Shown piece by piece: positions 1 through 64,000 of a stretch of 64,000 bases of DNA. This DNA is from Arenicella xantha (GTDB lineage: Bacteria > Pseudomonadota > Gammaproteobacteria > Arenicellales > Arenicellaceae): the NCBI RefSeq assembly GCF_003315245.1, contig NZ_QNRT01000010.1, positions 1-64,000 of the forward strand, in the 5' to 3' direction. The notes below the pieces were generated by a model, which was not told the DNA's origin, ran no database searches, and saw only the letters and a list, made by a program, of their open reading frames with translations. Position numbers and translations under genes: made by a program. Numbering within the stretch: the stretch's first letter is position 1; each line of letters opens with the position of its first letter.

Positions 1-158
1 CTCTCAACCGATTTATGATCGAGTTTGAGGATCGACTAACTGACTATATTTAAATCCCAACCAATGGCATTTACACAGTTAGATTTACACTCTCTTAAGA
101 GGGGCAGAAGCTTGCACCTCTTAGCTGCTTGGTTAGCTCAAAAACAGGCGGGCGTCGA

Positions 159-461
159 TTATGGTGTTTTCTTATGTTTCCATTTTGGAAGAAGTCTAGT
201 CGCTCCCCCTGATGTCCAGTTTCCATTCGCTCGATATATATAAGTGCTTTTGAGATTACCTTGTGTAAGATAAACTCGGTCTCCATCCCTCCATCTATCT
301 ACGCTTTGATTTACCTCCGTCTTTATGATTATGCTCGCTTCAAAAAGAGAGCTAGCATCGTACGGTGAGCCATTTGCATCATGTGATACCTCTCTGGCAA
401 AAACTATTAAAGGGATTGCAATTGCTAGTGCTGCCAGTGTTTTCTTATTCATCATGATCAA
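159..461 (-). CDS. small exported hypothetical protein
   Basis: A 100-residue protein of unknown function. Its N-terminus is MNKK followed by a hydrophobic stretch (roughly residues 7-22), which reads as a signal peptide or signal anchor; the rest is polar and ends in a basic tail. Its TTG start lies directly after the TAA stop of the Sel1-type gene upstream, with an AAGGA six bases before the TTG. ATG codons at 455 and 452 are alternative starts but are farther from the ribosome site. The tight spacing implies co-transcription and probable translational coupling. No family is recognised. Confidence 0.55.
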   Translation of the reverse strand: MIMMNKKTLAALAIAIPLIVFAREVSHDANGSPYDASSLFEASIIIKTEVNQSVDRWRDGDRVYLTQGNLKSTYIYRANGNWTSGGATRLLPKWKHKKTP

Positions 462-1454
462 TTATTTCCTTTTGTTGGGTTTATCTACGTACGTGAACTG
501 CTTTCCACTGAATGAATTTTCAAACCTTTTTTGAGTCTTGCGTTGAACACTTTCAAAAATGTGTATTGGTGTTTTTTCGGCAAGATACTTGATGTAAGCC
601 CCGATGTTCGTCCCACCAGGGTCCATTAAATCAGCAAGCATCAAATTTTCTAAAGCTTTCTCTATGTCGTAGCCTGTCGCTGTTGGTGCTGTTTCGTCAC
701 TGTAAGAAATCCCCAATGCTATTGCCGCGTCTATGTTCCCTTGATCCACTGCAGAGTTTAAATACGTCACCTTTCTTTCAAATAGTGATTCCAAATACTT
801 TTTCTCTGAAATACTGCCTGGTTTATAACTATCGTTATAGTTTTCAATTTCCAGTGGAGTCGCTCGAAAAAAACTGAGCATCGCTTCAATATCGCCTCCT
901 TCAGCTGCTTGTTCCAAGTATTTTGTGGATAACGCCAACTGTTCCTGAGTTATTCCTTTGCAAAGTTTGTAACCTTCATCCGCTCTTTCTATTGGTGATT
1001 CAAAGTGCTTGCTTATTGCCTCAGTATATTCGGTCTCTGTTTTAGGTTCGAGAGCACATATTTGCAGTAGCTCTCCCAGCTGATATGCGGCATTGAGATC
1101 ACCTGCATCTGCAGAAGATTTGAGTTCATCGAATGCATCTGACAAGACCGCAGGAGAATCTCGATAAACCCCAATCTCTTGTATCTGATTTGATTTTTCC
1201 GAGTTTGAGTTACCATCTCCTATCGAATCGTTTTCTTGAAGTTTATTCTCATATTCTTCATCCGCCACAGCGGGGGGGGGGGAAGAATTCAAAATCACCT
1301 CGTCCGGAGTACTGGGCTTTGTAATTGATGAATTTTTTTCGAGTGTAGGTGACCCAGAAAAATTCTTTTGGTCAGTATTTGAGAAGAGGAAGCTTGCAGT
1401 TACACCAGCAACCAAAACAATAAAAGCAATTACAATAAGTCCTTTTTTCTTCAA
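462..1454 (-). CDS. Sel1-like repeat protein, membrane-anchored or exported
   Basis: A 330-residue protein with a lysine-rich start and a hydrophobic segment (about residues 5-24), so it is exported or anchored in the inner membrane facing the periplasm. A low-complexity Ser/Pro/Glu linker follows, then alpha-helical repeats from about residue 110. Visible Sel1-type signatures are 'SADAGDLNAAYQLGELL', 'AAEGGDIEAML' and 'DQGNIDAAIALGISYSD'. Sel1/TPR-like repeats usually mediate protein-protein contacts; no catalytic motif is seen. The linker is encoded over an 11-C homopolymer (three consecutive prolines), which is prone to slippage. It is followed without a gap by a second small exported protein. 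Confidence 0.75.
   Translation of the reverse strand: MKKKGLIVIAFIVLVAGVTASFLFSNTDQKNFSGSPTLEKNSSITKPSTPDEVILNSSPPPAVADEEYENKLQENDSIGDGNSNSEKSNQIQEIGVYRDSPAVLSDAFDELKSSADAGDLNAAYQLGELLQICALEPKTETEYTEAISKHFESPIERADEGYKLCKGITQEQLALSTKYLEQAAEGGDIEAMLSFFRATPLEIENYNDSYKPGSISEKKYLESLFERKVTYLNSAVDQGNIDAAIALGISYSDETAPTATGYDIEKALENLMLADLMDPGGTNIGAYIKYLAEKTPIHIFESVQRKTQKRFENSFSGKQFTYVDKPNKRK
1272..1282 (-). repeat. 11-base homopolymer (poly-C on the coding strand) inside a CDS
   Basis: Eleven consecutive G on the plus strand read as TCC CCC CCC CCC in the Sel1-type gene, encoding Ser-Pro-Pro-Pro in the linker after the membrane segment. Gain or loss of one base would shift the frame after roughly 60 codons and remove all Sel1 repeats. 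Such tracts are the classic substrate of slipped-strand phase variation. The copy here is in frame ('on'). Confidence 0.8.
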
Positions 1455-1512
1455 TTTAATCTCCTGATTTTATGCTGCTTGCAGCGGCATTATAATAATA
1501 TAGAGTCGGGCT

Positions 1513-1846
1513 TCAATCAATTACTGTCCAATCGCCGTGTTTTTGATCAATTATCCACTTATCATTTTCTAATGCTAAAAGATGAATGTCGTCAGAGCAC
1601 CCCTCTCTCTGACGGTCATTCACTGTCGCCTTATAACAATAAAATACTTGGTATTTGAAGCTAGTTACCTGATGGACACCTACAAGAGTAACCTGCATCG
1701 GCCACCGTTTAGTATTCCCTGATATTTTGATATTTTTCTTATTTAAGGCTTGGATTATTTTCGTCTGACAATGGTTGCTTGCCATGCGAATCAGGTGTAC
1801 AAACGAACATCATCAAAGAACCTATCAATAAAACAATAACTTTCAT
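1513..1846 (-). pseudogene. frameshifted small lipoprotein gene
   Basis: An ATG at 1846 sits behind a strong AGGGGGAG ribosome site and encodes a lipoprotein signal, M-K-V-I-V-L-L-I-G-S-L-M-M-F-V-C, that ends at a cysteine. This frame hits a stop at 1739-1741 after 35 codons. The sensible downstream protein, about 80 residues with 'VTLVGVHQVTSFKYQVFYCY' and a C-terminal 'WIID', lies in the neighbouring frame from about 1785 to 1513. It has no ribosome site of its own. The simplest reading is one lipoprotein of about 110 residues broken by a single-base indel between roughly 1741 and 1785. Function is unknown. A sequencing error is the alternative. Confidence 0.6.
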
Positions 1847-1886
1847 TTCTCCCCCTAGATATTTTATTTAGAAGAAAACAATATAC

Positions 1887-1911
1887 AAAAAAGCCCCGCG
1901 AGTAGCGAGGC
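1887..1911 (-). terminator. rho-independent terminator (minus strand)
   Basis: On the minus strand a stem GCCTCGC / GCGGGGC (one U-G pair) with a 5-base loop is followed by six T. It lies downstream of the 2243-2668 gene and before the frameshifted lipoprotein gene. Confidence 0.65.
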
Positions 1912-1912
1912 T

Positions 1913-2242
1913 TTGAAATTGAATTCAGACCTTAGTCTTAATAGGAGTCAGGCGTCAGCCTTTTGCTCTTAGCAACTGTTTTACTCCATGGATCCGCTTG
2001 AAATTTTCGGAGCAATAATTTCAATAACAAAGGATAGTTACTCTCCGGCTAGTAACCCAATTATCTTCCAGCAAACAGTATCTGGAAAGTAAAGTCCCCC
2101 TAGAAAAGCCCCACTCCCTCGCTTGGGTCATAAACGCCGGCTTTAAATGGCCGAGAGCTCAACTCCTTTTTTACTAGTGTATGGCCATGCTAAAGCAGTT
2201 GTAGAGCTCCGGTGCTGCCATCTCACCAACGAACCTATCGCT
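1913..2242. other. intergenic stretch without a supported gene
   Basis: No convincing gene is seen. The 13-base sequence CGAGAGCTCAACT at 2152-2164 recurs at 2291-2303 inside the neighbouring gene; no longer similarity joins the two sites. Confidence 0.4.
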
Positions 2243-2668
2243 TTACGGGTAACACTCCTCAGCAACAATGTGGTGTGAAAGAATACCAATCGAGAGCTCA
2301 ACTTGATATGGCACCAGTTCATCACACAGTCGCGCAGTTCCGTTTTCGAATACTGAAAGATAAATTTTATACTTAGGGAGCGCTTCTATCAAAATATCGT
2401 TCGGAATAGGTTCAAAACAAACGTAAAAACGCCTGCTTGCTGACTTGATAGTACCGGCTTCAAACCCCTTAGAGCATTCAACAGCACCATAAGTACCGGG
2501 CATTGGTATAGAAGATGTAAATGCCAGCTTTGAATTCTCTGCAACTAATTCATTATAAGTACACGCCATAGACCATACCAAGGGAACCATCACTAACATC
2601 GACTTAAAAAACATAAGAATTTTTCTACGCATATTTCTGGCTGGGCTGAACTCTCTGTATTTCAACAT
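2243..2668 (-). CDS. exported hypothetical protein next to a protease relic
   Basis: A 141-residue protein of unknown function. The likely functional start may be the internal Met-13 (M-R-R-K), which leads directly into a hydrophobic signal stretch ending in 'VWSMAC'; that could be a weak lipobox or a signal peptidase I site. Four further cysteines suggest a folded exported domain. The annotated ATG overlaps the TGA of the upstream protease relic in an ATGTTGA arrangement, typical of coupled genes. A role as inhibitor or immunity partner of that protease is possible from position only. The frame itself looks intact. Confidence 0.5.
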   Translation of the reverse strand: MLKYREFSPARNMRRKILMFFKSMLVMVPLVWSMACTYNELVAENSKLAFTSSIPMPGTYGAVECSKGFEAGTIKSASRRFYVCFEPIPNDILIEALPKYKIYLSVFENGTARLCDELVPYQVELSIGILSHHIVAEECYP

Positions 2669-3261
2669 GATCTGGGCTGACTTAGAACTGCTGCACAGCT
2701 AATAGTAGATGCATTCTGCGATGTTGACTCAAAACCATTTGATCTTACAAAATCTACTACACGCTGTTGCCCATATACTGCATTCGCTGCAAAACGATTG
2801 CCATAACTACGCACTAAACTATCAACTTGAAACACTCGTTGATGGCCTGTACCTTCCAAATGGCTCCCCTCACGTATAATTATAGCTGTCAGTCTACCAA
2901 CGTCCGTTATGTTTGGGTTGACGTAAATTGTGTTTGGCCTTATGTCACGAACGATACCCCCCGCCCGAGGCGTTACTACTTAAAGAAAACCACCTAGTTA
3001 GGAAATAACTAGAACTAATAGCCCCAAAATTAACAGAATGAAGTCTTGTCGCAAGTCTCCCAATATATGCGCCGAGGGGAATTAAGTGACTCCCGGCGTC
3101 TGGCCCTAAAAAATACTTTTTGAAGAAGCGTAGAGCGGCTTTATTTCCCTTTTTTTAAGGCCTTGGACAATTTTCGTTGAAGATTATCCAGTGCCTTAAG
3201 GCTTCAAACTCTTATTTAGAATCTTTAAAAAATCTGTATCAAGAGAACCATCATCTAGGGG
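2662..3261 (-). pseudogene. relic of a metzincin-like zinc metallopeptidase domain
   Basis: Protein-like sequence runs through three reading frames on the minus strand. Frame a covers 3261-3196 ('DTDFLKILNKSLK'), frame b 3203-3141 ('ALDNLQRKLSKALKK'), frame c 3154-2945 ('ALRFFKKYFLGPDAGSHLIP' and onward), and frame a again 2979-2662. The breaks fall near 3200, at a T7 run (3150-3156) and at a C6 run (2957-2962). The last segment contains R-E-G-S-H-L-E-G-T-G-H (2842-2874), which matches HExxHxxGxxH except that the first zinc-binding His (CAT/CAC) is Arg (CGT). It ends with a TGA that overlaps the next gene. The product would have been a zinc protease or protease toxin domain; the family is inferred from the motif only. 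Confidence 0.5.
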
Positions 3262-3363
3262 TCACTTGCGACTGAGTGCTAAAAACCACGTTAAGCTGCT
3301 AGACGTACTTCACGTTTTTAACGATAGCGCAACGACCCAAAAGCTCCTCGCAAATACAAAACC

Positions 3364-3482
3364 ATGGCTATTCAGTTCAACAAATATGAGAGTTTGATCG
3401 CCTTAATGAGGCTGTTGCTGCCTCTGGCATGGGTAAGAATGAGTTTATACGTGCGACCATTGAAGCGGCCTGCAGGAAATAA
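3364..3482 (+). pseudogene. frameshifted ribbon-helix-helix-like micro-gene
   Basis: An ATG at 3364 opens 'MAIQFNKYE'. Restoring one missing G at about 3390 continues as 'FDRLNEAVAASGM' then 'GKNEFIRATIEAACRK' and stops at 3480-3482, giving a protein of about 39 residues. The pattern of a beta-strand followed by 'RLNEAVAASG..KNEFIR.ATIEAA' resembles the ribbon-helix-helix DNA-binding proteins found with mobile elements and toxin-antitoxin loci. No ribosome site is evident. It is probably a relic; assignment rests on pattern alone. Confidence 0.35.
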
Positions 3483-3584
3483 GAGTAATACCGGTATTGG
3501 TACTACCCAACCAAAGCTTGTGTAGACGTAAATAAAATCACACAAATGACTTGAAACTCTCGAGTTCGCCCGCATACCGTTTCT

Positions 3585-4061
3585 ATGCCTCTTCTTCTTA
3601 TCCTATTCCTCTTTATCGGCATGCCGATACTCGAGATAAGTGCCCTTATCCGCGTCGCCGGCGTTATCGGTATTTTAAACACGGTTGGGTTTTCACTACT
3701 CACCGCCATGTTAGGCGCCTACTTGGTAAAACAGCAAGGCATTGCCACGCTGGCTAAATTGCAAGAAGAAGCTCAAGCCGGGCGAGTGCCAGCACAACAA
3801 ATGGTTGAAGGCGTTGCTCTACTGGTAGCCGGCGCAGTGTTACTAACACCCGGTTTCATCACTGACATACTCGGATTTGCACTGTTAGTTCCGCCCATTC
3901 GAATCGCGATAGTCAACTGGGTTGCAAGAAGAGCCCTGGCTAACCAAACCGTGCGCTATGAGTTCCGGGGCAGTCAAACTCGCGCTTACGACAGCCGTTC
4001 CAACGATCATGGCAATGTCATAGATGGCGAGTACACTTCCCCATCTGACGACACAAAATAA
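3585..4061 (+). CDS. fxsA: FxsA family membrane protein
   Basis: A 158-residue inner-membrane protein of the FxsA family, named for suppression of F-plasmid exclusion of phage T7 when overproduced. It has four hydrophobic segments (about residues 1-16, 22-45, 75-95 and 96-112) and the conserved glycine-rich 'LLTPGFITDILGFALLVPP' region. The hydrophilic tail after residue 125 is variable in the family. Its position just upstream of groES-groEL is common in gammaproteobacteria. No clear ribosome site precedes the ATG at 3585. Confidence 0.9.
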   Translation: MPLLLILFLFIGMPILEISALIRVAGVIGILNTVGFSLLTAMLGAYLVKQQGIATLAKLQEEAQAGRVPAQQMVEGVALLVAGAVLLTPGFITDILGFALLVPPIRIAIVNWVARRALANQTVRYEFRGSQTRAYDSRSNDHGNVIDGEYTSPSDDTK

Positions 4062-4076
4062 ATACCCGTATCGGGG

Positions 4077-4104
4077 TTGACTTTACAAGGTTCGTCCATA
4101 TTAT
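4077..4104 (+). promoter_or_regulatory. sigma-70-type promoter of groESL
   Basis: TTGACT (4077-4082), a 16-base spacer and TATTAT (4099-4104) lie 83 bases upstream of groES. The -10 hexamer shares its last base with the CIRCE operator, so bound HrcA would block initiation. Confidence 0.7.
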
Positions 4105-4130
4105 TAGCACTCCCTAGGGGCGAGTGCTAA
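4104..4130 (+). promoter_or_regulatory. CIRCE operator (HrcA binding site)
   Basis: A perfect inverted repeat TTAGCACTC-N9-GAGTGCTAA, identical to the CIRCE consensus bound by the heat-shock repressor HrcA. It overlaps the start region of the groESL promoter, which predicts HrcA repression relieved on heat shock or when GroEL is titrated. hrcA itself is not in the window. Confidence 0.95.
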
Positions 4131-4186
4131 TTAAGCAGACCCCGCTTGTTTAACACTTAATTAACTATTTACTGGAGGCAAAACGA

Positions 4187-4474
4187 ATGTCTATTCGTCC
4201 ACTTCACGACCGCGTTCTTGTACGACGCAATGAAGAAGAAAAAACATCTGCTGGCGGCATCATTCTGACCGACTCAGCCAAAGAAAAACCAGTCCAAGGC
4301 GAGATCATCGCCGCTGGTAACGGAAAAATTTTAGAAAACGGTGATGTTCGACCATTGGACGTCAAAGTTGGCGACCAAGTTTTGTTCGGCAAATACGCTG
4401 GCACTGAAGTAAAAGTTGATGGCGAAGAACTACTTGTAATGCGCGAAGACGATATCGTCGGCGTTGTAGAGTAA
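4187..4474 (+). CDS. groES: co-chaperonin GroES
   Basis: A 95-residue Hsp10, the heptameric lid of the GroEL folding chamber in the cytoplasm. The N-terminal signature '[12 protein letters not shown]' is intact. So are the mobile-loop region '[19 protein letters not shown]' (about residues 17-35) and the C-terminal '[12 protein letters not shown]'. Length is standard. A GGAGG ribosome site sits eight bases before the ATG. It is the first gene behind the CIRCE-controlled promoter; groEL follows after an unusually long 167-base gap that holds a palindromic element. Confidence 0.98.
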
Positions 4475-4487
4475 ATCACGCTTTATC

Positions 4488-4578
4488 CCTCACGCTGCGT
4501 TGTGAAAATTGCTGCTAGGGGCGCGTACATCAGTACGCTCCCGACTTATGCAATTTCCCGCCTTGCTTGAGAAAAATA
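4488..4578 (+). repeat. long imperfect palindrome between groES and groEL
   Basis: The centre GCGTAC-ATCA-GTACGC (4523-4538) is a perfect hairpin. GGG/CCC pairs (4519-4521 with 4540-4542) and AAATTGC/GCAATTT (4506-4512 with 4550-4556) flank it. Weaker outer arms CTCACGCTGCG and CGCCTTGCTTGAG complete a structure of about 90 bases. It resembles the REP/BIME-like palindromes scattered through many gammaproteobacterial genomes. In the groESL transcript it would fold into a stable hairpin. Confidence 0.7.
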
Positions 4579-4626
4579 CTGGATCCTTTGCGGTCTAGAA
4601 AGTATAGAAATTTTTAAACGAATTAA

Positions 4627-6285
<1,659 letters not shown>

Positions 6286-6310
6286 GCCGATCATTTACCG
6301 ATCAAAAAAG

Positions 6311-6342
6311 AGCCTCGCTGAGCAATCAGCGGGGCTTTTTTT
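6311..6342 (+). terminator. rho-independent terminator of groESL
   Basis: The stem AGCCTCGCTGA / TCAGCGGGGCT with loop GCAA is followed by seven T, directly downstream of groEL. Confidence 0.92.
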
Positions 6343-6526
6343 ATTGTCAAACACCCTATTCAAAAATTCGAATTAGCGCTAACAGAACATTCTTAAAGTT
6401 TAAACAATATTTTTTGCGGCCTGACTGGTTATTTATAAATTGGGCAACGCGTCTTCCGCATGCACTGAGTAAATCGAAACGAAGCAAATTCTTCGAGCCT
6501 GTTATCTTACTAACCTTTTAAATGCC

Positions 6527-6931
6527 TTAAATTGTAGCAATATAATAAATTGCATTCTCAGTATTAGCAGCCGTGAGTAGGTAATGCTCTCTCCCCTTTG
6601 GCCCTTGACCGACCAAACATACTTGGAATTCTGCATCCTCAGAGAATGCTTCGGAGAATTTCTCCGTGAGCAGTGATGATATGTATAGATATTCATACTC
6701 CTCTTTTCCAAATGAATATGAACACGCTTGGCCTATCCAAGCTGAATCTTTATTAGCATCAATCAGCCATGCATATTCTTTCTTAAAGAAGTTGTCCGCG
6801 ACAAGCGAATGCGATGCTAAAACAATTATATTCTTTGACGGCTTGAATAAAGCAGAACTGTGGAATGAGCCGAACTCTCCTGCTCATGAGAATAATAGGA
6901 CTAAGGATATAGCCGTTAAAGATTTAGCCAT
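6527..6931 (-). pseudogene. lipoprotein gene with UGA at the lipobox cysteine
   Basis: From the ATG at 6931 the minus strand reads 'MAKSLTAISLVLLFS', a TGA at 6886-6884, then 'AGEFGSFHSSALFKPSKN' and 118 sense codons in all, down to a TAA at 6527. No other in-frame stop occurs in 134 codons. 'LLFS-stop-AG' is exactly a lipoprotein signal in which the invariant lipobox Cys (TGC/TGT) has become TGA by one change. The mature part has protein-like composition ('YAWLIDANKDSAWIGQACSY') but no recognised family. It is most likely a recent nonsense mutation; read-through or UGA recoding is a remote alternative. No clear ribosome site is seen. Confidence 0.65.
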
Positions 6932-6978
6932 ATATATCGAGCGCCCACGCTGCAAAAAACGCTGAACCGGTTCCAATT

Positions 6979-7692
6979 TTAGGCCTGTTGTTCAATTTCA
7001 ATTGATATTGGGACGCGGTACTTTTTATTATAAGAACCTGCAGGAAATGACGACCGAGGCTTTAAGTTAATTTTTCCTTGTTGTACGGAAACACCGGCAA
7101 CCAAAGAGAATACGTCTTCGTATAGTTCTAGATCGATATGCGAGGTGAACTCTTTTCCTGATTTTTTGTCGCGGTAATATATATTAGCCCTTGAATCATT
7201 AGATCCGTTAGGTCTTATTTGATATGAGATTTTAACTTCGTATGATTTCGTTTCTTTATGTTTATGCAGAATTTCTAATTCTGTTTTTTTCTCAACAATC
7301 AGCGCCTTTACATCGTCAAGAATGTGACGCTGATTTTCGGAGCATATTAAGCTTAGTACTTTGAATGTATATTCTTCTACAAAATCCAGCAGCTCCACCT
7401 TGGTAAATTCATTTACTGTCTGCTTATCTATACCAACATCAAAATACTTGAACCAGCTTTCGGCTGATGCCTTTCTAGAAATACCAACATCATGCTCTTT
7501 CATCTCGGTCGTGAAATTCACATAGACATGGTCAAAACCGTCCAGAGCGAATTTTAATTCACGCAATTTTCGGGCAACCCTGGCCCCTATTGCGTGAGCG
7601 CTCTTTGGAATTTCAAAACTATTCTTAAAATCGCCTGCAGCAATTTCTTCCACATTTGAAAAGAATCTAATATCGAGTATTAATTTCTCCAT
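6979..7692 (-). CDS. hypothetical cytoplasmic protein
   Basis: A 237-residue protein that I do not recognise. It has no signal peptide or membrane segment. The N-terminal half is mixed alpha/beta, a Lys/Glu-rich helical stretch (about residues 120-150) may form a short coiled coil, and the C-terminal third looks beta-rich ('SYEVKISYQIRPNG', 'YRVPISIEIE'). The ATG has a GAGGAG ribosome site nine bases upstream. A small coiled-coil membrane protein lies 48 bases upstream on the same strand and the two probably form one transcript. Confidence 0.6.
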   Translation of the reverse strand: MEKLILDIRFFSNVEEIAAGDFKNSFEIPKSAHAIGARVARKLRELKFALDGFDHVYVNFTTEMKEHDVGISRKASAESWFKYFDVGIDKQTVNEFTKVELLDFVEEYTFKVLSLICSENQRHILDDVKALIVEKKTELEILHKHKETKSYEVKISYQIRPNGSNDSRANIYYRDKKSGKEFTSHIDLELYEDVFSLVAGVSVQQGKINLKPRSSFPAGSYNKKYRVPISIEIEQQA

Positions 7693-7740
7693 AGCTAACT
7701 ACTCCTCATGCCCAATGACCATACAACGGAGTGTAATCTT

Positions 7741-7995
7741 CTAACCCCAGACAATGAACGCTACCGCTATTAGACCAATAGGAATTAACAAGCGCAAAAC
7801 CCATATTGCTTTATTTTGTATAGCACTGGCTTTTTCTTGTATCTGCTCGCTTCTGTCTTGTATTTTGTCTATACGTTCAAAGTTGGCTTTATTTAAATCA
7901 AAGAGCTGTTTCTGAATATCCAAAGACTCTCTTTGCATCAAAATTTGCGCTTCCTGATTTTCCAGAATTTTGTTAAGTACTTCTGACTGTTCCAT
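7741..7995 (-). CDS. small coiled-coil protein with C-terminal membrane anchor
   Basis: An 84-residue protein. Residues 1-62 are strongly helical and Gln/Glu/Lys-rich ('LNKILENQEAQILMQRES', 'RIDKIQDRSEQIQEKASA'), consistent with a coiled coil. Residues about 64-82 ('IWVLRLLIPIGLIAVAFIVW') form one transmembrane helix at the very C-terminus, so the coil should face the cytoplasm or form a membrane-tethered oligomer. GAGG precedes the ATG. No family is assigned. It is probably co-transcribed with the 237-residue protein. Confidence 0.6.
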   Translation of the reverse strand: MEQSEVLNKILENQEAQILMQRESLDIQKQLFDLNKANFERIDKIQDRSEQIQEKASAIQNKAIWVLRLLIPIGLIAVAFIVWG

Positions 7996-8099
7996 TAACT
8001 ATTAACCTCGTGGATATGCCGCCCTTAAACGCAAGCACGTATTGTCTGAACATTCGAACACACGCAGTACGCACTAGTTTAGAAATTGTAGAGACTTTC

Positions 8100-8540
8100 T
8101 CAATCCCAGTACACTGTGTAAAGATAGTAATCTAGTGCTGGTTCCGGTGCCAGTTTATGCTTCCCATAAGGCCAACCATCTGCACCAACACTATCCGCCT
8201 CCATTCCTTCGACCCACCCTTCAACCGCAAACTGAGAAGCAGATGAAATTACATGAATATTCTCCGCTGAAGGCCAACTTTCTTCATCATCTTGAGATTC
8301 CATCCAATCACCATGCAGCCCAACGTATACACCTTGCACATCGGGGCGAGATTCGATTTTTTTAAATCGAGCGTAAATATCTTTTATCGATGGTCGCCCA
8401 TCTCCCCAGTTATTTGGTGCTATTGACCACTCGTCATCATTCTTATAAAAGTACTCATCCAAACTCACAACAGGGTCATGCTCAGCATCTTCGTTTTGCA
8501 AAGCGATTAATCTATCTAACAGTATTTGTTTTGCACTCAT
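8100..8540 (-). CDS. hypothetical acidic protein
   Basis: A 146-residue soluble, acidic, Trp- and Asp-rich protein with no signal peptide. Notable segments are 'DVQGVYVGLHGDW' and the C-terminal 'LDYYLYTVYWD'. Small acidic proteins of this type are often immunity or inhibitor proteins, but nothing in the sequence proves that. A purine-rich AGAGACAG lies before the ATG. It stands alone on the minus strand, with a perfect hairpin just upstream of its start. Confidence 0.6.
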   Translation of the reverse strand: MSAKQILLDRLIALQNEDAEHDPVVSLDEYFYKNDDEWSIAPNNWGDGRPSIKDIYARFKKIESRPDVQGVYVGLHGDWMESQDDEESWPSAENIHVISSASQFAVEGWVEGMEADSVGADGWPYGKHKLAPEPALDYYLYTVYWD

Positions 8541-8561
8541 ATTCTGTCTCTAACGTATGAA

Positions 8562-8580
8562 GTTGGAGCAAAGCTCCAAC
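8562..8580. repeat. perfect 8-bp hairpin
   Basis: GTTGGAGC-AAA-GCTCCAAC, just upstream of the 8100-8540 gene and downstream of the amidohydrolase gene. It has no T-run on either side. It could be a weak terminator for the amidohydrolase transcript or an operator. Confidence 0.4.
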
Positions 8581-8705
8581 CCTAAGCACATGCGGGTAAA
8601 GTGGCTTCACTGTTGAACTCCCATTATTGCTCCAAAGACTCCAAGCACATGCATAGCCAGAAATGGCGCTGAGGAGAATAGATAGAGTATAGCCCTACGC
8701 GCCAA

Positions 8706-10232
8706 CTACCGATATTCGTCTATATTGATTTTTCGACTATTGTCATTGGCTTTCTTGACTGCTGCGAGCATTGCGTCGAGCTGTCCACGACCGTACACAC
8801 GCCCGTTCAGAATCACCGTTTCGATAGTACGCGTGTTGTTAATATCGACGAGTGGGTTCTTATTTAGAATTAGCATATCCGCACGTCTGCCGACTTCGAT
8901 ACTTCCGGCATTGCTGTTCATTAATTTGGCTGGGTTTAGCGTGGCAGAGGCTAAGGTTTGCGCGGGGCTCATACCACCATTGTGCAACGACTCTAATTCA
9001 TCGTGTAGTGAGAAGCCAGGCACCACTAAGTTAGCGCCTGAGTCAGTGCCGGCGACAATCTTAACACCACGCCTTACCATTGCTTTTAACAGAATGTGAT
9101 GTGCTTGCTCGCGAGCTTGCCAAAAAATATCATTCTTTTGGTAGTTTTTCGATGTGGCGTCACTCACCGCTTCAAATTGATTGTAAGTGGGCAACCAGCC
9201 AACTTTGTAGTCTTCAGAGTCTTTAGTTCCCTCAACAAGGCCGGGGTTGGCGTATTCGATTTGTACCGTTTTTAGCGCGGCCTCAAGGTCGCTGAATTGG
9301 TCGTGAATACTCTCCATAAACCACAATACCGAATTCACCGTAATGTCGTTAGCCAATATGGCATCGATAATTTCATCACTACGCGCTTCAACATGCGCAT
9401 AGAAAGCGGCGCTGCCTTTGTCATTGATTGACCCGAACTCTCGAATCAGTACACGCACTATTTCCTCAATATGAGCAACTTCTGTTTGTTGCGTTACCGC
9501 AAGTTCAGACAACTCAAAACTTAAAGGGAAATGGCCGGTGGTTGGTATTCCTAATTTGGCGGCTACCTTATTCACAGCACGATAACTGGGCATATCAAGA
9601 TGGTAGATTTTGATTGCGTCGTAACCTTGCTTAGCAAAGTCTCTTACCCTGCTTTTTGCATGCTCTACGTTGTGAGTATTTTTATGGAAGGTGATGACTT
9701 CATAAAAGGCACCTTCGAGCAGACCCATCGAATCTATTGGCGGTGATGACACAAACATACGCGGGCCAACACGCCCTTGCTCGATCTCTTCACGCAACTG
9801 TAAGCGCTCAGGCGGCCCACCCAAATCACGAATATGCGTAACGCCGTTGGCAACGTAAAGCAATAGGTCGTTGTGACTCTTCAAGACATGCGCATGTGAA
9901 TCAACTAAGCCTGGGATGATATATTTACCACGCCCATCAATCTCCAATGCATTAACGGGTATAGAGCCGCCTACAGTAACCGAGGTGATCTCTCCGTTGT
10001 CTACTACCACGGTACGGTTAGGAAGCATCGTTTGGCCGTCTGGCGAGAGCACGTTGACGTCGGTAATAGCAGTAAGCTTCATCGGCAAAGCAAATTCCCT
10101 ATGATCGACCACTTCAGTGTGGGCGCCATAGATAAAGCTGACACCATTTTTAAACCAAAGTAAATAAGCCGATGCCAGAAGTATGGTGCAAATTAATAGG
10201 CCAACCAGCCATTTCGAAAGTGTTTTTAACAT
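8706..10232 (-). CDS. membrane-anchored amidohydrolase (imidazolonepropionase-like)
   Basis: A 508-residue metal-dependent hydrolase of the amidohydrolase superfamily. Residues about 8-28 form a single N-terminal membrane segment, so the enzyme is probably periplasmic and tethered. The TIM-barrel metal motif is 'GLVDSHAHV' (His-113 and His-115). A candidate carboxylated lysine lies in 'YDAIKIYHLD', further metal ligands in 'TTGHFP' and 'VAHIEE', and the catalytic Asp in 'VAGTDSGAN'. The C-terminal 'GRRADMLILNKNPL' beta-domain is typical. Relatives include aryldialkylphosphatases and Xaa-Pro/Xaa-Arg dipeptidases; the substrate is unknown. Two regulator genes follow upstream on the same strand. 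Confidence 0.85.
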   Translation of the reverse strand: MLKTLSKWLVGLLICTILLASAYLLWFKNGVSFIYGAHTEVVDHREFALPMKLTAITDVNVLSPDGQTMLPNRTVVVDNGEITSVTVGGSIPVNALEIDGRGKYIIPGLVDSHAHVLKSHNDLLLYVANGVTHIRDLGGPPERLQLREEIEQGRVGPRMFVSSPPIDSMGLLEGAFYEVITFHKNTHNVEHAKSRVRDFAKQGYDAIKIYHLDMPSYRAVNKVAAKLGIPTTGHFPLSFELSELAVTQQTEVAHIEEIVRVLIREFGSINDKGSAAFYAHVEARSDEIIDAILANDITVNSVLWFMESIHDQFSDLEAALKTVQIEYANPGLVEGTKDSEDYKVGWLPTYNQFEAVSDATSKNYQKNDIFWQAREQAHHILLKAMVRRGVKIVAGTDSGANLVVPGFSLHDELESLHNGGMSPAQTLASATLNPAKLMNSNAGSIEVGRRADMLILNKNPLVDINNTRTIETVILNGRVYGRGQLDAMLAAVKKANDNSRKINIDEYR

Positions 10233-10355
10233 GAGTAGAATCCATCGGTTATTGATGGCTCTATTTCAACACTCAAGCTCACCATGCGCGTCCAGCCTTA
10301 TAAAACTAGACGTCCAAGATTATAGTTCTAGCGCGTTGCCCAGCAAAAATACCGT

Positions 10356-11471
10356 TCATGATTTTGACGGCAACTGTCGACGGTACGCGCTGGGGGTTAG
10401 CCCGGTGATCTTTTTGAAGATCGCATTGAAACTGCTTTTAGATGCAAACCCCGCGTCCAATGCTAGGTCAATCAATTTGCTTTCGCTGTTTTGGTCGAGT
10501 TGCTGACACACTTCAGCAACTCGGTATTCGTTGATAAAACGATTAAAATTTTTGCCGCCGTACTGATTTAGTGTTTCAGACAGATGGTGCACACTAACAC
10601 CTACTTGTTCCGCAAGCGCTGCCAAGGTGAGTTCACTATTACGGTAAAGCGCCTGCTGTTGAACTCGATCTTGCACCAACCTCAACACGCTTGAACGAGT
10701 CTCCTGGTCTAATAAACCATCCGTTGGCGGTTTACTACTACTTTCCGCCGGTTGCTCGCTTTGCGTGGTGAGTTGCTGAATCTGAAACAGAGTCGGGTTT
10801 CGCCATTGCACAATGGCAATAAAGTAAACCATGATTACCAACAGGCAATCGGCCAAAACATTGACGATCGGCGCTCGACTAATAAAATAGAACAGTATCT
10901 TTAAGCCCCATATCGAAACCATGAAGGCGATCAAACTCCATAGCCACTTAAAAATATCTGGGTTGTACGATGATAGGGTTTGTTTCGCTTTAGTTTGGTA
11001 GCGGCTGACCATTCTTATCAAAAGCGTCGAGTAAACGACGGTTTGACCGTAAAAAACAACTTTTGTAAGGGTATGCTTTAACAATGTGGTGTCAGCCATT
11101 CGGACAAAGCTCAACGCCTTGCTAGGCGAGAACAGAATGTCATAATTGAGCAAATAGCATACGGCTAAGGGCAATAAATGCAGCGCATCGATGGGTTTCA
11201 ACGATGAACTAGTAATGGCTGTTCGGCAATACAAATAGGTAAGGGCGCCATAACTGGCGGGCAAAAAAACAAAGAAGCCAATCAACCCTGTAAAACTACT
11301 TTCCCCTGCGGCAACGATTAGCGGCAAAACAAAGGTCGTCGCCATTAACAAACATTGTAACCCGAGCAATTTACTAGCGTAGTTAACCCGCTTATCGCTC
11401 ACCAAAAGCGCGAATAGCAAAAAGCCCTGAAGCCCTCCAATGGCCAGTATTAAAGTCTGAGTTTGCGACAT
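10356..11471 (-). CDS. AraC-family regulator with N-terminal membrane domain
   Basis: A 371-residue protein with about seven transmembrane helices in residues 1-230 and a C-terminal AraC/XylS double helix-turn-helix (about residues 260-368). The DNA-binding signature 'GFASKSSFNAIFKKITGLTP' is intact. This membrane-AraC architecture senses a signal in or across the membrane and binds DNA from the inner face. It lies 123 bases upstream of the amidohydrolase gene on the same strand, so that gene is a plausible target. A second protein of the same layout is encoded at 27095-28234. Confidence 0.85.
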   Translation of the reverse strand: MSQTQTLILAIGGLQGFLLFALLVSDKRVNYASKLLGLQCLLMATTFVLPLIVAAGESSFTGLIGFFVFLPASYGALTYLYCRTAITSSSLKPIDALHLLPLAVCYLLNYDILFSPSKALSFVRMADTTLLKHTLTKVVFYGQTVVYSTLLIRMVSRYQTKAKQTLSSYNPDIFKWLWSLIAFMVSIWGLKILFYFISRAPIVNVLADCLLVIMVYFIAIVQWRNPTLFQIQQLTTQSEQPAESSSKPPTDGLLDQETRSSVLRLVQDRVQQQALYRNSELTLAALAEQVGVSVHHLSETLNQYGGKNFNRFINEYRVAEVCQQLDQNSESKLIDLALDAGFASKSSFNAIFKKITGLTPSAYRRQLPSKS

Positions 11472-11496
11472 GGTGGGTTATGCAGACGTTGTAGTG

Positions 11497-12228
11497 CTAA
11501 CGTTGAAACGCCTTAAATGCGTGGAATTCCCATTTTCTAATTGCCAAAACCATGCTGGTTCCGTGACGTGTACCAAACGGTTGCTTGCCGTCCTCTTTGC
11601 TTAGCTCGTCATAGTAATCACCAACGGCGTCGATGCGTTCGATGAGCTGCAAAATGGATTTTTCTGATAGGTCGCCAAGCTTAACGACACGCGTTGCATG
11701 ATCACCAGTAAACGAACCGCTTAAGAAACGGTCTTGCGCTTCACGCCGAAAAAACTGTTCGATCGGCCCGTTGCGGTGCCAGGTGAAGTTACTGGAAATC
11801 AAAAGCTTAATTTTATTCTCCGGCAACAGTTCAATCATCTTCATGCGGTCAAGCTGCACTAAGCAACGAATGCATTCAGGCTCAGACAAGTTGTAGCGAT
11901 GCAAAACATCGTGGATAGACCATTGATTGATCACACAGTACGCGACTAACAATAGTGGCGCGTCGGACACTAATTGCTTCTCATTTTCTAACGAGAGCTG
12001 CTCGATTTTTGGCGTTCGCGCTTCATGCTTTCTGACCAAGTCAGAGACTTCCAATCCTAATATTTCACAAATCCGATCCAACCGCTTCAACGAGAAATTT
12101 TTGGTTGAAAACATATGCTTAATAGTCGACTCCGATAACTCTAAACGATCCGCTAAATCCTTATAGTGAATCCCCTTGGAGCGAAGTTCAGATTTCAAAA
12201 TATCGATGATGTGAGTTGAACGCGCCAT
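11497..12228 (-). CDS. XRE-family helix-turn-helix regulator
   Basis: A 243-residue cytoplasmic protein. Residues about 8-62 form an XRE/Cro-like helix-turn-helix ('GIHYKDLADRLELSESTIKH', then 'LDRICEILGLEVSDLV'). The remaining 180 residues form an uncharacterised domain. The gene lies 25 bases upstream of the membrane-AraC gene on the same strand, so the two may be co-transcribed. The target is unknown. Confidence 0.8.
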   Translation of the reverse strand: MARSTHIIDILKSELRSKGIHYKDLADRLELSESTIKHMFSTKNFSLKRLDRICEILGLEVSDLVRKHEARTPKIEQLSLENEKQLVSDAPLLLVAYCVINQWSIHDVLHRYNLSEPECIRCLVQLDRMKMIELLPENKIKLLISSNFTWHRNGPIEQFFRREAQDRFLSGSFTGDHATRVVKLGDLSEKSILQLIERIDAVGDYYDELSKEDGKQPFGTRHGTSMVLAIRKWEFHAFKAFQR

Positions 12229-12371
12229 GCTATGAGATCGTTAGTCAAATTAGTGCCAGAGAAGAGATTATAGTGTACTGACAAGTTTGCATAATCGAAA
12301 GTCGATGCTGGTAACAAAGCATGTTGACCTATAGCATGAGAAATGATGCGCATAGGAAATATCTAATCCGA

Positions 12372-12399
12372 TTGACAACATCTAAGGCAAGTGTCTAAT
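12372..12399 (+). promoter_or_regulatory. candidate sigma-70 promoter
   Basis: TTGACA (12372-12377), 16 bases, TCTAAT (12394-12399), pointing towards the 12577 gene. The leader would be about 170 bases long. Confidence 0.45.
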
Positions 12400-12405
12400 T
12401 AATAA

Positions 12406-12425
12406 GGGTATTTTCTGAAATACCC
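12406..12425 (+). repeat. perfect 8-bp hairpin inside a larger inverted repeat
   Basis: GGGTATTT-TCTG-AAATACCC, flanked by AGTGTC (12390-12395) and GACACT (12431-12436). It sits just after the candidate promoter in the 348-base gap between the XRE gene and the 12577 gene. It could be an operator or an attenuator hairpin; nothing else is seen in that gap. Confidence 0.45.
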
Positions 12426-12576
12426 AACTTGACACTAATGTAGAAGGGTTGCAAAGTATAGAACGTAGTACAAAGCTTGCATCGATAACACAGGGTCAAA
12501 TTAGATGCGAGAAGGGTCAAATAATAAAATGTAACTAGGTGACTGGGGATATTCGAACAACAAAGAGGTTGGTGAT

Positions 12577-12993
12577 ATGGCTGGTAGAGGAGTCAGCAGG
12601 GGCGGCATATGGCCGTTAGTTATAGTGGTTGTATTAGTCTTTTTAACTTCACCAGCTGTCGCACAAGATTCGACAGACGCACTAATCGGTTACTGGCGGC
12701 AAAATGGTGAGGCCGTATTTATGGAGATTTCCCAAACTGAATCAGGTTTCGAGGGAGTCATTGTTCGAGCTGATTGGACGCCCGGCCTAGTCGGATCAAA
12801 AGTCTATCCAATGCTGGCCTATAATGATGATCGTAAACGTTGGATTGGTCGCATGCTAGTGCCAGAGTCACAGCAAGTTGAGGACGTAGAACTGACACTT
12901 AAACGCAACAACAAAGAGTTGTGGTCAAAGACCTTGTCGGGACCACGTACTCGCGTTAAATGGAAACGCGCCACACCAGAAGAGGTTAATTAA
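12577..12993 (+). CDS. exported DUF2147-like protein
   Basis: A 138-residue protein with a signal peptide (hydrophobic residues about 13-28, cleavage near 'AVA-QD'). The mature part has the DUF2147-type pattern: 'LIGYWRQNGEAVFMEIS' at the start, a glycine/valine strand 'GFEGVIVRAD', and a C-terminal beta-rich tail. Family members are small periplasmic beta-barrel-like proteins of unknown function. It is a single gene with its own upstream region; assignment is by pattern. Confidence 0.65.
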   Translation: MAGRGVSRGGIWPLVIVVVLVFLTSPAVAQDSTDALIGYWRQNGEAVFMEISQTESGFEGVIVRADWTPGLVGSKVYPMLAYNDDRKRWIGRMLVPESQQVEDVELTLKRNNKELWSKTLSGPRTRVKWKRATPEEVN

Positions 12994-13060
12994 GCGCGCG
13001 CCGATTGCCGTAACAAACTGCCTAGACTCACAGCCGAACTGTAATCAAGCTGCCGTCATG

Positions 13061-14029
13061 CTATAGCCAATCTTCCTCGGACTGTTCAGTGTTCTTCATC
13101 ATTGGCGCGCCAACCATACGTCCGTTGCGGGTCTTCAAGTTAGCTTGTACTTTAGACACCGTACGTTCGCGCCAAATAATCGCGATACCCGATAATATAG
13201 TAATCATTGAGCCGATCAGAACCCATTGGTCGACTGATTCACCAAAGAACATATAACCAAAGATTATTGCCCAGACTATTTGACTGTATTGCATGGGCGC
13301 CACAAACGCCGCCGGAGCATTACGATACCCAGTTAGAACTGAATATTGTCCAAGTAAACCCAACGCACCAACCAAGAACATTAAACCTAAATCCGTTACC
13401 GGCATGGGCTGATAGACAAACGGTAGAGCGATACCCGAAACCATAATCGTGGCCAACAATGGGAACATAATCATTGTTGCCATGTTCTCGGTTCCGCCTA
13501 TTTTGCGTGAGATGACCGAGGTTCCAGCGCCACAAAAGGCCCCTGCAAGTGCTGCCATGTGGCCAACTTGAATCGAATCCACGGATGGGCGCAACACAAC
13601 AATCACGCCCACTAAACCCATGATAATCGCGATCCAACGAAACAAAGCAATTTTCTCGCCTAGGAAAAATATCGCTAGCACCGAAATAATCAGCGGCGTA
13701 CAAAACAATAATACGTAGGCTTCAACCATAGGCAGCGTTGAAAATGCCCAAAACGACAGGCATAAGGATGCCACATGTAGAAATGCTCGAGTAGCGAGCA
13801 GCACTGGGTTAGTCGGCGATAATGATAGGCGTTTAGAGCTGATAATGCGCGCAATTGAAAATGGCACGTAGCTGAACAACATCGCAAAAAACACAATCTG
13901 AAAGACGTGATAGTCCTTAAGATGTTTGACCACCGCATCATGGCTCGAATATACGGCATAACCGAATAATGCGAAAAGAAGCCCGAATCCGATGGTCGGA
14001 TTTTCGTGCGAAGAAGGTTTGTCTGTCAT
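13061..14029 (-). CDS. EamA/DMT-family transporter
   Basis: A 322-residue inner-membrane protein of the drug/metabolite transporter superfamily. Ten hydrophobic helices form two EamA repeats (about residues 15-150 and 160-295). Typical features are the central 'PLIISVLAIFFLGEKIALFR' and the second-repeat 'IVWAIIFGYMFFGES'. Members export amino acids, purines or other metabolites; the substrate cannot be read from sequence. It is transcribed towards the 12577 gene, and no terminator was identified between them. Confidence 0.88.
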   Translation of the reverse strand: MTDKPSSHENPTIGFGLLFALFGYAVYSSHDAVVKHLKDYHVFQIVFFAMLFSYVPFSIARIISSKRLSLSPTNPVLLATRAFLHVASLCLSFWAFSTLPMVEAYVLLFCTPLIISVLAIFFLGEKIALFRWIAIIMGLVGVIVVLRPSVDSIQVGHMAALAGAFCGAGTSVISRKIGGTENMATMIMFPLLATIMVSGIALPFVYQPMPVTDLGLMFLVGALGLLGQYSVLTGYRNAPAAFVAPMQYSQIVWAIIFGYMFFGESVDQWVLIGSMITILSGIAIIWRERTVSKVQANLKTRNGRMVGAPMMKNTEQSEEDWL

Positions 14030-14154
14030 AACTTATACACCAATGCTCACAACGCCAGAGTGTTCATAGCGGCGGCTCGGTTCAGGGTTGTTGGGCCCAA
14101 CGAAACTTAAATAGAAAAGCTTAAATTGAAAAACTGCATCAAAACTGAGATTGC

Positions 14155-14177
14155 AAAAATGCCGTCGCAACAACGGC
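14155..14177 (-). terminator. rho-independent terminator of bfr
   Basis: On the minus strand GCCGT-TGTTGCG-ACGGC is followed by ATTTTT, 31 bases after the bfr stop codon. The stem is short (5 bp) but well placed. Confidence 0.6.
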
Positions 14178-14207
14178 TTTGAGACTACATTCTAAACCCG
14201 TTGCGAT

Positions 14208-14672
14208 TTACATCATCGATTGTAGATAATTTTGTTCGCCCACTTTATGGAACAACTCGATTTGAGTCTCCAGCCAATCGTAATGCTCTTCTTCGCTTTC
14301 TAGAATAGATGAAAAAATTCCTCGAGACACAAAGTCTGACACGGTTTCACAATACGCAATCGCTTCTTTAAGCAGTGGAATCGCTTCTTCTTCTAAGCGT
14401 AAGTCGCATTGCAGCATTTCCAATACGTTTTGCCCAATATAGAGCTTACCAATGTCTTGTAAATTTGGCAGGCCCTCGATCATCAAGATGCGCTCGATCA
14501 ACATGTCGGCGTGTTTCATCTCATCGATCGATTCTTCGTATTCTTTGGCGTTAAGTTTCTCTAAACCCCAATTCTTGTACATCCGCGCATGCAAGAAATA
14601 CTGGTTGATGGCTGACAATTCATTTTTGAGAGCCTTATTTAAGAATTCGATTACAGTAGCGTCGCCTTTCAT
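14208..14672 (-). CDS. bfr: bacterioferritin
   Basis: A 154-residue iron-storage ferritin that forms a haem-containing 24-mer in the cytoplasm. The start at 14672 gives the usual '[20 protein letters not shown]' N-terminus; an upstream ATG would add 14 atypical residues. Ferroxidase ligands Glu-18, Glu-51 and His-54 and the haem ligand Met-52 are present ('[11 protein letters not shown]'), as is the second iron-binding helix '[14 protein letters not shown]'. bfd lies immediately upstream on the same strand, so iron storage and release genes are paired. Confidence 0.95.
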
Positions 14673-14800
14673 TTGAACGGTCCGAGAGATGTGAGTGAGA
14701 ATGTAATAGTTCAAAAAATCTTAGCATAAATTACACTAAGATGTGCTGGAACGTACCAGGATGTAATAGCTCGATCAGCGCTGGGCTTTGAGCTTGTCAA

Positions 14801-15019
14801 TTAGCGGTATGCGGGCGCACCAAGGAAGATTTCGTTACGGTGTTTATGCACTTCAGTTTGAAGTTTCTTTTCCATCACCTGTTTCACTTCACAAGTACAC
14901 GCACCACACACGGTGCTCACTTCAAGGTGTGCTTGCATCGCATCAAAGGATGTTACACCTTGATCGACGGCGTTACGTATTTGGTGGTCTGTGACCGATT
15001 TACATAAGCAAACAAACAT
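14801..15019 (-). CDS. bfd: bacterioferritin-associated ferredoxin
   Basis: A 72-residue [2Fe-2S] protein that reduces ferric iron in bacterioferritin so it can be released. The four cluster cysteines are Cys-4, Cys-6, Cys-38 and Cys-41 ('MFVCLC' and 'CGACTC'), the spacing of E. coli Bfd. An extra Cys-43 follows. It lies upstream of bfr and behind a Fur box, so it should be induced under iron starvation. Confidence 0.95.
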   Translation of the reverse strand: MFVCLCKSVTDHQIRNAVDQGVTSFDAMQAHLEVSTVCGACTCEVKQVMEKKLQTEVHKHRNEIFLGAPAYR

Positions 15020-15086
15020 AGCGGTACTGTTTAGTTGGAGACTTTAACGAATATACAGCCAATGTATCAGGCCTGAATGCCAATGT

Positions 15087-15107
15087 AAATGAGAATCAGT
15101 CTTATTT
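15087..15107 (-). promoter_or_regulatory. Fur box upstream of bfd
   Basis: The 21-base sequence beginning AAATGAGAATC and ending TCTTATTT is a near-perfect Fur palindrome; only two positions break the symmetry with AAATGAGAATC-ATTCTCATTT. It overlaps a candidate minus-strand promoter (TTTACA-N17-TACATT) 68 bases upstream of bfd. Confidence 0.75.
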
Positions 15108-15115
15108 ACATTAAG

Positions 15116-15295
15116 TTAATCGGGCTTTAGTTCTCGCAATTCGGCTATCTGCTCTGCTAACCGATGCATCTCAGCTTGGTAGCGTGCAACCGCGTCCAGA
15201 TCATCTTGCTGTTGAGCTAAGGCAATAGCTTCAAGCACTTTGGTGTACTCACTCATTAACGCCAGAATTGGTGATTGCTCTAACGGTGTATCCAT
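15116..15295 (-). CDS. small helical protein upstream of bfd
   Basis: A 59-residue ORF beginning 'MDTPLEQSPILALMSEYTKV', continuing as an alanine/glutamine/glutamate-rich amphipathic helix ('LAQQQDDLDAVARYQAEMHR') and ending 'LRELKPD'. Codon use and composition look genuine. No ribosome site of strength is seen. The product could be a short coiled-coil protein. It sits just upstream of the Fur box, so its own transcript may end there or run into bfd. Confidence 0.5.
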   Translation of the reverse strand: MDTPLEQSPILALMSEYTKVLEAIALAQQQDDLDAVARYQAEMHRLAEQIAELRELKPD

Positions 15296-15557
15296 ATATC
15301 GTAGTCCGGTGGTCAGTCAGATCCTCGCTCGGTGCACCTCATCACAAAAAATAGTTGGCAGACAGAGCACTACGTCGATAGTACCCCGATTCACGTAACT
15401 TGTCATATGTTAAACAAAAGACCGAAACCTAATTCCGTAGCGCGAGCTCTACCAAGTAAGCAAATGCTAGCGGGGAATACTAAAAAACAGGGAAGGGAAT
15501 GTCGCGGCTTCAGGAATATTGGCGTCCACAATCCTTGGACAAAATTTGGACTCGCGT

Positions 15558-15591
15558 CAAACACTGAGTGGGTACCGGCACTCAGTGTTTG
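15558..15591 (-). terminator. perfect 13-bp hairpin downstream of the DUF4097 gene
   Basis: CAAACACTGAGTG and CACTCAGTGTTTG enclose an 8-base loop, 11 bases after the stop at 15602. A short AATTTT follows about ten bases later on the minus strand. It is the probable 3' end of the sigma/anti-sigma/DUF4097 operon. The rest of the 306-base gap (15296-15601) shows nothing. Confidence 0.55.
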
Positions 15592-15601
15592 CGCTTGCGC
15601 T

Positions 15602-16480
15602 TTAGTGATCTATTTCGATGGTGCCACTCATTGTCTCAAGATCAACTGAACCTTTGCCCTTACCAATTTTGAATTCAAGGGATCCGGAGAACGACATAAA
15701 ACTGGTGCTTTTATCCTCGGTAATTCGATTTCGTACATCGCCGCCGGGGCCAGTCTCGATTTCGAACGTCGCATTTAAGTCTTTATTAAGAAACTGAACA
15801 TCAATATTACCGCTCACGGTATCAGCATCTAACTCACCACCTTCTTTCATTTCAAACACCAAGTCGATGTCGCCTGACACAGAGGAAAGTTGGACGCGAT
15901 CAGATTGCCCGATCGAAGCATCAATACTGCCTGAGACTGATTGCGCCTCGAAGTATTCTGCCTCAACCTTGGCGGCAATATCACCACTCACTGACGACAG
16001 ATTGATTCGGCCCTGTGCATCAATAACTTCAATATCACCACTGACCGATTCGAGTTCGATTTTTCCGCGCCCGCCTTTTAAGGTAATGTCGCCACTCATC
16101 GAGCTCGCATCGACCTTACCATTCATGCCGGTTATTACGAATGAGCTGGATGCACCTTCAATATTAATCGCGCTGTCGCGTGGCGCATAGACTACCAATT
16201 TGGCATATCCACCACCTCTACGCCCGCCCCAAAAGCCGTGCTTCGATTCAACTTCTATTTTGGTTTGGCTGCCAGAAGTTTTAAACACAAATTCTTCCGC
16301 ATTAGGTATGTCGCCTTTAACGCGAATTTCAGACTTATCCCAACCTTCGACCAAGACTTTACCTTCAATCACTTCGATCCGGATGTCACCATCCGCGTCG
16401 GCGGTTAATGTTTTGTCGATCTGTTCAGCCTGGGCGTCGAACGCCGCGGCGAATAGAATCAGCGCTAATAATGTTTTCAT
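15602..16480 (-). CDS. exported DUF4097-family beta-repeat protein
   Basis: A 292-residue protein with a cleavable signal peptide ('LLALILFAAAFDAQA'). The mature protein is a ladder of short beta-repeats with the recurring unit 'SVSGDI' or 'SMSGDI' (six or more copies between residues about 130 and 225). This is the DUF4097 / GIN-domain type of parallel beta-solenoid, probably periplasmic or surface-exposed. It overlaps the anti-sigma gene by ATGA, so it is the last member of a three-gene operon, and its role is presumably cell-envelope sensing or protection. Confidence 0.85.
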   Translation of the reverse strand: MKTLLALILFAAAFDAQAEQIDKTLTADADGDIRIEVIEGKVLVEGWDKSEIRVKGDIPNAEEFVFKTSGSQTKIEVESKHGFWGGRRGGGYAKLVVYAPRDSAINIEGASSSFVITGMNGKVDASSMSGDITLKGGRGKIELESVSGDIEVIDAQGRINLSSVSGDIAAKVEAEYFEAQSVSGSIDASIGQSDRVQLSSVSGDIDLVFEMKEGGELDADTVSGNIDVQFLNKDLNATFEIETGPGGDVRNRITEDKSTSFMSFSGSLEFKIGKGKGSVDLETMSGTIEIDH

Positions 16481-17079
16481 AGTGATACCTCTCTAGATGG
16501 CGAGCCACCTTGTTTTTTAAATTTGTTTAGCATGTTGAGCTCTTGCTGATAAGTACGTGCCAACATGGTTGAATAGTTCTTATTGGTTGGCTCCGCCAAA
16601 ATAGCCTGCTTGAGCTCCAGCGATGCCTGATCAATGGTCAACAACACCGAACGAACTTCAGCCGCGACGCCAGGGTCGATAGGGCCATGTTCTCCCGCCA
16701 ACATGTCAACAAACTGCGCTCGAACATGTGCGTGCTGCTGATCAATCAAACTTATTTGGCTTTTCTGAAATTCGACATAACTGGCTTGCAGTTCGTAGGT
16801 CGCTTGTGATCGTTGAAACGACATGGCAGACATCACAAATGCGCCAAAGGCCATTAACATGCAAGCCGCCAACGACATCGGCCCCCATGGCACAGAGCGC
16901 GCTTTAGACGTACTCGATGCAACTGCGTGATCCTCATTGGTTTCTGGCATTACTTCAGGTTTGCCAGAAAAGCGAATGTTTGAATGAATGTCTGGCCAGA
17001 GATCACGCTCAGGCTGAACATCCCAGTCAAGGGCTTCAAGCGCTTGCTTAGCTGAATTGTCGTTCATTGATTTGATCAT
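16477..17079 (-). CDS. membrane anti-sigma factor-like protein
   Basis: A 200-residue protein with a cytoplasmic N-terminus (about 1-75), one transmembrane helix ('MSLAACMLMAFGAFVMSAMS', about 78-97) and a periplasmic helical domain. The position directly after an ECF sigma gene (6-base gap) and the single-span topology fit an anti-sigma factor that holds the sigma at the membrane until an envelope signal arrives. No classic zinc-binding HxxxCxxC motif is visible, so the assignment rests on context. Confidence 0.65.
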   Translation of the reverse strand: MIKSMNDNSAKQALEALDWDVQPERDLWPDIHSNIRFSGKPEVMPETNEDHAVASSTSKARSVPWGPMSLAACMLMAFGAFVMSAMSFQRSQATYELQASYVEFQKSQISLIDQQHAHVRAQFVDMLAGEHGPIDPGVAAEVRSVLLTIDQASLELKQAILAEPTNKNYSTMLARTYQQELNMLNKFKKQGGSPSREVSL

Positions 17080-17085
17080 AATTAC

Positions 17086-17616
17086 TTAACTCGCTTGGGC
17101 CTGAGCGCGCTTGTTTAAGTACGCTTTGGCTCGGTGTAAATGGGTTTTTGATGTTCCAATCGCCATGCCGGTTAACTCGGATATTTCATTATGTTGATAG
17201 CCAAGATACTCATACAAAATCAACACAACGCGAGCTTGCTCGGATAAGCCCTTCAAGGCTTTCTCAATATCACCAACATAGTTCTCAGTATGCTGAGTTC
17301 CCAATAACTCTTCGTGTGCATGATCTTCAAAATTCTCTTCTTGCCACTTTGCATGTTTACGCATGTGACCAATAACTACATTACTGGTGAGACGATACAG
17401 CCAACTACCAAAGGCACTATCGCCACGAAAACTACCGAGCTTTTGCCAGGCTCGAATAAACGCCTCTTGCGTCAAATCTTCAGCCAACTCTTTCTGTCCA
17501 CACATCCGCCTACACAGGGCGTAAACCTTCCCCACATTATCGCGGTATAGCTTCTCGTAGGCTGTCTGGTCGCCGTTTTTACTACGTAAGACCAGTTGCT
17601 GCTCGGCTGATTGCAA
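17086..17616 (-). CDS. ECF RNA polymerase sigma factor
   Basis: A 176-residue sigma-70-family factor. Region 2 is at about residues 10-80 ('DNVGKVYALCRRMCGQKELA' then 'DLTQEAFIRAWQ', which contacts the -10 element and core). Region 4 is at about 118-168 ('VLILYEYLGYQHNEISELTG', then 'MAIGTSKTHLHRAKAYL', a helix-turn-helix for the -35). It heads the operon with a membrane anti-sigma candidate and a DUF4097 protein, and probably activates its own promoter in response to envelope conditions. Confidence 0.9.
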   Translation of the reverse strand: MQSAEQQLVLRSKNGDQTAYEKLYRDNVGKVYALCRRMCGQKELAEDLTQEAFIRAWQKLGSFRGDSAFGSWLYRLTSNVVIGHMRKHAKWQEENFEDHAHEELLGTQHTENYVGDIEKALKGLSEQARVVLILYEYLGYQHNEISELTGMAIGTSKTHLHRAKAYLNKRAQAQAS

Positions 17617-17691
17617 AACTAAACTCTCATATGTTTAGAAGTAAGACGTGATCTGTTAGCGAAAGGTTTACACAGGCTATCAAAAAACCAC

Positions 17692-17722
17692 AAAAAAAGG
17701 CGGTGTTCCTGAGAACACCGCC
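17692..17722 (-). terminator. rho-independent terminator of the pullulanase gene
   Basis: A perfect 10-bp stem GGCGGTGTTC / GAACACCGCC with a 4-base loop, followed on the minus strand by seven T, 78 bases after the pullulanase stop. Confidence 0.93.
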
Positions 17723-17799
17723 AAATCCAAGGCCAAAGAAAATATGACAGTGTCACATTAACTGAGGGCCACCTAGATAAACACTATTAGTTATCGTGC

Positions 17800-20700
17800 T
17801 TAGTGATACCAGCCGCGATGACCGACAAAGACCGCGGTAGTCATAGCGGGTACCGAAAACACTCCCTGCTGATACCGCGATTGTCGAGTCGGAGCATCAA
17901 TTGACCAGCGCTGCGTAGGATGCAAAAAGTAATATCGTGCATCCAACTCCGCGTTGCCGAACTCTATGCTTTGATTACTGCCGTTGAACAATACAACGAC
18001 TTCGCGACGCCACCATGAGGAGTCATCTTTCAATCGCATCACAATCAAGCCTGGTGTTTGTGACGGCCCGGTATTCATAAAGCTCACCTGCTCGACAATG
18101 CTGTCTCTGTCACGCAAACGAAACAATGAAGAACTGTAACGAATATTCAACAGCTCACGAAAATAACGACTCGACTGATACTGTAACCACGGTGTTGGTT
18201 TAAGGTCTGGGTTTGCCAGCAAGGGCGCCATAATGCTCCACTTGTCTTCATTCTTCTCAGCAATTGGTAGCCCCTTACCCCAACCCGATTCGTTGAAGGT
18301 CCAGTCAATCGCATTGAACCAGTCGCCCGAATTGTAACTATCTCGGTCCATCGATTTAGAACGTAGAAATTCCTGACCCGCATGAATAAACGGGATTCCT
18401 TGCCCTAACATCACTAACGAAGTGCTAAAGTTTTGCATCCGCGCGCGATCAGCTATCGTGGCTGACGCCGGTGCTTTGAGCTGAATCCCATCGAGCAAGG
18501 TTTCATTATCATGCGCCGCGATGTAGGCAATCTGTTCTTGTGGATCTTCGGTATAGCCAGTCGGCAGCCCTGAGTAATCTATTTCAGACGCGGACAAAAC
18601 CTCGCCGGTATGCGTTTCAAACGCATAATCTTTTAAGCCTCCAGTCAGACTGCTGCGAGTACGATCAGCCAGCACCATCAGCTCGCTGAATCGATCATCT
18701 CCGAAACCGTTCGGGTTTGTGTGCAAGCCGGTTCCGAAACCTTGATCGCGATAACCACCAAACGGATTGCCACCGCGTATCGCATCACGACCGCGATCAT
18801 CGAAAGAACCGATACCGGTTCCAGCCATGTTCAGTTGAGTCGCTTGTTCAAAACGTGCGTTGTTAGCCACCTCGCCGAAGTTCCAGCCTTCGCCATAGAG
18901 GTAAATACTCTTACCATCGACTCCGTCATCGGCCATCGTTAACGCATCGAGCGCGGCACGCACCGCGAGAATATTCTGTTTGCTGTGATGCCCCATGATG
19001 TCAAAACGAAAGCCGTCAACTTTGTAGGCTTTAGCCCAGACCAGCAAAGAATCGATCATCAGCTTTTCCATCATCCGATGCTCGGTAGCGGTGTTGGCGC
19101 AACAAGTACTCATCTCCAAGTCGCCATCAGCGTTGTAGCGATGGTAGTACTGCGGCACAATTTTATCTAACACCGACTGGTCAAACTGACCAAATGAAGA
19201 AGTGTGGTTATACACCACATCCATCACCACTCTCAGGCCTCGACGATTTAGGTTCTTGACCATCTCGCGAAACTCAACGATCCGCTGCACACCATCAGGA
19301 TCAGTACTGTAGCTACCTTCCGGCACGTTGAAATGCAGCGGGTCATAGCCCCAATTGAAACCATCCTGATTTTGTACATCAGCGACCGCTTGTTGCTGAA
19401 CCGCCGAATCAGGCGCATACGCGCTTAAATCGTCAGCAATGGCGACCTGTTGATCTCGATTTTCATCCACTGACGCAATATCAAATGCTGGTAACAAGTG
19501 AATGTGTGACAAACCAGCATTCGCCAATTGGCGTAAGTGACGCATGCCGCGACTGCGATTACGAGTAAATGCTTTAAACGTTCCGCGCTCGGCAGCAGCA
19601 ACAGATTCATCACTAATACTGAAGTCACGCACGTGCAGTTCATAGATCGTTATGTCTTCAGGCGCACGCAATCGCGGCTTAGCTAAATGATTCCAACCGC
19701 GTGGTTTTAGATCTGAATCAGCCAAGTCAACAAACTGACTCAAACGACTATTCTCAGCAAGACTTAAAGAATAAGGATCGGTCACGTCGTTAACTTCTAT
19801 CGCTCTGGTGATTTTGGTGTAAACGGTTACGCGATACTGATAAAACTTTCGATTCCAGTCGCCGATATCGGTGGCTGACCAAACTCCGGTTTCGCTGTTT
19901 TCGGTCATTGGTAGAATCTGACTCGGTTCAGTCTGCTCACTGGAATCAAATAGCAACAGCTCGACATTCTGCGCGGTAGGCGCCCACACATGTGCTGCCA
20001 CACTATGCTCATTAACCACCGGACCTAGCTGGCCGTCATACTGAAATAATGCATCTAACGCGCCTGGGGTTTGGATACTGGTGGCATCTTTAAGATTCCC
20101 TTGCGCATCCATCACCGAGATTGCTAACTGCGATTTCAATAGTTGACGACGTGTAGTGTCATCAAGGGTCGCGATACTAAACGCCGAGTAAGCTGAGAGG
20201 TGACGAAACTTTTCTTGTACCGCGGGGCTTAATGAGCCCGCAACCAGAACCGGATAATCACTGCCGCCGGTCACACCGTCGGGGGTCAGAGCCAGACTCG
20301 CGTCCGCACTGGCGTGCAACACCAGCACGTCGCCATCGGCTATCGGTGTATCCCAAGCGATAGTATTCGCATCGAGCCAATGCGCTCGCGCAGTTGCAAG
20401 ATCCCCAGCCGGCGCGCCGCCTACTGTAATGCTGAGCTTATTGCTGGCCGAATCAAAACTGAAATACATTGCGGCGTTATCGTGAGGCACGGTAAACGCA
20501 ATATTGGCTCCATTTGGATAGCCACCGTCGCCATAGTTTTCATCCCAACTCTGATTGATCGTTACCTTTGCTTGATAATCACCGGCGGTTATTGCGGTCG
20601 AAATCAGCGTATAGACACCATCACCATCAGGGTCCTTTAGCCAAGAATTTAGGCAATCAGGCTGCCAGTTACCACTGCAACCTAGTGCCTGCTGGAAGTC

Positions 20701-21186
20701 TCCAGCCGCAATCGCGATACGCGCACTGAGGCTATCTGTGACCCAATGGCTTGCATGATCATAATAGAAACTAACGTCGCTAGGCACGTCCAAAGATAGC
20801 TGCAAATTCGGGCCGTTGCGAGCCGCATTTTGTCCATAGTTTTCATCCCAACTATTATTCAGAGCCGCCTTATATTCATACGCCCCAGCGCTCAAGCTAA
20901 AGGTCGCTTGCCACACATCTGCCGTTGCATTGAGTGTAAGGTATGTGGCTGAACAATCTGGCTGCCAGTCGCCAGAGCAGCCTAGGCTGGCTTGAAAACT
21001 TCCGGGTATGGCGACCACAGTTGGGTCTGGTGTGTCGGCGCTAAAACCAAGCGGCGCGGTTACCATAGCGCCGACAAAGAAAGTACTCGCAAGCACTGTT
21101 TTGCAGGCGCTCAATGTGCGTAGTGTAAAAGAACGCTCGATCGGAGCGGTAGCCGTCGAAGCGGTGTCCATCAAAGTGGTATCCAT
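17800..21186 (-). CDS. pulA: secreted pullulanase-type alpha-1,6-glucosidase
   Basis: A 1128-residue enzyme that cleaves alpha-1,6 branches in pullulan, amylopectin or glycogen fragments. A long N-region precedes a hydrophobic export segment (about 30-48). Two X25-like modules follow at about 59-150 and 160-258, each with 'LGCSG(D/N)WQPDC' and 'WDENYG'. Next come an N-terminal starch-binding/CBM48-type region and the GH13 barrel. The pullulanase motif is 'NWGYDPLHFNVPEGSY'. Catalytic regions are 'VVMDVVYNHT' (about 652), 'GFRFDIMGHH' (about 724, nucleophile Asp), 'GEGWNFG' (about 761, acid/base Glu) and 'AAHDNETLLDG' (about 889). It stands alone with its own terminator. Confidence 0.93.
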   Translation of the reverse strand: MDTTLMDTASTATAPIERSFTLRTLSACKTVLASTFFVGAMVTAPLGFSADTPDPTVVAIPGSFQASLGCSGDWQPDCSATYLTLNATADVWQATFSLSAGAYEYKAALNNSWDENYGQNAARNGPNLQLSLDVPSDVSFYYDHASHWVTDSLSARIAIAAGDFQQALGCSGNWQPDCLNSWLKDPDGDGVYTLISTAITAGDYQAKVTINQSWDENYGDGGYPNGANIAFTVPHDNAAMYFSFDSASNKLSITVGGAPAGDLATARAHWLDANTIAWDTPIADGDVLVLHASADASLALTPDGVTGGSDYPVLVAGSLSPAVQEKFRHLSAYSAFSIATLDDTTRRQLLKSQLAISVMDAQGNLKDATSIQTPGALDALFQYDGQLGPVVNEHSVAAHVWAPTAQNVELLLFDSSEQTEPSQILPMTENSETGVWSATDIGDWNRKFYQYRVTVYTKITRAIEVNDVTDPYSLSLAENSRLSQFVDLADSDLKPRGWNHLAKPRLRAPEDITIYELHVRDFSISDESVAAAERGTFKAFTRNRSRGMRHLRQLANAGLSHIHLLPAFDIASVDENRDQQVAIADDLSAYAPDSAVQQQAVADVQNQDGFNWGYDPLHFNVPEGSYSTDPDGVQRIVEFREMVKNLNRRGLRVVMDVVYNHTSSFGQFDQSVLDKIVPQYYHRYNADGDLEMSTCCANTATEHRMMEKLMIDSLLVWAKAYKVDGFRFDIMGHHSKQNILAVRAALDALTMADDGVDGKSIYLYGEGWNFGEVANNARFEQATQLNMAGTGIGSFDDRGRDAIRGGNPFGGYRDQGFGTGLHTNPNGFGDDRFSELMVLADRTRSSLTGGLKDYAFETHTGEVLSASEIDYSGLPTGYTEDPQEQIAYIAAHDNETLLDGIQLKAPASATIADRARMQNFSTSLVMLGQGIPFIHAGQEFLRSKSMDRDSYNSGDWFNAIDWTFNESGWGKGLPIAEKNEDKWSIMAPLLANPDLKPTPWLQYQSSRYFRELLNIRYSSSLFRLRDRDSIVEQVSFMNTGPSQTPGLIVMRLKDDSSWWRREVVVLFNGSNQSIEFGNAELDARYYFLHPTQRWSIDAPTRQSRYQQGVFSVPAMTTAVFVGHRGWYH

Positions 21187-21424
21187 GGGGGTATCCTCAA
21201 TCAGTAGGGTAAAGTTCTGCCTCGTTAAAGTCGGCGGACTTCTTGTTATGGTGACTCCCTTTGCTCAACAGCGCTGCCGTAACCCAGCAGTCTCATTTGT
21301 ACAAGCTAGGCCATTGTCAGCTAACTGATCACAAATTTAAATTGAATACGTATGCAGGAACAATCAGTGCCTCGGTGCACCTCCTAGACTATGCATTGAA
21401 ATCGAGTTTGAACATATAAAGCGG

Positions 21425-21461
21425 AAAAAAGGGGAGCAACACCTTTTACGTGTTACTCCCC
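21425..21461 (-). terminator. rho-independent terminator of the PspA-like operon
   Basis: On the minus strand GGGGAGTAACAC pairs with GTGTTGCTCCCC (one mismatch) and is followed by six T, 26 bases after the stop at 21488. The rest of the 301-base gap up to the pullulanase start shows no gene. Confidence 0.88.
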
Positions 21462-21487
21462 TCAGCGAGCTTAAACAGCCCGCGCGG

Positions 21488-22816
21488 CTAGTCGCTTTTA
21501 GATCCACTTAAACGCAGGCCAAAACGCTCGTACAACGAAGCACCTAAAATAAGCGTTACACCGACGATTCCGATTAACATCCAGTTACTCAAATCGGCAA
21601 CTTGCACTACCTCAATTAGCAATAAAGCCAAAGCACCGAACGTAGCAATCTTTCCTGACAGCACCGCCACTTGGTTATTCGGCACCTGGCCACGTGTCAA
21701 CCAGCTAGCTACTAATGAACCGACTGCGGCGACTAAGGCGCACAACTGCCAACCCATTCCACCATCGAGAATAGCAATCCATAAAGCCCCAAAAGCCAAA
21801 ATGAAGCCAGTCACATTGAGGTTCCAAGTGTTCCAGACAGCGTCATTCGAACCCTTTAGCTGATCGATTAGCAAGCCATAGGAAAGTGCCAAAAATCCCG
21901 CAAAAGCTAGCGCTTCATGACCAATAGATAGCAGGTCAACGGCCCAAAAAGCAAACACCAGCCCAGTCAGAGCATGGAATATACGCACTGTTCGGCTTAC
22001 CACATTCGGCGTATTGAATAGCTGACTCAGTGCACGCAGCGCAACATAGGCCAAACCACTCAAACAAGCCATCATGACCGCATCCACATGGTACAAACTC
22101 AACGCGCGGATCAATATAATCGCTGCCGGTAGAAAGAGAATAGCGAGCGAAGCCTTGCCTTCTAACGTCAATACTAGGTTCTCGGTAGCGCGCAAGCGCT
22201 TAACCAATAACACTGCCGCTAATATCGATACACCGACAATTAAACAGACGCCCAATGAACTACGCACAGGAATCAATAATGCCGACGACAATACCAGAAA
22301 GCCAAGCGTCAACGGCCCCGCAATACGACGCGCGAAGATACTGAAACTAAAATAAGCCACCAGCGACAATGCGACGAGCGCCCCGCAGAACACCGGCAAA
22401 AACATCATTGGATCAACCACTACCCACTGCATGACGCTTGGATAATTAGCCAGATGCCCGTCCCACTGCACCATGGAGTAGGTAAGCGCGCCCAAAATGG
22501 TAAAATTGGCGACCACTGAAAACAAGCTGAGTCCAAAAAATACCCGTGCGCCTTTTACCTCCTTCACCACAAAAGTTAACAGCAGGCCGACGCCTGTCAA
22601 TAAGCCAGTTTGCGCTAACAGCTTCAAATAACGCGAGATATCATTCCCCTCGCTCCAACCCTTGAACATAAAGAGCGACATGGATGCGATAACGGCGCAA
22701 GCACCGATAAACCGTAGCACTTGCGACAATGACGTTACCCTTAACAAGGCCTCAAAAACCGATGGTTTGCTAGTTACCATTGAACGATCAATAGCTTGAG
22801 AGTCGATGCTATTCAT
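21488..22816 (-). CDS. polytopic membrane protein of unknown function
   Basis: A 442-residue inner-membrane protein with about 12 hydrophobic helices spread from residue 35 to the C-terminus and a short cytoplasmic N-terminus. No transporter signature or charged catalytic motif is visible. Its ATG lies inside the last codons of the PspA-like gene (8-base overlap), so the two proteins should be made together. The pairing suggests a joint role in membrane stress or curvature. A terminator closes the two-gene operon. Confidence 0.75.
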   Translation of the reverse strand: MNSIDSQAIDRSMVTSKPSVFEALLRVTSLSQVLRFIGACAVIASMSLFMFKGWSEGNDISRYLKLLAQTGLLTGVGLLLTFVVKEVKGARVFFGLSLFSVVANFTILGALTYSMVQWDGHLANYPSVMQWVVVDPMMFLPVFCGALVALSLVAYFSFSIFARRIAGPLTLGFLVLSSALLIPVRSSLGVCLIVGVSILAAVLLVKRLRATENLVLTLEGKASLAILFLPAAIILIRALSLYHVDAVMMACLSGLAYVALRALSQLFNTPNVVSRTVRIFHALTGLVFAFWAVDLLSIGHEALAFAGFLALSYGLLIDQLKGSNDAVWNTWNLNVTGFILAFGALWIAILDGGMGWQLCALVAAVGSLVASWLTRGQVPNNQVAVLSGKIATFGALALLLIEVVQVADLSNWMLIGIVGVTLILGASLYERFGLRLSGSKSD

Positions 22817-23474
22817 GAGTTTTCTCCGGTTGATTGGTTGCTGATTCAGCTTGAATCAGCTTTAACTGCATCAATAAATCAGCTTCATCCTCTACCCGTG
22901 TAAGCTCAACATCGAGTGCATCGCGCGAACACGCATCACTCACCGCAAATTCATGCTCAAGGACCACCGACTCCCAACGCTCAAATGTTTCGCTAATGCT
23001 TTCATCATTGCGTACATGCGCCACCGCTCGATTAACGTCTGCAACGGTCTGACGTGAGCGCATTAGATTGTGTTTATGCGTCATTTCATCGAGCTTGCTT
23101 TGTAACTTAGATAGGTTATGAGACACGTCTCGAATTAACTCTCGTTGTTGTCCCGCCGCATAATTAAGGCGCCCGACCTCGGCTTCATATTGATTACGCC
23201 GCGCGACGCACTGCAGTGCCTTTGCCTGATCCGTTTCTGCCAACTTGGCCGCGCGCTCTGTCCACAATGAGTACTGCTCACGTGCTTCGGTCAACTGACG
23301 CTCATAGGCATTTAACTGTTGTTGTAGTGTGTTAATACGGGCTTTAGTCTTGGCTACCGATTGACGTGTTTGTTTAATTGTCGCCTCAACAATAGCGTCA
23401 TGATTTTCGAGCTGCCCGACGGCTGAATCGAGCGTAGCGGAGATCGTTGTGGATAGTCTTTTAATCAATTTCAT
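22809..23474 (-). CDS. PspA/IM30-like coiled-coil protein
   Basis: A 221-residue, almost entirely helical protein. The N-terminus 'MKLIKRLSTTISATLDSAVG' can form an amphipathic membrane-binding helix. Long heptad-rich coiled coils follow ('ATIKQTRQSVAKTKARIN', 'QLTEAREQYSLWTERAAKLA') in the PspA/Vipp1 pattern. The start at 23474 has an AGGAGG five bases upstream; an ATG seven codons earlier lacks a site. PspA-like proteins polymerise on the inner membrane and guard its integrity. It overlaps the following polytopic membrane protein gene. Confidence 0.8.
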   Translation of the reverse strand: MKLIKRLSTTISATLDSAVGQLENHDAIVEATIKQTRQSVAKTKARINTLQQQLNAYERQLTEAREQYSLWTERAAKLAETDQAKALQCVARRNQYEAEVGRLNYAAGQQRELIRDVSHNLSKLQSKLDEMTHKHNLMRSRQTVADVNRAVAHVRNDESISETFERWESVVLEHEFAVSDACSRDALDVELTRVEDEADLLMQLKLIQAESATNQPEKTHE

Positions 23475-23817
23475 TGGTGCCTCCTGTATCGGCAATACGT
23501 TGATTTACTTTTTAGACTGAGGACATCGTGTGTCGAGGGGCAGATTAAGGCAACCTAAATGAAGAAAGTCATATATCGAGCACTAAAAGTTTAATATATT
23601 GGCACTTAACCCAATAGCACCAGCCAAAGCATCAATCACAAGTAAAGTAGCCACTCAACAGCCAGAACCATCAGTCAGCAGCGCTGCTGCGTAGACAAGT
23701 TATAAACTGCTGAACATCGATATTGCTTTGGAATTAATTACCCGCGCTGTAGTATCGATTTTTAAAATGATGTCGGTATTGGTTCACCACGCACATCGAA
23801 AGACAAAGAGGCAATAC
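23475..23817. other. divergent intergenic region with a 14-bp palindrome
   Basis: Holds the 5' regions of the PspA-like and acyltransferase genes. The perfect palindrome CAGCAGCGCTGCTG occupies 23676-23689 and could be an operator. No gene is supported. Confidence 0.4.
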
Positions 23818-25134
23818 ATGCAACAAACACGAATGTGGACGCGCGCAGCCGAAATGGCCGCGCAAACACCAGCCGAACGTAATCGCTACGTCGATCTACT
23901 CCGAGCACTGTCAATTGGGGCCGTGGTTTTCGGCCACTGGATAATGGCCGCACCGTATTTTCAAGCTGGCGTACCAAGCATGGACCACTTACTTCAGGTT
24001 CAGCCTTGGTCACGCTGGTTAACTTGGATCTTCCAAGTTATGCCGGTGTTCTTTTTCGTCGGAGGGTTTTCGAATGGTGTGTCATGGGACGGTGCACAAA
24101 AACGCAATCAGTCTTATTCCGTTTGGTTGGAATCTCGAATGCGCCGCCTGCTCGGACCGGTGATCCCGCTAGTCGTGTTGTGGGGAATCTTGGGCGTAGT
24201 TGGCTACGTCACTCAGGTCCACCCAAAGTTCATTGAAATCGGCTCGCAAGTATCGCTGGTACCAGTGTGGTTTCTAGCCATCTACTTTGTCATCGTAATG
24301 TTAGTACCGTTGACGCGATCAGCCTGGCGAAAATTCGGTATTCTCAGCATCATTGTGCCCCTGTTGCTAGCAGTCGGTGGTGATTGGCTATTCTTTAATA
24401 CCGATTATCAGTCACTTGCGTGGTTCAATTATCTATTTGTTTGGGGCGCTGTTCATCAAATGGGCTATGCATGGCAAGAAGGTAAGTTGGGCGGCCTAGC
24501 TCAATCCACTTGTATTGCCATCGTCGGCATTACTGCACTCATTTTACTCACACAGTTCGGCCCGTACCCGACCAGTTTGGTAGGCGTTCCAGGCCAAGCA
24601 CTGAGCAATACCACTCCGCCTAAATTACCACTGATTGCACTTGGCCTGACCCAAATAGGTCTGCTATTGATGCTCGAGGGACCGATGCGCCGCTGGTTAT
24701 CACACGCTAAGGTTTGGACCAGCACGGTATTGGTAAACGGTCTGATTATGCCGATATTTTTATGGCACAGCACGGTAATGATGCTGCTTATTGGATTTTG
24801 CTTTTGGGTAATTCCCCAGGTGTTTTTCGCTGCGCCTGGCACGGGTCAATGGTGGGCATTGCGACCTGTTTGGGTAAGCGTGTTCTTTGCATTTATGATG
24901 CTTGGCTTACCACTATTCTTATGGCTCGAGCGAGTAGTCGGTTCCAGCAATCCTAGAACTAATTATCTAGCTGTTGTAATGCTCAGTGCCATTTTGACTT
25001 GCGCTGGCCTTGCACTCTTAGCTGGCGGCGGCGTGGTCGGCGATGGCCCAATGGGCATGAATTGGATCGCCGTATGTTTACCCGTATTAGGAGCCGTGCT
25101 GATCTCGGTTATGGGAAAACGGATAAGTAAATAG
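23818..25134 (+). CDS. membrane acyltransferase (acyltransferase_3 family)
   Basis: A 438-residue inner-membrane protein with about ten hydrophobic helices. The family signature 'RYVDLLRALSIGAVVFGHW' lies near the N-terminus and contains the catalytic-type His; 'VMPVFFFVGGFSNG' follows. Members transfer acyl groups to sugars, lipids or peptidoglycan on the far side of the membrane. The start at 23818 has GAGG seven bases upstream; a longer TTG-initiated frame is less likely. The natural substrate is unknown. Confidence 0.88.
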   Translation: MQQTRMWTRAAEMAAQTPAERNRYVDLLRALSIGAVVFGHWIMAAPYFQAGVPSMDHLLQVQPWSRWLTWIFQVMPVFFFVGGFSNGVSWDGAQKRNQSYSVWLESRMRRLLGPVIPLVVLWGILGVVGYVTQVHPKFIEIGSQVSLVPVWFLAIYFVIVMLVPLTRSAWRKFGILSIIVPLLLAVGGDWLFFNTDYQSLAWFNYLFVWGAVHQMGYAWQEGKLGGLAQSTCIAIVGITALILLTQFGPYPTSLVGVPGQALSNTTPPKLPLIALGLTQIGLLLMLEGPMRRWLSHAKVWTSTVLVNGLIMPIFLWHSTVMMLLIGFCFWVIPQVFFAAPGTGQWWALRPVWVSVFFAFMMLGLPLFLWLERVVGSSNPRTNYLAVVMLSAILTCAGLALLAGGGVVGDGPMGMNWIAVCLPVLGAVLISVMGKRISK

Positions 25135-25226
25135 CATTGCACAAACGCTTGGTCTACTGTCTTTATGCTCTACCGTTATACGCTCACTCACGTAGTTAAC
25201 AGACCGGTTGACTGAGCAATTTTGGC

Positions 25227-25261
25227 GACACCTTTAGTGTGCTCTACACACAAAAGGTGTC
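25227..25261. terminator. long perfect hairpin between convergent genes
   Basis: GACACCTTT pairs with AAAGGTGTC (9 bp), then one A-A mismatch, then GTGTG with CACAC around a CTCTA loop. It lies between the acyltransferase and P-loop kinase genes, which converge. No T-run is present; a bidirectional transcript-end structure is the likely role. Confidence 0.5.
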
Positions 25262-25272
25262 CGTCAGGTTCG

Positions 25273-25752
25273 CTATTCATTTTGAGTAATGATGCGTTTT
25301 TTCCCCATATATCGCTCGTAAAGCTCGGTATGCGCACGCTCTGAGAACGTATCATTCCGATCAGAATATTGTGATATCCAATCAACTAGCATCGCCAGAT
25401 TATTATCTTGCGCTGCCTTTGATGGGTATTTATGCGGCTCCCATGGTCGCTGCCGTGCATTATCGATACAAGCATCTATCGGGAGCTTAAGAAAAATAAT
25501 CTGGTTCGAGAAGGGCATCGCTATTTCCAGTAAGTCAGCGTAACAGCCTTCAATAACCCAAGCAGTATTCGACTCAATAAACTCTAAGATCAGTGCGGCA
25601 GATTCGTTTAGTGGCTTTCTCTCAGGCGGCATACATGGCTTCCATGCCAGTGTATCGAGATCCAAATGCGACAACCCATCGGCATCGCTTAATTTACCAG
25701 CGAGCGTTGATTTACCGGCACCTGAATTTCCAAAGATCAAAATTTTCTTCAA
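25273..25752 (-). CDS. P-loop NTPase, adenylate kinase-like (FlaR/topology-modulation type)
   Basis: A 159-residue cytoplasmic protein. The Walker A motif 'FGNSGAGKSTLAGKL' is at residues 7-21, followed by 'LSHLDLDTLAWKP' with acidic residues that could bind Mg. 'GCYADLLEIAMPFSNQIIFL' supplies a Walker B-like strand, and 'NARQRPWEPHKYPS' looks like a lid. The family comprises small kinase-fold proteins, often annotated as adenylate kinase or topology modulation protein; the substrate is unknown. It is monocistronic. Confidence 0.8.
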   Translation of the reverse strand: MKKILIFGNSGAGKSTLAGKLSDADGLSHLDLDTLAWKPCMPPERKPLNESAALILEFIESNTAWVIEGCYADLLEIAMPFSNQIIFLKLPIDACIDNARQRPWEPHKYPSKAAQDNNLAMLVDWISQYSDRNDTFSERAHTELYERYMGKKRIITQNE

Positions 25753-25862
25753 CTACCACCTCCCCTCAGTAGCTCAATCACAGGCCATTTATTAATTCAC
25801 AAGACGTGGCCACGGTAGACACTATTATAGTCATGTGACTAATTCAAATTAAGGAGTTTACT

Positions 25863-26072
25863 ATGAGTGATCATGTCTATAAAAAAGCAGAGATCGTAGG
25901 ATCATCTAAAACAAGTTTAGAAGACGCAATTGAGAATGCAATTGCGCGTGCATCTAAGACCATCAAGCATCTAGACTGGTTCGAGGTAACAGAAACTCGG
26001 GGTCACATAAAAGATGGCAAGGTTGGTCACTATCAAGTGACGTTGAAAGTTGGTTTTCGTCTCGAGGATTGA
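25863..26072 (+). CDS. dodecin flavin-storage protein
   Basis: A 69-residue protein of the dodecin family, a hollow dodecamer that binds and buffers flavins (riboflavin, FMN). The layout '[15 protein letters not shown]', helix '[17 protein letters not shown]', '[13 protein letters not shown]' and '[13 protein letters not shown]' fits the family, and the flavin-stacking Trp sits in 'LDWFEV'. An AAGGAG ribosome site lies before the ATG. It is a single gene. Confidence 0.92.
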
Positions 26073-26197
26073 TCACACTTACGGTTAGCCTCGGTAAATA
26101 TAGCAAGCGCTCTTAGCTAGCAACTATCTAGGGGCGCAAAACACGTAAACTACTAACTTGTTAATCTCAACCTAAAAACAGTTCGGGAGTTCAAGTT

Positions 26198-26623
26198 ATG
26201 TACAGCAGTCAAACCAACCTCACTGGAAGTTGCTTGTGCGGGGCCATTCGATACCAAGCAGAGACTCTGCGCCATACTATAGGAAATTGTCATTGTGGCA
26301 TGTGCCGCAAATTTAGCGGAGCCGCCTTTTCCACCTTCGGCGAAGTACCTGCCGACAAGTTTAGATGGACCAGTGGCGAACATAAACTAAAAACTTATGT
26401 TGCACAAAATGGCAGTAAACGTCAGTTTTGTAGCGACTGCGGTTCGAGCTTGACCTTCGCGCAAGCACGCGGCGGGGAGGACATCGTGGAATTCTCTTTA
26501 GGAACACTCGATAGTGAGCTCGACTGTAAGCCCGATGCCCACATCTATCTAAACTACAAGGCCGATTGGTTTGAAGTTAATGACGATCTACTGCAATTCG
26601 CTGAAGGTCGAGAGCCATCTTAA
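26198..26623 (+). CDS. GFA-family zinc-binding protein
   Basis: A 141-residue cytoplasmic protein of the glutathione-dependent formaldehyde-activating (GFA/CENP-V) family. Zinc ligands are complete: Cys-12 and Cys-14 ('SCLCGAIRY'), Cys-31, Cys-33 and Cys-36 ('CHCGMCRK'), and Cys-78 and Cys-81 ('FCSDCGSSL'). Many family members are carbon-sulfur lyase-like; the reaction of this one is unknown. It is a single gene between the dodecin gene and a minus-strand terminator. Confidence 0.88.
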   Translation: MYSSQTNLTGSCLCGAIRYQAETLRHTIGNCHCGMCRKFSGAAFSTFGEVPADKFRWTSGEHKLKTYVAQNGSKRQFCSDCGSSLTFAQARGGEDIVEFSLGTLDSELDCKPDAHIYLNYKADWFEVNDDLLQFAEGREPS

Positions 26624-26691
26624 ATATGATCGATTGGACTTTTCATACCGGCTCTTCTTAGCAACTTTCCATAACGACCTTGTCTAGACAT

Positions 26692-26740
26692 AAAAAAAGA
26701 GTGGCAACCAGTAGATACGCATACTATCGGTTACCACTCT
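26692..26740 (-). terminator. rho-independent terminator (minus strand)
   Basis: On the minus strand AGAGTGGTAACC pairs with GGTTGCCACTCT (one mismatch) and is followed by seven T. The nearest upstream minus-strand gene is the AraC regulator 355 bases away. Read on the plus strand the hairpin may also end the GFA gene transcript. Confidence 0.7.
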
Positions 26741-27094
26741 CTTAACTTCTGCCCAACTCCACCAGGATAAAATAGAGCGAACAAAGCGAGCCATAAAAAT
26801 GTTTCGCCTACGGATCTCGAAACGCAATTTTAGCCAGATGCAAAAACCAACCCGAGTCCCTCTCCTACAAAGCGACACGAAGATTATTACACCTGTGTTC
26901 TTGAACGAAACATGCTCAAATTACAACCACATAATTTTTGCAACTGCGACCCAAACTCAAACGCGAAGGAGCTACCGAGCACGTTGAGTAATGCGAGCAA
27001 CAATCACCCTACATAAGTGTGATGTCGAAAATCCGCACTGTTATTAGAGCAAAGTTCGCTGTACGAATCGTCTGATCGTGACGGGAAGGACACC
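26741..27094. other. 354-base stretch without a supported gene
   Basis: Short open frames exist on both strands, but none has a ribosome site, sensible composition or a recognisable domain. The terminator at its left edge leaves room for an untranslated tail of the AraC gene or a small RNA, without positive evidence. Confidence 0.35.
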
Positions 27095-28234
27095 TTAATT
27101 GGCATTGGATGCCAATCTATACGCAGTTGGAGTCTGGCCGGTGACTTTTTTGAAAGCACTATAAAATGATGAGCGAGAGTTAAAACCAACCTCGTTCGCT
27201 ATCATTAACACAGTGTCCTCAGTCGACTTAAGCCGCTCCATGGCCTCAAGCACACGCAAGCGATTTACGTAGTCAAAGAAAGTTTCATTGATATCAGTAT
27301 TAAGAGCCTGAGATACGTAATTGGGTAACTCACCGATTTGCTCAGACAAAGCACGTAACGACAGATTTTCGTCACGATATTGTTTGTCTAACTCCAAAGC
27401 GCGGCGGATTTTGTCAGAAACAGCACGCAACTGCTCAGGACTCAAAGCCGATTTTTCATACTTTTTGGCGACTGAGTGATCGTCCCGTGTTTTGGCAATC
27501 TCAATTCTCAAACCAGGACGCTGGCGCAACCCCCACGCGGCAAAGAACCAAATTGCGGCGACACGCGCTAAACCGTTCCAAGGGTAATATGGGTTCGACA
27601 TGCCATACAGGGCATACAAAATTTCGGCACCTAATTCTAGGCCTACATTAATCACTATTAGCCAAAGAGCCGAGCGAAACCAGTTTAGCTCCAGGTCTTC
27701 GGTACTCGCAAAGAGATCCATTAATTTTCGCCGATACCCAGACAGGCGAACCATGAGAAACACCACATAGACACAAAATTGCATCAGCGCCAAGATATTC
27801 AGAATCGCGTTAACACAACCTAAAAATCGCTGACCTGTTGTCAGGTCAGTAGGCGAATTTGCGCCAGCTCCCCATACCGTCACCACTAACGCCAATATTA
27901 CAGCTGGCAACAATGGCACAACAAAATGGCCAATATCTGTTTTGCGCCAACCGCGCGAATGCTCTGAGGTGAGTTCGCGCACATAGATCCAAAAGAGCGG
28001 CGGTAACGTAAGCTCCACAACTAATTTAAACAGCGTTATTTCAGGCAAGTACGGAACCATGCCAGGCACGACAAGCGGTTCACGAACAATCAAACAAAAC
28101 TGTACCACCGCGTTGGCTGCAAAAAAGAGTGCTAATGGCAGATACACATTTGAATGCGCAATGCGGCGCGCTAGCAAGTGTGCCGAAAACGCAGAAATTC
28201 CTAGCGCTAACGCTGAAATTATTGCAGCAAACAT
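27095..28234 (-). CDS. AraC-family regulator with N-terminal membrane domain
   Basis: A 379-residue protein with about seven hydrophobic helices (residues 1-235) and a C-terminal AraC/XylS domain (about 270-375). The second helix-turn-helix reads 'GFNSRSSFYSAFKKVTGQTP'. It has the same architecture as the protein at 10356-11471 but clearly different sequence. The target is unknown; neighbours on the same strand are the DUF6916 and heme-lipoprotein genes upstream. Confidence 0.85.
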   Translation of the reverse strand: MFAAIISALALGISAFSAHLLARRIAHSNVYLPLALFFAANAVVQFCLIVREPLVVPGMVPYLPEITLFKLVVELTLPPLFWIYVRELTSEHSRGWRKTDIGHFVVPLLPAVILALVVTVWGAGANSPTDLTTGQRFLGCVNAILNILALMQFCVYVVFLMVRLSGYRRKLMDLFASTEDLELNWFRSALWLIVINVGLELGAEILYALYGMSNPYYPWNGLARVAAIWFFAAWGLRQRPGLRIEIAKTRDDHSVAKKYEKSALSPEQLRAVSDKIRRALELDKQYRDENLSLRALSEQIGELPNYVSQALNTDINETFFDYVNRLRVLEAMERLKSTEDTVLMIANEVGFNSRSSFYSAFKKVTGQTPTAYRLASNAN

Positions 28235-28510
28235 TCTACGACCTTTTGAAGCACAAGACTTATCCTGGGGAGTTTAAAACTGAGAACATAGCGATACCGA
28301 CCCTTGCTCACCGCTGCCAACCAATCCGGTGAAGGTCGCTCTTCTCTAGCAACCTTCCGAGTAACCTTCGAATCCGTTATAAGCTACCTAGGTTGTGGCA
28401 AAAAAGAAAGATGTGGATTGGCATTAATCGCACAATTTAGCGGGGCAAAACCGAACCACAGACTCAGCGCCCAAGGCTAAATCTAACCAACCAGAAACTG
28501 ACCCGACGAT

Positions 28511-28798
28511 CTAGGTAAACACGGCTTCGTAACACATACCAGCCTGATCCGGACCAATTGGCACTAAAAATAGCAACAAATCACCAACCTCTGAATGCGT
28601 TAATGTATAAGTCCCTTGCTCGAGAATATCTTGGTTGTCAGAGCGAAAGACGGCCGAAAACGGTTCTTTCTGTCCACTTTCAACCGTATCAGCTGAAACG
28701 CTACTCACTTCAATCAAGGCGAGGTCTAGACGCGCTTGCTCTAATTCAATGCTAAACGACTCGTTTAATCGCTGCTCGTAGTCTTGTTTTGTCTTCAT
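28511..28798 (-). CDS. DUF6916-like protein
   Basis: A 95-residue cytoplasmic protein starting 'MKTKQDYEQRLNESFSIE'; the purine-rich AAAGAGAG before 28798 supports this start over a longer frame. The C-terminal half, 'GTYTLTHSEVGDLLLFLVPI' then 'AGMCYEAVFT', matches the DUF6916 pattern. The family is small and beta-rich, often linked to phage-tail-collar-type or secreted proteins, and its function is unknown. Confidence 0.65.
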   Translation of the reverse strand: MKTKQDYEQRLNESFSIELEQARLDLALIEVSSVSADTVESGQKEPFSAVFRSDNQDILEQGTYTLTHSEVGDLLLFLVPIGPDQAGMCYEAVFT

Positions 28799-28980
28799 GA
28801 AACTCTCTTTTAACAACATACTTATAACAACATAGCAAAAATTCCAGCCTGCTTCGCTCCCCATCAATACACGGCAAACCGGACATCTGAAACGTAAGTA
28901 TATTCATTCATCGCCTCGACCGCACGGCTATTCCATTAGCACTTTATGATTTAAGTCGGTCACGCGTTACGCTAGGTGCG

Positions 28981-29433
28981 CTAAGTTCCTGCGGAAGCCG
29001 GATGTAAGTCGGCCGAGGTTCCGCCATTCTGCCAATTTGAAACCGCCTTACCGTCCTTAAAGGTAATGATGTTGGTACCAGAGGTCGTCATTTTCACGCC
29101 ATCTGACCCGGTACCCGTCATAGTCCAGCGGATTGCGACTTTATGACCTTCGCCAATCAAATCATTGATCGTGAAGTGCAAGTCTGGATAGGCTGCGCGC
29201 AACGACTTGGCCCAGTTGATCGTGCCGTCCACCTTTGATGGATGTCCGTTGTACGTATAGTTATCAGCAAGACTTAATTTAACGATGTCGGTAATACCAT
29301 CATTAAATACGCCATTAAAAAATATCCGTGTCGCCTCCTTATTAATAACGGCGTCGACTTCTTTTCGTACACACGAACTGGTCAGCACGATGATGGCAAT
29401 CAAACAGACTCCTCGGGAAACAGCTTGCGACAT
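28981..29433 (-). CDS. SnoaL-like lipoprotein
   Basis: A 150-residue protein with a lipoprotein signal ending 'VLTSSC' and a mature NTF2/SnoaL-like fold. Characteristic pieces are 'FFNGVFNDGITDIVKLSLAD' and 'INWAKSLRAAYPDLHFTIND', then 'HKVAIRWTMTGTGSDG' and 'GTNIITFKDGKAVSNW'. SnoaL-like proteins are small alpha+beta cones that act as cyclases, isomerases or ligand binders. The lipid anchor puts this one in the periplasm. It lies 95 bases downstream of a heme-binding lipoprotein gene and may share its transcript. Confidence 0.8.
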   Translation of the reverse strand: MSQAVSRGVCLIAIIVLTSSCVRKEVDAVINKEATRIFFNGVFNDGITDIVKLSLADNYTYNGHPSKVDGTINWAKSLRAAYPDLHFTINDLIGEGHKVAIRWTMTGTGSDGVKMTTSGTNIITFKDGKAVSNWQNGGTSADLHPASAGT

Positions 29434-29528
29434 AATGGACTCCTATAAGGGTATTCTTGATTTAAATTAAACAGGCAATAACGAACTTGAGTGACCGTCT
29501 GCTAACACGGCCACTCAGTTCTCAAGTG

Positions 29529-31235
29529 CTAGCGTCGCGGTAACTTCGCTTGATGCACATCCAAATGAGCCGGCTTGGGATCAACGGCATGTTGCTGCCA
29601 TTGTTTCCACTGAACAATTGAAATAGACGTTTGCAATGAATAGTCCAAAGATATCCACTCAGTGCGCTCCGAATTGGCATAACTAGGCTGCCCTGGCAGT
29701 ACGTTAACCGGGCCAGATTCAGTAGCAACCGTAGTGTTGTATGGCTCAGCAGCCGGCGTGCTCGCAAAGAAAATCGAGTCTATTTCTGGGAAACTAATCG
29801 TCACATCGCCTACCTCTCTCTGCGACGCAGGGGCGCCACTGGCATCAATCCAACTGCCATCGGCAGCTTGCAACGCACATTCAGAAGTAAGCCCACCGAA
29901 CTGAGCTGCTATCGGCGGTACATTAATATTTTGATCGGCTACCGACGCCGACCCATGGCAGGACATGCACGAGCTATAAGCTTTGTCGGCCGGCCCATCA
30001 AGCCGAGCGTTACAGCCTAAATGACCAGGATGAGCAAATTGATCGGCGCCGCCGTCCTCGTTCAACATGTCAACGGTATCCCAAAAAATCACCATGTCAT
30101 CAAAGCCATTTTGGCGGGGCGCTTCAGGATAAGAAGAAGCCAGCACGCCAGCAGGCGGTGTGGAGTTGCCCCACATTAGCCCAAGTGGTGAGATTCGCTT
30201 CCACGGGCTCGGCTCGGTGGCCTTGCGCTGCCCATCGGCCACAAAGGTACCAAATACCCATTCTGTTCCTTCAGCACGTGAGTCTTTTACCGCAAGATCA
30301 AATTGGAGCAATGTAACTGGGCCGTACTTATCTAAGCTACGAGGACATTGCTGACTTTCTTCGGTCATGGTGCACTGCGCCGCACCAGACCGCGACTTGC
30401 AGCCACAAAAATCCGGCGATGAAATATTCGCCTTCCAGACCGGTAGATTGTTTAGCATTGGCATCTGTGCCGACGACAAAGTTGTGAACAATGGCTTGCC
30501 GACCACTGCACCTTCGGCGAATGACACGTTTTCGGTGGGGATTTGTGGTTGGCCATCCGCTTTCCAAATAGTGCCGAGCGTGTAAGCTGCCGTTGGGTTG
30601 AAGAAACCCACCGCCCACATCGTACCGTTCAACGGTTCCGGCGACGTGTTCATACTAAATGATACTGGCGCTTCACGCGTAAGCCCATGAGTGAATTCGC
30701 GACCGGCTAACACGTTATAAGTCTGAAACGGAATATTGAACCACGCGCGAACCGGATTGTTGCATACATCCCAATCAGTTTCGACGTTACCACTATTGAT
30801 GTTGCCGGCGAAAATATACTCCAATACTAACCAGCTGTATTCCAACGCGAGTTTTTGCTTCATATCCGGTTCAGTACTTGCGTCAAACAACGGATCAAAC
30901 CGAGCATCACGCCACGGCTGATCGGCTATTTCATTAGGCAACTCCGTTGGGTAGCCATCACTCAACCTAAATATCGGCCCTTGATAGCCCGGCATGGGTT
31001 GGTCTGATACCGTTTGCCCTTCATACATCTCAGGAAATTTGGGGTCTTGCCAATAGCTTGGATAGGTTCCAGTACAAGTTCCCTTATTTTGCACGGGCGC
31101 TGTAGGCGGCGCAGGCACCGGGGCGACCTCCACTGAGGCTTGCTTAAGCGACGTATCGGTCGGCGTGCTGGATTGATCGGAGCAGGCAAACAAGAGCCCG
31201 CTAAATAAGGTGATGAGTAGGGTTTTATGCTTCAT
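29529..31235 (-). CDS. c-type heme-binding lipoprotein
   Basis: A 568-residue protein with a clean lipobox ('LLFAC') and a Pro/Val/Ala linker. The large domain contains the c-type heme motif 'CMSCH' (in 'YSSCMSCHGSASVADQN', about residue 425). Several other Cys pairs, 'CGCKS' and 'CTMTEESQQC', may be disulfides. It is probably a periplasmic or outer-membrane redox protein. No enzyme family is recognised for the N-terminal 400 residues. Only one CxxCH is present, so it would be a mono-heme protein with an attached unknown domain. Confidence 0.75.
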   Translation of the reverse strand: MKHKTLLITLFSGLLFACSDQSSTPTDTSLKQASVEVAPVPAPPTAPVQNKGTCTGTYPSYWQDPKFPEMYEGQTVSDQPMPGYQGPIFRLSDGYPTELPNEIADQPWRDARFDPLFDASTEPDMKQKLALEYSWLVLEYIFAGNINSGNVETDWDVCNNPVRAWFNIPFQTYNVLAGREFTHGLTREAPVSFSMNTSPEPLNGTMWAVGFFNPTAAYTLGTIWKADGQPQIPTENVSFAEGAVVGKPLFTTLSSAQMPMLNNLPVWKANISSPDFCGCKSRSGAAQCTMTEESQQCPRSLDKYGPVTLLQFDLAVKDSRAEGTEWVFGTFVADGQRKATEPSPWKRISPLGLMWGNSTPPAGVLASSYPEAPRQNGFDDMVIFWDTVDMLNEDGGADQFAHPGHLGCNARLDGPADKAYSSCMSCHGSASVADQNINVPPIAAQFGGLTSECALQAADGSWIDASGAPASQREVGDVTISFPEIDSIFFASTPAAEPYNTTVATESGPVNVLPGQPSYANSERTEWISLDYSLQTSISIVQWKQWQQHAVDPKPAHLDVHQAKLPRR

Positions 31236-31840
31236 TAGAAAATCTCCTTAGTCTGTGAGCGATGGTGTGATGTGAGATTAATCGTGTCCCGACATTCGTG
31301 CGGTATCTCCTCTATGGGAACTAGGCTCGTTTGTTGGCTAGTTCCGTATTCTTGACGACGGAAAATGCTCCTCCGCAACTATCTTGTCTGCGTGAACATT
31401 TGTACGTGCTATATGCGCAACCTGGAAAGGTTTTAGCGTTAAATCTGAAACCGAACCAGCAATCCGCTGTGGTATTTGCCACCCATGGTAATAACGCTGC
31501 GCTACTCGTTTGGATCGCCAAGCTGATCTCGTGATCAGCGGCAAGGGTCCCATCCCCCCCAAACGAGTAGCGGCGCAACCAACCCCAACACAACCCGTGT
31601 GAAACTTTGCGTACCCGCCTTCAACAGTCTTTTAAAACTCATGGCGTATTCCCGATTCCCAACCAACTGCGGGTTGGCATTTGACATCCTGTGCGTACAC
31701 TTTCTCACATTTATTTGACAAGTGTCTATAGTCCAAAAGGACTAGCAATGAGTTATGGCGGGGTATACAGAGTACTGCGAGGCATCCATGCCGCAATTAT
31801 TCTTTCAACATCAGGCCTCGTTGCGAGGCCCAATCGGTAC
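31236..31840. other. 605-base stretch without a supported gene
   Basis: Overlapping short frames on both strands (31321-31593) lack ribosome sites and protein-like composition. A 44-codon frame at 31748-31882 has AAGGA upstream but overlaps the end of plsY and looks non-coding. A perfect 7-bp hairpin GGCCTCG-TTG-CGAGGCC occupies 31814-31830, just downstream of the plsY stop, and may mark its transcript end. Confidence 0.4.
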
Positions 31841-32449
31841 TTACTTTTTCTGACCTATTTTTCCTTCAGTGCCCGCTTTTAATCGTTCAATATTTTCTTT
31901 ATGCCGTTGAAAAGTAAACGCCACTATCCAGAATACACCACCGATTAGTTGCAGCTGATCTGGCTGATTGAATACCGCGAAACTGGCTAATCCAGTAACC
32001 GCACTCGCGACTAGCGCGGCTAACGATGAATACCGACTCAACGCCGCGGTCGCGACCCAAACTAATACAAAGATGGCCAATAATTGCCAGCTCAGCGCAG
32101 CATAAACCCCTATCGCAGTCGCCACACCTTTACCGCCTTTGAAGCCAAAAAAGATAGGAAACAAATGCCCCATAAACGCTGCTATCGCGACCAACGCGAG
32201 CATGCCGTTAGAGACACCAGCGTATTGCGCCAGCAGAACCGGGATCACACCTTTTAGAACATCGCCCAGCAAGGTAACAATTGCCGCGGCTTTACTTCCC
32301 GAGCGCAATACATTGGTTGCCCCGGGGTTGCCACTGCCAACCTCACGAGGGTCATCTAAGCGAAATAGCTTGGAGACGATAACTGCACTGGATATTGAAC
32401 CCATCAGATAGGCGAACACTGGCCATAAGAACGGAGGAATTGCCGACAT
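31841..32449 (-). CDS. plsY: acyl-phosphate glycerol-3-phosphate acyltransferase
   Basis: A 202-residue inner-membrane enzyme that transfers the acyl group from acyl phosphate to glycerol 3-phosphate, the first step of phospholipid synthesis. Five or so membrane helices are visible. The conserved loops are 'DDPREVGSGNPGATNVLRSG' (about residues 32-51), 'GDVLKG' and 'FFGFKGGKGVATAIG'. It is divergent from folB with an 84-base shared upstream region, a common gammaproteobacterial arrangement. Confidence 0.96.
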   Translation of the reverse strand: MSAIPPFLWPVFAYLMGSISSAVIVSKLFRLDDPREVGSGNPGATNVLRSGSKAAAIVTLLGDVLKGVIPVLLAQYAGVSNGMLALVAIAAFMGHLFPIFFGFKGGKGVATAIGVYAALSWQLLAIFVLVWVATAALSRYSSLAALVASAVTGLASFAVFNQPDQLQLIGGVFWIVAFTFQRHKENIERLKAGTEGKIGQKK

Positions 32450-32533
32450 AGTATTAATAACTGCGTTTAGTGATGCCCTGATTGTACTGTGTTAAAGTGA
32501 CAAAGGCTCACAAAAACAAGACGAGTAAGCAAT

Positions 32534-32887
32534 TTGGACACTATCTACTTAAAAGGTTTGACGCTGAAATGCACAATTGGCGTTTGGCAATGGGAGCAAG
32601 CCATTAAACAAACACTCAAACTCGATATCGAGTTGAGCACCGATGCCAGCAAAGCCGCTCAAGATGATGATCTTGAGCAAGCCTTAGATTACCAGAAAGT
32701 TGCTGAACGAATGCAAATGGTCGCCAATGAAGCACCCGTCAAGCTACTGGAGACACTCGCGACACGACTAGCCAATGTACTGCTAGATGAATTCGAAACT
32801 ACTCGAGTCAAACTAACTTTAGACAAAGGCCAAGCCGTCAAAGGCGTTAAAAACGTTGGTATCATAATCGAGCGATCACGCGACTAG
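32534..32887 (+). CDS. folB: dihydroneopterin aldolase
   Basis: A 117-residue cytoplasmic enzyme of folate synthesis that converts dihydroneopterin to 6-hydroxymethyl-dihydropterin. Conserved pieces are 'IYLKGLTLKCTIGVWQWEQA' at the N-terminus, 'ALDYQKVAERM' in the middle, and the active-site lysine region 'VKLTLDKGQAVKGVKNVGI'. The start is TTG. It is divergent from plsY. Confidence 0.95.
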   Translation: MDTIYLKGLTLKCTIGVWQWEQAIKQTLKLDIELSTDASKAAQDDDLEQALDYQKVAERMQMVANEAPVKLLETLATRLANVLLDEFETTRVKLTLDKGQAVKGVKNVGIIIERSRD

Positions 32888-32970
32888 ATCCGGCGTCTTA
32901 AGGCGGACAATCACTGCATATCTGATGCAACGACTATTCCCAGAACTTGCTTAAAAACTTGCCTGCCGAG

Positions 32971-33639
32971 CTACGTTACAATTCCCATCGAGACCCGAAT
33001 GTCACTCAACTCGTCGGCTCGAATGTCGAGTTTGTTCTCGGCAAATTGGTCGGCAGGTAACTTCGCTAACTCTTCGGCTTTAGCCATCGCTACGTCGACG
33101 ACCTGGGCAGGTTCAACCACTTCATCAAGCATACCAATTTGAGCGGCTAGTACCGGGTCATAGGCACGCGACTGCACAATCGCTTGGCCGTGATGACGAG
33201 GGTCGATGTGAGCCTTAGCAATAATTTTCAAGAGTGGTGTAAAGGGCATACCAATTGCCGTTTCTGGGAGTCGAATAGCAAACTCTCCACTAGCGCCAAC
33301 ACGATAATCAGCAGCTAATAGCATGAAAACACCCATTCCAACTGCGTGACCTTCGCAGGCAATCACCACCGGTTGCGGATGAGAGTATAATTTCTCCATA
33401 AAAATCATACCCTGATTAAGCATACCTTTAGCCACGTCCATACCTTGGGCCAATACTTTTAGGTCGAACCCAGCCGAAAACATGCCTGGATTACCGCAAA
33501 TCAACACGGCTTTGGCTTCTTTATTAGCACGCTCTAGACTATCCATTAAGCCTTCCGACAACTCCTTTGAGAGGGGGTTCGCTTTACCATTGTCGAGCGA
33601 AATTTTCGCCACGCCGCTATCTAATAACTCGTATTTCAT
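32971..33639 (-). CDS. enoyl-CoA hydratase/isomerase family protein
   Basis: A 222-residue crotonase-fold protein. The oxyanion-hole segments are visible as 'VLICGNPGMFSAGFDLKVLA' (about residues 45-64) and 'ACEGHAVGMGVFMLLAADYR' (about 94-113). Members act on acyl-CoA thioesters as hydratases, isomerases or hydrolases. The usual catalytic Glu pair is not obvious, so the exact reaction is open. It is monocistronic. Confidence 0.85.
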   Translation of the reverse strand: MKYELLDSGVAKISLDNGKANPLSKELSEGLMDSLERANKEAKAVLICGNPGMFSAGFDLKVLAQGMDVAKGMLNQGMIFMEKLYSHPQPVVIACEGHAVGMGVFMLLAADYRVGASGEFAIRLPETAIGMPFTPLLKIIAKAHIDPRHHGQAIVQSRAYDPVLAAQIGMLDEVVEPAQVVDVAMAKAEELAKLPADQFAENKLDIRADELSDIRVSMGIVT

Positions 33640-33957
33640 CTTGCTACCTTAAAGTCTGCCAAAATCAAAGGTAAGAATATAACGCACCGCGACGCTTTCG
33701 CAGTAGCACTTTTATTATTGAGAATGCCTCGCCAACAGTCTTGATCAACCAAAACTTGGCTAATGTTCTAAAAGCTTTGGCAATTTTGCCACCATCAAAT
33801 AACTTTGATTCATTAATAATATAAAAACATGTCACTTCCGATATATCACGTTTAGGCGTAATTTAGCACCAGCTGACTAATTGCATGTGCAACGAAGTAG
33901 ATCAATGAGGTTAGCAATTCTTAATTTTGTGTTTGTTCCCACATCGGAGAAATTGCT
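33640..33957. other. divergent intergenic region
   Basis: AT-rich 318-base region between the crotonase gene (minus) and the 33958 gene (plus). It must hold both promoters, but no hexamer pair stands out, and no gene, hairpin or repeat is supported. Confidence 0.35.
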
Positions 33958-34272
33958 ATGACTAAACTTACATCTTTCATCCTTGGCGCTGCTATCGCAG
34001 GTGCTTCTTTGTCAACCCATGCCAGCACTGACTTGGACCTTGAACTCAGTCGATGCGCTGAAGCTGCACTTGCCTCACAACAAGTAAGCGTGAAAAAAAT
34101 TCGCGTTGAAACACCAACCAACGACGCAGCACTGATGGATCATGACCTGTCTCAACGTGTTACCGAATATCGTATGCGAATTGCTAGCGACATCTCTGGC
34201 CAAGAGCTAGGTAATGTTACTTGTCGAATCAGCAAGTCCGGCGAAGTGACCTCAGCAAAATTTGACGCTTAA
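33958..34272 (+). CDS. small exported hypothetical protein
   Basis: A 104-residue protein with a signal peptide ('SFILGAAIAGASLSTHAS', cleavage near residue 21-22). The mature 80 residues contain two cysteines ('RCAEAAL' and 'VTCRIS') likely to form a disulfide, consistent with a periplasmic protein. A GGAGAAA precedes the ATG. No family is recognised. Confidence 0.65.
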   Translation: MTKLTSFILGAAIAGASLSTHASTDLDLELSRCAEAALASQQVSVKKIRVETPTNDAALMDHDLSQRVTEYRMRIASDISGQELGNVTCRISKSGEVTSAKFDA

Positions 34273-34391
34273 ACGAGTCCATTTTGCAAAGCTTGCAGGG
34301 CCAGCTTGACCTAACGTTCAGCTGGCTCTAAGCGTTATTCAATACGCTCGTGCGGGCCGACTACACAAACAAGCCAGCACACCAAACATTA

Positions 34392-35132
34392 TTAAAACAT
34401 TACTGATCGCCCGCCATCTACGGCAATAATCTGACCGGTAATGTAATCCGCATCATCTACCAAAAAACGCACTAATTTCGCGACATCTTCGGGTTTACCC
34501 ATACGTTGCAAAGGGATTTTCTCGAGCACTTCGGTTTGAGTGGCTGCCACCGCGGTGTGCTCTGGCCATAGAATTGCACCGGGCGCTACGGCATTGACTC
34601 GAATGTTCGGCGCTAAATCTCGCGCCAGCGATTTAGTCAGCATTTCGAGACCAGCCTTGGCCGAACAATAGATTGGATGATGCGCCATTGGATGACGTGC
34701 GTGAATGTCCACCAGATTAATAATCGATCCATTCGTTTCGCGTAAATGCTTTACCGCGGCTTTAGCGATAAATGCCGGCGCCTTTAGGTTGCTGCCAATT
34801 AGATCTTTCCAAAAATCATCCTCAATAAGCTCGATCGGCGTTGGGTAGAAAGTTGACGCATTATTCACGACCACATCTAAGCGACCAAACTGATCTAAGC
34901 ATTGCTTTATCATGCCAGGTATACAAGATAGATCCAGTAGGTCACCTTGCACAGCAATTGCGCTATCCGGTCGTTGATCATTCAATTGTGTGGCGAGACT
35001 GTGAGCTTCAGACGATGAAGAACGATAATGAATCGCTATATTGTGCCCGACTTCGTGCATGGTGAGAGCAATCTGTCGACCAATGCGACGTGCTCCACCG
35101 GTAATTAATATGGTTTTAGGAGAAGAGTTCAT
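34392..35132 (-). CDS. pteridine reductase (short-chain dehydrogenase)
   Basis: A 246-residue NADPH-dependent SDR enzyme that probably reduces dihydrobiopterin/dihydrofolate-type pteridines (FolM/PTR1 group). The dinucleotide motif 'TGGARRIGRQIA' has the pteridine-reductase-type 'GGARRIG'. 'VVNNAS' and the catalytic 'YCSAKAG' (Tyr-x3-Lys) are present, and the C-terminal 'GQIIAVDGGRS' is standard. folB, another pterin enzyme, is 1.5 kb away. Confidence 0.88.
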   Translation of the reverse strand: MNSSPKTILITGGARRIGRQIALTMHEVGHNIAIHYRSSSSEAHSLATQLNDQRPDSAIAVQGDLLDLSCIPGMIKQCLDQFGRLDVVVNNASTFYPTPIELIEDDFWKDLIGSNLKAPAFIAKAAVKHLRETNGSIINLVDIHARHPMAHHPIYCSAKAGLEMLTKSLARDLAPNIRVNAVAPGAILWPEHTAVAATQTEVLEKIPLQRMGKPEDVAKLVRFLVDDADYITGQIIAVDGGRSVMF

Positions 35133-35210
35133 TTAAAGATGCAAATAACACAACAAAAACTTACTATATCGCATTCTTGTCAATACACCTTTAACTTCCG
35201 CGACTAACCC

Positions 35211-36011
35211 ATGGATTTGTATCAAGCTGTGGTCTTGGCCATTATCCAAGGCCTTACCGAATTCCTGCCTATCTCGAGTTCTGCCCACCTAATTCTGGTG
35301 CCAGAGCTACTCGGCTGGCAGGATCAAGGCCTCGCTTTCGACGTGGCCGTCCATGTCGGAACCTTAATCGCGGTAGTCGCGTTCTTATTGCCAGAGATTA
35401 CTCGAATCGTGCCTGCATGGTTTGCTGGCTGGGTAAATCGACAATGGAGCAACGACGGACAACTCGGATGGCTAGTCATATTAGCGACTATTCCGGTCGG
35501 CATTGTTGGGTTATTGGCCGGTGATTGGATTGAAATTAATTTGCGCTCAGCAATGGTGATTGCCGCTAGCACACTGCTGTTTGGTCTACTACTCGGCTGG
35601 GCTGACCGCGGCGGCGACAAAAATCATAAACCGATGACCAAACTCGGCTGGAAAGACACGCTCATCGTCGGCAGTGCTCAAGCGCTCGCGCTGATTCCAG
35701 GAACATCTCGGTCAGGTATCACCATGACCGCACTGCTTGCGCTCGGCTACACCCGAACCGCCGCTGCACGCTTTTCATTTTTAATGGCGGTGCCAGCGAT
35801 TGCATTGCCCGGACTGCTAAAATCGGCCGAGCTAGCGCAAAGCCAAGCCACTACCAACTGGACAATGTTAGCCGTCGGCGTGCTTGTTTCAGCAATCGTG
35901 GCATTTCTGTGTATGCAGTTGTTTATGCGCTTTGTCGAGCGCGTTGGCATGTTACCGTTTGTCCTTTACCGAATATTTTTAAGCTTGGTTATAGTAGGCT
36001 TTATGTTATGA
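35211..36011 (+). CDS. uppP: undecaprenyl-diphosphatase
   Basis: A 266-residue inner-membrane phosphatase that recycles undecaprenyl diphosphate for cell-wall synthesis; also known as BacA for bacitracin resistance. The two signatures are intact: 'GLTEFLPISSSAHLILVPEL' near the N-terminus and 'PGTSRSGITMTALLALGYTR' in the middle. About eight helices are present. Its TGA overlaps the hslO start as ATGA, so the two genes are translationally coupled. Confidence 0.97.
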   Translation: MDLYQAVVLAIIQGLTEFLPISSSAHLILVPELLGWQDQGLAFDVAVHVGTLIAVVAFLLPEITRIVPAWFAGWVNRQWSNDGQLGWLVILATIPVGIVGLLAGDWIEINLRSAMVIAASTLLFGLLLGWADRGGDKNHKPMTKLGWKDTLIVGSAQALALIPGTSRSGITMTALLALGYTRTAAARFSFLMAVPAIALPGLLKSAELAQSQATTNWTMLAVGVLVSAIVAFLCMQLFMRFVERVGMLPFVLYRIFLSLVIVGFML

Positions 36012-36886
36012 GCGATTCCGATTTTCGACAGCGATTCGTATTTGATAACCTCGATGTTCGAGGCTGTATTGTACGCTTAGACGAAACCTGCGCTGCCATT
36101 CAAAATACCCATCACTACCCGCCGCAATTGGCCAGTGTACTAAACGAGTTTGCATTAGCCGCTACCCTGCTGCGTGATTCAATCAAAGTCGAAGGGAGCC
36201 TTACCATTCAGCTTAGAACGCCGGGCGCTATTTCGTTGTTGATGGCCGACTGTATGTCCGACCGTCGCGTGCGAGCTATAGCCGAATACAGCAATGACTT
36301 ATTGGCGCCAGACGACCCCATTCACCTCAACAACCTAGGTGCGGGATCAACTCTAGCAATCACCATTACACCAGATGAGGGGGAGCGCTATCAAAGTATA
36401 GTGGCGATCGAACAACCAACTCTCGCGGCATGTTTAGAAGATTACTTTGCACGCTCAGAACAATTACCGAGCCTGTTCAGATTCCATGCCGACCAACACG
36501 TCGCCACCGGCATCGCTCTACACGCATTACCGGCCCACAAAGAGAAAGATGCCGCAACCAGCTTAGATAACTTTGACCGATTACGAGTATTGCTCAACAC
36601 GCTAACGCCCGAAGAAGCACTCACATTGCCGGCCACTGAAATATTGCTAAGACTGTTCCATGAGGAAGACTGTCGCCTATTTGATGCACATCGTGTTGAA
36701 TTTGGCTGTGTCTGTTCCTCCGAAAAATCCCTCGATGCGGTGAAAGCGCTTGGACAAGACGATGTCAAAGCCCTAATTGCAGAAAAACAGGCCGCCGGGG
36801 AATCCACACTCGTCATCGACTGCCACTTTTGCTTTCAGCGTTACGAATTTGAATTCAACCAACTAACTAACTTATTTACGTCATGA
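36008..36886 (+). CDS. hslO: redox-regulated chaperone Hsp33
   Basis: A 292-residue cytoplasmic holdase activated by oxidative stress. The C-terminal zinc switch has Cys-234, Cys-236, Cys-272 and Cys-275 ('CVC' and 'CHFC'), matching the E. coli CxC...CxxC arrangement. The N-terminal substrate-binding domain starts 'MSDSDFRQRFVFDNLDVRG'. The ATG at 36008 overlaps the uppP stop; a longer upstream frame inside uppP is an artefact. It overlaps the next gene by ATGA too. Confidence 0.95.
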   Translation: MSDSDFRQRFVFDNLDVRGCIVRLDETCAAIQNTHHYPPQLASVLNEFALAATLLRDSIKVEGSLTIQLRTPGAISLLMADCMSDRRVRAIAEYSNDLLAPDDPIHLNNLGAGSTLAITITPDEGERYQSIVAIEQPTLAACLEDYFARSEQLPSLFRFHADQHVATGIALHALPAHKEKDAATSLDNFDRLRVLLNTLTPEEALTLPATEILLRLFHEEDCRLFDAHRVEFGCVCSSEKSLDAVKALGQDDVKALIAEKQAAGESTLVIDCHFCFQRYEFEFNQLTNLFTS

Positions 36887-37416
36887 GCACCTCCCTAAAA
36901 GACCAACTTCTTAAAGCTGGTTTAGTCAAAAAGAAAGACGTTCAAAAAACCGCCAAAAAAAAGGCTCCAAGCGTACCTAAAAAGGCTCGCAACAAAGCCA
37001 GTGAGGCCACATTGCGCGCGCAACGCGCCATGCTAGACAAGGCAAAGAAGGACAAGGCTCTCAATGAAAAACGCAAAGCCGAGGCCGAACGCAAAGCGCG
37101 CTATGCACAAATTAAACAGTTAGTAGATGGCGGTAAACTTGATCGCAAAAAAGGTGAAACAGCGTTTAATTTTCCATTTAAGAAGAAAATCAAAACTATC
37201 TACGTTACCGATGAGCAACATAAATTACTTAGCAAACAGCAAGTTACCATTATTTCAATGGACAATGAATTGTTTGAAATTGTGCCTAAGAAAGTCGCTG
37301 AGCAGGTCGCAAAGCGCGAACCACAACGTATTATCAACATTAGTTCTAGTAGTGATACGCCGAGTGCCAATGATCCGTATGCGGATTATGAAATTCCCGA
37401 CGACCTTATTTGGTAG
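36883..37416 (+). CDS. DUF2058 family protein (YaiL-like)
   Basis: A 177-residue, very basic cytoplasmic protein. It begins 'MSTSLKDQLLKAGLVKKKDV', which is characteristic of DUF2058. A long Lys/Ala/Arg helix follows (about residues 20-80), then a compact beta-rich C-terminal domain ('FPFKKKIKTIYVTDEQHKLL') and an acidic tail. Family members are described as nucleoprotein or polynucleotide-associated. It lies in the uppP-hslO-DUF2058-rmuC run, overlapping hslO and ending 5 bases before rmuC. Confidence 0.85.
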   Translation: MSTSLKDQLLKAGLVKKKDVQKTAKKKAPSVPKKARNKASEATLRAQRAMLDKAKKDKALNEKRKAEAERKARYAQIKQLVDGGKLDRKKGETAFNFPFKKKIKTIYVTDEQHKLLSKQQVTIISMDNELFEIVPKKVAEQVAKREPQRIINISSSSDTPSANDPYADYEIPDDLIW

Positions 37417-37421
37417 CCTGA

Positions 37422-38972
37422 ATGAATCAAACTGACGACCTTCTGACCCAAATCTTAGCGTGGTTGGCTCAACCGATTGCCTTGTATTGGCTAGTAGCGA
37501 GCAGCGCAATTTTGCTATTCGCATTGTTAGTCAACATTATTCGCACCAGTAAGCGCATCACCAAGCTTGACCAAGAACGGCAGCAACTGGCAATCATTCA
37601 AGCAACGCAAAGTCAGAAGATAGACAGCCTCAGCTCCGATAACAGCCAATTACTCAACAAGGCCGAGGAAAGCAGCCTTCAGCTAACGCGTTTAACCAGC
37701 GAGACCGCGCAATTGAAGAGCAGCCGCGATGAAAAAGCGGAGCAACTTGCAAACAATGAGAATGAGCGCCTGGGCCTGCGTGAGATGGTTGAGAACTATC
37801 AACGCAAAGTGAGTCGACTCGAAGCCGATATGCGGGAGCAAAATGCTCGGCTGCAGTCAGAGCAAGATAAACTAAGCGAACTCAAAGCGCAGTTTGAAAT
37901 TCAGAAATCCCAGCTGAAAACTGAGTTCAAGGTGGTTTCCGAGGAAATCATCAAAGAGCGACAAAGCATGCTGACTGAACAGAACAAGGTCGGAGTGAGT
38001 GCCTTGTTACGGCCCTTGCAAGACCAAATTGAAGGGTTTCAGAAACGTATCAATCAAGTTCATGACGAAGCGGTCAAAGGCAATACCAGCCTTAAAACCG
38101 AAATCGAGAATGTCATGAAAATGGGCATTAAGATGCGCGACGAAGCAAACAGCCTCACTACTGCGTTAAAAGGTAGCTCGCAACAACGTGGCGCATGGGG
38201 CGAAGCCCAGCTCGAACGCACACTGGAAATGAGTGGCTTGGTTGAGCATGACCATTTTGAAAAACAAACATCGTTCGTGGACGATTCTGGTCGACGCAAA
38301 CAAACCGACTATCTGATTAAATTACCTGGCGACAAATGCATCGTAATTGATAGCAAAGTGTCACTCAATGCCTATGAACGGGCCTCATCGGCGGATCCTG
38401 AGCAACAAGCCGACGCTATGAAAGGGCACTTATCCTCAGTGCGTCAACATATTAACGATCTAGCGTCTAAGGACTACACCAACCTATATGGTGTGCATAG
38501 CCCAGACTTTATCTTGATGTTTATGCCCGTCGAACCCGCTTACATCGAAGCATTAAAACAAGACCCTGAATTGTTTGGCTATGGTTACAGTAAGAATGTT
38601 GTGCTGGTATCGCATACCACGTTGATTCCAATACTACGTACCGTCGCCAATCTTTGGATGTTAGACCGCAGCAATAAAGAAGCACGCCTACTCGGCGAGC
38701 GTGCAGGTGATATCTATAACTCAGTGGTGCTTGTGTCAGAACGCTTACAAAAGCTCGGTAAGACGTTGAACACAGCGAGCAATCATTTCAATGACACCGT
38801 GACATCATTAGCTGGCACGCAAGGGCTCCAAGGCAAGGTTCAACGATTTAATGAACTGTCTGCAAAGGCCAATAAAACCATGCCCGAGCTTGAACACTCA
38901 CACATCGAATTTGACACCAGCAAACTTAATGCGCAGCCGATTGGCCGTGTAGAAGGCGATACAGACGAATAA
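37422..38972 (+). CDS. rmuC: DNA recombination protein RmuC
   Basis: A 516-residue protein with one N-terminal membrane helix (about residues 18-37), a long coiled coil (about 45-190) and a C-terminal restriction-nuclease-like domain. Family motifs are 'GSSQQRGAWGEAQLERTLEM' (about 250-269) and 'DYLIKLPGDKCIVIDSKVSL' (about 298-317). RmuC limits inversion and rearrangement at short inverted repeats. It is the fourth gene of a tightly packed run. Confidence 0.95.
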   Translation: MNQTDDLLTQILAWLAQPIALYWLVASSAILLFALLVNIIRTSKRITKLDQERQQLAIIQATQSQKIDSLSSDNSQLLNKAEESSLQLTRLTSETAQLKSSRDEKAEQLANNENERLGLREMVENYQRKVSRLEADMREQNARLQSEQDKLSELKAQFEIQKSQLKTEFKVVSEEIIKERQSMLTEQNKVGVSALLRPLQDQIEGFQKRINQVHDEAVKGNTSLKTEIENVMKMGIKMRDEANSLTTALKGSSQQRGAWGEAQLERTLEMSGLVEHDHFEKQTSFVDDSGRRKQTDYLIKLPGDKCIVIDSKVSLNAYERASSADPEQQADAMKGHLSSVRQHINDLASKDYTNLYGVHSPDFILMFMPVEPAYIEALKQDPELFGYGYSKNVVLVSHTTLIPILRTVANLWMLDRSNKEARLLGERAGDIYNSVVLVSERLQKLGKTLNTASNHFNDTVTSLAGTQGLQGKVQRFNELSAKANKTMPELEHSHIEFDTSKLNAQPIGRVEGDTDE

Positions 38973-39000
38973 TAGATACTGAACAACCTAGGGGAAGGGC

Positions 39001-40176
39001 ATGACTATAAAAAAAATTCTAATCACGGTCGTTGTTATTTTGCTGCTAGTAGCCGGCGTTGGCTTGGTTGTTGGACCGACGCTGATCGACAAAAGCATGA
39101 ATGTAGTCAATGCCCACACATCGTACCCCGTATCAGATCGTGCTAAACAGCTACACCAATCCTTGGTTGTTGGCGACTGGCATGCCGATAGCCTATTGTG
39201 GAATCGTTCGCTTGAGGAGCGCCATGACTTCGGCCACGTTGACTTGCCTAGACTCCAAGCTGGCAATGTTAGCCTGCAAATGTTTACCACCGTAACCAAA
39301 TCACCGAGCGGCCTTAACTATGAAGAAAACAGCGCTGAGGCAAACGACAGTATTACCAGCCTCGCGATGTTACAACGGTGGCCTAGCAAAACTTGGAACA
39401 GCTTGACTGAACGCGCACTGTACCAAGCAAGTAAACTCCACGCAGCGGCGGCAGCCAACCCAGACGACCTGGTGGTAGTGCGCTCGCAAGCCGAGCTTAC
39501 TGAGTTTAGCCAGCGTCGACAATCGAACCCGAGCCTAGTTGCCGGCTTACTCGGCACAGAAGGCTCACACGCTCTAGATGGTGAACTCAGCAATGTCCAA
39601 CGTCTCTATGATGCGGGTTTCCGAATGATGAGCTTACAACATTTTTTCGACAACAAATTAGGCGGCTCGTTACACGGAACCAGCAATGCTGGGCTCACAG
39701 ATTTTGGTCAACAGGTAGTGAGGAAAATCGAAAGCCTAAACATCGTGCTGGATGTATCACACTCTTCAGAAGCGGTGGTAAGCGACGTGCTAAAACTTGC
39801 ATCTCGCCCATTGGTGGTAAGCCATACTGGCTTTAAGGGGCACTGCGACACACCGCGCAACATATCAGACTCGTTAATGCAGTCTATCGCGCAACAAGGC
39901 GGCTTGATAGCCGTTGGTTATTGGGATGCCGCGGCCTGTGGTGAAACGCCGACTGAAATCGTCTCAGCACTGCAATATGGTCTGTCGCTGGTCGGCGAAG
40001 ACCATCTTTCTCTAGGCTCCGACTTCGACGGCACTGTCACCACGAGTCTAGACACCAGTGAATTACCAGCCTTAACCCACGCCATGCTTGAAGCTGGGTT
40101 TAGCGAAAGCCAGATTAGTAAAATCATGGGCGGAAACATGCTTCGATTCCTACAAACATATTTGCCTGAAAATTAG
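39001..40176 (+). CDS. membrane-anchored dipeptidase (peptidase M19)
   Basis: A 391-residue zinc dipeptidase of the renal dipeptidase family. An N-terminal membrane helix (about 6-27) anchors it on the periplasmic side. Metal and active-site motifs are 'VGDWHADSLLW', 'GLLGTEGSHAL' with the bridging Glu, 'SLQHFFDNKLGGSLHG', 'RPLVVSHTGFKG' and 'LSLGSDFDG'. The GGGGAAGG ribosome site is strong. It may act in peptide or cell-wall dipeptide turnover. It is 28 bases downstream of rmuC. Confidence 0.9.
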   Translation: MTIKKILITVVVILLLVAGVGLVVGPTLIDKSMNVVNAHTSYPVSDRAKQLHQSLVVGDWHADSLLWNRSLEERHDFGHVDLPRLQAGNVSLQMFTTVTKSPSGLNYEENSAEANDSITSLAMLQRWPSKTWNSLTERALYQASKLHAAAAANPDDLVVVRSQAELTEFSQRRQSNPSLVAGLLGTEGSHALDGELSNVQRLYDAGFRMMSLQHFFDNKLGGSLHGTSNAGLTDFGQQVVRKIESLNIVLDVSHSSEAVVSDVLKLASRPLVVSHTGFKGHCDTPRNISDSLMQSIAQQGGLIAVGYWDAAACGETPTEIVSALQYGLSLVGEDHLSLGSDFDGTVTTSLDTSELPALTHAMLEAGFSESQISKIMGGNMLRFLQTYLPEN

Positions 40177-40206
40177 TCCTAGCGGCACGCAACGAGCTAA
40201 CAACCC

Positions 40207-41601
40207 ATGACAGCCAATCGAATAATATCAACTATTCTCTGCGCCAGTAGCTTGCTACTTACCTCGCTCAACGCCACTGCACAAAGTGTTGATGACGAAG
40301 ATCTACTTAACTTCTTGCCGGGCATTTTAGCGGGAGTCAAACGTCTGCCGATTCCGATCGACTTCAACGTAAAAAAGCCGGTTCTAGAGTCACCGAATGA
40401 ATACCTGATCGACCTAAGCAATTGGGGGGTTCCAAGCAATGGAACAAATGCTTTAGCCACCACTAACGGCTTGCAGGCCGCATTAGACTGGGCTGATTCA
40501 AACGGCTATAACAAGGTGATTATTCCCAACGGGACATTTTTGATCGGAAAGTACGGTAATTCAATTTACCAGCGCGGACTCGAGTTGCATAGCAACATGA
40601 GCTTAGAGTTGAGCCCAAATACCGTACTGAAGATGGCTCCCAATGACAAATGGAATTATTGCATTCTCGCACTCACTGGCGACACCAATGTAACGATCCG
40701 CGGCGGCACCTTGATCGGCGACCGCAATGAGCATACCTATACACCACGCAGCAACGACGGCAAAACCGCACACGATGAAGGCCACGGAATTTGCATTCAA
40801 AGCGGATCAACACGAATATTGGTTGAAGATATGACGATCCGAAATCTCACCGGTGATGGCCTGTTGTTGGTCAACGATATTGAGGACGTGACGATTCGCA
40901 ACAACAATATTTACAATAACCGTCGCCAAGGAGTATCGCTAGTTGGCACCTTACGCGTGGCGATTGAAGCAAACGAAATTCATCACATTAAAGGCACTTC
41001 GCCGCAGTTTGGCATCGACATTGAAGGCGCAGGACGTTCAGATAAAGACATTCTGATTCGCAAGAATTATTTTCACCACAACCGTGGCGGCGACATAGTT
41101 AGCAGCACCGGACGCAACACCTTCATTGTGGATAACGTATTAGAACAGGGCGATGGCAGCAGCTATATCGACGGACCGCTCGTCACCTGGCACCGTTCAA
41201 GCCACGTAATCGCACATAATAAAATCACCATGTTAAGCCGTTCGGTCAATGGCTTACTAGGCTACATTCAATACTCAAGTGGCGGCCCTAAAGCGCATAA
41301 TGAAATCACCTACGTGCACGACAATGTGTGCAATGGCTGCGGTATGTATATGTATAAAAGCGCCGACGCCGACATTCGCCGTAATAAATGGCTTGGCTAC
41401 TTTTTAGCCTTGAACGAGTTTGACAATGCCACAGTGATCGATAATGTCACGACCACTCACACCGAACCTGGCAGCCCAAGCTACTGCTGGTCTTATCGAA
41501 TTCGCGACACAACTGGCCAAGCAGCCGGCAACACGCACAACGGTGTGGCCGTCAATTTACCGCTTAGCAACGTACCGTGGACCACCGCCTGCCTGCGCTA
41601 A
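40207..41601 (+). CDS. secreted right-handed beta-helix protein (pectate-lyase superfamily)
   Basis: A 464-residue protein with a signal peptide (cleavage near 'NATA-QS'). The N-cap 'LSNWGVPSNGTNALATTNGL' through 'VIIPNGTFLIGKYGN' is the pectate_lyase_3 type that opens many polysaccharide lyases and phage tailspikes. About ten coils of parallel beta-helix follow with recurring 'VTIRNNNIYNNR', 'VAIEANEIHHI' and 'ILIRKNYFHHNRGG'. Cysteines near the C-terminus may form disulfides. It probably binds or cleaves an extracellular polysaccharide; the substrate is unknown. It converges on cca with only 7 bases between stops. Confidence 0.82.
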   Translation: MTANRIISTILCASSLLLTSLNATAQSVDDEDLLNFLPGILAGVKRLPIPIDFNVKKPVLESPNEYLIDLSNWGVPSNGTNALATTNGLQAALDWADSNGYNKVIIPNGTFLIGKYGNSIYQRGLELHSNMSLELSPNTVLKMAPNDKWNYCILALTGDTNVTIRGGTLIGDRNEHTYTPRSNDGKTAHDEGHGICIQSGSTRILVEDMTIRNLTGDGLLLVNDIEDVTIRNNNIYNNRRQGVSLVGTLRVAIEANEIHHIKGTSPQFGIDIEGAGRSDKDILIRKNYFHHNRGGDIVSSTGRNTFIVDNVLEQGDGSSYIDGPLVTWHRSSHVIAHNKITMLSRSVNGLLGYIQYSSGGPKAHNEITYVHDNVCNGCGMYMYKSADADIRRNKWLGYFLALNEFDNATVIDNVTTTHTEPGSPSYCWSYRIRDTTGQAAGNTHNGVAVNLPLSNVPWTTACLR

Positions 41602-41608
41602 GAATCCG

Positions 41609-42838
41609 TTAATCGGCCTCCCTCACAATAGCCTTTTGCACGACTTTTATGGCGCTGATGCGAGCTTGATGAATACGCTGCTGAATCAAACCACCATCAC
41701 TTAAGCCTTGCGCAATTGATCCGGCGTCGACCTGTTTGGCGGCTTGTTGAAATTTTAAAAACAACTCAGCTTGTGGGTACTCTCGGTCTTCAAACCCGGT
41801 ACGCCCACGGGCATCGGCAAGACAACACAAAGCCACTCGGTTAGCGCGCTCGTCATCCATCAAACTGCGTGTTTTCTCTAGCATTTCAAGCACCGTTTTC
41901 GCACGCAGCTCAAACATTTTGTGCATATGTAAATGGTACTCGGACACCGCCAACGCTAATGCTTGGTACTTTTTAGGCACTCTTAGTCGTGTGCACAAGT
42001 CCCGAATCAGTGGAAGTCCACGCTGCTCGTGGCCACGATGCGACGGCAGCTCATCAGACGGAGTTCGCGCCTTGCCGAGGTCATGTACCAATGCCGCAAA
42101 CCGCACCAAAGGATCAGGTGTCAGCCTTGCAGCTTGTTCAACGACCATTAGCGTATGTATACCGGAGTCTACTTCTGGATGATATTTGGCCGTTTGAGGT
42201 ATCCCGAATAGGGCTTCGATCTCCGGTAATATGCGAGCCAATGCGCCACACTCTCGGAGCACTGAGAAAAATAGCTGCGGTGCATCAGTGTCTAAGGCTT
42301 TACGCATTTCAGCCCAAACCCGCTCAGGCACCAACGCGTCAACTTCGCCGTTTTGCACCATCTCGCGCATTAACGACATGGTCTCAGGCGCTACGGTAAA
42401 CTTAAACCGCGCGGCAAAACGAGCGGTTCGTAAGATACGCACCGGGTCTTCGACAAACGCGTCAGACACATGACGTAGCACGCCAGCCTCTAGGTCTCGC
42501 CGACCGTGATAAGGGTCAATTATATTGCCATCGACATCTTCAGCCATGGCGTTAACCGTTAAGTCACGACGCGCTAAATCCTGCTCGAGTGTTATTTCAG
42601 CCGACGCATTGAACTGGAAACCTTGATACCCTTTAGCCGTTTTGCGCTCAGTACGAGCCAACGCATACTCTTCACCTGAGCGTTTATCAATAAATACCGG
42701 AAAGTCCTTGCCGACCGGCTGATACCCTTTCTCGACCATTATTTCAGGTGTCGCACCAACAACAACCCAATCTCGATCTAATACCTGCCGCCCGAGTAAA
42801 CGATCACGAATGGCGCCTCCAACTAAATATACATCCAT
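41609..42838 (-). CDS. cca: CCA-adding tRNA nucleotidyltransferase with HD domain
   Basis: A 409-residue class II nucleotidyltransferase that adds or repairs the 3' CCA end of tRNA. Key motifs are '[12 protein letters not shown]' with 'DRDWVVVG' (catalytic carboxylates), '[13 protein letters not shown]', and the base-recognition segment '[16 protein letters not shown]'. The C-terminal HD phosphohydrolase domain has 'HTLMVVEQ' and 'VHDLGKA', as in the multifunctional gammaproteobacterial enzyme. pyrE lies 10 bases upstream on the same strand. Confidence 0.96.
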
Positions 42839-42848
42839 GCAAGGCCCA

Positions 42849-43508
42849 TTAGTGAATTCCGTATTGATCGCGGTAAGCTTGCATACGATCGAGATTCTCT
42901 TGTTGGTCTGGCTGTTTCTTCAAGTACTCAATTAAGTCTGCCAAGGTCGCAATTGCAACAACCGGCATACCATACTCTGCTTCAACCTGCTGAATCGCAG
43001 AGGTATCAGTTGGCACGCCATCTTTTTGGCCTTTTTCTTGCCGATCAAGTGCCAGAAATACCGCTGAAGGCGTGGCGCCAGCGGCGGTGATCATAGCGTA
43101 TGATTCACGAATCGCCGTACCAGCCGTAATAACGTCATCTATAATTGCAACATTACCGGTGAGTTCTGCCCCGACCATGCTACCGCCTTCGCCATGATTT
43201 TTCTTTTCCTTACGATTAAACGCAAATGGAATCTCTTTGCCAGATGCTTCTGACAACGCCATAGCAACCGCACATGACAGCGTAATACCCTTGTAGGCGG
43301 GACCGAATAAAACGTCGAACTCGATGTCAGAATGTTCAATACTGGTCGCGAAATAGCGACTGAACTGCAACATCGTAGCGCCACTATTGAACAGCCCAGT
43401 ATTAAAAAAGTAAGGGCTGAGGCGGCCAGACTTAAGAGTGAACTCACCAAACCGGAGTACACCGGTTTTGAGTGCGAATTCGATAAATTGTTCTTGGTAT
43501 GGAAGCAT
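42849..43508 (-). CDS. pyrE: orotate phosphoribosyltransferase
   Basis: A 219-residue enzyme of pyrimidine synthesis that joins orotate and PRPP to make OMP. The N-terminus from 43508 reads '[20 protein letters not shown]'; a 19-residue upstream extension is unlikely. Also visible are '[14 protein letters not shown]', 'FGPAYKGI', the flexible loop '[11 protein letters not shown]' and the PRPP motif '[14 protein letters not shown]'. It is divergent from xthA with a 65-base gap and probably co-transcribed with cca. Confidence 0.97.
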
Positions 43509-43573
43509 AGTAATTAATCTGTATGGCAATTCAAGTATGATACCTAGAGAAACAGAATTCGCCATACTAAAAA

Positions 43574-44389
43574 ATGAAAGTAATCTCCATAAACGTAAAC
43601 GGTATCCGCGCAGCAGCGCGCAAAGGCATGTTCGAATGGCTCAATCAAGTTGATGCCGACGTTATATGCTTGCAAGAACTCAAAGCACAACCCGACCAAA
43701 TCGAAGGTGAGCCATACCATCCAGAGGGCTACCACACGTTTTTTCATTCAGCCGAAAAGAAGGGCTACAGCGGGGTAGGCATCTATTGTAAGCAACAGCC
43801 CGATGCTGTGCAGCATGGTTTCGGTGATGGCTTTGCCGATGCTGACTCCGAGGGCCGATACCTACAAGCAGATTTCGGCGATTTAAGCGTGGTGTCGCTG
43901 TATATGCCATCCGGCTCCAGTAAAGACGAACGGCAAGAGTTCAAGATTGATTTGATGCAGCGTTTTGAAGCCAAACTCGCGGAGATCGCTGATTCTGGTC
44001 GACATTGGATTCTCTGTGGTGACTGGAATATCGCGCACAAGAAAGCCGATATTAAAAATTGGCGCGGCAATCAGAAAAATTCCGGATTCCTACCTGAAGA
44101 ACGTCAATGGATGGACTGGCTGTTCGGTGAGTCGTCGAGTGAAACTAGCGACGAGGTGCGTGGCAACGCGGGATTCCATGACGCATTCCGCTTAATCAAT
44201 CAACAAGAGCATCAATATACTTGGTGGTCTAACCGTGGGCAGGCCTGGGCTAACAATACTGGTTGGCGCATTGATTATCATGTCATTACCGACAGCTTAA
44301 AGGACAAAGTGATCCCCGGTTCAGATCTTATTTATAAAGAAGAACGTTTTTCCGATCACGCGCCACTTGTCATTGAGTATGATTTGTAA
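43574..44389 (+). CDS. xthA: exodeoxyribonuclease III
   Basis: A 271-residue AP endonuclease / 3'-5' exonuclease of the EEP superfamily used in base-excision repair. Motifs are 'SINVNGIRAA' (Asn-7), 'VICLQELKAQ' (metal-binding Glu-35), 'LCGDWNIAH' (Asp/Asn pair), 'WRIDYHVIT' and 'FSDHAPLVIEYDL' (catalytic His). Length is typical. It is divergent from pyrE, and ampG follows 9 bases later. Confidence 0.96.
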   Translation: MKVISINVNGIRAAARKGMFEWLNQVDADVICLQELKAQPDQIEGEPYHPEGYHTFFHSAEKKGYSGVGIYCKQQPDAVQHGFGDGFADADSEGRYLQADFGDLSVVSLYMPSGSSKDERQEFKIDLMQRFEAKLAEIADSGRHWILCGDWNIAHKKADIKNWRGNQKNSGFLPEERQWMDWLFGESSSETSDEVRGNAGFHDAFRLINQQEHQYTWWSNRGQAWANNTGWRIDYHVITDSLKDKVIPGSDLIYKEERFSDHAPLVIEYDL

Positions 44390-44398
44390 CGGTTAGCT

Positions 44399-46015
44399 GT
44401 GAGTACAACAATCGATACAAGCGCGTCGGAGTCAATACGTTGGTGGCGCGAGAAACCCGTTTGGATCATGCTAATGCTCGGGTTTTCAGCCGGCATTCCG
44501 ATATTGCTAATCTTCTCGAGTCTGTCATTATGGCTGCGCGAAGCTGGCGTTTCTAAGTCATCGGTTACGTTTTTTAGTTGGGCTGCACTCGGCTACTCCT
44601 TCAAGTTCATCTGGGCCCCATTAATCGATAAATTACCGGTTCCAGTATTGAGCAAGCTTATGGGTCGCCGACGCGGTTGGTTATTAGTTGCACAATGCGC
44701 AGTAATTTCCGCTATTTGTCTAATGGCCGTGACCGATCCGCAACAAGGGTTGGTCGCCATGGCGCTCGCCGCCGTGCTACTTGGGTTCTCGTCAGCCACA
44801 CAAGACGTAGTGATTGATGCGTTTCGCATTGAGTCTGCCAACGCTCGCATGCAAGCGATTTTAGGCTCAACCTACCTAGCTGGCTACCGCATTGCGATGA
44901 TAGTAGCCGGGGCTGGGGCCTTGTATCTTGCTGAATATTTCGGCAGCACCAGCACCAACTACTCCTACATAGCGTGGCGCAATACCTATTTTTGCATGGC
45001 GCTATTTATGCTGGTCGGTGTGGCCACCACACTGTGCATCAAAGAGCCGACTCGCGCTGAAAGCAATGATTACCCTTACGCAACGCGCGATTATGCTCGC
45101 TTTTTAGCGGTCTTTATTTTGTCGTTAGCGATTTTGATTGCTATCTTTCTAGTGACCCCAAGCGCTCCGGATGTTTTCTCCGGCGGCACACAAACAATCT
45201 TTACGTTTCTTTTTAACGCCGGAATTTTTTGCCTGGCATTAGCCAGCGCAATCATGTCAGCCATGCTCTGCACTAAATTGCAGTTAGTAAACCGCCAAAT
45301 GGTTGAGCAGGGTTATGTCGAGCCCATCAAAGACTTCTTCAAGCGCTACGGAAAACTGGCTATCTGGGTATTGTTGCTGGTGGGGTTTTATCGCATCTCA
45401 GATATCGTACTGGGTATTATCGCCAATGTCTTTTATCAAGATATGGGTTATTCAAAAATTGATATCGCCAATGTGACTAAAGTATTTGGCGTACTGATGA
45501 CAATCGTCGGAAGTTTTCTTGGTGGCGTGCTAGCTCTCAGAGTCGGCGTTATGCGCGCATTAATGCTGGGCGCCATCTTGGTGGTTGTAACTAACTTATT
45601 GTTTGTCTGGCTGACGGCCATCGGTAATCAATTCACTTATTTCGACATTCCACTTCCATCGTTTAGTTTCTCAGCTGGAGTCGAGTTTACTGGTTGGACA
45701 TTTTTGTCTTTGCCGAAAGAACTCACGCTGGTAATTATTATGGATAACTTAACCCAAGGTATCGCTCTCATTGCTTTTATTGCATGGTTATCTAGCTTGA
45801 CCAATGTGTCATTTACCGCAACTCAATACGCTATTTTCAGCTCGGTAATGACCTTATTTCCGAAGCTGTTTGGTGGTTACTCCGGCACCATTGTTGAGGC
45901 TTACGGTTACTCAAACTTTTTCATCTTTGCGAGCGCATTGGGCATTCCGATAATCGGGTTAATCTATTTTCTGTCGAGTCGACTCGAGTTTGAACAAGCG
46001 GCACGCACTCGCTAA
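44399..46015 (+). CDS. ampG: muropeptide permease AmpG (MFS)
   Basis: A 538-residue inner-membrane transporter that imports anhydro-muropeptides for cell-wall recycling. It starts with GTG. The family N-terminus is 'LMLGFSAGIPILLIFSSLSL' with 'WLREAGVSKSSVTFFSW' and 'LGYSFKFIWAPLIDK', and 'GRRRGWLL' is the MFS loop. About 14 helices are present. It is co-directional with xthA and converges with the DUF3592 gene with only 2 bases between stop codons. Confidence 0.93.
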   Translation: MSTTIDTSASESIRWWREKPVWIMLMLGFSAGIPILLIFSSLSLWLREAGVSKSSVTFFSWAALGYSFKFIWAPLIDKLPVPVLSKLMGRRRGWLLVAQCAVISAICLMAVTDPQQGLVAMALAAVLLGFSSATQDVVIDAFRIESANARMQAILGSTYLAGYRIAMIVAGAGALYLAEYFGSTSTNYSYIAWRNTYFCMALFMLVGVATTLCIKEPTRAESNDYPYATRDYARFLAVFILSLAILIAIFLVTPSAPDVFSGGTQTIFTFLFNAGIFCLALASAIMSAMLCTKLQLVNRQMVEQGYVEPIKDFFKRYGKLAIWVLLLVGFYRISDIVLGIIANVFYQDMGYSKIDIANVTKVFGVLMTIVGSFLGGVLALRVGVMRALMLGAILVVVTNLLFVWLTAIGNQFTYFDIPLPSFSFSAGVEFTGWTFLSLPKELTLVIIMDNLTQGIALIAFIAWLSSLTNVSFTATQYAIFSSVMTLFPKLFGGYSGTIVEAYGYSNFFIFASALGIPIIGLIYFLSSRLEFEQAARTR

Positions 46016-46017
46016 GC

Positions 46018-47712
46018 TTAAAATTTCATAAATTCCAGCAGCCGTTTTCTAGCTGCCTCAACCTCTTCAATACTCTTTAAATCTCGTGCAACGTCAGCGC
46101 GCTCGCCCTGGCGACCATGCGCCACAAGGGTATAATATTGTGTGGTCTTGTTACCGCTAGTCGAGCTATGACTTTTCCTCTCAACCAACTCCTCAAACGA
46201 GTAGGACGGCACAAATTTTGGCTTCAATGAGATTCCAAACAGCGTCCGATTTGAGGTGATTCCTTCTGGCCCAATTCGAACTATTAAACCGCTACCAAAC
46301 CAAGCCAAACCCGCCAACCCGACAATGCCACCTATTAGCGGGAACACGATATTAAATACCAATTCAGGTATCAGCAAGCCAATCACCACAAATACCAATC
46401 CGATAGCCCCCATAACTAGACCGGCCCAATGCGTATAAGCTGGATAGCTCAGCTGGTGCCCACCATTAACAGGAACTAAATCGAGCACGGTCTTAATCCG
46501 CTGATCGAGCGCCACCAATGACGCTGTTGAAGTTGCTTGGTGTGCTTCTGGATCGCGAATCGAAGACTTCTCACCAGTGCGAAACACCGGTAAATCAACG
46601 TATTCGCGACTTATCTCCTGACCGTCTGCCAGCGTTGCCTCAAATTGTAGCCGCCATGCGATACCTGGAATTTTGCCCGGCGCTTCTGAAATCGGTAGAT
46701 CCGCCTCATCGTCTAAGTCGAAACAAAAACTGGCTTGCAGTCCAGAGCCCGTACTCTGCCACGCCGGAATCATTCTCCGTTGCCAGATCATAGTTTGCTG
46801 CGTGTGCTTACCGCTACGATATCTACGTACACATTGTAGAATCACCGCCGATTGCTGTGGACGCCCCATTGATGAATTACTTAGCACGATATGGCCACCC
46901 GTTTGACCTCCTATGGACCCAGGAAAGGGGTCCATAGTGAGTGGCATAGGTCCAGTTCGCTGATAACTGCGGTGCATGCGGTACCACAAATATACCAACA
47001 ACACGCCGACCGCCGGGAAAGCTAGGAAAATCAGCGCTAAATAGTCACCGTCACTGATTGCCTTAATCGACATGACCAATGCGAACGAGGATATGGCGTT
47101 CCACATCACAGCAAAAGCCAACATCGCTCGGGCACCCAGCTTGCTATTAGAGATTCGGCTCGGCTGATTCCACTCTTTATACTGCTGCCAAGGCTGCTCA
47201 ATAGATGCACCCTGAATCGGCTCCCGGCTACGCCAGTTCATAAGTGTATACACTAAGCCACCAACGCCGACCCCACCAAACATCACCAGAAACGCACTCG
47301 CAAACATCAACATAGACCATCGCAAAGCACGGTCAATTACTGCTTCAGAAGGCTGATCGGGGTTTACCCAGACAGTAAAACTACCGCCCTGATTACTAAT
47401 TTGCGCCAGTCGTTCCGCCATATCCTGTTGATAAGACCCAATATTATCGTAGCCAGTGCTCCAATGAACTCGGTCCGAATGATAGGTTTGACCATTAAAC
47501 AGGTAGGAATACTCTGCCCGCGCTTGATAAGTGGTACTGTCCTCACCCCGTTGCTGCGCAAGCGAATGCGAAGACAACACCGCCGGTGTTTCAACCCAAG
47601 ATTTCGCCGCCATTGACTGCGAAATCATCGACACACCCTGAATTAAGAAGATGCCGATTCCAGCTGCTGCGAAAATGCCGAAAAACAATACTCCCAACCA
47701 GTTTCCCTTCAT
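46018..47712 (-). CDS. DUF3592 membrane protein
   Basis: A 564-residue membrane protein. The N-terminal DUF3592 module has a first helix (about 7-29) followed by a periplasmic beta-domain ('ARAEYSYLFNGQTYHSDRVH'). Further hydrophobic helices lie around residues 130-155, 195-240 and 425-475, with large soluble regions between. DUF3592 proteins are common and uncharacterised. No operon partner is present. Confidence 0.78.
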   Translation of the reverse strand: MKGNWLGVLFFGIFAAAGIGIFLIQGVSMISQSMAAKSWVETPAVLSSHSLAQQRGEDSTTYQARAEYSYLFNGQTYHSDRVHWSTGYDNIGSYQQDMAERLAQISNQGGSFTVWVNPDQPSEAVIDRALRWSMLMFASAFLVMFGGVGVGGLVYTLMNWRSREPIQGASIEQPWQQYKEWNQPSRISNSKLGARAMLAFAVMWNAISSFALVMSIKAISDGDYLALIFLAFPAVGVLLVYLWYRMHRSYQRTGPMPLTMDPFPGSIGGQTGGHIVLSNSSMGRPQQSAVILQCVRRYRSGKHTQQTMIWQRRMIPAWQSTGSGLQASFCFDLDDEADLPISEAPGKIPGIAWRLQFEATLADGQEISREYVDLPVFRTGEKSSIRDPEAHQATSTASLVALDQRIKTVLDLVPVNGGHQLSYPAYTHWAGLVMGAIGLVFVVIGLLIPELVFNIVFPLIGGIVGLAGLAWFGSGLIVRIGPEGITSNRTLFGISLKPKFVPSYSFEELVERKSHSSTSGNKTTQYYTLVAHGRQGERADVARDLKSIEEVEAARKRLLEFMKF

Positions 47713-47874
47713 ATCTAATTAACTCCGTCGCGCTTGTTGGATGATACTTATTTAAGGGCCAATGAGTATCCTGCATGTTTAGCTAAACCAAACAATCTCC
47801 GGACTAAGCGCTGCACCCTCAACTTTGCTATTCTAGTAGCATAATATCACCGACCCTAACCTTGCGGCCATGCT

Positions 47875-49437
47875 GTGTTAAACCTGACTTTTGACAATCG
47901 TTTCGTTACCGAATTACCCGCCGACCCACGCGACGACAATCAACGTCGGCAAGTGCATAAGGCGTGCTATTCATTGGTGAAGCCAACACCAGTTGCCGCA
48001 CCAACATTGCTGTCGCACGCGAGTGAAGTCGCCGATCTATTAGGGCTCAGCGAAGCTGATTGCAACCGTGACGATTTCTTGCAAATGGTCGCAGGCAATC
48101 GCTTGTTATCAGGAATGCAGCCTTATGCGATGTGTTACGGCGGCCACCAGTTTGGTAATTGGGCAGGGCAGCTAGGAGACGGTCGAGCTATCAATTTGGG
48201 CGAAGTACTCGGCAAGCAAGGTCAACGTTGGACACTACAACTCAAAGGCGCTGGCGCAACCCCTTATTCGCGCACCGCCGACGGCTTAGCGGTACTGCGA
48301 TCATCAATTCGTGAGTACCTATGTAGCGAGGCAATGCATCACTTAGGCGTACCGACCACACGCGCGCTGAGCTTAGTCACAACCGGCGAGCAAGTCATGC
48401 GCGACATGTTATACGACGGCAACGCAGCGTATGAGCCCGGCGCAATTGTGTGTCGTGTCAGCCCAAGCTTTGTGCGCTTCGGTAATTTCCAGTTATTAGC
48501 AGCTCGCAACGAACATGCTGAACTACGCCAGCTAACCGACTTCGTAATTCATCACCATTTTAACCATCTTGAATCGCAATATGCAGTCGGCTCAGGCCAA
48601 ATCGTCGCCGCATTCTTTGATGAGGTCTGCCAACTAACAGCTCATATGATCGTTGAGTGGATGCGTGTGGGATTTGTACACGGCGTGATGAATACCGACA
48701 ACATGTCAATTCTAGGACTCACTATCGACTACGGCCCCTATGGTTGGTTGGAAGACTATGACCCTGAATGGACTCCCAATACTACCGACGCCCAACATCG
48801 TCGCTACCGCTTTGGACAGCAAGCGAATGTGGCCTTATGGAATTGTTATCAGTTGGCCAACGCGCTGTTCCCCTTAGTAAATGACACGGCGCCACTCGAG
48901 GCCTCACTCGAGTCGTTCCAACAATCCTACCAAACCCAATGGCTGGCAATGATGGCCGCCAAACTCGGTTTACTCGAATTTAAAAGCGGCGACGAGATAT
49001 TATTTGATGAACTAGAGCAAGTCTTGACGATGGTCGAAACTGACATGACCTTGTTCTACCGATGCCTCGCGCAAGAACAACTCAATGTTGAATCATTCCG
49101 CCCGGCATTCTATACAAACGAACTCAGTGACGAATACCGTGAAACGCTAACGACGTGGCTAGCTAAATACCAAGTGCGTTTAGCGCAAGATGAGCGAAGC
49201 CATACTGATCGGGCAACCGCGATGAATGCGGTTAACCCTAAATTTGTGTTTCGTAACTATCTGGCGCAACAAGCCATTGATTTAGCCGAAGCTGGCGACC
49301 CCAGTCGGATAAATGAATTGCTTGATGTGCTTCGTAAGCCGTATGATCAACAAGCTGAACGCTCTGCCTTTGCCGCGCAACGCCCCGATTGGGCTAAGAC
49401 CAAAGTGGGCTGTTCAATGTTATCCTGTAGTAGTTAG
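47875..49437 (+). CDS. selO: protein adenylyltransferase SelO
   Basis: A 520-residue pseudokinase-fold enzyme that transfers AMP from ATP to Ser/Thr/Tyr of target proteins, linked to redox stress. Family signatures are 'YGGHQFGNWAGQLGDGRAI', 'LQLKGAGATPYSR' with the nucleotide-binding Lys, 'DGLAVLRSSIREYLCSEAMH', 'VHGVMNTDNMSILGLTIDYG' and the C-terminal Cys-containing 'CSMLSCSS'. In eukaryotic SelO the equivalent C-terminal residue is selenocysteine; here it is Cys. The start is GTG. Confidence 0.95.
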   Translation: MLNLTFDNRFVTELPADPRDDNQRRQVHKACYSLVKPTPVAAPTLLSHASEVADLLGLSEADCNRDDFLQMVAGNRLLSGMQPYAMCYGGHQFGNWAGQLGDGRAINLGEVLGKQGQRWTLQLKGAGATPYSRTADGLAVLRSSIREYLCSEAMHHLGVPTTRALSLVTTGEQVMRDMLYDGNAAYEPGAIVCRVSPSFVRFGNFQLLAARNEHAELRQLTDFVIHHHFNHLESQYAVGSGQIVAAFFDEVCQLTAHMIVEWMRVGFVHGVMNTDNMSILGLTIDYGPYGWLEDYDPEWTPNTTDAQHRRYRFGQQANVALWNCYQLANALFPLVNDTAPLEASLESFQQSYQTQWLAMMAAKLGLLEFKSGDEILFDELEQVLTMVETDMTLFYRCLAQEQLNVESFRPAFYTNELSDEYRETLTTWLAKYQVRLAQDERSHTDRATAMNAVNPKFVFRNYLAQQAIDLAEAGDPSRINELLDVLRKPYDQQAERSAFAAQRPDWAKTKVGCSMLSCSS

Positions 49438-49462
49438 TTAACCCCTTCAAACAGACCCAGCC

Positions 49463-49984
49463 ATGACCACCGAAAAATTAGTCATTACCGTTTTTGCCAA
49501 AGACCGCCCAGGCATAATCCGTTCCATCTCGAGCACGGTTCTCAACAATGAAGGTAATTGGCTCGAGAGTAGCTTGTCGCGTCTATGCGGTCAATTTACT
49601 GGCATTGTCCATATTCAGGTTAACGCGCAAGATAAAGAGCAGTTACTTACGGCACTGTCGAGCCTTGCAAATGAAGGTATTTCCGTCACGGTACAAAACA
49701 GTGACGGTGTAGAGCCTGATGAAGGCTTAGTCGACAGCATACAAATTCTGGTAGAAGCCAATGACCGACCAGGCATCGTTAAAGAGATTTCAGACGCACT
49801 AGCCGACGCTGATGTGAATGTCGACAATATCGACACTGAGTGTGAAAGTGCATCGATGGCGGGCTATCCATTATTTCGCGCACATATGTTTCTGGCCCTC
49901 CCCGAAGGCTTTACAGAACAACAACTCGAAGAAATTTTAGAAGACGTGTCAGACGATTTAATGGTCTCTATTCTGGACGAATAA
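49463..49984 (+). CDS. gcvR: GcvR-like tandem ACT-domain regulator
   Basis: A 173-residue cytoplasmic protein made of two ACT domains: 'LVITVFAKDRPGIIRSISST' (residues 5-24) and 'QILVEANDRPGIVKEISDAL' (about 93-112). This layout is that of GcvR, the glycine-responsive partner of GcvA in control of the glycine cleavage operon. Length and domain order agree. No gcvA or gcv genes are in the window, so the target is inferred from the family. Confidence 0.82.
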   Translation: MTTEKLVITVFAKDRPGIIRSISSTVLNNEGNWLESSLSRLCGQFTGIVHIQVNAQDKEQLLTALSSLANEGISVTVQNSDGVEPDEGLVDSIQILVEANDRPGIVKEISDALADADVNVDNIDTECESASMAGYPLFRAHMFLALPEGFTEQQLEEILEDVSDDLMVSILDE

Positions 49985-50028
49985 CAATTACTTACATCTG
50001 CGACTAACCGGTTTCGGATTCTTGCTGT

Positions 50029-52263
50029 TTAAAAGAAATCTTGCGGATCAATATCTAAACTCCACCGCACGGCATTGGCTCGCTTTTTTGCTTCAGTGTC
50101 GTGTGCCAAGAAATCTAGCCAAGTCGCCAAGGTGGCATTTAACCCAGAACGTTGCTCAGCAGTAATCAGCAACTGCGCCCGATACCGTCCGGCTCTACGT
50201 TCCATTGGCGCCGGAATCGCATCAAACACCATCACGCCAGCACAGGGCTGCAGATCCTGTTTGGCTTTTCGTAAGAATTGCAACGCTTGCGCCTGATGTG
50301 GTGATTCGGCACGCAACAATGCAAAGTAACCAAACGGCGGAAACCCAGCGGCTTCTCTCTCCGCCAACAGCTGACCCGCAAAAGCGCTAAAGTCGTGCTG
50401 ACGAATAGTCTCAAAAATAGGGTGCTCAGTGAACCTTGTTTGAATCAGCACTTGTCCAACTTGCTCACGTCGACCCGCTCTGCCTGCCACTTGCAGCAAC
50501 TGTTGAAATAGGTTTTCAGTGGCGCGAAAATCAGTGCTATAAAGACTTTGATCCACTTCCAACACGCCAACCAGAGCAATATCAGGAAAGTCATGCCCTT
50601 TAGTAATGAGCTGAGTTCCGACAATGATATCCACCTCACCAGCTCGTGCTAGCTCAAGCATCTCAGCTAACTCACCTTTACGCCGTGTACTATCGCGATC
50701 AATTCGTAGCAAGCGGGCTTCCGGAAAGCGTAACGCCAGCGCATCTTCGACCCGCTGCGTTCCATCGCCAACATCAACCAGCTCCTTTGCTCCACAATGA
50801 CCGCAAAGCTCTGGTATTCGACCTTCGTAGCCGCAGTGGTGACAACGCATTTTGTAAGCACGGCGATGTAGGGTTAAATAGGAATCGCAGCGATGGCATT
50901 TACATGCCTGTTTACAGCTACTACAAAACAACACCGGTGCATAACCGCGACGATTCAAAAATAACATCACCTGCTTTTTGGCTGCCAAGGTTATTTTAAT
51001 AGCCTCAAGCATGGCTGGACTCAAGCCATCATTGCTCGGCTGATGCGCGAGGTCCACTAGCTGAATCTTAGGCAGCTCAGCGGAAGTAGCTCGGTGCCCC
51101 AAGGTATGCAGCTGATAACGGCCAGATAGCGCATTGGCATAACTCTCCAAAGACGGCGTAGCCGAACCCAACACAATTGGAATACCATGTGTCTTTGCGC
51201 GGTAGATTGCCATGTCCCGCGCGTGATACCTAACCCCATCTTGCTGCTTGAACGAATTATCGTGCTCTTCATCCACCACGATTAAACCAAGGTTAGCGAA
51301 TGGGCTAAACATAGCGGATCGCGTACCGATGATGATTTTGGCTTCGCCAGTTCGAGCATGCCACCAAGCAAGATGACGCTCACGATCATTTAGATTGGAA
51401 TGCATCGTCACCACCGGCACTTGGAATCGGCGCTCAACTCGCTCAATCAACTGCGGTGTTAAACCAATTTCAGGCACCATCAACAGCGTTTGTTGCTGTT
51501 GATCCAACGCCGCTTGAATGGCTGCAAAGTAGACTTCGGTTTTACCGCTGCCGGTAACACCGTGCAATAAGTGACAAGCAAACTCTCGTGCTGCAACTGC
51601 AGTAACAAACGATTTCGCTGCCGCGGCTTGCTCCGGGTTGAGCTGCAACTCTGCCGCCGGCTCTACACGACTGACCACCAATCGAGGTTGCGCCGCGTAT
51701 TCCTCAACCCAGCCTTTAGAAACAAGGGCGCTGATTGCTTGACGCCAACTTGCCGACTCATCTTTGAAGTCACTGGGGCTCAAACTAGTGTGTCGCATAA
51801 AACGTTTAACAATAGCAAGCTGGAGTGGCGCGCGATTTAACTCCTCTATCGCTGAGCTACGACCATGATCAGTGAGCGACCAGGTTTTTATGCTGGTTGG
51901 CGACAAGGCTTCTCCCTGACGCAGTAACACCGGTTGTGCAAGCGCCAAAACCTCGCCGATGGGGGCTAAATAATAACGAGCTAGCCACTCTAAAGTAGAC
52001 CACAGCGGCTCATCGAATACCGCTTCAGTATCGAGCACTTCGAGGGCGGTTTTTAAACGCGCGATTGGGTACTCAGAATCCTGTTTAACCGCCACAATAA
52101 TACCGATCAACGTGCGTGAGCCAAACGGCACTTTTATCCGAGCTCCGCGTTGTGGCTGAATACCCGTTTGCGGTGCCAAAAAGTCGAAGGTTTGGCGCAG
52201 AGGTACAGGCACAGCGACGCAAATAATGGCGCTAGATTTATCGGTATTTTGTAGCAAAGTCAT
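50029..52263 (-). CDS. priA: primosomal protein N' (PriA helicase)
   Basis: A 744-residue 3'-5' DNA helicase that restarts stalled replication forks. The N-terminal DNA-binding domain is followed by Walker A 'LLHGVTGSGKTEVYFAAIQA' (about 237-256), 'IVVDEEHDNSFKQQDG' (DEEH box) and helicase motifs 'GSATPSLES' and 'VAGRAGRREQVGQVLIQTRF'. The zinc-binding insertion has four CxxC pairs ('CSSCKQACKCHRC', 'CHHC', 'CGHCG'). Its upstream region carries DnaA-box-like sites. Confidence 0.97.
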   Translation of the reverse strand: MTLLQNTDKSSAIICVAVPVPLRQTFDFLAPQTGIQPQRGARIKVPFGSRTLIGIIVAVKQDSEYPIARLKTALEVLDTEAVFDEPLWSTLEWLARYYLAPIGEVLALAQPVLLRQGEALSPTSIKTWSLTDHGRSSAIEELNRAPLQLAIVKRFMRHTSLSPSDFKDESASWRQAISALVSKGWVEEYAAQPRLVVSRVEPAAELQLNPEQAAAAKSFVTAVAAREFACHLLHGVTGSGKTEVYFAAIQAALDQQQQTLLMVPEIGLTPQLIERVERRFQVPVVTMHSNLNDRERHLAWWHARTGEAKIIIGTRSAMFSPFANLGLIVVDEEHDNSFKQQDGVRYHARDMAIYRAKTHGIPIVLGSATPSLESYANALSGRYQLHTLGHRATSAELPKIQLVDLAHQPSNDGLSPAMLEAIKITLAAKKQVMLFLNRRGYAPVLFCSSCKQACKCHRCDSYLTLHRRAYKMRCHHCGYEGRIPELCGHCGAKELVDVGDGTQRVEDALALRFPEARLLRIDRDSTRRKGELAEMLELARAGEVDIIVGTQLITKGHDFPDIALVGVLEVDQSLYSTDFRATENLFQQLLQVAGRAGRREQVGQVLIQTRFTEHPIFETIRQHDFSAFAGQLLAEREAAGFPPFGYFALLRAESPHQAQALQFLRKAKQDLQPCAGVMVFDAIPAPMERRAGRYRAQLLITAEQRSGLNATLATWLDFLAHDTEAKKRANAVRWSLDIDPQDFF

Positions 52264-52330
52264 ATTTTATGCGGGTCCTCACCTCGGTTCTGAACACAGC
52301 CCTCAGTGTCAACTAAATTATGCCAAAAAC

Positions 52331-52353
52331 TTACCCACAGAGCCTGTGGATAA
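52331..52353. promoter_or_regulatory. inverted pair of DnaA-box-like sites upstream of priA
   Basis: TTACCCACAG-AGC-CTGTGGATAA. The right half is a perfect 9-base DnaA box (TTATCCACA) on the minus strand; the left half differs at one base. They are 68 bases upstream of the priA start. This may be a DnaA operator, or simply a hairpin. The rest of the 574-base gap is AT-rich and without a gene, apart from the palindrome at 52702. Confidence 0.5.
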
Positions 52354-52701
52354 CTCTGTTAGTAAAAGCGGACTCTGCACCGTAACAGTCCGTAAACAAT
52401 AGCTTTCAGAAAACTGCTTAAATATTATGCAATTTATTTTATCCTTATAAATCAATGACATAGAAACCTAGAATTATTACGTTGAAATGACAGAATAAAT
52501 TTTGACACAAATCTCTTGACTTAAAAATATTGTGTATAAGTACTTTTAGGGCGACCAAACCGCGACTCGGGAGTTCCTAATTTTTTCAATAAGTTAGCGC
52601 CTACTATTGTAACTTCTGGTGAACTATAACCAGTTAACTATGCAAGTCGCACAATCTGCACACCTGAAGTATACGACAAGCCATCCTAAGCACTTGAGGC
52701 A

Positions 52702-52721
52702 TGTTCACACACAAGTGAACA
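52702..52721. promoter_or_regulatory. operator-like palindrome
   Basis: TGTTCAC-N6-GTGAACA, a perfect 7-bp inverted repeat of the size bound by dimeric regulators. It lies 117 bases upstream of the methyltransferase gene. The cognate regulator is unknown. Confidence 0.45.
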
Positions 52722-52837
52722 ACAATACGATATTGGCCGCGTTTATGGCGATTCAATCAAGCGAATACCCGGCTACTTGATACACAATTTTTGAGCTACA
52801 CTGTAAGCGTCAACAACGAGAAATTTTTGTACGCCAA

Positions 52838-53644
52838 ATGGGTAAAAAATTCACCGCAAAATCCGCCGATAAATACGTGTTATACCAGCTTGCCGTGCAA
52901 TCGGCTGAGCAAGACGTAGATTTTCTAGTCGACACCTATAAAGAGCTGCGCGGCAAAAAACCAAAACACCTTCGTGAAGACTTCTGTGGCACCTGTCTTA
53001 TGTCCGGTTACTGGGCGAGCCTAGGTAAACATTACACGACTGAGTCTTACGATATCGACCCTGAACCACTTGCATGGGGCTTAGAGCATAACTTAAAACC
53101 GTTAGGTGCGGCTGGCCAACGTGTCACCCAATACCTCGAAGACGCTCGCAATCCAAGCCGCCGCGCTCCCGATGTACGTTGCGCGCAAAATTTTTCATAT
53201 TGGGTATTTAAAACCCGCAAAGAAATGCTCGACTACTTTACCGGTGTCTACCAAGATTTAGCCGATGACGGCATTTTCGTGTGTGACTTGCATGGTGGCC
53301 CAGAGAGCATTCAGGAACTCGAAGAAGAAACCGAGGTCGATGACGGCAGCTTCACCTACGTGTGGGACCAAGACAGCATAAACCCGATTACTGGCGAAGC
53401 ACGTCTGCACATCCATTTTAGATTTCCAGACGGCACGGAGATGACCGACGCCTTCACCTACGATTGGCGCTTGTGGGGCCTTCCAGAGTTACGAGAAATT
53501 CTGATCGATGCAGGTTTCAAGACCGCAGACTGTTATTGGGAAGGCACCGATGAAGACGGCGAAAGTGGTGATGGGATTTTCACCAAAACTGAAGAAGGCG
53601 AAGCCTGCCTGTCTTACGTGGCGTACTTAGTGGCAACGAAATAA
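52838..53644 (+). CDS. SAM-dependent class I methyltransferase
   Basis: A 268-residue cytoplasmic protein with a Rossmann-type methyltransferase core. 'REDFCGTCLMSGYWASLG' stands at the SAM-binding loop position, 'ESYDIDPEPLAWGLEHN' provides the acidic ribose-binding residue, and 'ADDGIFVCDLHGGPES' follows. The family is annotated generically; the substrate is unknown. No strong ribosome site is seen. The next gene follows closely and may be co-transcribed. Confidence 0.82.
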   Translation: MGKKFTAKSADKYVLYQLAVQSAEQDVDFLVDTYKELRGKKPKHLREDFCGTCLMSGYWASLGKHYTTESYDIDPEPLAWGLEHNLKPLGAAGQRVTQYLEDARNPSRRAPDVRCAQNFSYWVFKTRKEMLDYFTGVYQDLADDGIFVCDLHGGPESIQELEEETEVDDGSFTYVWDQDSINPITGEARLHIHFRFPDGTEMTDAFTYDWRLWGLPELREILIDAGFKTADCYWEGTDEDGESGDGIFTKTEEGEACLSYVAYLVATK

Positions 53645-53684
53645 TAGTGGCAAGCAAATTGTACTTATGCCAGAGGAGCAAGTG

Positions 53685-54494
53685 ATGCTAATTCGACTTA
53701 TCGTATTCGCCGTTATTATCGGCTTGATCTTAGCCGCTAGAAAATCTAAACCAGCTCACAATAAAGCCGGCACCAACTTTAATGGCGATATTCGTCAAGC
53801 CGCGCAAGAGCCAGCACAAATACAGGTAGCAACCTACAACATACAAACCGGTAAAAGCTTGCAGGGTAAACGTGACTTGTTAGCCAGTGCCAAAGTGCTT
53901 AGCCAAGCCGACTTAGTTGGTGTGCAAGAAGTGTATGCGCCGAGCTTGATGAATTTGATCGGCTCAGGATTCGCGCAAACACCTCGAATCGCCAACTATG
54001 GTGGATTCGCATGGCTGTTCAGCGCCACACGACGACGTTGGTTACGCGAGCATCGCGGCAACGCAATTCTGAGCAAACTACCAACATCTAATTGGCAGGT
54101 AGTCATGCTGCCCGATCAGTCCAACAAAAGCTTTCGTAATATGACCATTGTCGAGGTAGCTTGGCAGGGTCAAACATTTACCTTTATCAACACACATTTG
54201 CATACTCGGAATGGCCGCGAACAACAAATGAAGGTCGTACTACAAGAATTCGCTAAACATCCACGTGCAATATTGGTTGGCGATTTCAATAGCCCTGCCA
54301 CACTTGAGACCTTGGCCAATGCGCTCAAAGACATCGATATCACCGATGCAATTGCCATGGCCAATTTAGACACCAGTAATCCGCAACGAATAGACTGGAT
54401 ACTCACCAAAGGCTTTAAAGTTGAAGGTGGCGAAATGCTCGAAAAAGGCGTGTCTGATCACCCGTATTATCAGGTGTCACTGACCTATAAGTGA
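53685..54494 (+). CDS. endonuclease/exonuclease/phosphatase-family protein
   Basis: A 269-residue protein of the EEP (DNase I-like) superfamily. An N-terminal membrane helix ('MLIRLIVFAVIIGLILAA') anchors it. Catalytic motifs are 'VATYNIQTGK', 'LVGVQEVYAP' (metal Glu), 'FINTHLHTRN', 'LVGDFNSPA' and 'RIDWILTKG...SDHPYYQVSL'. The start at 53685 has GAGGAG upstream; the ATG 18 bases earlier has none. The substrate could be a nucleic acid, phospholipid or inositol phosphate. Confidence 0.85.
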   Translation: MLIRLIVFAVIIGLILAARKSKPAHNKAGTNFNGDIRQAAQEPAQIQVATYNIQTGKSLQGKRDLLASAKVLSQADLVGVQEVYAPSLMNLIGSGFAQTPRIANYGGFAWLFSATRRRWLREHRGNAILSKLPTSNWQVVMLPDQSNKSFRNMTIVEVAWQGQTFTFINTHLHTRNGREQQMKVVLQEFAKHPRAILVGDFNSPATLETLANALKDIDITDAIAMANLDTSNPQRIDWILTKGFKVEGGEMLEKGVSDHPYYQVSLTYK

Positions 54495-54656
54495 AATAAA
54501 GCCCACATTTGAGGTAAACGTAACAGGCGTTTACATTTGCATATTGACGACGCTAATTGCATACCGCACCATAAGACTCCGTGTTACCCCACACACTAAC
54601 TGCTAACCGAACGGCCCCAAATTAAGGCGACAGTCTCGGACATACGGAGAATAAAA

Positions 54657-55085
54657 ATGTTTAAAGAGTTTAAAGAATTTGCCATGAAGGGCAACTTTGT
54701 TGATATGGCTGTCGGTATTGTTATTGGCGCGGCCTTCAGCACTATTGTTAAGTCGTTTGTAGACGACATCATTATGCCAGTAGTTGGCTACTTTACCGGC
54801 GGAGTCGATTTCAGCAATCTGTTTATGGTAATCGACAGCCCAACTGAAGGCGCGACTTACCTTACCTTAGAAGCGGCCGCAGAGGCTGGTGCAGTCACTA
54901 TTAATTACGGCATTTTCATTAACGCTATGGTGACGTTTTTGATCGTAGCATTTGCGCTGTTCATGGTAATCAAAGGTATCAACAAAGCAAAAGCATCATT
55001 GGAAGAAGAAGAAAAGGCTGCACCTGCTGAGCCATCAGCTGAAGTGAAGTTATTAACCGAAATTCGCGACAGCCTAGCCAAATAA
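54657..55085 (+). CDS. mscL: large-conductance mechanosensitive channel
   Basis: A 142-residue inner-membrane channel that opens under hypo-osmotic tension. The N-terminus '[20 protein letters not shown]' leads into TM1 ('[20 protein letters not shown]'). TM2 ('[20 protein letters not shown]') and a charged cytoplasmic C-terminal helix complete the fold. Length is standard. A perfect 16-bp hairpin follows the stop. Confidence 0.96.
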
Positions 55086-55095
55086 GCAGAACCCT

Positions 55096-55130
55096 TTGCT
55101 AAGCTAAGTAATTGTTACTTAGCTTAGCAA
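55096..55130. terminator. perfect 16-bp hairpin between convergent genes
   Basis: TTGCTAAGCTAAGTAA-TTG-TTACTTAGCTTAGCAA lies 10 bases after the mscL stop, between mscL and the converging GDPD gene. It lacks a T-run, but the perfect stem suits a bidirectional transcript end. Confidence 0.6.
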
Positions 55131-55191
55131 GTCTGAATTGTCGGCCGGCAATTCACTGCAGCATAATCGGCCGCCCACAATACCATCCGAA

Positions 55192-55974
55192 CTAATTCTG
55201 GCGTCGATTCGACAAGGCATCGTGCCGCATCAATGCGCCAATTTGATTCGTTTCAATAAACGAAATACCACGGTTCGCCATCGCAATAGCTGAAGCCACG
55301 TCATCTAAGTTATACACCGCCCACTGCCAGCTACCAGGCCATATTTCAGCATCATTTTGCGGTAAAATATCTTTGTCACAAAATACAAAGTCGGGTTTAA
55401 GCTCACCAAGTAATTGCTTATTCCGATCATTCCATGCGGGCAATACCCAACCGGTTCTTAACGACGAAATGTTGCGCGTATAGTTCAACACCTCTGGATT
55501 AAACGAAATAATCACACACTGTGACTCAATGTTGGCGCGGATTATTTGTTTATCCACTTCATCCATGAAGAGCGGAACCCCGACACGATCGATCGATTCC
55601 TGTTTGATTTCGATAAAAGTTGTTACATCAGGATGCTTCGCCATCCACTTGCTGTACTTCTTGAAAGTGGTAAAGCAATTATCATCAAATTCGCTATCAA
55701 ATCGTGCAGCATACGCCGCGTGCATCGCTTTGATTTGTTTTAACTTGGTTTCACGCACATCCAAATCGACACCAGCCATTCTAAGTAAGCTGGCATCATG
55801 GTGGAGTATCGGCACGTGATCCGAAGTCATCTGAAGATCAAGCTCCATGTAGCGCGCCCCATGTTCATAGGCCGCCTCATACGCAAGCAAAGTATTCTCC
55901 GGATACCGCCCAGAGTACCCTCGATGTGCCACCAGCACCGGTGCTGGCCCCGTTAATTCTACATCAGCATTCAT
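55192..55974 (-). CDS. glycerophosphodiester phosphodiesterase
   Basis: A 260-residue cytoplasmic GDPD enzyme that cleaves glycerophosphodiesters to glycerol 3-phosphate and an alcohol. Motifs are 'VAHRGYSGRYPENTLLAYEA' with the catalytic His, 'MELDLQMTSDHVPILHHDAS', 'FIEIKQE' and 'AVYNLDDVASAIAMANRGIS'. There is no signal peptide, which fits the UgpQ-type cytoplasmic group. It converges with mscL. Confidence 0.92.
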   Translation of the reverse strand: MNADVELTGPAPVLVAHRGYSGRYPENTLLAYEAAYEHGARYMELDLQMTSDHVPILHHDASLLRMAGVDLDVRETKLKQIKAMHAAYAARFDSEFDDNCFTTFKKYSKWMAKHPDVTTFIEIKQESIDRVGVPLFMDEVDKQIIRANIESQCVIISFNPEVLNYTRNISSLRTGWVLPAWNDRNKQLLGELKPDFVFCDKDILPQNDAEIWPGSWQWAVYNLDDVASAIAMANRGISFIETNQIGALMRHDALSNRRQN

Positions 55975-56052
55975 ACAAGCTAATCAGTCCTGCCCCAAGG
56001 TCCATCATGTTATGCTCACCTTATCATTAACCGTCCATGCGCTGCTAGCCTT

Positions 56053-57063
56053 TTGCGCCCCACCTATCACGTGACAAAGTCCCCTGACCAAGCATTTGCC
56101 AACCTGTCGCCAGACGAAGTGTTGAACAGTATTGAGCAATTCGGCTTACGGTGTGACGGCCGCATGCTCGCGCTAAATAGCTATGAAAATCGAGTCTACC
56201 GCGTAGGCCTCGACGACGGCAGCAGCAAGGTCGCTAAGTTTTATCGGCCAGCACGCTGGACTGACGAAGCAATCTTAGAAGAGCATGCATTTACGCAAAC
56301 TTTGGCGGAGCTAGAAATACCGGTAGTCGCGCCAATTGTAGTAGACGGCCACACCTTACTTAAAACTGATAAATTTCGAATTGCCTTATTTGAGAACCGT
56401 GGAGGTCGCGCACCCGATTTAGAAGACTTTGACCAGCTCGAACAAATGGGCCGCTTCATGGGTCGCATTCATCGCGTCAGTCAAACCTCTAACTTTGAGC
56501 ATCGACCAACCCTTGATATTGATTCATTCGGCCATCAACCTCGAGCGTTCATTCTAGACAATAATTTTGTGCCACCGGAATTAGTCGAGGCCTACGCGTC
56601 GCTGACTGAGCAATTACTCAAAGAAGCCGCACAGTGCTATACCCGCGCTGGCGATACCACACTTATCCGTTGCCACGGTGATTGTCATCCAAGCAATATA
56701 TTATGGACCGATAACGGGCCGCATATTGTGGATTTTGATGATGCGCGTATGGCACCCGCAGTCCAGGACTTGTGGATGTTTCTAGCTGGTGACCGGCCTG
56801 ATCGAACCGCTGGTTTAGACGCAGTATTAACCGGTTACACGGAGTTTTGCGACTTTGACGCGCGCGAATTACACTTGATCGAGGCATTACGCACACTGCG
56901 ATTAATTCACTATTATGGCTGGTTGGCTAAGCGCTGGGACGACCCAGCATTCAAAATGGCCTTCCCGTGGTTCAATACTCAACGCAGTTGGGAAGATCAT
57001 ATTTTAAGCCTCCGTGAACAGGCCGCGTTATTGCACGAAGAACCGCTATCTTGGTTTGGATAA
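56053..57063 (+). CDS. srkA: stress-response serine/threonine kinase SrkA (YihE)
   Basis: A 336-residue cytoplasmic kinase of the aminoglycoside-phosphotransferase fold. Motifs are 'LNSYENRVYRVGLDDGSSKV' (nucleotide loop and Lys), 'KFYRPARWTDEAILEEHAFT', 'RCHGDCHPSNILW' (catalytic loop), 'HIVDFDDARMAPAVQDLWMF' (metal Asp) and the C-terminal 'RLIHYYGWLAKRWDDPAF'. E. coli SrkA protects against Cpx-envelope stress-linked death. The TTG start at 56053 has no evident ribosome site and is uncertain. Confidence 0.93.
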   Translation: MRPTYHVTKSPDQAFANLSPDEVLNSIEQFGLRCDGRMLALNSYENRVYRVGLDDGSSKVAKFYRPARWTDEAILEEHAFTQTLAELEIPVVAPIVVDGHTLLKTDKFRIALFENRGGRAPDLEDFDQLEQMGRFMGRIHRVSQTSNFEHRPTLDIDSFGHQPRAFILDNNFVPPELVEAYASLTEQLLKEAAQCYTRAGDTTLIRCHGDCHPSNILWTDNGPHIVDFDDARMAPAVQDLWMFLAGDRPDRTAGLDAVLTGYTEFCDFDARELHLIEALRTLRLIHYYGWLAKRWDDPAFKMAFPWFNTQRSWEDHILSLREQAALLHEEPLSWFG

Positions 57064-57098
57064 TCGAGGCCTTCGGCCAATTTCTATTAGCGCTGAGA

Positions 57099-57140
57099 TA
57101 TCACTAACCGTCATAAATAGTTATCACTAACCGTCATAAA
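57099..57140. repeat. 19-bp tandem direct repeat (period 23)
   Basis: TATCACTAACCGTCATAAA occurs at 57099-57117 and again at 57122-57140. The stop codon of the minus-strand gene (57111-57113) lies in the outer copy, so the duplication sets the last residues of that protein. Confidence 0.9.
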
Positions 57141-57608
57141 CACCTGTAAAGGCGGAAACACCGGCTGAGTCGGCAACCGATATGCACGCCCTAAACGGTC
57201 ATACACTGCTCCAGAGTTCGGATCCACAAAGCCACCGAACCAAGGCAGCTGATTTGGTAACTGCGGCGGCACCTTAGCACTGAACATAATCTCAATTCCG
57301 GCACGTTCAGTTTTGACCGATACCGCGCACACCACCACGGTGGCACCACAGCCGCTCATTGGGTCGTGAACAAATGCCGATAACTCGAGCGCCTGTGATC
57401 GTTGCGATGCACTCAGCCGAGTAGCCCAAACTCGCTCGTTCCCAAGCCTACGCAATGCGGTTTCCCCGATCTGCACATTATCAAACGCGGTTGCCGGATT
57501 AGTAACTCTCGGGGGGCCAGATAAGCTTCGAAACAAAATAAACAAAAACGCCAACGCGAGTAGCGCAAACATAATCTTCACGACTCGCAGCAAACCCTCT
57601 CGAGCCAT
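57111..57608 (-). CDS. membrane-anchored hypothetical protein
   Basis: A 165-residue protein with a lysine/arginine-flanked N-terminal helix (about residues 10-27, 'MFALLALAFLFILFRSL') and a periplasmic domain with two cysteines ('SGCGATVVVCAV') likely to pair. No family is recognised. Its ATG overlaps the TAA of the gene upstream by one base (TAATG), so the two are coupled. Its 3' end is a recent tandem duplication. Confidence 0.65.
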   Translation of the reverse strand: MAREGLLRVVKIMFALLALAFLFILFRSLSGPPRVTNPATAFDNVQIGETALRRLGNERVWATRLSASQRSQALELSAFVHDPMSGCGATVVVCAVSVKTERAGIEIMFSAKVPPQLPNQLPWFGGFVDPNSGAVYDRLGRAYRLPTQPVFPPLQVFMTVSDNYL

Positions 57609-58090
57609 TATTTCATCGCCTTCACGGAGATTATTTCAGCTTGCCAGCTAAGTCCTTCCAGACTTGAGTTAAGACCTTTAAAGTCTAGGTTTTGAACAAC
57701 CTCGCCAGTCGTCTCAGGAGCGAGACTAAATAACACATCGCGCTCCAACCGCATAAGCTGCTTACACTCCGCGCCTGACTCGCACTGCGACACAGTCACA
57801 GCATAGCCAACACGGTTGAGCGTAGCACTGGCGTGGGTATTCTCAAGACATATCGCAATATCGTAGTTACTACGATAGGTATGCTGGGCGGTAATACCAC
57901 ACACAAGCAACTCCGAAGGCGAGATTAAGCCGACCTTAGCACTCCGAGTAGCACCATCATACCAAGCGCCGGCAGCAGCCAATATTAGGGTGATCACCGT
58001 CAGTATAATTTTGTGTTTCTTGGTCAAATTCGACAAGAACAACACCCAAATTAGAAACAAGACCAACAGTACAATAACAACTCTAATCAT
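57608..58090 (-). CDS. membrane-anchored hypothetical protein
   Basis: A 160-residue protein with two N-terminal hydrophobic segments (about 3-20 and 27-45) and a periplasmic domain with four cysteines ('LLVCGITA', 'IAICLEN' and 'QCESGAECKQL'), probably in disulfides. No family is recognised. It is the first gene of a coupled pair with the 57111-57608 gene and is divergent from the PulE/GspE-type ATPase. Confidence 0.65.
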   Translation of the reverse strand: MIRVVIVLLVLFLIWVLFLSNLTKKHKIILTVITLILAAAGAWYDGATRSAKVGLISPSELLVCGITAQHTYRSNYDIAICLENTHASATLNRVGYAVTVSQCESGAECKQLMRLERDVLFSLAPETTGEVVQNLDFKGLNSSLEGLSWQAEIISVKAMK

Positions 58091-58275
58091 CCGTTCCTCG
58101 GCATGTTGACAATAGTAAAAGATTTCAAGACAGTAAATTCACTGGCATGATAGCACCTCATGTCATAACATCGTCAAAGACACACAGATCATATCGCAAT
58201 GACAAGCTCGGTTCGCCCATCAGATACACCGCTACTCATCGCAAAAACTCTCTCAGGATTGATAAAGCCAACCAA

Positions 58276-60030
58276 ATGACCATCGAAAAACTTACCCACA
58301 AATCGATCTTAAAGGCGATGTTCAAGGATCAAATGATCTCGGTTGCGGAAGCAAAGCGAATTGACGTCAATTTAGCAGGGTCCATCAACGACCCGATCCA
58401 CCCCCTTACCGGGATCGCTAAAAGTTTACCCGAGCATCAACAGTTGGGCATCAAGATTACTCTGGAATATCTGTGCGAATGGTTTGCTAAACAAGTCGAT
58501 GTGCCGTACTTCGTGATCGACCCGTTGAAAATCGACATCGGCGCAGTCACACAAGTAGTCGCGCCCCAATACGCCAAAAAACATGGCATTTTGGCTGTAA
58601 GTTCAACACCAGAGTTTGTTACCTTGGCGGTCAAAAACCCGTTGGACTTATCTTGGCGAGATGATCTTGAGAATATTCTTAGACGAGAAGTTCGTGTGGT
58701 GTTCGCCAACCCAAACGATGTTGAACGCTATATCTCTGAGTTTTATACGCTGGCCAAGTCAATTAGCCAGTCGACAATTTCAGACGAGCGAGCCGGCGTC
58801 AGTATTCAGCAAAATCTCGAGCAATTAGTTGACCTCGGGCGACGCGGCCAACTCGATGCGGAAGACCACCACATAGTTCAACTCGTAGACTGGTTATTGC
58901 AGTATGCATTTGAACAGCGTGCTAGTGATATTCATCTAGAACCACGCAAGACAATGGGCGAAATCCGCTTCCGAATAGACGGTATCTTGCATCATGCTTA
59001 TCAGGTTCCGCCGAATGTCTTATTAGCCATTATTGGCCGCTTAAAAACCTTAGGTCGAATGGATATCGCGGAAAAAAGACGACCTCTCGATGGTCGCTTA
59101 AAAACCCGCACACCCGACGAAAAGGAAATCGAACTTCGATTGTCGACCATTCCCACCGCCATGGGCGAGAAGCTGGTCATGCGAATCTTCGACCCAGAGG
59201 TATTGCAACGTAGTTTCACGCAACTCGGCTTGAATGACACTGAGCTTGCAACTTGGCATCAATTAACCGCACACACTAACGGTATTATCTTAGTCACCGG
59301 CCCCACCGGTTCGGGCAAAACGACCACGCTTTACTCGACCCTAAAGAACCTAGCGACCAGCGAGGTAAATGTTTGTACCATCGAAGATCCAATTGAAATG
59401 GTCGAGCCAGCATTTAACCAAATTCAAGTACATTCGGCGATTGATTTAGATTTCGCTGCCGGCGTAAAAGCGTTGCTACGGCAAGATCCCGACATCATTA
59501 TGATTGGCGAGATCCGCGATTTAAAAACTGCAGAAATGGCAATTCAAGCCGCCTTGACCGGCCATTTAGTACTTTCCACTTTGCACACCAATGATTCACC
59601 ATCGGCAATTACACGAATGCTCGAACTTGGCGTGCCGGCGTATCTGATCAACGCCACCGTGCTCGGAGTCTTAGCGCAGCGACTAGTGCGTACCTTGTGT
59701 CCTAATTGTAAAGAACCCGACACCGTTGACCCCACAGTTTGGCAAAGCTTCACCAAGGGAATTGATGTTGACCTCGAAACACCATGCAAACCAGTCGGCT
59801 GTATCGAATGCCGACAAACAGGATTTTTGGGCCGAGTAGGGCTTTATGAAATGCTTGAGATGAGTAACTCACTCAAATCCAAGGTAAAACCAGATGCTGA
59901 TTTAGAAATCTTACGCCAGCAAACTAAGGACGATGGCCTGCGCACCTTACGTTACAGCGGCGCTAAAAAGGTTGCTGAAGGTTTCACAACTATTGAAGAG
60001 GTACTGCGCGTTACGCCGTTTGTGGCGTAA
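58276..60030 (+). CDS. GspE/PulE-type secretion or pilus ATPase
   Basis: A 584-residue hexameric ATPase that drives type II secretion or type IV pilus assembly. The N-terminal MshEN-like domain (about 1-140) is followed by the catalytic core with Walker A 'GPTGSGKTTTLYSTL', Asp box 'CTIEDPIEMVEP', Walker B 'RQDPDIIMIGEIRD' and His box 'STLHTNDSPSAITR'. A four-Cys zinc site 'CPNCKE...CIECRQTGFLGRVG' is also present. A longer frame from 58147 is possible; the start at 58276 fits the family better and leaves room for divergent promoters. No other secretion gene is nearby. Confidence 0.9.
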   Translation: MTIEKLTHKSILKAMFKDQMISVAEAKRIDVNLAGSINDPIHPLTGIAKSLPEHQQLGIKITLEYLCEWFAKQVDVPYFVIDPLKIDIGAVTQVVAPQYAKKHGILAVSSTPEFVTLAVKNPLDLSWRDDLENILRREVRVVFANPNDVERYISEFYTLAKSISQSTISDERAGVSIQQNLEQLVDLGRRGQLDAEDHHIVQLVDWLLQYAFEQRASDIHLEPRKTMGEIRFRIDGILHHAYQVPPNVLLAIIGRLKTLGRMDIAEKRRPLDGRLKTRTPDEKEIELRLSTIPTAMGEKLVMRIFDPEVLQRSFTQLGLNDTELATWHQLTAHTNGIILVTGPTGSGKTTTLYSTLKNLATSEVNVCTIEDPIEMVEPAFNQIQVHSAIDLDFAAGVKALLRQDPDIIMIGEIRDLKTAEMAIQAALTGHLVLSTLHTNDSPSAITRMLELGVPAYLINATVLGVLAQRLVRTLCPNCKEPDTVDPTVWQSFTKGIDVDLETPCKPVGCIECRQTGFLGRVGLYEMLEMSNSLKSKVKPDADLEILRQQTKDDGLRTLRYSGAKKVAEGFTTIEEVLRVTPFVA

Positions 60031-60039
60031 TGTTTCGCT

Positions 60040-61871
<1,832 letters not shown>

Positions 61872-61883
61872 AGAACATTCGAT

Positions 61884-62330
61884 ATGAGTTTTGAATACTT
61901 ACACAGCATGCTGCGCGTGGAAAACCTCGACACCGCGCTCGATTTCTTTTGCAACAAACTAGGGTTAATCGAAACCAGCCGACAGGACAATAAGGTAGGG
62001 CAGTACACCTTAGTATTTCTAGCTGCCCCACATGACTTAGCTCGCGCCAAAGAGCATCAAGCACCGTTGGTCGAACTCACTTACAACTGGGGCGAAAACC
62101 AATACGACAGTGGCCGAAACTTCGGTCATTTAGCGTATCGCGTTGACGACATATACGCTCACTGCCAAAAGTTGATGGATGCCGGCGTAGTAATCAACCG
62201 ACCACCACGCGACGGTTATATGGCGTTTATTCGCACACCGGACGGCATCTCGATTGAACTACTGCAAAAAGGTGACGCCTTGGCACCGCAAGAACCGTGG
62301 GCCTCGATGGAAAATACTGGAGCGTGGTAA
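61884..62330 (+). CDS. gloA: lactoylglutathione lyase (glyoxalase I)
   Basis: A 148-residue metalloenzyme that isomerises the methylglyoxal-glutathione hemithioacetal to lactoylglutathione. The two VOC-fold halves supply metal ligands at His-7, Glu-64, His-82 and Glu-125. 'NFGHLAYRVDDIYAHCQKL' and 'FIRTPDGISIELLQ' are family signatures. The length is that of the Ni/Co-type bacterial enzyme. It is 12 bases downstream of hemB. Confidence 0.93.
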   Translation: MSFEYLHSMLRVENLDTALDFFCNKLGLIETSRQDNKVGQYTLVFLAAPHDLARAKEHQAPLVELTYNWGENQYDSGRNFGHLAYRVDDIYAHCQKLMDAGVVINRPPRDGYMAFIRTPDGISIELLQKGDALAPQEPWASMENTGAW

Positions 62331-62448
62331 TTGAGCGAGAGCAACTTAGGTTCATACCTGGCAGCTAACCTTGTAAAAACCTTAGGCTTTAAAAATCGTT
62401 GAATCGACCCTATATTAGGTTGTATACCAGCAAACATGAGGATGCTTA

Positions 62449-62775
62449 ATGCTGATTTCAAATATGGAAGTCATACCAGATCGACGCGTAGTCAAGCACC
62501 TAGGATTAGTGCAAGGCAGCACAGTGCGCGCGAAGCACGTTGGGCGTGACATTATGGCCGGATTCAAGAATATCTTGGGCGGCGAATTGGTCGGCTACAC
62601 TGAGCTGATGAGTGAAGCACGTGATGAAGCCAAACAACGCATGATCGCGCAAGCTGAGAGCATTGGCGCAAATGCCGTATTAAATGTACGTTTCGCTACC
62701 GCATCGGTGGCACAAGGCGCGGCTGAACTATTCGCCTACGGCACCGCAGTGGTACTCGACGGCGTCGACGGTTAA
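62449..62775 (+). CDS. YbjQ family (UPF0145) protein
   Basis: A 108-residue cytoplasmic protein of the YbjQ/UPF0145 heavy-metal-binding-domain family. The pattern 'GSTVRAKHVGRDIMAGFKNI' with 'GGELVGYTELMSEARDEAKQ' and 'AESIGANAVLNVRFATASVA' is characteristic, and members form pentameric rings of unknown role. It is followed 8 bases later by a second, membrane-anchored family member. Confidence 0.92.
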   Translation: MLISNMEVIPDRRVVKHLGLVQGSTVRAKHVGRDIMAGFKNILGGELVGYTELMSEARDEAKQRMIAQAESIGANAVLNVRFATASVAQGAAELFAYGTAVVLDGVDG

Positions 62776-62783
62776 GCCCTCGC

Positions 62784-63227
62784 ATGATTGAATTTGTTAT
62801 CTTTCTCAGCCTGATCCTCTTAGGTTTCGGTTTTGGTAGCTATCGGGAGAAACAACACTACCGGTCAATCATTGAGCGCGAGGCACAGTACCGCGATATT
62901 TTGGTGTTCGAGTCGAGCTACCCCAAAGAGCAAACCGATGGGCACGGTGGTCAGTTGGTGCAAGGCAGCGTGGTGATCTCGGCCGACTACTTTAAAACCT
63001 TCGTAGCCGGACTACGCAAGCTGATCGGCGGCCGGCTCCGTAGCTACGAGAGCTTGCTTGACCGCGGCCGACGCGAAGCAGTTCTCAGAATGAAGCACGA
63101 GGCGCATCAAGCTGGCGCCAACCATGTGTTTAACGTCCGTTTTGAAACATCGTCGATTTCCAAAGGCGAGAGCGGCACACTTAGTTCTGTCGAAGTATTG
63201 GTGTATGGCAGTGCGGTAAAGCGATAG
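62784..63227 (+). CDS. membrane-anchored YbjQ-like protein
   Basis: A 147-residue protein with an N-terminal helix (about residues 2-20) and a YbjQ-type domain from about residue 30. 'GSVVISADYFKTFVAGLRKL' parallels the first copy, and 'GGRLRSYESLLDRGRREAVL' and 'AHQAGANHVFNVRFETSS' follow. It is a diverged tandem paralogue of the gene before it, tethered to the membrane. An M48 protease gene starts 3 bases after its stop. Confidence 0.88.
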   Translation: MIEFVIFLSLILLGFGFGSYREKQHYRSIIEREAQYRDILVFESSYPKEQTDGHGGQLVQGSVVISADYFKTFVAGLRKLIGGRLRSYESLLDRGRREAVLRMKHEAHQAGANHVFNVRFETSSISKGESGTLSSVEVLVYGSAVKR

Positions 63228-63230
63228 CTC

Positions 63231-64000
63231 GTGCAATTTGAAAATCGTCAACCGGCAGATGGAATCAACGCGCCGCCTGAACACCCATTAAAGGAATTTA
63301 CTCAGCTGCTAATCGCCGTTGGTCTTACCTGCGTTGCGCTGGTCGCACTGCTTACCTATATCGCAGGTCAATTAGCGCACCATATCCCGTTTCGTTATGA
63401 GCAAGACATGGTGGCCAATATAAGCTGGCTCGAGCCACAACAAAATAGTTCTGAGCAACAACGCCTGCAAGCAATACTTGATCAAGTAGTCGTCAACATG
63501 GGTTTGCCTAACGACATGCAAATCACTGTCCACTATAGTGACGACACAACGGTTAATGCGTTCGCGACACTCGGCGGGCATATCGTTATGTTTAAAGGCT
63601 TGCTAGATCAGCTTCCCAATGAGCAAGCCATCGCCGCCGTATTGGCGCATGAAATAGCCCACGTCAAATTACGTCATCCAATTGTTGCCGCTGGGCGCGG
63701 TTTTACCCTGCTAACACTAGGCGCCGTAATCAGTGGATCATCGAGCAGCACAGCCGGACAATGGCTAATCGGCAGCTCTACCAACTTACAATTGATGCAA
63801 TTCTCACGCAAACAGGAGCTCGCAGCTGATCGTTTAGCCGCCGAAGCAATGCTCGCCACCTACGGAAGTATCGACGGCTTACTAGCGGTATTCGATTTGT
63901 TCACAACTCTCGAAGCTGACAGCGCCTTCACCGCATTAGATGTTGAAGCCCTGCGCAGCCACCCTTATTCGCACAAGCGACGACGAGCTATTGAAAAAAT
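63231..64000 (+). CDS. M48-family metallopeptidase (3' end beyond the window)
   Basis: At least 256 residues from a GTG at 63231; the frame runs off the window. One membrane helix is at about residues 25-48. The zinc site 'LAHEIAHVKLRHP' (HExxH) and the distal ligand region 'QELAADRLAAEAM' are intact. M48 proteases with this layout cleave misfolded or lipidated envelope proteins. It is the third gene of a run with the two YbjQ-like proteins, spaced by 3 bases. Confidence 0.88.
   Translation, partial: MQFENRQPADGINAPPEHPLKEFTQLLIAVGLTCVALVALLTYIAGQLAHHIPFRYEQDMVANISWLEPQQNSSEQQRLQAILDQVVVNMGLPNDMQITVHYSDDTTVNAFATLGGHIVMFKGLLDQLPNEQAIAAVLAHEIAHVKLRHPIVAAGRGFTLLTLGAVISGSSSSTAGQWLIGSSTNLQLMQFSRKQELAADRLAAEAMLATYGSIDGLLAVFDLFTTLEADSAFTALDVEALRSHPYSHKRRRAIEK

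What the first reader, a model, noticed from the sequence alone, without database searches (positions are those of the whole stretch)
6527..6931. UGA exactly at the lipobox cysteine of an otherwise open lipoprotein gene
The only stop in 134 codons falls at the invariant cysteine of 'LLFS-x-AG'. A nonsense mutation TGC/TGT to TGA explains it, but the rest of the frame shows no further decay, so the event is recent or the UGA is sometimes decoded. UGA recoding as selenocysteine would be extraordinary and is not supported by a strong downstream SECIS-like stem.
Basis: partly seen in the sequence, partly recalled or inferred. Interest (0 to 1): 0.6.

Follow-up and report, generated by a model that had tools for sequence, protein, structure and literature searches.

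The report
Dead lipoprotein gene, probable integron fossil
A small bacterial lipoprotein gene, probably once a mobile integron cassette, carries an ordinary-looking stop mutation at its lipid-attachment cysteine; nothing found suggests that the stop is read as an amino acid, so this is most likely a recently broken gene and not a new genetic code.

Summary
Two relatives were found, both in one genome of the same genus; both are intact with cysteine in that column. The genome shows no SelB or tRNA-Sec over cut-off, no UCA anticodon in a nearly complete tRNA survey, and no fold after the UGA better than shuffles. The broken copy has not changed faster than its closest relative (a small test), so the stop is recent or a sequencing error. 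One spacer of that block clearly resembles attC; the one beside the broken gene does so weakly; covariance models find neither convincingly. Best reading: a probable stranded cassette gene, newly inactivated by a nonsense mutation. Ordinary; low interest.

The parts
6527..6931 (-). Broken small lipoprotein gene, 135 codons including the terminal stop, one internal TGA
6884..6886 (-). In-frame TGA (codon 16) at the lipobox cysteine column
6446..6504 (-). Weak attC-like sequence downstream of the broken gene (inferred decayed attC)
   Evidence: local alignment 121, rank 4 of 2,324 tiles, just behind two tiles elsewhere (123, 122), reversed-attC control maximum 116; 0 of 2,000 shuffles against the best-matching attC, 7 of 2,000 against L003's own downstream attC; R1 6.6 bits, E 3.6; R2 no match here
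6979..7692 (-). 237-aa hypothetical gene of the same block
   Evidence: found only in the own genome of 145; no Pfam match at E<=1, no NCBIfam match at E<=0.1
7741..7995 (-). 84-aa hypothetical gene of the same block
8012..8089 (-). attC-like sequence between the 146-aa and 84-aa genes (inferred decayed attC)
   Evidence: best of 2,324 tiles, 147 v reversed-attC control maximum 116; 0 of 2,000 shuffles; not among the matches of R1 or R2
8100..8540 (-). 146-aa hypothetical gene with inverted TAGAGAC / GTCTCTA at its edges (8552-8546 and 8095-8089), as cassette ends have
   Evidence: 7 bases; the other five block genes give 2 to 4; found only in the own genome of 369
6287..11496 (.). Block present here and absent between groEL and the 243-aa HTH gene in G015 and G005 (gap of 80 to 90 bp there); which state is ancestral was not shown

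Best explanation
A gene for a small lipoprotein, of a family seen here otherwise only in one other genome of the genus, has been inactivated by a single nonsense change that put TGA at the lipobox cysteine (shown by homology, barring a sequencing error). Translation stops after 15 residues of signal peptide and no full-length lipoprotein is made (inferred from the standard code and the decoding genes found). The rest of the frame is intact because the event is recent (supported by a small rate test). The gene probably arrived as an integron gene cassette, became stranded beside groEL, and its attC sites decayed (inferred; I put this part at about 0.7 by itself).
For: Both intact relatives carry Cys in the UGA column. 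Window copy and L003 differ as coding sequences do: 40/24/61 changes at codon positions 1/2/3 of 133 codons, dN/dS about 0.16 with dS 1.6 near saturation. No acceleration in the relative-rate test. SelB over cut-off in 0 of 18 genus genomes including this one, 2 of 14 control genomes over it. tRNA-Sec over cut-off 0 here, 5 of 14 controls over it. Of 37 tRNA matches, 35 have a named anticodon that is not UCA, one is unreadable (tt), one was read by eye as ATT. Fold after the UGA z 0.01. L003 lies between attC sites 8915-8989 and 9408-9482 of L057, gene 8991-9401. The genome has two integron integrases over cut-off and a broken third. attC-like spacers, one clear and one weak. Inverted cassette-edge repeat at the 146-aa gene. 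Block absent in G015 and G005.
Against: Against the cassette part: R1 places 6470-6504 only seventh of 13 matches in the window (6.6 bits, E 3.6), below matches elsewhere such as 46078-46153 (14.9 bits, E 0.014), and does not list 8012-8089; R2 lists neither spacer. The models' other matches inside 6287-11496 are short + strand ones inside genes (R1 7786-7799, E 3.1; R2 9233-9249, E 8.2). The tile score of the spacer beside the broken gene (121) is no higher than two tiles elsewhere (123, 122). Neither spacer folds better than shuffles, z 1.56 and -0.27, although two real attC sites also gave only -1.29 and 0.08. The upstream edge of the broken gene shows no attC signal (1,669 of 2,000 shuffles as good) and no cassette-edge inverted repeat. 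The block also holds a 508-aa amidohydrolase and an AraC-type regulator, not typical cassettes (recalled). The block genes run opposite to the attC sites near groEL in G015 and G010. Against 'true mutation': no reads.
Confidence: 0.85

Rival explanations
1. Sequencing or assembly error: the strain has an intact lipoprotein gene.
For: The TGA is the only internal stop, and no relaxed constraint is seen. The genome is in 29 contigs.
Against: A substitution is needed, not an indel; substitution errors are rare in drafts of good depth (recalled). No reads were available, so untested.
Confidence: 0.12
2. The UGA is decoded, as selenocysteine through SelB or as cysteine by an opal tRNA, so the lipoprotein is made.
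For: The UGA sits where both homologues have Cys, and the downstream frame is intact. selC*-type tRNA-Cys with UCA anticodons exist in some anaerobic bacteria (PMC7609411, passages).
Against: No SelB over cut-off; no tRNA-Sec over cut-off, though the best match, 45.8 bits, is close to the 47-bit cut-off and is a tRNA-Ser(tga) by ARAGORN; no UCA anticodon seen among 37 tRNA matches; a pattern for UCA-type loops gave 48 matches v 58 for the backward control, and ARAGORN on 30 of the 48 found only tRNA-Asp, Val and Leu; no SECIS-like fold. The survey is not complete: 150 of 195 first-look candidates were scored, and no tRNA-Ile appeared.
Confidence: 0.01
3. Low-level UGA readthrough by an ordinary tRNA yields a little unlipidated protein that still has a use.
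For: The frame beyond the UGA is intact and not visibly decayed. Near-cognate readthrough of UGA is general knowledge (recalled).
Against: It would not place Cys, so lipidation fails (recalled). The UGA is not conserved: 0 of 2 relatives.
Confidence: 0.02

Closest known systems
[quoted passage not shown] PMC9024848, passages)
   Same: Closest relative L003 sits in such an array; the genome and 12 other genus genomes carry an integron integrase over cut-off, 13 of 18 in all; one spacer of the block clearly, one weakly, resembles attC.
   Different: The window sites are not found as attC by covariance models, and none of the 11 integrase-model matches in the own genome lies on the window's contig C10.
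Bacterial lipoproteins with a lipobox
   Same: Both relatives have a hydrophobic signal peptide and a cysteine in lipobox position (LLCSC-N, TTSC-T). Lipobox rules are recalled, no predictor was run.
   Different: The cysteine codon is a stop here. No Pfam match over cut-off (on the part after the stop) and no NCBIfam match for the two relatives.
Selenoproteins with a UGA at a Cys position
   Same: UGA at a column that is Cys in homologues.
   Different: No decoding machinery or stem found; a Sec in a lipobox is not known to me (recalled, not searched).

Membership tests
Selenoprotein gene | SelB in the genome | tested here: not met
   0 of 18 genus genomes over cut-off; best own match 182.6 v 242.25 bits, in a 397-aa open frame, model positions 1-263 of 581 only
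Selenoprotein gene | tRNA-Sec in the genome | tested here: not met
   best 45.8 v 47 bits; that site is tRNA-Ser(tga) by ARAGORN
Selenoprotein gene | SECIS-type stem just after the UGA | tested here: not met
   z 0.01, 87 of 200 shuffles fold at least as well; no SECIS model was run
UGA decoded as Cys by an opal tRNA | tRNA with UCA anticodon | tested here: not met
   survey not complete (150 of 195 candidates scored; 30 of 48 pattern matches scanned)
Lipoprotein family of L003 and L004 | Homology over the whole length | tested here: met
   61% and 37% identity in the alignment
Lipoprotein | Cysteine at the lipobox | tested here: not met
   TGA at codon 16
Integron cassette (closest relative L003) | attC on both sides, in an array of one orientation | tested here: met
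   the model matches include the sites it was built from
Integron cassette (window gene itself) | attC recognised by a covariance model | tested here: not met
   only pairwise similarity
CALIN | At least two attC sites without an integrase | tested here: inconclusive
   one clear and one weak attC-like spacer by pairwise alignment, neither convincing by model

The most novel reading that the evidence does not exclude
The UGA is translated at some level, so that the intact mature part is still made in an unlipidated form, as a stop-codon switch on a former cassette gene.
Probability: 0.02. Interest if true: 0.6.

Novelty: new member of a known kind. Interest (0 to 1): 0.12.

Why it matters
As an ordinary case, it shows how a striking stop codon at a conserved cysteine resolves into a probable recent nonsense mutation once homologues and decoding genes are checked. 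It may also be an integron cassette that became fixed beside groEL and is now decaying. A true recoding of a lipobox cysteine would have been remarkable, but nothing here supports it.

Tried and rejected
Selenocysteine and opal-tRNA decoding: no support. Restart after the stop: no ATG or GTG follows in frame, and the only TTG is codon 106; CTG at codons 56 and 87 and ATT or ATA codons exist and were not examined further. Long-standing pseudogene: no rate acceleration, with only 21 informative amino-acid positions. Wider homologues: no match in viral contigs, genome contigs, plasmids or phages, collections that may leave out records near the window's own genome; nor in 369 class genomes apart from G000 and G015. 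A CALIN call: not made, because R1 and R2 do not recover the sites. A third attC upstream of the 146-aa gene looked plausible by eye but scored at background (74; 1,001 of 2,324 tiles as good), although its fold was the best of the five tested (z -1.83). attC flanks of the second relative L004 were seen by eye but are not among the R1 matches. Chance of landing on this codon: 77 single-substitution routes to a stop exist in the other 133 codons, so if all routes are equal this is about 1 in 78 and needs no special cause.

Papers: PMC9024848, PMC7609411 and PMC10963911 seen as passages; other titles only in search listings. One paper was listed for Arenicella with integron, a metagenome resistome study.

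Full report
What is there. It reads as a signal peptide, then a stop at codon 16 (TGA, 6886-6884), then 118 open codons to a normal stop. The given frame of the + strand has many stops.

Is it a real gene. Yes. A search of 61 genomes found two intact copies besides the window's own, both in genome G015 of the same genus: 61% identity (L003, E 6.8e-50) and 35% (L004, E 1.7e-19). The class-level search gave the same two genomes, own and G015, of 369. No relative was found in viral contigs, genome contigs, plasmids or phages; these collections may leave out records near the own genome. In the alignment both relatives have cysteine at the UGA column, in lipobox position. NCBIfam gave no match for the two relatives, and Pfam nothing over cut-off for the part after the stop. 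The genus is probably Arenicella: of 8 named relatives of the neighbouring HTH protein, 3 are titled Arenicella and 1 Arenicellaceae; this is an inference, as the genome itself is unnamed.

Is the UGA decoded. Nothing supports it. SelB is over cut-off in 0 of 18 genus genomes. tRNA-Sec is not over cut-off in the own genome; its best site, 45.8 bits against 47, is a tRNA-Ser(tga). Of 37 tRNA matches, 35 have named anticodons, none UCA; one at C2:509127 is unreadable to ARAGORN (tt), and its neighbour at C2:509200, not called by ARAGORN, I read by eye as ATT. A pattern for UCA-type loops gave 48 matches against 58 for the backward control; ARAGORN on the 30 that became loci found only tRNA-Asp, Val and Leu. 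The RNA after the UGA folds no better than shuffles. Limits: 150 of 195 candidates were scored, and no tRNA-Ile turned up, so the survey is not complete.

How old is the stop. Between the window copy and L003, changes at codon positions 1/2/3 are 40/24/61 of 133 codons, with dN/dS about 0.16 and dS 1.6, near saturation. This mostly reflects the time before the stop. With L004 as outgroup, 12 amino-acid changes are unique to the window copy and 9 to L003 (p 0.66), and 45 and 46 nucleotide changes (p 1.0). The test is small, but shows no sign of long neutral decay. Either the nonsense mutation is recent or it is a sequencing error.

Where it sits. L003 is an integron gene cassette: it lies at 8991-9401 of L057 between attC sites at 8915-8989 and 9408-9482. 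A model R1 was built from 24 attC sites of two genomes, these two included. The own genome has two integron integrases over cut-off and one broken copy; 13 of 18 genus genomes have one over cut-off. The window gene lies in a stretch, 6287-11496, absent between groEL and the 243-aa HTH gene in G015 and G005, where the gap is 80 to 90 bp. Of 14 groEL flanks compared, these two show the HTH gene next to groEL and none holds a relative of the six block genes; several of the 14 reach only 0.3 to 1.5 kb beyond groEL or stop at a contig end. Which arrangement is ancestral was not shown. In G010 an integron integrase lies directly beside groEL with an attC site, and in G015 four attC sites lie about 5 kb from groEL, both with attC on the groEL strand, opposite to the genes of the window block.

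Fossil attC sites. Local alignment of 24 attC sites to 2,324 tiles of the window put the spacer 8012-8089 first (147). The spacer downstream of the broken gene, 6446-6504, came fourth (121), behind two tiles elsewhere (123 and 122); with reversed attC sites the best tile scored 116. Against the best-matching attC, 0 of 2,000 shuffles reached either score; against L003's own downstream attC, 7 of 2,000 reached the second. The 146-aa gene has a 7-base inverted repeat at its two edges, as cassette ends do, while the other five block genes give 2 to 4. Against this: R1 gave 6.6 bits at 6470-6504, seventh of 13 matches in the window and below matches elsewhere (best 46078-46153, 14.9 bits), and did not list 8012-8089; R2 listed neither; the folds are not better than shuffles, although two real attC sites were not clearly better either; and the upstream edge of the broken gene shows no attC signal. 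The descent of the window gene from a cassette therefore rests mainly on its closest relative and on the neighbouring spacer, and is inferred.

Verdict. A probable recent inactivation of a lipoprotein gene in a probable integron-cassette remnant. That a stop fell on the lipobox cysteine is about a 1-in-78 coincidence if all single-substitution routes in this gene are equal, unremarkable in a scan for odd things.

Noticed in passing
L053:1128-1264 (G000 C2:509127-509263): Two adjacent odd tRNA-like genes: ARAGORN calls one with an unreadable anticodon (tt) and does not call the other, whose anticodon loop I read by eye as ATT.
   Followed up: partly
L094:14-2990 (G010 C40): An integron integrase lies directly beside the groEL 3' end, with an attC site about 650 bases beyond it; the groEL flank may be a recurrent integron site in this genus.
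   Followed up: partly
L092:582-2111 (G015 C4): Four attC sites about 5 kb from groEL; none of that genome's integrase matches in the genus search lies on this contig.
   Followed up: partly
G000 C1:1238962-1239547: A third, broken integron integrase (one TAA inside, in two pieces), with attC sites nearby in L074.
   Followed up: no
window 8706-11471: An amidohydrolase-like protein (508 aa) and an AraC-type regulator (371 aa) lie in the stretch that is absent beside groEL in G015 and G005.
   Followed up: partly
window 46078-46153: The best attC-model (R1) match of the window, 14.9 bits, E 0.014, minus strand; it is not among the R2 matches.
   Followed up: no
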